From positions 1 to 24,126 of IMG/VR virus record IMGVR_UViG_3300017751_000228: DNA of 24,126 nt, one strand, 5' to 3'. A program made the translations under genes and the position numbers. Positions 1-24,126 of the stretch are shown one piece after another. The DNA comes from a virus. How positions within the stretch are numbered: the stretch's first letter is position 1; each line of letters opens with the position of its first letter. The notes below the pieces were generated by a model. That model was not told where the DNA came from, ran no database searches, and worked only from the letters and a program-made list of their open reading frames with translations.

Positions 1-1869
1 AGCACCAGATAAAGTAACACCAGTTCCTCCAGATAAGTAAGACTGAACATCTGAATCTGCGTATTGAGTTATAGTTGTTGCTATTGCTCCAGCACCAGAT
101 ATTGTAATTCCTGTTCCAGCAGAGATATGAGCTAAGACTTCAGCTTGTGAAGGACCTGTATAAGTAAAAACACCGGTACTTGAATTATAAGCTAAAGAAC
201 CGTCACCACCACTATCAGTTACTGATACAGCACCTCTTGCTCTAGCATTTGTAAAATATAAATTTGTTGAACCTTCTGTAACATCATCTGAATCACCAGA
301 TAATTCTGATAAAGCATCTTTTGTATCTATTTGTGCGTCAACATAAGTTTTAATTGCTTTTGCAGAAGCTAATGTATCGTCACTACCACTAACAGAAGAT
401 ATGTCAATGTCTAATACACCAGATTTTAAATTTGCTACATCAATGTTAGAGATACTGTTGCCAGTTCCTTCGACATCGAATGTTTTATTTGTAAACGTCA
501 TTGTGTCAGAAGCAACGTTTGCTGTTTCTGTATCTACGTATGCTTTTACAGATTGTTGTGTTGGAAGATGAGTAGCGCTATCAGATGTCATATCATCTTC
601 GTTTTTAGTTGCTACTGTGAAGTTAAGTCTGTCATTTGTGTCGTCATATGCAACATCTATAAATGATTCTGTACCACCAGTAACCATTCCTCCAACTTTA
701 TCAGTAAACGCTTCTGTTATTTCTGATAGATCAACACTAAGTGTTAATTCATTACCATTATCGTCATAAGCTATATCTATTCCTGATGTTGTGGCATCTG
801 TCAATAAAGAAGCTACTTGATCATCTACTCTTTCATTTAAGTCAGTAGTGATTTCAGATAAGTCAGTAGTGAAAGTAAGTGTTCCAGAACTTTCTGATAT
901 ATCAACTCCACTACCTCCAGCGAAAGTGATTGTACCTCCAAGTGCGATAGCAGTTGAATTACTACCATCAGTAACACTAAAAGAGCTATTGGAAAGAGAA
1001 GTATTGCCAATATTTGTAATAGTATTCGAACTACCGCTAATTGTTTTATTAGTAATCGTATCGGTAGAGCTTTGCGTAAGAATTTCATCATAAGATTGAT
1101 TCTCTCCTAACACCCATCTGTTAGCTGATACATCATAAAAAAGTCTTGCATCATCAGTATCTGAAGTATCAACAATTATTCCAGCGTCTACTTCTGAATT
1201 ACCGGTATTTAATTTTACAAAAGCATCATCAATAACAACTATTGTGCTTTGTGTATTAAGTATTTCTGTCTGTACGTCTAAGTTACCAGTAACAGTTAGG
1301 TTTGTAAATGTTGGAGATATTGTGCTTGTCCAAGCACTTCCATTTCCAACGATAATATGATTTGTTGTAGGCGTAAGACCTGCAATAGCAACCAAGTCAG
1401 CATCATATGCTTGAACATCCGTTCCTATTGCAAGTCCTAAACTTGATCTTAAAGTGCTTCCTGTTTCAGTTACAAAGTTTGTTCCATCACCGATTATTAC
1501 ATTTCCATTACTTGGAGTTAATCCAGCAACATCTGCAAGTTGTGCATCGAACGCTTGAACATTTGTTCCAATAGTAAGACCTAGTGAAGCTCTGGCTGTT
1601 GCACCAGACTCTGTAATCCAAGTAGTTCCATCAGAAACAATAAACTTGCTATCTTCGTGAGAAAGTGCAGCGATTGCTGCTAAGTCTGCATCATAAGCTT
1701 GTATATCACTACCAATGTCTATACCTAAAGCAGTTCTTGCTGCAGTTACAGTTATTGCACCAGTACCACCTTGTGCGACTGATAAAAATTCACCTGACTG
1801 GTATTCGGAAAATCCTGTAATATTACCGCTACCATCTTTAACCGCTCTGATTGGTGTTTTAGCTGCCAT
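1..1869 (-). CDS. Repeat-rich tail fibre protein, 3' end cut by window edge
   Basis: An uninterrupted reading frame of 623 codons runs from the ATG at 1869 to the left edge; no stop is seen, so the C-terminus is missing. Residues 1-43 form a head with a VAQGGTGA motif, which is common near fibre N-termini. Residues 44-91, 92-139 and 140 to about 182 are three tandem copies of a 48-residue unit with the core LGxxIGxxVQAYDADLxxIAxL, a motif typical of phage tail fibres. Later come motifs such as DLSEIT (twice) and STNLYFTNARARGAVS, the latter reminiscent of T4-like cyanophage fibres. The composition is low in Cys, rich in Thr/Ser/Gly/Asp, and beta-structured. The start shares one base with the stop of the upstream 372-aa fibre (TAATG) and there is no clear Shine-Dalgarno, so coupled translation is likely. 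The role is probably host adhesion at the tail tip. Confident as a fibre; the receptor is unknown. Confidence 0.85.
   Translation of the reverse strand, partial: MAAKTPIRAVKDGSGNITGFSEYQSGEFLSVAQGGTGAITVTAARTALGIDIGSDIQAYDADLAAIAALSHEDSKFIVSDGTTWITESGATARASLGLTIGTNVQAFDAQLADVAGLTPSNGNVIIGDGTNFVTETGSTLRSSLGLAIGTDVQAYDADLVAIAGLTPTTNHIIVGNGSAWTSTISPTFTNLTVTGNLDVQTEILNTQSTIVVIDDAFVKLNTGNSEVDAGIIVDTSDTDDARLFYDVSANRWVLGENQSYDEILTQSSTDTITNKTISGSSNTITNIGNTSLSNSSFSVTDGSNSTAIALGGTITFAGGSGVDISESSGTLTFTTDLSEITTDLNERVDDQVASLLTDATTSGIDIAYDDNGNELTLSVDLSEITEAFTDKVGGMVTGGTESFIDVAYDDTNDRLNFTVATKNEDDMTSDSATHLPTQQSVKAYVDTETANVASDTMTFTNKTFDVEGTGNSISNIDVANLKSGVLDIDISSVSGSDDTLASAKAIKTYVDAQIDTKDALSELSGDSDDVTEGSTNLYFTNARARGAVSVTDSGGDGSLAYNSSTGVFTYTGPSQAEVLAHISAGTGITISGAGAIATTITQYADSDVQSYLSGGTGVTLSGA
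1324..1740 (-). repeat. Three tandem 48-codon repeats in the left-edge fibre
   Basis: Coding repeats: unit 1 at 1597-1740, unit 2 at 1453-1596, and unit 3 from 1452 to about 1324, where it decays after about 43 residues. Each 144-nt unit begins with (A/L)RxxLG, carries QAYDADL or QAFDAQL, and ends in a DGTxxxTExG-type motif. The protein repeats are clearer than the DNA repeats, which suggests old duplication with divergence. Confidence 0.8.
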
Positions 1870-2987
1870 TATTCTGCCATATCTATTTCTATATTATTTG
1901 TAGTTCCGCTCTCATTTGTAACGGGTAAAAGTAAAGATGTACCGTCTGTTTTTGCCTGCATAGTGACATTTTCAGTAGTACCGCTTTCATTAGTCACGTG
2001 AACAACTCTAGTACTAGCACCAAATGTAGTACTGCCTATAGTTGTGTTTATAAAATGATTATACAACCTACCCCCTGTTGATGTACCATCTTCTTGAACA
2101 ACAGGAACTTTTCCACTATGAGAAAGGTTTTCAGATATATTAGCTTTTAAATCAACTGTTTTATTACTTGGGTCTGTAGTCACAGTTATTCTGTTTCTAC
2201 CAGCACCACCATCAAGAGTTATAGTATCTGTTGCAGAAGCAGCAGTAACTGCTGTTTGATCAGGTGCTGTAATATTGGTTATAGCATTCTGATTAGCTTC
2301 ACCTGCAATTGAAGATGATATTGTAATTTGATCATTAGTAGGAGAGGTTGCTAATGTCACACCACTACCAGCTACAAGAGTTAAAGTGTCTCCATCTGTA
2401 TCAGCTATTACTTGAGCACCGGAAGCAGAACCTCCAGAAGCAGTAACAGCAAAGTTTTTAAATGCATTAGCTGCAGATCCAGTATTAGCTATTGTAATTG
2501 TTTTTGAAGAAGCATCTGTTGTTATTTGTATTCCAGAGCCTTCTGCAAAAGTAACTTGTTGAGAAGTGCTTGTAGCAGAAACAGTGTTTTGACCAGTTAC
2601 TGCAAAACTACCTACTGCAAATTGTGTATAATCTACTGTTTGCCAGTATAAATTACCATTACCATCAGTAGATAGTACTTGACCAGAAGAACCAGTAGTT
2701 TTACCAGATCCTAATGACATTTTGGCTGTTAATAGATTTAAAACACCATTGTGGTCTAATTCAATGTGTTCAGAGTTTACTGTACCGAAAAATAAAGAAT
2801 CATTTGTGTTTTGCGTACCAATAGCAAGACTTTTATCAGAAATAATAGTTTTACCATCTAAATATAAATTTTCACTAGCGGAAGATATTTTTGTTGTGAA
2901 GTCAGATAATTGATAACCTTCGAACGAATGTTCGAAGTTTGCATCAGTAGCTATTTGTGCTGAATGCGTATGTGTAGTTTGTGGCAT
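1869..2987 (-). CDS. Tail fibre / receptor-binding protein (372 aa)
   Basis: This predicted structural fibre protein reads MPQTTHTHSA at the N-terminus, followed by Thr/Ser/Gly/Asn-rich beta sequence. Motifs include LSTDGNGNLYWQTVDY (residues about 107-122, a GxxGNLxWxxx-type fibre motif) and repeated segments of the kind GSGVTLATSPTNDQITI. The last 40 residues carry two copies of VTNESGTT separated by about 23 residues. No enzymatic domain or Cys residue was recognised. It starts in a TAATG overlap with the upstream 82-aa gene and ends in a TAATG overlap with the downstream fibre, so the fibre genes are probably made as a coupled set. An 8-bp inverted repeat lies in its 5' coding region. Function is assigned from composition and position; the fold is not identified. 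Confidence 0.75.
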   Translation of the reverse strand: MPQTTHTHSAQIATDANFEHSFEGYQLSDFTTKISSASENLYLDGKTIISDKSLAIGTQNTNDSLFFGTVNSEHIELDHNGVLNLLTAKMSLGSGKTTGSSGQVLSTDGNGNLYWQTVDYTQFAVGSFAVTGQNTVSATSTSQQVTFAEGSGIQITTDASSKTITIANTGSAANAFKNFAVTASGGSASGAQVIADTDGDTLTLVAGSGVTLATSPTNDQITISSSIAGEANQNAITNITAPDQTAVTAASATDTITLDGGAGRNRITVTTDPSNKTVDLKANISENLSHSGKVPVVQEDGTSTGGRLYNHFINTTIGSTTFGASTRVVHVTNESGTTENVTMQAKTDGTSLLLPVTNESGTTNNIEIDMAE

Positions 2988-3235
2988 TAGTTACTCTTTT
3001 TCATTCTGTTGAAATCATAGTTGCCGCCTAATTCTTCAAATTCCTTTCTATATTTTTCCATTTGTAAAATTAAAGTTTTAAAATTATATTCCCACTCAGG
3101 ATGATTTGGATCTTCTACTATAGGCTCATCTAAGCTTGTTGAATATATTTCTGTTTCTAGTTCAGTTAAAGCTTGATATAATATTGATATTTTTGCTTCA
3201 ACAGTTAATATTTTATAATTTATCTCTTCAGACAT
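2987..3235 (-). CDS. Small helical protein between fibre genes (82 aa)
   Basis: Not recognised as a named family. The sequence is short, charged and mostly helical. Residues about 8-30 (ILTVEAKISILYQALTELET) show heptad-like hydrophobic spacing, followed by a Pro/Asp-containing turn (about 37-46, DEPIVEDPNHPEW) and a second helix (about 52-70, KTLILQMEKYRKEFEELGG). This resembles a small helical hairpin. It sits between two fibre genes with single-base TAATG overlaps on both sides. The start has a good Shine-Dalgarno (GGAGG, 4-5 nt upstream). Possible roles are a fibre assembly chaperone or a trimeric linker; both are inferences from position and helical character. A real gene is likely because the coupling is tight and the frame is clean. 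Confidence 0.7.
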   Translation of the reverse strand: MSEEINYKILTVEAKISILYQALTELETEIYSTSLDEPIVEDPNHPEWEYNFKTLILQMEKYRKEFEELGGNYDFNRMKKSN

Positions 3236-4854
3236 TATCCCTCCAATGTTTCTATTCTAGCAGTTAAGTCCGAAACTTGAGTGCTTAACTCTTGTACTGC
3301 TTTTACTAATGGTCCTATTAATTGATAGTAATTAAAATGGGGATGTCTATTACCATCTATTTCATATGCTTCACATTCTTCTACTGTATGATGTAACCAA
3401 TTACTTATTGAATCATCTTCTTCTGTAAATTTAAAATGCGAACTACAGCATTCATCTTCACAATAAAATGAATCGTTATTATCACACTTTACAGGATGAC
3501 TACATCTAGTGTTATATGAATACTTTTCTGAATCATCGACTACCAAGTAGTAATCATCCCATTCATTTGCTTGTAATATCTCTTCAACATCTTCAGCAAT
3601 TACACCTGTATATTTTTTTTCAGAATGGTCAGCAGTTAAATAATTAAATTGTTTTATTGGCAATGCTTCAATGAAATCTAAACCTAAACCAGTATCTTCT
3701 ATGTTTGATTTTACATTTTCAGATGATGAGTTTACTAAGGTACCATAAAATGTACCACCGTGAAAGTCTCTTGAAAATACATCTAACATTCTATTACTAG
3801 ATGATGTACCCATTTTTTTAGAGTTATTAGATTGAGGCACTATATTTCTATAAAGATTTAAGTCAAGAGCACTTATACTTAATACAGAGGTATGAGTATG
3901 TGCAGTACCACTAGAAGATATTGTTACGTTGTAGTCTCCACCACTTCCACTATTAGAAACAGTTATACCAGACCCACTAATAAAGTTTACACTTTGAGTA
4001 CTACTTACTGTACCTACATTATTTCCATCTTCTCTTAATCTCCAATAACTATAGTTATCAAAAGTACCGTGAGCAGTAGAACTGTTAGCGTGATTATTAA
4101 AAGCTGTATCCCCTATTAAGTTACTATGTGTATGGTCACTTTCATTAACATATCTAGTGTCAGCGGCAGATTGTGTAAGAAAACTTGTATGGTCACCGTC
4201 TGCGTGTGAACCAGAAGTTGTTGTCCATTCTAAACCATTAGAGGTTCTTGTTAATACTTGACCATTAATTCCAATACCATCGTATACAGATAAGTAAGTA
4301 GCATCTAAGTAAAGAGTGTTTGATCCAGACCTTGTGTGAAATATATCGTGTGTACCATTTGAAAGATAAAATTCAGCTAATGAATTTGCATTGTCTTCTT
4401 GAGCATAGAAACCCGGTTGTGAATACGTTCCATCAGTAAAAATCAAAGAAGGACTTGTTGCTCCCGGTGTTCCAGAACTATCTTGTATAGCAACTTGTGG
4501 TGCAGATATAACCAAATCATTTGCAGTATTGTTATAAAATAAAAGGCTGCTTCCTATATTTACAGATTCTTTTCCTGAAGGAGAATCTCCAGATGATCCA
4601 TCAACTCTTATATCTACAGAGTTAAAAAAAGCGTCACCATCTGATTCTATTTTAAAACCTGCTTCTGAGCCAGATGTTGCACTATAGTTAGTAGATTGTA
4701 TAGATGAGCTACCAATAGATATGCCACCAATTTCCCCACTGCTTGCTTTTACAGCACCTGCACTTGTTACATAAAAAGGTGCAGAAGTACTAAATGTAGT
4801 GCTAGTGTTTCCTAGCCATAAATTACCTGATGAGTCTACGTGAAAATTTGCCAT
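3235..4854 (-). CDS. Tail fibre with C-terminal S74-type intramolecular chaperone
   Basis: This 539-aa fibre protein opens with FHVDSSGNLWLG and a beta module that also closes the neighbouring 880-aa protein. His-rich motifs follow (ADGDHTSFL at 218-226, SDHTHSNLIGDTAFNNH at 239-255, TAHTHTS at 318-323). The C-terminus from about residue 376 matches the Peptidase_S74 / endosialidase intramolecular chaperone family: SSENVKSNIEDTGLGLDFIEALP, TGVIAEDVEEIL, then YYQLIGPLVKAVQEL and a terminal coiled coil. In known members a Ser/Lys pair spaced five residues apart performs autocleavage after trimerisation. Here S377 and K382 keep that spacing, while the usual Asp after the Ser is Ser. Unusually, a Cys/His-rich segment (C451, C457, C465, C469, C470, C494; H453, H473, H488, H489) interrupts the domain. 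Translation is coupled to the upstream gene by TAATG. Confidence 0.88.
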   Translation of the reverse strand: MANFHVDSSGNLWLGNTSTTFSTSAPFYVTSAGAVKASSGEIGGISIGSSSIQSTNYSATSGSEAGFKIESDGDAFFNSVDIRVDGSSGDSPSGKESVNIGSSLLFYNNTANDLVISAPQVAIQDSSGTPGATSPSLIFTDGTYSQPGFYAQEDNANSLAEFYLSNGTHDIFHTRSGSNTLYLDATYLSVYDGIGINGQVLTRTSNGLEWTTTSGSHADGDHTSFLTQSAADTRYVNESDHTHSNLIGDTAFNNHANSSTAHGTFDNYSYWRLREDGNNVGTVSSTQSVNFISGSGITVSNSGSGGDYNVTISSSGTAHTHTSVLSISALDLNLYRNIVPQSNNSKKMGTSSSNRMLDVFSRDFHGGTFYGTLVNSSSENVKSNIEDTGLGLDFIEALPIKQFNYLTADHSEKKYTGVIAEDVEEILQANEWDDYYLVVDDSEKYSYNTRCSHPVKCDNNDSFYCEDECCSSHFKFTEEDDSISNWLHHTVEECEAYEIDGNRHPHFNYYQLIGPLVKAVQELSTQVSDLTARIETLEG

Positions 4855-7496
4855 TATATATGTATTGATCCTCCAGTTATTCCTATAGTACTAACTGTTA
4901 AGTTACCAGCAACAGCATCTCCATTAGAAGAAACTTTGAAAGGTGCAGTTGCATAATTAGCAGCACCTAACCACATATCTCCATCACTATCAACGTGAAA
5001 GCTACTAGAGTCACTACCACCAATATCTATTGTACCACCAGATAAGTTTCCTCCAAATGTTCCAGAAGCACCAGTAATACTTCCAGTAAATGTTCCAGAA
5101 GCACCAGTTACGTCTCCTCTAAAGTTACCTCCGTTAAATTCAACATCACCATTAGATTTAATTTGAAAGCCAGCTGAACCACTAGAAAAGTTACTAGATT
5201 CTAGTGTTGATTGCGTTCCTGAGTCTGTAGCTAATGTAATTGTTTTACCAGATATAGAACCAGAAGTAATTTTACCTGCTTCTAAAGTATCAATATTTGC
5301 ATTTGTTACTTGAGCTGTTCCAATATGTGCAGTCGTAATGACTGCTGTTCCAATATGTGATGAATCAATTAAAGAATTAGCACCACCGCTATCAAAAACA
5401 TCTGAAGGTTCTGATTCCCTACCAGATATATTTACTGCTGAAACTCTATAATAAACTGTATCGTTACTTGTAAGATTTAAAGAGTCTAGATTTATAGTTC
5501 CAACAACAGGAATGTTTAAATCAACGTTACCGTTACTAGCAGGTAACATACCTAAATAGTAAGTATCTCTATCTGAATCAGAAACTTTTTTATTTGTACT
5601 GTCATAAGATAAGTTAAATGTTGCTTTAGCACCATAAACATTTAAATGTGAAATATCTCTATCTAAAGTAAAGTTAATAGGAGAACTTATAACATTCCCA
5701 TCGTTATCTTTTACTTGAGCAAGCTTATGTACTATTTGAGCTCTTAATAATCCATTAGCTAAACTACCGAATGTATTTTCTGGTTTAGCAGGTTTATTAG
5801 GAGCAATACTTGATCTTGGTATTTGTATAGCTGCAACTTGTACAACATCAGAACTATGATTTTTTAAATCAAAAGCAAATAGTCTTACTGTGTAAGTAAA
5901 CCCTATATTTAAGTTTTCTATAATATATCTTGATTGTTCAAAATCTACAGAAGCAGATTGATAGTCAGATGTATCTAAAGCTACATCATTACTATCTAAA
6001 ATACTATTTCCATCTCTGTCGGAAACCATTCGCCATTGTACTAAGAAATGACTTCCGTCAAGTATGGTTGTACCATTTTTGTTTTGAGGTTTTGTCCAGT
6101 CTAATTTTATAAATCCTTTTACGGCACCAGCACCATCTCTATATGTACCTACAGAATTATCAAAGCCAACTGCACCATTGGATGGTTTGGTTGGTTGGTC
6201 AGGTATGGTAAATTCGTCATTTGTTCCTAAGTTAATTACAGCAGAAGCTGTAGAAAAGTCTGTAGATAAAGTTTGACCTACGTCACCTATTTCTAGACTT
6301 ATGTCACCACTTTCAAATTCAATGTAATCTGTTAAATCTGTGATTACACCAGTTAAACTATTTCTATAATAAACACCCATACCATCTTGTACTGGGTAAG
6401 ACATACCTACTACTCTAATTTTTTCTGGATTTATAGTAGAACCTTGATATGTAACTTGATGTATACTTCTACTCTCGGAACTAGCTTTTGATGAAGTGTC
6501 TTCAAAACCTACTTCTGGATCGTATATAAATACTTTATCTCCTACTTGAAAAGAACCAGATATATCATAACCTTGCAAAGAAACGTTAACAGTTTTTTTA
6601 AGTCTGTTATATTCACTTAAAGCTTTATTAGCTCTAGCTTGATAGTTTGACTCGGTTGCACTTGAATCTTTTACAACTTGTATTCTTTTTAAATTTGCAT
6701 CAAATAGATCTTTATATTCATTAGTTGATACAGTTGCTTCTGCCATAGAAACATCTTTGCTTGCACCAGTTGGTATAAGTTCTACTTTAGTTATGTATTC
6801 TTCTGCGTTAAAACCAGTAGTTATACCTGCTGGAATAAATCCTTCTATGTTAGGGTCTTCACCTTGTCCTTGCCTAATAATGATAGAAGTAGGATTTGAA
6901 TTATGACCATTGAATAAATCTTCGGGTCTACCAGCATATATGTATCCTTCATTGTCTACATAAAATTCACAATCAAAGTGTTCTACAACATATTTAACAG
7001 CTTTAAAAGTAGATTCTAAATAATGATCTCCTGTGTAGGTTGTTGTTCCTGTTGTAGGATTAGTAATACTTCCTGATTTAGTTCTTACAGCTTGTTGTCC
7101 TGCTGTATCGCCAGTTCTTAAAAGTCCATAAGGTGTACTCGTAGTCCTATCTAAAACATCACTTAAAGAATTATTTGTATAGCTACGAACAGCACCACTA
7201 GTAGAAGTTTCTGCAACAACAAGTCCTCTTGAATCCGTATCTCCAAGATAAACCATTGTTCCTTTTCCACTAACTTGAAATGAATCTAAATCGTATTCTA
7301 AGTTTTGTACTACGCCTACATAACGAGCAGTTTTAATCATATCTTGATTTGAAACTGTATTTTCATCAACACGAGTACTGTGTATAAGTATTTGACCCCA
7401 AGGATCAATAGAATTAATTACAGAGTTTGGTGTTGATGTTGCACTAAGAGATACTGTAAACGTACCCGGTGCCATAACCTTTTCTTGAATACTCAC
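4854..7496 (-). CDS. Tail tip hub protein (Tal-like) with fibronectin folds
   Basis: This 880-aa protein starts with GTG (overlapping the upstream stop as GTGA); ATG at residue 8 is an alternative start. Residues 1-375 look like the hub domain of siphovirus tail-associated proteins: a beta-rich start, a TFKAVKYVVEHFDCEFYVDNEGYIYAG segment (about 163-189), and SFQVGDKVFIYDPE (about 315-328), an OB-like element. Residues about 434-562 and 567-700 resemble two fibronectin type III folds (for example DWTKP, YTVRLFAFD, YYRVSAVNISG). Residues 705-745 contain short HIGTA/ANIDT repeats like those in lambda-gpJ-type tails. The C-terminus holds GASGTF repeats and ends in FHVDSDGDMWLG..APFKV, duplicated at the start of the next gene. 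It probably caps the tail and anchors the fibres. No cell-wall hydrolase motif was recognised. Confidence 0.78.
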   Translation of the reverse strand: MSIQEKVMAPGTFTVSLSATSTPNSVINSIDPWGQILIHSTRVDENTVSNQDMIKTARYVGVVQNLEYDLDSFQVSGKGTMVYLGDTDSRGLVVAETSTSGAVRSYTNNSLSDVLDRTTSTPYGLLRTGDTAGQQAVRTKSGSITNPTTGTTTYTGDHYLESTFKAVKYVVEHFDCEFYVDNEGYIYAGRPEDLFNGHNSNPTSIIIRQGQGEDPNIEGFIPAGITTGFNAEEYITKVELIPTGASKDVSMAEATVSTNEYKDLFDANLKRIQVVKDSSATESNYQARANKALSEYNRLKKTVNVSLQGYDISGSFQVGDKVFIYDPEVGFEDTSSKASSESRSIHQVTYQGSTINPEKIRVVGMSYPVQDGMGVYYRNSLTGVITDLTDYIEFESGDISLEIGDVGQTLSTDFSTASAVINLGTNDEFTIPDQPTKPSNGAVGFDNSVGTYRDGAGAVKGFIKLDWTKPQNKNGTTILDGSHFLVQWRMVSDRDGNSILDSNDVALDTSDYQSASVDFEQSRYIIENLNIGFTYTVRLFAFDLKNHSSDVVQVAAIQIPRSSIAPNKPAKPENTFGSLANGLLRAQIVHKLAQVKDNDGNVISSPINFTLDRDISHLNVYGAKATFNLSYDSTNKKVSDSDRDTYYLGMLPASNGNVDLNIPVVGTINLDSLNLTSNDTVYYRVSAVNISGRESEPSDVFDSGGANSLIDSSHIGTAVITTAHIGTAQVTNANIDTLEAGKITSGSISGKTITLATDSGTQSTLESSNFSSGSAGFQIKSNGDVEFNGGNFRGDVTGASGTFTGSITGASGTFGGNLSGGTIDIGGSDSSSFHVDSDGDMWLGAANYATAPFKVSSNGDAVAGNLTVSTIGITGGSIHI

Positions 7497-8734
7497 GACT
7501 TAACTACCCTAACTGTTTCAAATATAGAATCTATATATTGATCTCTTATACTATCTGATGTATTAGCACCAGACGCAGAACCTATTTCACCCCCAATGAA
7601 ACCTTTGACTGCTGTTGAGCCTGATACAGCTATTCCTAAATTTGACGTATTAGCTGTATAAGTTGAAGGCGTACCAATAATATATTTATTACCTTGTCCA
7701 TCTACTGAAGTAGCTTTAATATAACCGGTAGCATTAGTACCTGCTAAAGAAGTAACAGCTTTTACGTTTAACTGTTGTGCTTGCCATTGCGAAGCAACAA
7801 ACTCTAAATGCCTAGCTCCTCTTTTCATAGTCACATCAAAAACTAATCTTCCATCTTTGTTAGTAGCATCGTAGTGTGTTGTAAGCCTTATAGTAGCTAT
7901 TTGAGGCTCGTTTTTTAATATTTGGATAGATTGCCAGCTCTGCCATTCAGTAGCTGAATTAGTAGCAGAGATAGACCACGTTTGTGCCGATGTATAGTCA
8001 TCAGAGTCGGGGTCATATAGATGTGTAGTAAATCTACATTGAGATGTATTATCACCAAGAACTGTTAATTTAATTAGACCATTTTCTATAACAGCATCAG
8101 TAGGTTTATTGTCGGAGTCTCTACCGGCTCTAAGTCTTAGTTGATCGTGGTAATCTTTTATTTTGATTTCAACAGCACCTTCATAATAGTTTTCTGGATC
8201 AACATTATAAGTAGCATTTGTATCTCTTAAATTACCACCAGTTTTTATAATTGTTGATTGATTTTGAAAGTGTTCTCTAGATGTGTTTGTTAATGTACCA
8301 GTGTGATAGTAAGTATAATGTTGCCTTGGAGGAGAGTGCATTTGATTTGTAGTACTTGTTATAGAGTGACTATTTTCTATTAACGCACCAGAAAAATGAC
8401 TTTCTAAATTAATTTCTCCCGGTTTACCTAACCACTCAAGTTCCAAACTATAACTTATACCACCAATACTGTATCTAGATATGTCAATAGCAGCACTAAT
8501 TAAATTACAATAACCTTTTAAAGTTGTATCACCTGTATAGGTAAAAGCAATTGGAACTTTCATTTTAGACATAGATATAAGTTCATCTCTTAAAGATTTT
8601 GCATCATCTAAATCATCTACAGCAAGCTTTCCTTGAAGAGACAAACTTTTATTGACGCTATCGGAACCACCACTAAAATTTAAAGTTGCTGGTGATGTAA
8701 ATGTTAATCTACCTACTGTTATTGTATTAGCCAT
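7493..8734 (-). CDS. Distal tail (Dit-like) protein
   Basis: The protein is 413 aa. Residues about 30-103 (LSLQGKLAVDDLDDAKSLRD, then KVPIAFTYTGDTTLKGYCNL, then YSIGGISYSLELEWLG) fit the N-terminal beta domain of siphovirus distal tail proteins, which form the ring joining the tail tube to the tip. The rest (about 140-400) is beta-rich with NSATEWQSWQSIQILKNEP and a GARHLEFVASQW segment, possibly a carbohydrate-binding-like lobe; that reading is tentative. Position supports the call: it lies just after the tape measure and just before the Tal-like hub, with which it overlaps by four bases. The ATG directly follows the stop of the 40-aa microprotein. An AAAGGAT motif 10 nt upstream may act as the ribosome binding site. 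Confidence 0.7.
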   Translation of the reverse strand: MANTITVGRLTFTSPATLNFSGGSDSVNKSLSLQGKLAVDDLDDAKSLRDELISMSKMKVPIAFTYTGDTTLKGYCNLISAAIDISRYSIGGISYSLELEWLGKPGEINLESHFSGALIENSHSITSTTNQMHSPPRQHYTYYHTGTLTNTSREHFQNQSTIIKTGGNLRDTNATYNVDPENYYEGAVEIKIKDYHDQLRLRAGRDSDNKPTDAVIENGLIKLTVLGDNTSQCRFTTHLYDPDSDDYTSAQTWSISATNSATEWQSWQSIQILKNEPQIATIRLTTHYDATNKDGRLVFDVTMKRGARHLEFVASQWQAQQLNVKAVTSLAGTNATGYIKATSVDGQGNKYIIGTPSTYTANTSNLGIAVSGSTAVKGFIGGEIGSASGANTSDSIRDQYIDSIFETVRVVKS

Positions 8735-8857
8735 TTAACACATATCCTTTTCTCTACATTTCCTGCAGTATCTATATTTAGGTCCATAAAAATAATTTCC
8801 ACAATCCCAATCAGACTCACAAGATTTTAAATAACTTTTTTCTTTATTATCAATCAT
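8735..8857 (-). CDS. 40-aa Cys-rich microprotein
   Basis: This small gene is tightly packed between the tape measure stop (8861-8863) and the start of the Dit-like gene (8734). Three bases separate the tape measure stop from its ATG, and its stop abuts the next ATG. A Shine-Dalgarno (AGGAAG, 7 nt upstream) lies inside the last tape measure codons. The product begins MIDNKEKSYLKSC and holds five Cys (C13, C19, C31, C34, C40), in the pattern CX5C-X11-CX2C-X5-C, with many aromatic and basic residues. A zinc-ribbon-like fold is plausible, but only the Cys pattern supports it. The family is not recognised. It might be a tail tip component, or an assembly or host-directed factor; no function is assigned. 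The good ribosome binding site and full use of the gap argue that it is real. Confidence 0.65.
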   Translation of the reverse strand: MIDNKEKSYLKSCESDWDCGNYFYGPKYRYCRKCREKDMC

Positions 8858-8860
8858 CTG

Positions 8861-11800
8861 TTATCTTCCTAGTATAGAGGAGCTACTACCTTCCTTTTCT
8901 AAGTTAACTAAAGCTTTTCTTATGGACATCGCTGCTTTTCTTGCAGACTGTGGATCTGAAGGAACGCCTGTAACATTTACAATAATGTTATCTACAGATA
9001 TTCCTCCTCCAACTCCATTGATTCCGGTAGGAGTTACTCTTGTACCTTGAGGTCCAACACTTAATATTTCTGGACCAAACTCTCCAACCATAGCTTTTGT
9101 ACCTATCTTTGCAAAACCACCTTTATGTAAGAACTTATGTTTTGCATCAGGATCTTTAGGATTTAATATTTCAGGAATTTGACTTTGTATGTTTTCTATA
9201 ATATCAGGGAAAGGTATAGCCATACCAAAACTTGCATAAATTTCGTTTACGTTTTTCTTTATATTTTTTATTTTTCCTTCAGCTACAGAAGTGTCTATAT
9301 CTAATATTGCTCCTTGTTCTGCTTCAAATTTTATTTTGAATATTCCTTCAGAAATAGCGCCAAATTTTTCAGAATACTTGGTACCCATTGTGTCAGCTTG
9401 TTCTATTAAATTATCTATTTGTTCTTGAGGCATACCTGCAGCAGTAGCAATGTTTCTAAACTGTTCCACACCTTCTGGACCAAGAGCTATAATTTTATCT
9501 GCTATTTGCATTAACTCAATTTGTGTTCTGACTTGATCATTCATAGCATTATTTATTCCGCGTTTTGCTTGCTCTTCAGCAGATGATTGACCTTCAGTAT
9601 CTTTCTCTAACTCTGCTATTCTTTCTCTCAAGCTTACAATTTCATCTGCTTCGGCTAATGCATCTGCACCCATTGTCTTGACTAAATCTTTTTGGAACTG
9701 TTGTTCTGCTTTTGCTATATCTTTTTGTAAGCTAAGTATTTCTTCAAAACTGTCTCTATCTTGAAAACCAGTTATACCTACTGTAGTCCCTTGCATTTCA
9801 GCAAGACGTTCTTTTGCAGCTTGAAGTTCATCTTCAGTTGCTACACCTCTCTTAACAGCTTGCTCTAAGAAATCTATTTCTCTTTTAGCATCTTTAATTG
9901 CAAGTCTTTCAGAGGCTCTATCTGATTTATTAAGATCAGATTGCATTCTTAATAAACGAAGTTTTGCTTTATTTATTTGCAAATCTTCAAAAGCTGTTAC
10001 TACACCTTTTTCTCCAAATTTAGTTAAAGCCTCAACTAATTTAGCATTTTCATCATTAAGTTTTTTAGTTCTTTTTATACCTTCATTGACAGTATCGTTA
10101 TAAGCTTCTTGTGCTTCTGCTATTTTTTGCTGGCTTGATGCAGCTTTTGATAAGGTATCGTCAAAACCTAATATTAGATCAAAAGTATTAACCATATCAT
10201 CTTTAAATTTCTTTAATCCTGCTTTGTAAGCATCTCCAGAAAATAATCTTGTAGTTGCTGTAGCAATAGTGTCTTCCAAATTACCTATGTAGTTTGTAGC
10301 CCAACTCATTAACTCGCTTTGTTCGTCTTCTGAAAAAGTACTTAAATCAGTTGCTGCATCGTGTGCAGCATCCATAAGAGCTATTGAAAGAAGTCCTCCA
10401 TTGTTTTGGACTCCAAGTGTAAGAGCATCTATAAAAGCTTCACCATAAGGAACAAATCTTTTAGCAGGAGACTTGATTCCAAATTCTAATATAAGACCTT
10501 CTTCACCATTTTCAACTGCATCAATAATAGCTTGTTTAATTTGATCGCCACTTTCCCTAATACCTTTAGACATACCATCAACTACATCTCCACCATATTC
10601 TTCAAATTTTTCTTGTAGCTCTGTACTAGATAATTCTATTTCATCAGGTATTTCAGCAATAGCACGTAATGTAGGTTCTATAAGACCTCTTGCATTAGAT
10701 TCAGCTTCTGCTGCTAACTCTGGAGACTTTAAGAAATCTTGTGCTGCAGCTAAAGCAGCTGGTCCCTCTTCTGCCAGCATTGCAGCTAAAGCAGTAAATC
10801 CTTGAGCTTGTAAAAGAGTTATTGTGTTTACAAACTCTGCTCCTAAGACAGCTTGATCTTGTAAGTTTCGAGTTATCTCACTAGCAGACATTTGTATTTG
10901 ATCTGGAATGTCATTAAAAAGACTTGCAATTCCTCTAGAAGATTCTTTTGCTATATTTATAACATTTTTAGCAATTGTTTCTTGTTGAGTTAATATTGAA
11001 AATTGTTGCCTTAGTTCTTCATTCTGTGCATCCAATATTTCTTGTTCTATTGCTGCAATATGTTCTTTGACAGTTGCAGAGTATTCTGTATTAGCTATGA
11101 TACTTTCTGAAATTCCTCTTTCTCTATCTCTAAAAGCACCCATTTTTCTTTCGTCTGATATTTTTTCTTTTCTTTGTTTCAACTCTATGTCACTAAAAGA
11201 GGCATTACCTTCTCTTATTAATGTTTCTTCAGCTAAAAGTTCTAATTTATTTTCGTGAAAATCAATAATACCTTTACCAAGCAATCCTTCTTTATTTATT
11301 ATATCTTCCAAATTTTTTTCCATATTTTGAAGAAACGCTTGATTGGCTAAAGCTGATTGTTTCTCATCTTCAGTTTCAAAAAATCCAAATGGACCAACAG
11401 ATTTCAAATCTAATCTACCATCTTTCATTGTGTCTTCTATTGCTTTTTGTACTTTATCAAGCATTGAAACAGCAAGAACTTCAGGTTCTTCTCCTCCTAA
11501 CAATATTCTTTCCATAAAATTATCAACACCTAAATCTGCTTTTAAATCTGGAGATAGCGAATTTATGGATGTAAAGAATTTCCCTACTTCACCACCAGCA
11601 CCTGTCAATTTTTCAAATTCTACCTCAAATACACCTTGTAAGTTATTTTCTAAGTTTTTAATGTTCTTGTCTAATGAAACAATTTGATCATTAGCGTTAA
11701 TTATTTTAGTTATCTCACTATCAGTAAATCCTAATGCTTTCAAATTTTCCGTATCAACTTCATCAACAGAATCTATAAAATCTTGATAATTAGTAAATTG

Positions 11801-13372
11801 ATCATCTAAACCGCTTAATTCCATAAATTCTTTTTTTGTTTCAACAACATTGTTTTTTAACATATTTAGTTGCTCAGTAGCACCCATAGCAAAATCTTCT
11901 GCTTGTCCAAGTACATTAGTAAACAGTGCTGCTCCTCCAATATCAGATGCAACATCTAATGCTGATTTTATAGCAACTATTCCTGCAGTAATTGTTGTTA
12001 TGGCTATAGCTGCCATTGCAATATTTCCTGTAGCTGCTGCAGTACCGGCAGCTGCTGCACCTGCAGCTACTGCTGTCATTTGAAGATGTGCGTTAAGTTT
12101 TGCAATCAAAACAATCATCTTAGTTATGCTTGCTAAGGCAAAAGCACCACCAAGTACTTTAAGTACTTTTAAGAAAGTCAGTCCAGATTGTTCAGCTGCA
12201 AGGCTGAAAGATTGAAGAGTAAAAATAAAATTTCTAAAGATAGGTAGCAAACCTTCTGCAAATTCCATTGTAAATTCTTTTATTTGATTTTTTAGCAAAA
12301 CCATTTGCTGTTTAGTAGTAGCGAATTTTTTAGCTGCTTCAACATTTAAAGCTATGTTAGATTCATAAGCTGTTCTAGAGGTGATCATAGCATCTCTTAA
12401 TAATCCTTCTGCTGTTGCTAAACCACCGATAGCTAATTGAGTTCTTCTTTGTGATAGATTAAGTTTTTGTAAAGTATCTTGTAATCCGTCTACTCTTTCT
12501 TCAGCGCTACTTAGTCCTTCTATAAAATCAACGACTGCCATAGAAGCATCTTCACTAAAAGCTTGAACAAATTCTTCAGATGTCGTATCTGCAATAGCTG
12601 CAAATAAAGATAACTGTTCTCCTCCATTTTGTATAGCTCTTTGAATTTCTTGAAAAAGACGAGCTACAGCAGTACCACCAGCTTGTGATGGAACACCTAT
12701 AGCTTGAAGAGCAGTAGCAAAAGCTAAAGCGTCTTGAGTAGAAGCACCCGATTGTTCAGCTGCAGTTGCAATACGTAATACTGTTGTAATAATTTCATCT
12801 TCAGTTGCAGCAAAGTTGTTACCTAACTCAACTATTGCAGCACCTGTTCTTTCAAAAAAATTACCCATAGATTGTTCAGGTATGTTTGCAATAGCACCTA
12901 ACCTAGCTAGAGCAAGAGCTGCGTTTTCTGTGCTCAAAACAGTTGCAACAGAAAGTTTTGTTACAACTTCAATAAATTCTTCTAGACTCTCAGCACCTAT
13001 ACCTAATTGACCACCAAGCTCACCTATTCTTGCTAGCTCTGTAGCAGCAATTGGTAACTCTGTAGCTAAATCACGTATAGTGTCTGCTAATCTTAAAAGA
13101 ACAGCTTCGTCAGCATCAACAGTTTTTCTAACACCCGCAAAGGCATCTTCAAATTGTATTAAGCTTGCAATACCTGCAGCAGCGGCAGCACCCATACCAA
13201 CAGCAGCGGCACCAATAGATACGAAAGCTCCATTAGCAAGTGCATTTAAATTATTAAATACAGGTGCTAATTGTTTAGCTTGTTCATTAGCCTCATTAGC
13301 TATTTGCTCTGTACCAACTAAAGATGCTACTAAAGCAACATCTAATGCTATATCAGCTGATTTACCCGGCAT
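8861..13372 (-). CDS. Tail tape measure protein
   Basis: At 1503 aa this is the longest gene in the window. Tape measure proteins set tail length and are carried in the tube; applying the family rule of about 0.15 nm per residue gives a tail near 225 nm (inference). Residues about 50-72 are hydrophobic. Residues about 75-345 resemble the TP901-type core (FEDAFAGVRKTVDADEA, LPIAATELARIGELGGQLGI, GTAVARLFQEIQRAI). Residues about 398-470 form long hydrophobic Ala-rich segments that could enter a membrane during DNA injection. Long charged coiled coils fill the middle, and near the C-terminus MVGEFGPEILSVGPQGTRVTPTG matches a motif frequent in this family. No peptidase or lysozyme domain was seen. 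The start overlaps the stop of the GT chaperone (TAATG), which is the usual gene order. Confidence 0.95.
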   Translation of the reverse strand: MPGKSADIALDVALVASLVGTEQIANEANEQAKQLAPVFNNLNALANGAFVSIGAAAVGMGAAAAAGIASLIQFEDAFAGVRKTVDADEAVLLRLADTIRDLATELPIAATELARIGELGGQLGIGAESLEEFIEVVTKLSVATVLSTENAALALARLGAIANIPEQSMGNFFERTGAAIVELGNNFAATEDEIITTVLRIATAAEQSGASTQDALAFATALQAIGVPSQAGGTAVARLFQEIQRAIQNGGEQLSLFAAIADTTSEEFVQAFSEDASMAVVDFIEGLSSAEERVDGLQDTLQKLNLSQRRTQLAIGGLATAEGLLRDAMITSRTAYESNIALNVEAAKKFATTKQQMVLLKNQIKEFTMEFAEGLLPIFRNFIFTLQSFSLAAEQSGLTFLKVLKVLGGAFALASITKMIVLIAKLNAHLQMTAVAAGAAAAGTAAATGNIAMAAIAITTITAGIVAIKSALDVASDIGGAALFTNVLGQAEDFAMGATEQLNMLKNNVVETKKEFMELSGLDDQFTNYQDFIDSVDEVDTENLKALGFTDSEITKIINANDQIVSLDKNIKNLENNLQGVFEVEFEKLTGAGGEVGKFFTSINSLSPDLKADLGVDNFMERILLGGEEPEVLAVSMLDKVQKAIEDTMKDGRLDLKSVGPFGFFETEDEKQSALANQAFLQNMEKNLEDIINKEGLLGKGIIDFHENKLELLAEETLIREGNASFSDIELKQRKEKISDERKMGAFRDRERGISESIIANTEYSATVKEHIAAIEQEILDAQNEELRQQFSILTQQETIAKNVINIAKESSRGIASLFNDIPDQIQMSASEITRNLQDQAVLGAEFVNTITLLQAQGFTALAAMLAEEGPAALAAAQDFLKSPELAAEAESNARGLIEPTLRAIAEIPDEIELSSTELQEKFEEYGGDVVDGMSKGIRESGDQIKQAIIDAVENGEEGLILEFGIKSPAKRFVPYGEAFIDALTLGVQNNGGLLSIALMDAAHDAATDLSTFSEDEQSELMSWATNYIGNLEDTIATATTRLFSGDAYKAGLKKFKDDMVNTFDLILGFDDTLSKAASSQQKIAEAQEAYNDTVNEGIKRTKKLNDENAKLVEALTKFGEKGVVTAFEDLQINKAKLRLLRMQSDLNKSDRASERLAIKDAKREIDFLEQAVKRGVATEDELQAAKERLAEMQGTTVGITGFQDRDSFEEILSLQKDIAKAEQQFQKDLVKTMGADALAEADEIVSLRERIAELEKDTEGQSSAEEQAKRGINNAMNDQVRTQIELMQIADKIIALGPEGVEQFRNIATAAGMPQEQIDNLIEQADTMGTKYSEKFGAISEGIFKIKFEAEQGAILDIDTSVAEGKIKNIKKNVNEIYASFGMAIPFPDIIENIQSQIPEILNPKDPDAKHKFLHKGGFAKIGTKAMVGEFGPEILSVGPQGTRVTPTGINGVGGGISVDNIIVNVTGVPSDPQSARKAAMSIRKALVNLEKEGSSSSILGR

Positions 13373-14048
13373 TAATTATCTCTTGTTTCTTGCATAAATT
13401 CTTCCATACTCAATGTTTTACGTTGTTTGTTAGAACGACCTCTAATTTTGTCGCGTTGTTGTTTGTACCAAGAACCGGGGTTCTCTTCTTTTTCTGATTC
13501 ACTTATATAATCATTACCTTCTCTTGCACTAATTAAAAGAGGTAAAAAGAATGCAGAACCTTCAAATGGTAAATTTGATAATAAACGAAGAAATCGTTTC
13601 CAGCCTACGTGTAAAGCTTCGTCTATATTGTAGTATCTTAAAAAATCAGCTTCTATCGCACTCCACCTTAATAAAAGATCGGATGGAGTGTAACTTAGTT
13701 TGGGCTGTCTTCGTCTCCTTCATCTATAGGACCTGCATCTACTTCAGGTGTTACTCCATATTCTGTTAAAAGAAACTGTAATAATTCTTGAAGCTTAGTC
13801 CAAGATGCTCCATCTTCGAGCATTTGATCTAAATTACTTTGTCCTATCAATGTGGCAAGCCATTCAGGAATTTGAGCTGCGGCTAGTTGACCAGTGTCGT
13901 CCATAAATCTTAACTGACTCAATACTACCCTTGCAGGCAATTCTGGGGGGAACTGATAGTCCCTTCCCGCTATTTTGACTTCGATAGATTCTTTGTCAGA
14001 CTCTTCTACCGCAGCGTCAAAATCCTTAAATCTTGTCTTCTCACTCAC
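13372..14048 (-). CDS. Tail assembly chaperone GT (product of -1 frameshift)
   Basis: A second frame of 109 codons (13372-13698) directly follows the chaperone G gene. It has no ATG, GTG or TTG near its beginning, so independent translation is unlikely. It is entered by -1 slippage at C CCA AAC. The fusion would be 117 + 108 = 225 aa. The T part starts LSYTPSDLLLRWSAIEADFL and ends in a Lys/Arg/Glu-rich helix (KTLSMEEFMQETRDN). In lambda-like phages, G and GT are made in a fixed ratio by frameshifting. GT binds the tape measure while the tail tube assembles and is absent from the mature virion. Position immediately upstream of the tape measure gene, joined by TAATG, fits fully. The frameshift is inferred from sequence only. 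Confidence 0.88.
13659..13690 (-). promoter_or_regulatory. Frameshift-stimulating stem-loop
   Basis: On the minus strand, CACTCCATC (13682-13690) pairs with GGTGGAGTG (13659-13667): nine base pairs including one U-G, with a 14-nt loop. It begins 7 nt after the slippery heptamer, a spacing typical for stimulatory structures in -1 frameshifting. A pseudoknot cannot be judged by eye. Confidence 0.75.
13695..14048 (-). CDS. Tail assembly chaperone G
   Basis: The unshifted product is 117 aa. It starts at GTG (14048) with AGGAG 8 nt upstream. The sequence MSEKTRFKDFDAAVEESDKE is followed by a predicted beta/helix region (VKIAGRDYQFPPELPARVVLSQ), an EWLATLIGQSNLDQMLEDG helix and a Asp/Glu-rich tail (DAGPIDEGDEDSPN). 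The compact acidic helical composition and its place between the major tail protein and the tape measure match tail assembly chaperones of lambda gpG and gp24/25-like families. The last two sense codons (CCA AAC) are part of the slippery site, immediately followed by TAA. The expected role is holding the tape measure soluble while tail tube subunits polymerise around it. Confidence 0.85.
   Translation of the reverse strand: MSEKTRFKDFDAAVEESDKESIEVKIAGRDYQFPPELPARVVLSQLRFMDDTGQLAAAQIPEWLATLIGQSNLDQMLEDGASWTKLQELLQFLLTEYGVTPEVDAGPIDEGDEDSPN
13698..13704 (-). promoter_or_regulatory. Slippery heptamer for -1 frameshift
   Basis: On the minus strand the heptamer is C CCA AAC, an X XXY YYZ pattern where both tRNAs can re-pair one base back (CCC, AAA). 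It is directly followed by the zero-frame stop TAA (13695-13697). The shifted frame continues as CTA AGT and stays open for 108 codons. Confidence 0.88.
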
Positions 14049-14068
14049 GTCTTATCTCCTATCTAATA

Positions 14069-14764
14069 TTACGGATTACTTGATCCACCTGCACCGGCAG
14101 CGTTTGTATTATCAACGATGTCGAACAAGTAGTTGTAACCATTACTATCTGAACCAACATTTAATGTTGTGTCAGGTACTAGTATCTTGAACTCTGTGCT
14201 CAAAACAACTTTTGTTGGGGCTTTAGCGTGTGCCATAGAGAAAGAACCAACGCTTACTGCGCGTGGGATTCTTACGTGTCTAGTGGCAACTCCGTTTGAG
14301 CCTTTTGGACCATCAGCAACTAACAACATTGCATACTCATTAAATGAGGATGATGTTGGGGGTACTAAGGTGTTATAACCTGATGCAGTTGCACCGGCAG
14401 CACCGTTAGCACCGTGTCCGATTTTACCGGATGTTGATGCTCCACCACCAAGAGCAATAATTAACTTAGCGTGTGAAGCTTGTGAAAGCTCACCTGTTAA
14501 TCTCACTTCTTGAGCGGTTTTAATTGTCTTAATTGGATCTACTTCTTCAGCCACCATAATGTCTTCAAAAGTTTTATCCATTTCAAGAGTCCAACCATCT
14601 TCAGAATAGCCTACTTCTTCCCAAGCAGGTGTCATAGCGGTTGGCGTATCAAACGCTCCGCCTGCATCTGTTGGGAAAGCTAATGAAGCTGTTGTTCGAT
14701 CCTTTAAATAAAGGACCCCAGTACCGATCAATACCTCAGATATTGAACCTTGTGTAGCTGGCAT
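14069..14764 (-). CDS. Major tail protein (tail tube)
   Basis: The protein is 231 aa: MPATQGSISEVLIGTGVLYL, then AWEEVGYSEDGWTLEMDKTFEDIMVAEEVDPIKTIKTAQEVRLTGELSQ in spirit (residues about 47-95), a layout typical of siphovirus tail tube subunits: an N-terminal strand ending in GVLYLK, then the E-xGxxxxG-type beta core, then TAQEVRLTGELSQ, which precedes the loop. The C-terminus is Gly/Ala/Asn-rich (NTNAAGAGGSSNP). The start follows GGAGAGAGTAATT, an acceptable ribosome binding site. It forms stacked hexamer rings around the tape measure. The neighbours agree: the tail terminator is upstream and the chaperones are downstream. It is preceded by a gap with strong palindromes, which may set its high expression. 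Confidence 0.83.
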   Translation of the reverse strand: MPATQGSISEVLIGTGVLYLKDRTTASLAFPTDAGGAFDTPTAMTPAWEEVGYSEDGWTLEMDKTFEDIMVAEEVDPIKTIKTAQEVRLTGELSQASHAKLIIALGGGASTSGKIGHGANGAAGATASGYNTLVPPTSSSFNEYAMLLVADGPKGSNGVATRHVRIPRAVSVGSFSMAHAKAPTKVVLSTEFKILVPDTTLNVGSDSNGYNYLFDIVDNTNAAGAGGSSNP

Positions 14765-14795
14765 AATTACTCTCTCCTACTATATATCTTATACT

Positions 14796-14815
14796 TCAAT
14801 TGTCGCGACAATTGA
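14796..14815. repeat. 20-bp perfect palindrome upstream of tail tube gene
   Basis: TCAATTGTCG followed by its exact reverse complement, centred on TCGCGA, between the 100-aa gene and the major tail protein. It overlaps a second inverted repeat (14810-14827: AATTGAC, loop TTAC, GTCAATT). The two structures share one arm and cannot both form fully. A TATAAG-type AT-rich stretch follows toward the gene. It could be an operator, a processing site or an mRNA-stabilising 5' structure. Confidence 0.8.
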
Positions 14816-14832
14816 CTTACGTCAATTACCTA

Positions 14833-15135
14833 TTACTCTTCTTCTGCTTGAAACCAATCAGATGAAGGGTCTTCTTCCACGACTTCGTCAACTTCAACCT
14901 TGTCGGTAAGGTCAACGCGCTCGATTACTTGGTTAGTGGCAATAGACTCATCTTCAGCGATGAAGACTTGTCCCTGCATAGTGTCGCTCATTGGCTTCAT
15001 ATGCTTGCTCATATCTTTCCAAGTAGACTCTGAGACTTCTACCCAAGAATTTTTTGTAAATAGAGTTTCTTCACCATTAACATCCCACCACACTTGTGTG
15101 AAAGTCATTAATGGATTAACTTGTACTTTTTTCAT
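14833..15135 (-). CDS. Small acidic tail-region protein (100 aa)
   Basis: No family recognised. The N-terminal part, MKKVQVNPLMTFTQVWWDVN, is followed by a beta-like stretch with SWVEVSESTWKDMSKHMKPM. The last 30 residues are very acidic (VDEVVEEDPSSDWFQAEEE). Composition and place, between the tail terminator and the tail tube gene, suggest a small virion or assembly protein. The acidic tail could bind a basic partner such as the 1047-aa protein two genes upstream, although nothing in the sequence proves it. Its ATG shares one base with the stop of the tail terminator gene (TAATG). Conserved order in relatives would be the main test of function. Confidence 0.68.
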   Translation of the reverse strand: MKKVQVNPLMTFTQVWWDVNGEETLFTKNSWVEVSESTWKDMSKHMKPMSDTMQGQVFIAEDESIATNQVIERVDLTDKVEVDEVVEEDPSSDWFQAEEE

Positions 15136-15605
15136 TATGTATCATACCTATATGTCATTCCTATAGTAATAGTATACAACCCCAAGCCAGTTTCTGTTTC
15201 CTCTATTCGTGAAATTCCATCTACAATTTCAAAACCATAAATGAATGCTTTATCACCATTACTTAAAGTAATTGCGTTGTTAGATTCATTAAAAGCTGCT
15301 TGTTGAACTGCTGCTGCTAAAGAATAAGCTTGTGCATAATCGGGTTGAGGGTCTGTACCATTACCACCCCATCTACCTGCATAACAGCTAATGGGAATAA
15401 TTGCTTCTTCAATTAATACTTCAGAAAATTGATCAAGAGGTACACCACCAGCTCTAAAATAAGTCATAAATGGTAGTTGAGCATTTCTAGGCAATCTAGT
15501 TGCCACTCTAGTGCTACATATATTATTTATTGGTGTTCTTGCTATAGCCCAAGCTCTAAATACCACTTCTGCATCTGGTGCAGAATTTTGATTTCCATAA
15601 ACCAT
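15135..15605 (-). CDS. Tail terminator / tail completion protein
   Basis: The protein is 156 aa. Residues about 14-60 (AEVVFRAWAIARTPINNICSTRVATRLP) and the sequence after it (LPFMTYFRAGGVP) match the pattern of tail terminator (gpU/DUF3168-like) proteins: an N-terminal helix, a strand with LP(F)xTYxxxGG, then alternating strands and helices (PDYAQAYSLAAAVQQAAF). The C-terminal half, KAFIYGFEIVDGISRIEE with TGLGLYTITIGMTYRY, fits a final beta-hairpin in these proteins, which often report on deviation from a target. It is expected to sit as a ring where the tail meets the head. AGGAG lies 5-6 nt before the start, and the gene starts 8 nt after the stop of the giant upstream gene. Confidence 0.72.
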   Translation of the reverse strand: MVYGNQNSAPDAEVVFRAWAIARTPINNICSTRVATRLPRNAQLPFMTYFRAGGVPLDQFSEVLIEEAIIPISCYAGRWGGNGTDPQPDYAQAYSLAAAVQQAAFNESNNAITLSNGDKAFIYGFEIVDGISRIEETETGLGLYTITIGMTYRYDT

Positions 15606-15612
15606 TTATCTC

Positions 15613-18600
15613 CTAGTAATCTTCAAATCTTATTATAAACCCTCTAGTTGATTCTTCTTCGTGTATATTGTATCCGTGAGTAGCTTTTGTATTAGTTCTA
15701 CTTGTAATTCCTTTTTCTGCATCTCTAATTGCAGCACCAAAGAATGCAGCATCAGTAAAAAAATCTAAGTTATTCTTAGGTAAATTATCTCCTAACATTT
15801 CTGCAGGTGTAGCTCTTAAATATCTGATTTCATTACTATTTAATCTTCCTTTGTTATGTTGACCATCAGCAATACCATAAACACGTTTTTTATCTGCTGC
15901 AATGTTTTCACCTTTTCTAGATACTCTTAATTGTCCAGTATCACCATCTTCAATAAACACTACATTCTGTCCTCTATTCGCTGTAACGTTTTGTACTTTT
16001 CCTCCGCCAGTAGCTTGTAAACTTATACCTTTTTTATTTAACTTACCACCTTTTATACCAGCTCTTAATGTCATTTGAGCTGTAGGTAATGATGGGTCTG
16101 TATAAGTTAATTCAATAATGTTTTTACCTTTAAATTCTACATTTGTAGGATTAATTTTTTTAATTGCAGATTTACCTGCTTTTGAACCTATAGGAGTAAC
16201 ACTGCTTGAATGTACTTCTACTACATATTTTCCAAGTCCTCTAGTGTCTGCTAACGCTGCTTGTGATTTATCTATTTTAAAACTTAAGTTAGTCATACCT
16301 TTGCTACCTTTAGTAGGCATTCTTGCAGCACCGGCAGCAGTTTCACTTTGTCTAGATACAGATTTAATTTTTCTACTTGTTCCACTAACCATAACTGGTT
16401 GAAAGTAATCGCCACCTATTTGTTTTGCAGTTTCTCGTTCAATTAATTCTTGAGTAATTTTTGTTCTTTGACCCATTATGGATCCTTTTAATGTGTCTTG
16501 CTCAAATCCCATTCTTGTGTGTAGTAGCAAATCCTGTTTTCCATATAAACTTGTTTTAGTAGGATTATTTCTATCTTTATCTTCTGCAACACCAAATAAC
16601 CTTTTTTTAATTTTATGGATTCTTTGATCTATTTCTCCACCTTCTGGTCGTCTATCTTTAACTTTTCTAGTCTTACTACCAGAAAGTAATGCTTTTACAT
16701 TATCTTCTGTATAAGTTCTACCGTTATCTATATAAGGTCTTGTATATGTGGCACCTTTATCTTTAATACCTAGAACTATTTTACCGTCATATTCTGTGTA
16801 GTTTCCTTGAGCTTGTAGTTGTTTTATGTAACCATATTTTGCATCACTTCCTACACTTGAAACTGCTGCTGTTGAGTTCATTCCTTTTAATTCCTTTTTA
16901 GCTTTTTCTAATACTCTTAATTCATTTTCTAGTTTTTTAATTTCAGCTTTTATTGTAATTAATTCAGGTTCATTTGCATATGCAACATCCGCGTGTACTC
17001 TACCAGTTTTATCTATAGAAAGCTTATTAATTTTACCTGTAGCAAAGTTTTGTTTCATTACTCGTTCAGTAGCTTCCATATTTATTTCTTTAATTTGAGA
17101 AGGTGTTAAATTTTGTTCTATGTTTTCTCTAATTTTACTTGTATGACTTGCATTACCTCTAATACCTGCATTTGTGTCAGTTTTTAAAATGCTTCCTGTT
17201 TTTGTATTTATATCAAAATGTTCTATAAATCGATCTACATCTTTTATAGTTGCATTTTGTATTTTATTTCCATTAAATTTAAAAGCTATAATTCCTTTCT
17301 CTCTAGCATCTTTTAACAAAGCTCTAGTACTTTCATCTAGCTTTATTTCTCCTAAATCAAATACTTGTTCTCTTCTAATTTTTACTTTTGAAGGTTCTAA
17401 AACTGATGATTTATATCTATTATTTTGACCTACTAAATATCTAGATTTACTTCTATCTTTAGCTTTCAACTCTCGCATATCTGCAATAATTCTTACTTGT
17501 GTTCCTGTTGATTGTACACCTATATTTTGTTTGGATTTTATAGTTCGTTTAGAACCTTTAACAGTTCTAGTTTTATTTTTACCACCTTTTTTTCTACGCT
17601 TATATTCTGCTGTTTGAAATGTTGTTTTTACATCTGCTAATCTACCACCATATAAATATTCCATAGTTGCTTCAGCACCAGCTTCAATACCTTCTTCATA
17701 CGCCAGACCAAGTTTGCTTGTCATTTCCATACCATCTTGACCTTCATATCGACTGCTAACTTTTTTAGTACGTCTTTTATTTTTTCCAATTTCTTCATCT
17801 TTCTTAGCTCTCTCACCACTATCTTTAAGCCAAATTTTATGCATTGTTTTTTCTCTAGCATTAAAAGTTGTTTTAACCATTTCCTTACCAGATAATCTAC
17901 CCATTCCTACAGGGTCTATAATTTGTGCAACTTTTTTGATTACAGGTCTATAAAGTTTAGCTACAGACTCAACTGCTTTAGTAGCGAAAAATGTTGGTGC
18001 ATAAAATGCATCATTTTGACCAGTTTGAGGATTAAATAAAATACCTCCATATTGAGCTATCCAAACATAAGGAGCTTTATCTGCAACATTAGTTGTAGGA
18101 TTACTACCACCTACTGAAACTCTCCATTCTCCTAAAACACCTTTTCTTGGATTTATTACAGGATCTCTCATAAAAACAGAGTCAGCTAAGTTGTTTGGAC
18201 CAAATTGAACAATTTTGTTATTTATGTTCATAGTAAATTCAGTTCTTGGAGCAGTAGCTTTTAATGCAACTAATAAACTTCTATGTATCATTTGAAAGAC
18301 ATTTCCTTCTCCCTTTACGCTAAACAATTGTTGTTTTATATTATTTGTTGCTTTAGGACCGAAGATTTCCAATATTCCACCTTTTTTTAATTTAGTGTGG
18401 AACCTTTTATTCATATAGCTACCAACTCTTGCTCGAACAAAACGTAAGGCAATGTTGTTAGTTGCTGGTAATACTGCGTTTACGGCTAAACCACCAGCTT
18501 TACCTAGAGCACGATTAATTACACGTTGTTTTACTTTTCCATTTGCTAGAGCATTAATATCTCGAACAGCTCTGTTAGCTGAAAGTATATTAGCTCTTTG

Positions 18601-18756
18601 CCTTCTAACATTACCTAATCTCTTAGGTGCCAAAGATATAGCAAAACCCGCAGTTCTAGATAATGTTCTAACTAATGAAGATACTTTATTAGCTCTAGAA
18701 TAACCTGTAAGGTCTCTATCTGGATTGTCCGTTACCGGTAAGCCACCTAAACCCAT
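15613..18756 (-). CDS. Giant basic protein with embedded gp10-like neck domain
   Basis: The protein is 1047 aa. It sits between head closure and tail terminator, the slot where an HK97 gp10-like neck protein of roughly 130-170 aa normally lies. Residues about 155-282 (LKATAPRTEFTM, DSVFMRDPVI, WRVSVGG, KAPYVWIAQYGGILF, FYAPTFFATKAVESV) keep the gp10-like order: protein core with an A-P-R-T motif, beta strands, then a Y-x-x-x-QYGG turn. The N-terminal 150 residues are rich in Arg/Ala helices. From residue 285 onward the sequence is extremely Lys/Arg-rich (KKDEEIGKNKRRTKK; KRRKKGGKNKTR) with a helix/coiled coil at about 597-625, and no recognised domain. No transmembrane segment, signal peptide or catalytic motif was seen. 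The extension may bind DNA or be ejected; function unknown. The frame is a single unbroken ORF. Confidence 0.75.
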   Translation of the reverse strand: MGLGGLPVTDNPDRDLTGYSRANKVSSLVRTLSRTAGFAISLAPKRLGNVRRQRANILSANRAVRDINALANGKVKQRVINRALGKAGGLAVNAVLPATNNIALRFVRARVGSYMNKRFHTKLKKGGILEIFGPKATNNIKQQLFSVKGEGNVFQMIHRSLLVALKATAPRTEFTMNINNKIVQFGPNNLADSVFMRDPVINPRKGVLGEWRVSVGGSNPTTNVADKAPYVWIAQYGGILFNPQTGQNDAFYAPTFFATKAVESVAKLYRPVIKKVAQIIDPVGMGRLSGKEMVKTTFNAREKTMHKIWLKDSGERAKKDEEIGKNKRRTKKVSSRYEGQDGMEMTSKLGLAYEEGIEAGAEATMEYLYGGRLADVKTTFQTAEYKRRKKGGKNKTRTVKGSKRTIKSKQNIGVQSTGTQVRIIADMRELKAKDRSKSRYLVGQNNRYKSSVLEPSKVKIRREQVFDLGEIKLDESTRALLKDAREKGIIAFKFNGNKIQNATIKDVDRFIEHFDINTKTGSILKTDTNAGIRGNASHTSKIRENIEQNLTPSQIKEINMEATERVMKQNFATGKINKLSIDKTGRVHADVAYANEPELITIKAEIKKLENELRVLEKAKKELKGMNSTAAVSSVGSDAKYGYIKQLQAQGNYTEYDGKIVLGIKDKGATYTRPYIDNGRTYTEDNVKALLSGSKTRKVKDRRPEGGEIDQRIHKIKKRLFGVAEDKDRNNPTKTSLYGKQDLLLHTRMGFEQDTLKGSIMGQRTKITQELIERETAKQIGGDYFQPVMVSGTSRKIKSVSRQSETAAGAARMPTKGSKGMTNLSFKIDKSQAALADTRGLGKYVVEVHSSSVTPIGSKAGKSAIKKINPTNVEFKGKNIIELTYTDPSLPTAQMTLRAGIKGGKLNKKGISLQATGGGKVQNVTANRGQNVVFIEDGDTGQLRVSRKGENIAADKKRVYGIADGQHNKGRLNSNEIRYLRATPAEMLGDNLPKNNLDFFTDAAFFGAAIRDAEKGITSRTNTKATHGYNIHEEESTRGFIIRFEDY

Positions 18757-18758
18757 AG

Positions 18759-19094
18759 TTATTCTCTATAAAGGCAGTCTATAATTGTATAGCAAAGTTC
18801 TCCTTTTGCATCTGTTCTACTATTGACACCAGAAATTTCATAATACTTTGTGCCTTCCTTGATTCTGTCATTAGCCTTTACGTTTACAGTGTCATCGAAA
18901 TAAATAGTGATAGATTCTACTATTGTATTTCTACCGTCTCTATCTTCTGCGGTACCGTTGCTAATTATTCTACATTTAACATCTGCTTGATTGGATGTCC
19001 AATCTGAAGTTAAGTTACCTCTATCATCTACACCAGAAGCTGCGTGTCTTTCTATTGTTACTGTGCTGTGAAATAAGTTGTCATTGAGTGCCAT
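18759..19094 (-). CDS. Head closure / head-tail adaptor protein
   Basis: The protein is 111 aa. The pattern LFHSTVTIERHAASGVDDRGN, then the Trp-containing turn (DWTSNQADVKCRII), NTIVESITIYFDDTVNVKANDRI and YYEISGVNSRTDAKGELCYTI matches the small beta-barrel phage head-tail joining family (SPP1 gp16 / HK97 gp9-like). In these, short strands surround a VxxxDRI turn that reads as VKANDRIKEG here. It should plug the connector after DNA packaging. No Shine-Dalgarno is visible; instead a TATGAT hexamer ends 6 nt before ATG (19101-19106), so a leaderless start is possible. It precedes the giant neck protein by two bases. Confidence 0.78.
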   Translation of the reverse strand: MALNDNLFHSTVTIERHAASGVDDRGNLTSDWTSNQADVKCRIISNGTAEDRDGRNTIVESITIYFDDTVNVKANDRIKEGTKYYEISGVNSRTDAKGELCYTIIDCLYRE

Positions 19095-19100
19095 ATAAGT

Positions 19101-19106
19101 ATCATA
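19101..19106 (-). promoter_or_regulatory. Possible -10 box for leaderless head-closure transcript
   Basis: TATGAT lies 6 nt before the ATG of the head-closure gene, the same distance as at the HNH gene, and no Shine-Dalgarno is visible. No good -35 was seen. Confidence 0.25.
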
Positions 19107-19124
19107 GCTTATATACCTAACCGA

Positions 19125-19457
19125 TTAGAAGAAATCGTCTATGAAGATAGGTCCATATTCCCCATAAGATACAGAATAGATACTGTGACCATAAAAATCT
19201 AAAGCCATTTGCCAAGCTTGATCATTTTTGCCCATACCAGTAGTTTCTTCATCTTCCCAATCAATACTTTTGTCGTCTATATATTCACTAAATAAATTGT
19301 TAACAATAATTGCTGATGAATAAGCAACACACTCACCTAATTTAGGAACAGCTGCAACACCTAGTATTGCGTTATCGTGTCCATCTAGCATTTCTGCTTC
19401 AGGATTAGCATCCTGTATATATCTAATTACTTCTTGTATCTTCTGTTCCTGATTCAT
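19125..19457 (-). CDS. Conserved phage protein of unknown function (110 aa)
   Basis: The central motif DGHDNAILGVAAVPKLGECVAYSS (residues about 25-48) is like the D-G-x-D-x-AILG-V-A ... V-A-Y-S pattern found in short phage proteins of unknown function that often sit among accessory genes. The N-terminal helix, QKIQEVIRYIQDANPEA, and the acidic C-terminus with YGPIFIDDFF complete it. It overlaps the end of the HNH gene by 35 nt and starts after AAGGAAAG. Family resemblance is from memory and was not checked against a database. It is not a known virion component in neck clusters, and with the HNH gene it looks like an accessory insertion. Confidence 0.65.
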   Translation of the reverse strand: MNQEQKIQEVIRYIQDANPEAEMLDGHDNAILGVAAVPKLGECVAYSSAIIVNNLFSEYIDDKSIDWEDEETTGMGKNDQAWQMALDFYGHSIYSVSYGEYGPIFIDDFF

Positions 19458-19728
19458 TCCACTTTCCTTTCAAGTAAGCAGTTAGCAACATTCTTATAGC
19501 ATAAGAGCTGCCCTGTTGTTTGCGACCATCATAAATATCGTGATGTGTCATACATAAGACAGCAACGTTTTCAGGATCATACTTTCTACCTTCATTGCCA
19601 CCCATACCTTTGCCGTGTATGTGTGCAAGTTGTAGTTGAGACCTTGAATTACAATCAGCCCATTCACATTGATTCTTTGCTCTAATAAAAGCGAACAATC
19701 TAAGCTTTGTCATTCTGTCATCTGCCAT
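19423..19728 (-). CDS. HNH endonuclease
   Basis: The protein is 101 aa. Visible HNH features: C21 and C26 (CEWADC), LAHIHGKGMGG (H36, H38), DPENVAVLC (N54, C59), then THHDIYDG (H62, H63). The Cys pairs and His would hold zinc, and the His-Asn-His set forms the beta-beta-alpha nuclease fold. Similar small HNH proteins occur near terminase genes and aid packaging, or act as mobile homing enzymes. This one is far from the packaging genes and is flanked by a terminator and a second accessory gene, which fits a mobile element better. No Shine-Dalgarno precedes the ATG; TATACT (19735-19740) ends 6 nt upstream, so a leaderless transcript from a local promoter is possible. Confidence 0.88.
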   Translation of the reverse strand: MADDRMTKLRLFAFIRAKNQCEWADCNSRSQLQLAHIHGKGMGGNEGRKYDPENVAVLCMTHHDIYDGRKQQGSSYAIRMLLTAYLKGKWNESGTEDTRSN

Positions 19729-19734
19729 AAAATA

Positions 19735-19740
19735 AGTATA
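19735..19740 (-). promoter_or_regulatory. Possible -10 box for leaderless HNH transcript
   Basis: TATACT sits 6 nt before the HNH ATG, right after a terminator. Spacing would place +1 at or near the A of ATG. A convincing -35 was not found, so this is tentative. Confidence 0.3.
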
Positions 19741-19753
19741 GGCACATAATGCA

Positions 19754-19781
19754 AAAAGCCGGGTTTTTACACCCAGCTTTT
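19754..19781 (-). terminator. Rho-independent terminator after zinc-ribbon gene
   Basis: On the minus strand AAAAGCTGGGT (19771-19781) pairs with ACCCGGCTTTT (19754-19764), 11 bp with one U-G, loop GTAAAA, then a U-run reaching 19753. It ends the transcript of the gene finishing at 19893. On the plus strand the same sequence is less strong but could also terminate. Confidence 0.7.
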
Positions 19782-19892
19782 AAGCAATCAATTAAGGAGG
19801 CTACTTATGTTCTTGAAGGTAACGGTTAATTACCTGAGATCATTTATAACCAGTTCTTATTTTACCTTATGTGTTAGCTATATACAAAACTA

Positions 19893-20534
19893 TTAAGAAG
19901 TTTTTTCTCTATTTGATTTTCTATGACACAATGAACAAATAGATTCTCTTTTATTCTTTTCTCTTTTAGATTTATTAAATTTGTTTAATGGTTTTTCTTT
20001 TTGACAAACTAAACAAACTTTACTATTTTCATCTGATTTAAGAGTTTCTTTATATTGATGAGTTTGATCTCTAAGACCTATTAGGCAATCTTTGCAATAT
20101 AAAGTATAACCACTTTTATATTTTTGAGATTTTTCAAAATTATTAACGTCTTTTTCTTCTCCGCATTCTAAACATTTTTTCCAAGTAGGATTCCAAGATA
20201 ATTTATCAGATTCTTCTTTTGCTTTGTTTACTCTCTCTACAAGCTCTGGATTATCTTTCATCCAAGCCTTAAATCTTTCATATCCTATAGGAAGTTCTTC
20301 ATAAGTTTTTGAAGTAGTTAAAGAGCCCTTTCCTTCAGCAATTCGGTCTAAAACTATTTGTGCTATTTCTGAATTGTAAGCTGATCTAGGCGCAATACCT
20401 GCTTGTTCTCTTAGTTGCCTAACTCTTTCATCTGAAACGCCCCACTCTTGAGCCCATAAAGATAACTTTTTATGGGGATCGTTTAAAAATAAATCTCTAG
20501 CTTCTTCTACTGTTGGCGCTATTCTATTTGGCAT
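19893..20534 (-). CDS. Helix-turn-helix / double zinc-ribbon protein
   Basis: The protein is 213 aa. Residues about 24-48 (LSLWAQEWGVSDERVRQLREQ) look like a helix-turn-helix. Then come two zinc ribbons with identical spacing, CX2C-X22-CX2C: C121, C124, C147, C150 and C174, C177, C200, C203, offset by 53 residues. The units read CLECGEEKDVNNFEKSQ...YCKDC and CLVCQKEKPLNKFNKSK...ICSLC, a ribbon type often found in front of HNH nuclease domains. No HNH motif is present in this protein, but a separate HNH gene follows after a terminator. The C-terminal end is Lys/Arg-rich. It starts after AGGAGG. A DNA-binding role is likely; whether it regulates, guides a nuclease, or derives from a broken homing enzyme is open. 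Confidence 0.7.
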   Translation of the reverse strand: MPNRIAPTVEEARDLFLNDPHKKLSLWAQEWGVSDERVRQLREQAGIAPRSAYNSEIAQIVLDRIAEGKGSLTTSKTYEELPIGYERFKAWMKDNPELVERVNKAKEESDKLSWNPTWKKCLECGEEKDVNNFEKSQKYKSGYTLYCKDCLIGLRDQTHQYKETLKSDENSKVCLVCQKEKPLNKFNKSKREKNKRESICSLCHRKSNREKTS

Positions 20535-20552
20535 TTTTCCTCCTATTCTTTA

Positions 20553-21200
20553 TTACTCGAAAAATATCCTTTTATAAGGCATAAGAGCTGTTATGTCGAA
20601 AGCACTTAATACTGGTCCTAAAGAAGTTGATAAAGGATCTCCGTAAGACAAACTTAAATCTCCTACACTTTCACTTTGAACATTATAAAAATTACCATCA
20701 TTACCGCTATCTGATTTATGTGATTCTATTTCTGTTTTTTTCTGCAATGAAGATAGCATTAAGTTATTGTTTAATAATCGAGCTACACACCTAGCAGAAG
20801 TAAACCTCATAACTTCAGGAATGGTTTGAAAACCTCCTGCATAAACTACTGTGACATTTTGCATACGAGCATCAGACCATCTAGATTTGGAAGTTTTTAC
20901 TAAATAACCTTCTTCTAAGTAAGCGACATAATCTTTATCGTTTCCTAGAGCTAATGTGAAACCATCTTCAACTACTGAAGTAATTGAAACGACAGGAACT
21001 ACTTTTAAAAATAAATGAGTTCTTTCTTTGCCATCAAAGTTTTCTGTAATTGATGAATTATATTCTGGGTCAAACCCTAGAAATCTTTTGATAGCTGAAT
21101 CAACATATGGAATATAGACATTTGTAATGTCTGATTCTAATGTTGATGAATAATCAATTTGAATTACTGATTCTACATCAGACACACTACAAAGAGCCAT
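20553..21200 (-). CDS. Head-tail connector (gp6-like adaptor)
   Basis: The protein is 215 aa. The N-terminal helices (VSDVESVIQIDYSSTLESDITNVYIPYVDSAIKRFLGFD) with the later LFLKVVPVVSITSVVEDG hairpin and a PEVMRFTSARCVARLLNN helix match the connector proteins that bind below the portal (HK97 gp6 / phage gp15-like). These typically start with a four-helix region followed by a KxxPVxSVTSV-type beta motif. It has a strong Shine-Dalgarno, AAGGAG, 5 nt before the ATG. It lies one small gene after the capsid gene, as expected. The C-terminal 60 residues, with GDLSLSYGDPLS, are the usual variable end. A ring of this protein would extend the portal channel. Confidence 0.75.
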   Translation of the reverse strand: MALCSVSDVESVIQIDYSSTLESDITNVYIPYVDSAIKRFLGFDPEYNSSITENFDGKERTHLFLKVVPVVSITSVVEDGFTLALGNDKDYVAYLEEGYLVKTSKSRWSDARMQNVTVVYAGGFQTIPEVMRFTSARCVARLLNNNLMLSSLQKKTEIESHKSDSGNDGNFYNVQSESVGDLSLSYGDPLSTSLGPVLSAFDITALMPYKRIFFE

Positions 21201-21209
21201 TGAGACTCC

Positions 21210-21446
21210 TTACTTGTCTTCTGTGTCTTTTGGCTTTACAGCCTTGTTTTCTATTGACTTTTTGGGAGCATCTTTTTTAGACTCAGCTTTTTTACCCCAG
21301 CCTTGCTCTTTTAACCACTCAGTAGGATATTCTCTACCCTTGTGTGCAATTAAATCAGCTTGGCTTACTGGCAAGTCTGCTGGATCGCCTTCCCAGATTT
21401 TACCGTCTGGAAGCTTCCAAATATTTTTTTCTACTACTGTGAACAT
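21210..21446 (-). CDS. Small Lys-rich head-region protein (78 aa)
   Basis: No family recognised. The front half (MFTVVEKNIWKLPDGKIWEGDPADLPVSQADLIAHKG, REYPTEWLKEQGWG) is a compact mixed sequence. The last 25 residues are repeated charged Lys/Glu/Asp (KKAESKKDAPKKSIENKAVKPKDTEDK), probably disordered. It sits between the capsid gene and the head-tail connector, after a hairpin that may reduce transcript flow. A GAGG motif about 12 nt upstream of ATG is a weak ribosome binding site. It may be a capsid decoration or head-assembly protein, judged only from position. Confidence 0.6.
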   Translation of the reverse strand: MFTVVEKNIWKLPDGKIWEGDPADLPVSQADLIAHKGREYPTEWLKEQGWGKKAESKKDAPKKSIENKAVKPKDTEDK

Positions 21447-21484
21447 ATCTTTATATTACCTCATATACCTAATTCTTAAATAGT

Positions 21485-21510
21485 AAAGCGGTAGATAAAT
21501 CTACCGCTTT
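21485..21510 (-). terminator. Hairpin (likely partial terminator) after capsid gene
   Basis: A perfect 11-bp stem, AAAGCGGTAGA and its reverse complement, closes a 4-nt loop in the gap after the capsid gene stop. The following U-rich stretch (UUUACUAUUU) is short, so partial read-through to the downstream neck genes is likely. Such a hairpin can give capsid more transcript than later genes. Confidence 0.65.
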
Positions 21511-21521
21511 TACTAAAACTG

Positions 21522-21546
21522 ATAACAAACTTTAGACGTTTGTTAT
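21522..21546. repeat. Inverted repeat spanning the capsid stop codon
   Basis: A perfect 9-bp stem: ATAACAAAC (21522-21530) and GTTTGTTAT (21538-21546) with a 7-nt loop holding the capsid stop codon. It directly precedes the terminator-like hairpin at 21485-21510 in the direction of transcription. Confidence 0.7.
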
Positions 21547-22794
21547 TTTACAGAATGCTGTTGCTTTGTAAATAGGGAAACCCATTCTCATTGTTAATCT
21601 GATTGCTAGTTGATTCTTCGCAAAGAAATCACTATGGCTATCAGAAACAGCAAGATCAACACCTTGTCTCATTACTAAATGTGCAGCGTCACCACCACCG
21701 AATTTACCGACTAATGCAGTACCTTCGGCTATTACTGTGGATGGAACAACTTTTAGACCCCAAAGTCTTGGAGCAGCGTCAGCACCAAATCCGCCTGCGA
21801 CTACGAATAAAGGATTCTTAGCTGCAGCACCACTTGTTGTGGTTGCGATATCTGCCACGGATGTGACAATTTGGTACCAATCTGAAGGATGCATCACAAT
21901 AGCGTCTGCTTCTGTGAATGCGCCTTTTCTAATTTCAGTAATGGCTTGGTAAATTTGTCCAAGTCTTGCTAGTTCTCCTGAATAGTTCGAATAGTTAAAT
22001 CCGGGAAGCCCAGATTTATTCAAGATACCTGTCAAGTTTGGAGCTGAACCAGAACCATTAATGATTTGGTCGTCCATATTTAGCTTCATCATTGTTGAGA
22101 GACGAGAGTTTACATAACCTTGTACACCTGCTACATCTGCTAATAATTCATCAGTTACTGGCAAGAATGTTGCCATTTTTCTGATGGATTCTGTTCTCTC
22201 AGTGAACGCTAATGCGCTCTCGTTTGCTGAAGAAATATCTCCAGCTTCTGCGATAGCACCTGAGTTATCTGTGAAAGTTGTTTCTTCAAGATACACATAT
22301 GCATTCTGGTTTGTTTGAATTTGATCAAACAATCCGATAACGCTATCTGGATCTCTTAAAGCAGTTTCTAAGATGCCCGGAGCTCTGAGAGATTCTGGCG
22401 GATAACCAGTTGTGTTCAAAGTTGTTTTAAACTCGTATGGATTAAAATCACCTTTTGAGTCAACACCTTTTACTCCTTGATTCTTGTATGCTTTATAAGC
22501 ATCTGAATCAGTAAGTTGTTCACCAATTGTTTTAAAAGCTTTTGGAGCTTCTGCTGGTGGAACAGGCATTTCGTTTACAGGTTCTTTATCTATTTCAAGA
22601 GCTTTCTCGTTTTTAGCTTTTGATTCTTCGATTTTGAGATCGTCAACCATATCTGCTAAGTCAGTATTTGCTTTCGCAATACTTTCTTTTTGATCAGCAG
22701 TATATTTACCGTTTTCGTCTGCGCCATCGAATATATTCTTAAGCTCTTCACGAGACTTTACAATCTGTTCTTTAAGATTGTCTACTTTACTCAC
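21532..22794 (-). CDS. Major capsid protein (HK97 fold)
   Basis: The protein is 420 aa and starts with GTG after AGGAGATAATA. Residues about 1-90 are helical and charged (VDNLKEQIVKSREELKNIFD, then DQKESIAKANTDLADM), like the delta domain removed by the protease. The shell part follows with typical HK97 signatures: AEAGDISSANESALAFTER, ATFLPVTDELLADVAGVQGYVNSRL, DDQIINGSGSAPNLTGIL, and near the end LVMRQGVDLAVSDSHSDFFAKNQLAIRLTMRMGFPIY. It forms the icosahedral shell. The protease gene lies immediately upstream (24 nt apart). Two hairpins follow its stop. The exact cleavage site cannot be fixed by eye, but a region near residues 90-125 is likely. Confidence 0.93.
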   Translation of the reverse strand: MSKVDNLKEQIVKSREELKNIFDGADENGKYTADQKESIAKANTDLADMVDDLKIEESKAKNEKALEIDKEPVNEMPVPPAEAPKAFKTIGEQLTDSDAYKAYKNQGVKGVDSKGDFNPYEFKTTLNTTGYPPESLRAPGILETALRDPDSVIGLFDQIQTNQNAYVYLEETTFTDNSGAIAEAGDISSANESALAFTERTESIRKMATFLPVTDELLADVAGVQGYVNSRLSTMMKLNMDDQIINGSGSAPNLTGILNKSGLPGFNYSNYSGELARLGQIYQAITEIRKGAFTEADAIVMHPSDWYQIVTSVADIATTTSGAAAKNPLFVVAGGFGADAAPRLWGLKVVPSTVIAEGTALVGKFGGGDAAHLVMRQGVDLAVSDSHSDFFAKNQLAIRLTMRMGFPIYKATAFCKITNV

Positions 22795-22817
22795 TATTAT
22801 CTCCTATGATAAATTAC

Positions 22818-24026
22818 TTATACTTCTATGTCTACAGTCTCGGCTATAAGCCTTTGACCTTCGACCCATTCAGCGTCAAAATCTTCGTCAGTTGATTCGC
22901 TGTTATCCTCTGATTCTTCGGACACTTCCGAGACAGGAGTCTCTTCAGTTTCTTCTTCCTCAGAACTGTTGTCGTCTAGAATTTCTTCTTCGACTTCATC
23001 ATTGATAGCTTCTTCGACTACACCGTTATTCTCATCGGTTTCACTATCATCAGTTGGTTGCTCTTCTACTTCTGACTCTAAAACAGCTTCATTACCGAAC
23101 TCATCGACAAATGAATCTAATTCTGCCCAAGCATCGCTAAGATCGTCCTGAACCGTGCGAAGTGCTTCAGTAGCTTTTGCGCCTAACTTTCTACCGTCTT
23201 TTTGACGGAGATGCGAAATTGCTTTCGCTCTAGTTATAAGGTCATCCAATGCAGCAAGCACATCTTTAACCTCTTCCGAAAAAGTCTTAGTGACTTCTTC
23301 TGAAACTTTTAATTCTTTTTCTTCTTCAACCTCTTCAAATTCCGTATCTATTTCTATTTCTTCTTCAGAATTTTCTTCAGCTGGAGCTTCTTCAACTTCA
23401 GCTTCTTCAGCTGGAGCTTCTTCTACAGGAGCTTCTTCTGCGGGAATTTCTTCTGCAGGAGCTTCTTCTTCTGGATCTGGTTGATTCATACTTCCTGTAG
23501 TCATTACAGCTTTTGCTTCTGCAATTTGTTCTACTAATTCGTTATTAGACTTAATAGCCATTGTGTATGTTTCTTGATTAGCACCAACAAGAACTGGTGA
23601 TACTTCGTAAACAGTTAGACCTTTAAGGTATCTAACACTTTCTTCATCATCACTACCGTCTTTTTGTATTTTTCCATATTCGGAATCATCTACTTTAAAA
23701 CCAAAAGACCATTGTTGTAAATCGCCCATTGCTTTTACTAAGTTGTAAGCTTCTTTTCCAGACTCTGTGTCCATAAAGAACTCACCTTTAAATGTCGCTT
23801 TATCATCATCTTGTATGATTTGACCTTTACCAATTGGCATATCCCATTTATGAGCCCATACCATAGGCACATCACCTGATTTAAAACCTGATTTAATTGA
23901 GCCTGACTTTACTATGTCGCCATCTGAATCTACTTTATCGAAGACTGAAAAAACTGCAGCGACTTCGCCTTTTCCATCATCTTTAATCTCTAAGTCTATT
24001 GACTTAATATCAAAATTTTCTGACAC
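22818..24026 (-). CDS. Prohead protease with acidic scaffold-like extension
   Basis: The protein is 402 aa and starts with GTG (24026) after AGGAG; an upstream ATG in frame was not seen. The protease domain (about 1-160) matches the HK97-type family: FSVFDKVDSDGDIVKSGSI, MVWAHKWDMPIGKG (H59), MGDLQQWSFGFK (S107), LTVYEVSPVLVGAN (E141). H59, S107 and E141 are the candidate catalytic residues. Family members are usually near 200 aa; this one continues for 240 residues that are very acidic (residues 187-219 are EEAP-type repeats) with a helical part at about 250-310. The extension probably serves as a scaffold, with the capsid delta domain. No separate scaffold gene was seen between the protease and capsid genes. 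Confidence 0.9.
   Translation of the reverse strand: MSENFDIKSIDLEIKDDGKGEVAAVFSVFDKVDSDGDIVKSGSIKSGFKSGDVPMVWAHKWDMPIGKGQIIQDDDKATFKGEFFMDTESGKEAYNLVKAMGDLQQWSFGFKVDDSEYGKIQKDGSDDEESVRYLKGLTVYEVSPVLVGANQETYTMAIKSNNELVEQIAEAKAVMTTGSMNQPDPEEEAPAEEIPAEEAPVEEAPAEEAEVEEAPAEENSEEEIEIDTEFEEVEEEKELKVSEEVTKTFSEEVKDVLAALDDLITRAKAISHLRQKDGRKLGAKATEALRTVQDDLSDAWAELDSFVDEFGNEAVLESEVEEQPTDDSETDENNGVVEEAINDEVEEEILDDNSSEEEETEETPVSEVSEESEDNSESTDEDFDAEWVEGQRLIAETVDIEV
23370..23468 (-). repeat. Acidic EEAP-type coding repeat in protease extension
   Basis: Residues 187-219 of the prohead protease are short repeats of EEAP, AEEIPAEE and AEE character, built from near-identical GAAGAAGCTCC-like units. On the plus strand they appear as repeated gagcttcttc. 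Likely slippage-prone, giving length variation between relatives. Confidence 0.75.
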
Positions 24027-24126
24027 TTAAACTCCTAAATATATAAAATTGCCAATTTCATATTTAATTCTATCAGTAGAGGTCAATTCTCAACGACCTT
24101 TTTAAAGGGATTTACTAAGTTATGTC

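What the first reader, a model, noticed from the sequence alone, without database searches (positions are those of the whole stretch)
15613..18756. 1047-aa basic protein occupying the gp10 neck slot
In siphoviruses, the gene between head closure and tail terminator is usually one small neck protein. Here one unbroken frame is about seven times that size. A gp10-like core lies at residues about 155-282, preceded by a 150-residue Arg/Ala-rich head and followed by about 760 residues of Lys/Arg-rich sequence with no recognised domain. The extension may bind packaged DNA, be ejected into the host, or be a polymorphic effector carried in the virion. The family relation to gp10 is inferred from order and motifs.
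Basis: partly seen in the sequence, partly recalled or inferred. Interest (0 to 1): 0.68.

Follow-up and report, generated by a model that had tools for sequence, protein, structure and literature searches.

The report
Giant phage tail completion protein
In a group of uncultured, mostly marine viruses of bacteria, the small plug protein that normally sits where the virus head meets its tail has become a giant 1,047-1,791-residue protein; its plug part is recognisable by predicted structure, and what the rest does is unknown but can now be tested.

Summary
15613-18756 is one unbroken 1047-aa frame (minus strand, net charge +80) filling the slot between head-closure Hc1 and the tail terminator. 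It is not a one-off. Relatives found through the capsid protein, the core and the terminator all carry one giant frame in that slot (1047-1791 aa), and no short version was seen. Residues 126-292 fold confidently (pLDDT 83) into the tail-completion-protein (TCP/Ne1; HK97 gp10, 80alpha gp51, SPP1 gp16.1) fold. The best solved match is the 80alpha TCP (9mu2, Z 7.7; next 3.0), and the best predicted viral matches are gp10-type proteins. Sequence profiles (PF04883) do not detect the relation. Studied TCPs are 112-255 aa. A second clade puts extra sequence at the DNA-facing loop of the same fold. The extensions match no known domain, are nearly cysteine-free like the tape measure, diverge fast but collinearly under purifying selection, and share no detectable similarity between clades. 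That argues against a swappable toxin. Most likely reading: a neck plug whose long arm sits in the neck/tail channel and takes part in genome delivery. The arm's role is inferred.

The parts
15613..18756 (-). giant tail completion protein (TCP) gene, 1047 aa, net charge +80, no cysteine
   Evidence: ORF and translation; relatives
18382..18756 (-). residues 1-125: Arg/Ala-rich N-terminal head; its second half (about 62-125) is conserved across clades
17881..18381 (-). residues 126-292: tail-completion (gp10-like) fold; signature NNLAxSV...GG...ADKAPY...QYGG...PTFFxxxA
   Evidence: alignment A5, AlphaFold pLDDT 82.7, structure matches, cross-clade homology
18196..18243 (-). residues 172-187: apex region with an extra hairpin; the same point where clade 2 carries an insertion of roughly 250-600 aa
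15616..17880 (-). residues 293-1047: 755-aa C-terminal extension, Lys/Arg-rich, mixed alpha/beta, no known domain
15616..15636 (-). C-terminal tail IIRFEDY, conserved ([IV]IRFE[DE]x) in all complete clade-1 members aligned
   Evidence: alignment A1
18759..19094 (-). head closure protein Hc1 (upstream neighbour, 2 bases from the giant gene)
   Evidence: phrog_501, Pfam Phage_HCP
15135..15605 (-). tail terminator (downstream neighbour)
   Evidence: phrog_123 in 6 of 9 family members
8861..13372 (-). tape measure protein, 1503 aa, net charge -92, no cysteine
20553..21200 (-). head-tail adaptor
   Evidence: phrog_442
14069..14764 (-). major tail protein
   Evidence: phrog_476, Phage_TTP_17

Best explanation
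The protein is a giant member of the tail completion proteins (TCP, neck protein Ne1; the gp10/gpZ/gp16.1 slot). SHOWN by computation: slot, TCP-like core fold, family-wide giant size, and extensions under purifying selection. INFERRED: as in phage 80alpha, the core sits as a plug in the neck channel, one side capping the end of the packaged DNA and the other pairing with the tape-measure N-termini. In 80alpha both helices of the TCP pack with the tape-measure helices below it, so the 755-residue C-terminal extension, which starts where 80alpha gp51 ends, would leave the plug on the tail side and lie in the neck/tail channel. On infection it would leave with or just after the tape measure and ahead of the DNA, helping to hold back, time and route the DNA into the cell, an enlarged form of the DNA-routing role shown for SPP1 gp16.1. 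In the second clade extra mass is also inserted at the DNA-facing apex.
For: Slot Hc1-TCP-terminator conserved in all intact relatives. Core fold pLDDT 82.7, pTM 0.76. Best solved match 9mu2_P, the 80alpha TCP, Z 7.7 over 90 of its 109 residues, next unrelated match 3.0. Predicted viral matches with probability about 1 include annotated tail components and HK97 gp10 family proteins. Signature [EQN][YFL]G[GT]...P.F...A is shared with ten gp10s and gp51. Cysteine is 7 in 46,134 residues against 0.45% in five other virion proteins; the tape measure, also a channel protein, has 0 in 47,042. The giant protein and the tape measure are the fastest-diverging proteins of the module in the closest pair: giant 41% (best segment), tape measure 53%, capsid 86%, tail tube 86%, terminator 81%. 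Orientation of the TCP, DNA and tape measure: PMC11661146. DNA-routing role: PMC11099176.
Against: The extension is not tape-like: its helical periodicity is far weaker than the tape measure's (z 2.2 against 13), and a globular extension may not fit the channel. No confident model of the extension exists (pLDDT 40). Foldseek alone gave no PDB match below E = 0.001, and Z 7.7 is below the usual comfort level of 8. Sequence profiles do not link the core to gp10. SPP1 gp16.1 is thought not to enter the cell (PMC11099176), and T5's putative TCP sits on the side of the tail tip (PMC11784142), so location is not fixed across TCPs. Cysteine is also absent from the tail tube protein, so that clue is not specific to channel proteins.
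Confidence: 0.45

Rival explanations
1. The core is a TCP but the extension faces the head and binds or organises the end of the packaged DNA; it stays in the virion.
For: Net +80 in the window protein and +68 to +104 in complete clade-1 relatives, against acidic neighbours; TCPs touch the DNA end; clade 2 inserts sequence at the DNA-facing apex.
Against: Charge is not conserved across the family: -5 to +75 in complete clade-2 proteins, and C-terminal parts range from -26 to +69. Both termini of a TCP point away from the DNA in 80alpha (inferred).
Confidence: 0.2
2. The extension is a virion-borne effector delivered into the host, possibly polymorphic.
For: Fast divergence compared with the core; extensions of the three groups are not detectably related; phage tail-channel proteins such as the tape measure do leave the virion.
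Against: No toxin or defence domain in Pfam, NCBIfam or PADLOC. Close relatives diverge smoothly, nearly without gaps, dN below dS, with no cassette swaps. Length is conserved within subgroups.
Confidence: 0.12
3. The extension lies outside the neck as a collar, whisker or adhesion device anchored by the TCP core.
For: Size and fast evolution would suit a surface-exposed part; TCPs are poorly localised, and T5 p143 lies at the side of the tail tip (PMC11784142).
Against: No known adhesion or carbohydrate-binding domain; cysteine depletion like the channel protein TMP; the TCP core is inside the neck in 80alpha.
Confidence: 0.1
4. The likeness of the core to gp10 is only a common alpha/beta arrangement; the protein is an unrelated giant that happens to occupy the slot.
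For: No profile-level similarity to gp10; Z 7.7 lies in the range that unrelated folds can reach (note).
Against: The one clear match in the PDB second look is a solved TCP, well above the next (7.7 against 3.0); several of the predicted viral matches are annotated gp10 or tail component; slot and signature residues agree.
Confidence: 0.06

Closest known systems
Staphylococcus phage 80alpha gp51 (tail completion protein, PDB 9mu2)
   Same: gene slot between joining protein and terminator; long helix, loop with hairpin and short helix, C-terminal helix; motif [EQ][FY]G[TG]...P.F; Tyr at the position of the DNA-capping Y78 in clade 1 (motif alignment, inferred)
   Different: 115 aa and nothing after the C-terminal helix; here 755 more residues follow it and about 125 precede the core; no sequence-profile similarity
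HK97 gp10 / Pfam PF04883
   Same: same slot Hc1-gp10-terminator; same signature; predicted gp10-family structures are matches of the core model
   Different: 149 aa; PF04883 does not detect this protein at E of 1 or less
SPP1 gp16.1 and lambda gpZ
   Same: same slot and class of neck protein; [quoted passage not shown]
   Different: 141 and 192 aa; no long termini
tape measure proteins
   Same: cysteine-free, fast-diverging, long
   Different: extension lacks the strong helical periodicity; the tape measure is a separate gene here

Membership tests
Tail completion proteins in the broad sense (TCP / Ne1) | single gene between head closure/joining protein and tail terminator | tested here: met
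Tail completion proteins in the broad sense (TCP / Ne1) | TCP fold: N-terminal helix, loop with hairpin and short helix, C-terminal helix | tested here: met
   (Z 7.7 to 9mu2_P; clear margin, moderate absolute score)
Tail completion proteins in the broad sense (TCP / Ne1) | small size (112-255 aa in studied members; a description of known members, not a defining criterion) | tested here: not met
   1047-1791 aa here; range from PMC11099176
Tail completion proteins in the broad sense (TCP / Ne1) | present in the tail/neck; needed for tail completion or DNA routing | not testable with these tools
   needs virions and a cultured host
Pfam PF04883 HK97-gp10_like | match above the curated cut-off of the profile | tested here: not met
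   the profile hits HK97 and 80alpha correctly
Polymorphic toxin / virion-borne effector | recognisable toxin domain at the C-terminus | tested here: not met
Polymorphic toxin / virion-borne effector | abrupt swapping of C-terminal cassettes between close relatives | tested here: not met
   13 pairs, smooth collinear divergence
Tape measure-like channel protein | long helical, coiled-coil-like periodicity | tested here: not met
   alpha-moment z 2.2 (clade 1), 4.0-5.3 (clade 2 C-terminal parts) against 13.0 for the tape measure

The most novel reading that the evidence does not exclude
A whole group of tailed phages has turned the small neck plug into a second giant channel protein: a covalent plug-plus-arm that fills the neck/tail channel, is released with the tape measure and forms part of the conduit that carries DNA across the envelope of its hosts, probably aquatic Actinobacteria.
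Probability: 0.3. Interest if true: 0.82.

Novelty: new variant of a known kind. Interest (0 to 1): 0.62.

Why it matters
Tail completion proteins are widespread in long-tailed phages, yet their place and action stayed 'elusive for half a century' (PMC11099176), and 80alpha gp51 is the one reported in place in the neck (PMC11661146). A group whose TCP is 4 to 16 times larger gives a natural, easily visible tag: roughly 90-180 kDa of extra mass should show in electron microscopy and proteomics of these virions. It also shows that the TCP fold tolerates very large additions at two sites, the tail-facing end and the DNA-facing apex. Annotation pipelines miss the family, since no profile in Pfam, PHROGs or NCBIfam hits it.

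Tried and rejected
Direct tblastn of the protein in cultured phages, and a direct search of IMG/VR, gave nothing; relatives came only through the capsid, core and terminator. No relative was found in bacterial genomes. AlphaFold on the whole protein with 9 sequences failed (pLDDT 40). Profile-profile comparison with ten gp10 proteins was not significant for the core or any other segment. Foldseek against the PDB alone gave no match below E = 0.001. More distant capsid relatives examined have ordinary small genes in the slot (Microbacterium phage FlameThrower 87 aa; uncultured MW202444), and relatives of the latter show no giant gene in that position. Joint alignment of clade-2 N-terminal and core fragments in one file misaligned them, so only core fragments were used for the fold. 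Length of the giant protein against tape-measure length: Spearman 0.67 overall but not significant within clades, so it may only reflect kinship. A DNA-binding role from charge alone was dropped because charge is not conserved.

Full report
1. Observation. The window is a 24,126-base IMG/VR virus record, a fragment. The frame 15613-18756 is open on the minus strand and encodes 1047 aa. Gene order on that strand: protease, major capsid protein, small gene, adaptor, two nuclease-like genes and a small gene, Hc1, the giant gene, tail terminator, small gene, tail tube, tail assembly chaperone, tape measure, tail tip and fibre genes. Hc1 is supported by PHROGs and Pfam. The terminator is supported by phrog_123 in 6 of 9 members of its family, best 4e-7. 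HK97 has the same order with a 149-aa gp10 in the slot, so the size ratio of seven is right.

2. It is a family trait. The protein finds nothing in cultured phages and nothing directly in IMG/VR. Anchoring on the capsid protein gave 80 loci. In every locus that holds both Hc1 and terminator, the slot is one giant frame. Anchoring on the core motif gave 50 loci, with the core inside a giant frame wherever the frame was complete, 1108-1791 aa in this set. Anchoring on the terminator gave 59 loci: 58 with a complete giant frame of 1098-1791 aa directly upstream and one cut by the locus end. Many of these loci are the same contigs, so the counts overlap; there are 36 non-redundant proteins at 85% identity. 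L029 has the frame interrupted near a contig end, which may be a sequencing error or a real frameshift. No relative was found in one genome each of 84,980 species by these searches.

3. Architecture. Clade 1 (window, L004, L006, L007, L011, L014, L015, L017, L019, L086, L088) has about 125 residues, then the core, then up to about 900 residues. Clade 2 (all others) has the same N-terminal region (hhalign E 2e-4 between clade 1 and subgroup 2a, 1.5e-17 between subgroups 2a and 2b) and the same core (hmmsearch E 5e-4, hhalign E 3e-6), but an insertion of roughly 250-600 residues between the first core helix and the sheet, and a C-terminal part of about 550-900 residues. The C-terminal parts and insertions of the three groups (1, 2a, 2b) show no detectable similarity to each other. 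In clade 1 the last residues [IV]IRFE[DE]x are conserved.

4. The core is a tail completion protein. AlphaFold on residues 126-292 with 36 aligned sequences gives pLDDT 82.7, pTM 0.76. In the PDB second look the best match is 9mu2_P, the tail completion protein gp51 of phage 80alpha in the SaPI1 neck: Z 7.7, 90 of 109 residues, rmsd 2.9; the next entry scores 3.0. Foldseek alone gives no PDB match below E = 0.001. Against predicted viral proteins it gives E 3e-5 and 5e-4 for the best two, and many of the leading named matches are 'putative tail component' or 'HK97 gp10 family'. The signature [EQN][YFL]G[GT]...P.F...A and the preceding NL..S[VI] agree with gp10s and gp51. PF04883 and profile comparisons do not see the relation. 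The weak points are the moderate Z and the fact that the first core helix is covered by only seven sequences.

5. Known TCPs. Those studied are 112-255 aa (PMC11099176). In 80alpha one TCP molecule sits in the neck channel; its loop caps the DNA end through Y78 and F81, its hairpin forms a sheet with three tape-measure N-termini, and its two helices pack with the tape-measure helices below (PMC11661146). In SPP1, particles without gp16.1 eject DNA outside the cell (PMC11099176). T5's putative TCP lies at the side of the tail tip, and TCPs had not been localised in other phages at that time (PMC11784142).

6. The extension. There is no known domain in Pfam, PHROGs, NCBIfam, PADLOC or PDB sequences for the window protein or relatives. 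Helical periodicity is weak compared with the tape measure (z 2.2 in clade 1, 4.0-5.3 in clade 2, against 13.0), so it is not a second coiled-coil tape. In 13 pairs of relatives it diverges faster than the core in most cases, but collinearly and with dN below dS: purifying selection, no swapping. Cysteine: 7 in 46,134 residues, against 0 in 47,042 for the tape measure and 0.45% in protease, capsid, adaptor, terminator and Hc1; the tail tube protein also has none, so this is a hint only. Net charge is +80 here and up to +104 in clade 1, but ranges down to -5 in clade 2; clade-1 tape measures are strongly acidic (-63 to -92, some of them incomplete).

7. Mechanism. Shown by computation: slot, fold of the core, universal giant size in the group, purifying selection. 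Inferred: plug position in the neck; tail-side exit of the C-terminal extension; a role in retaining, timing and routing DNA together with the tape measure. I give the TCP identity about 0.9 and the channel/delivery role of the extension about 0.45.

8. Host. WhiB, a regulator found only in Actinobacteria (PMC3861242), occurs in 10 of 20 related records, and the photosystem gene family PF00124 (which includes psbA) in none. The group therefore probably infects aquatic Actinobacteria. No clade-1 record searched carried WhiB, so the host of the window virus itself is not shown.

9. Novelty. The slot and fold are known; the size, the two extension sites and the group-wide fixation are, as far as the held literature shows, not described. 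It is filed as a new variant of a known kind.

Noticed in passing
window 22818-24026: The head maturation protease carries a long acidic Glu/Ala-rich C-terminal tail (net -86 for 402 aa), perhaps a fused scaffold.
   Followed up: no
window 19423-19728 and 19893-20534: An HNH-like gene and a Cys-rich Zn-finger gene (Pfam Stc1 7e-6) sit inside the neck gene cluster; homologues are found in 33 and 59 loci of the capsid-anchored set.
   Followed up: partly
related records G011, G013, G015, G016, G017, G019, G021, G022, G026, G034: WhiB genes, pointing to actinobacterial hosts for clade 2.
   Followed up: partly
related records: Tape measure frames range from about 1400 to 3147 aa within one related group, so tail length should vary more than twofold.
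   Followed up: no
L029:5352-7262: The giant gene is interrupted: 300 aa, then a second frame of 288 aa running off the contig end; sequencing error or real frameshift.
   Followed up: no
window 15613-18756: Strongest GC dip and AT skew of the window (GC 0.29-0.33, AT skew about -0.3 on the + strand), reflecting the Lys-rich coding.
   Followed up: no
window 8861-13372: Tape measure is very acidic (-92) in contrast to the positive tape measure reported for 80alpha; clade-1 giant TCPs are very basic.
   Followed up: partly
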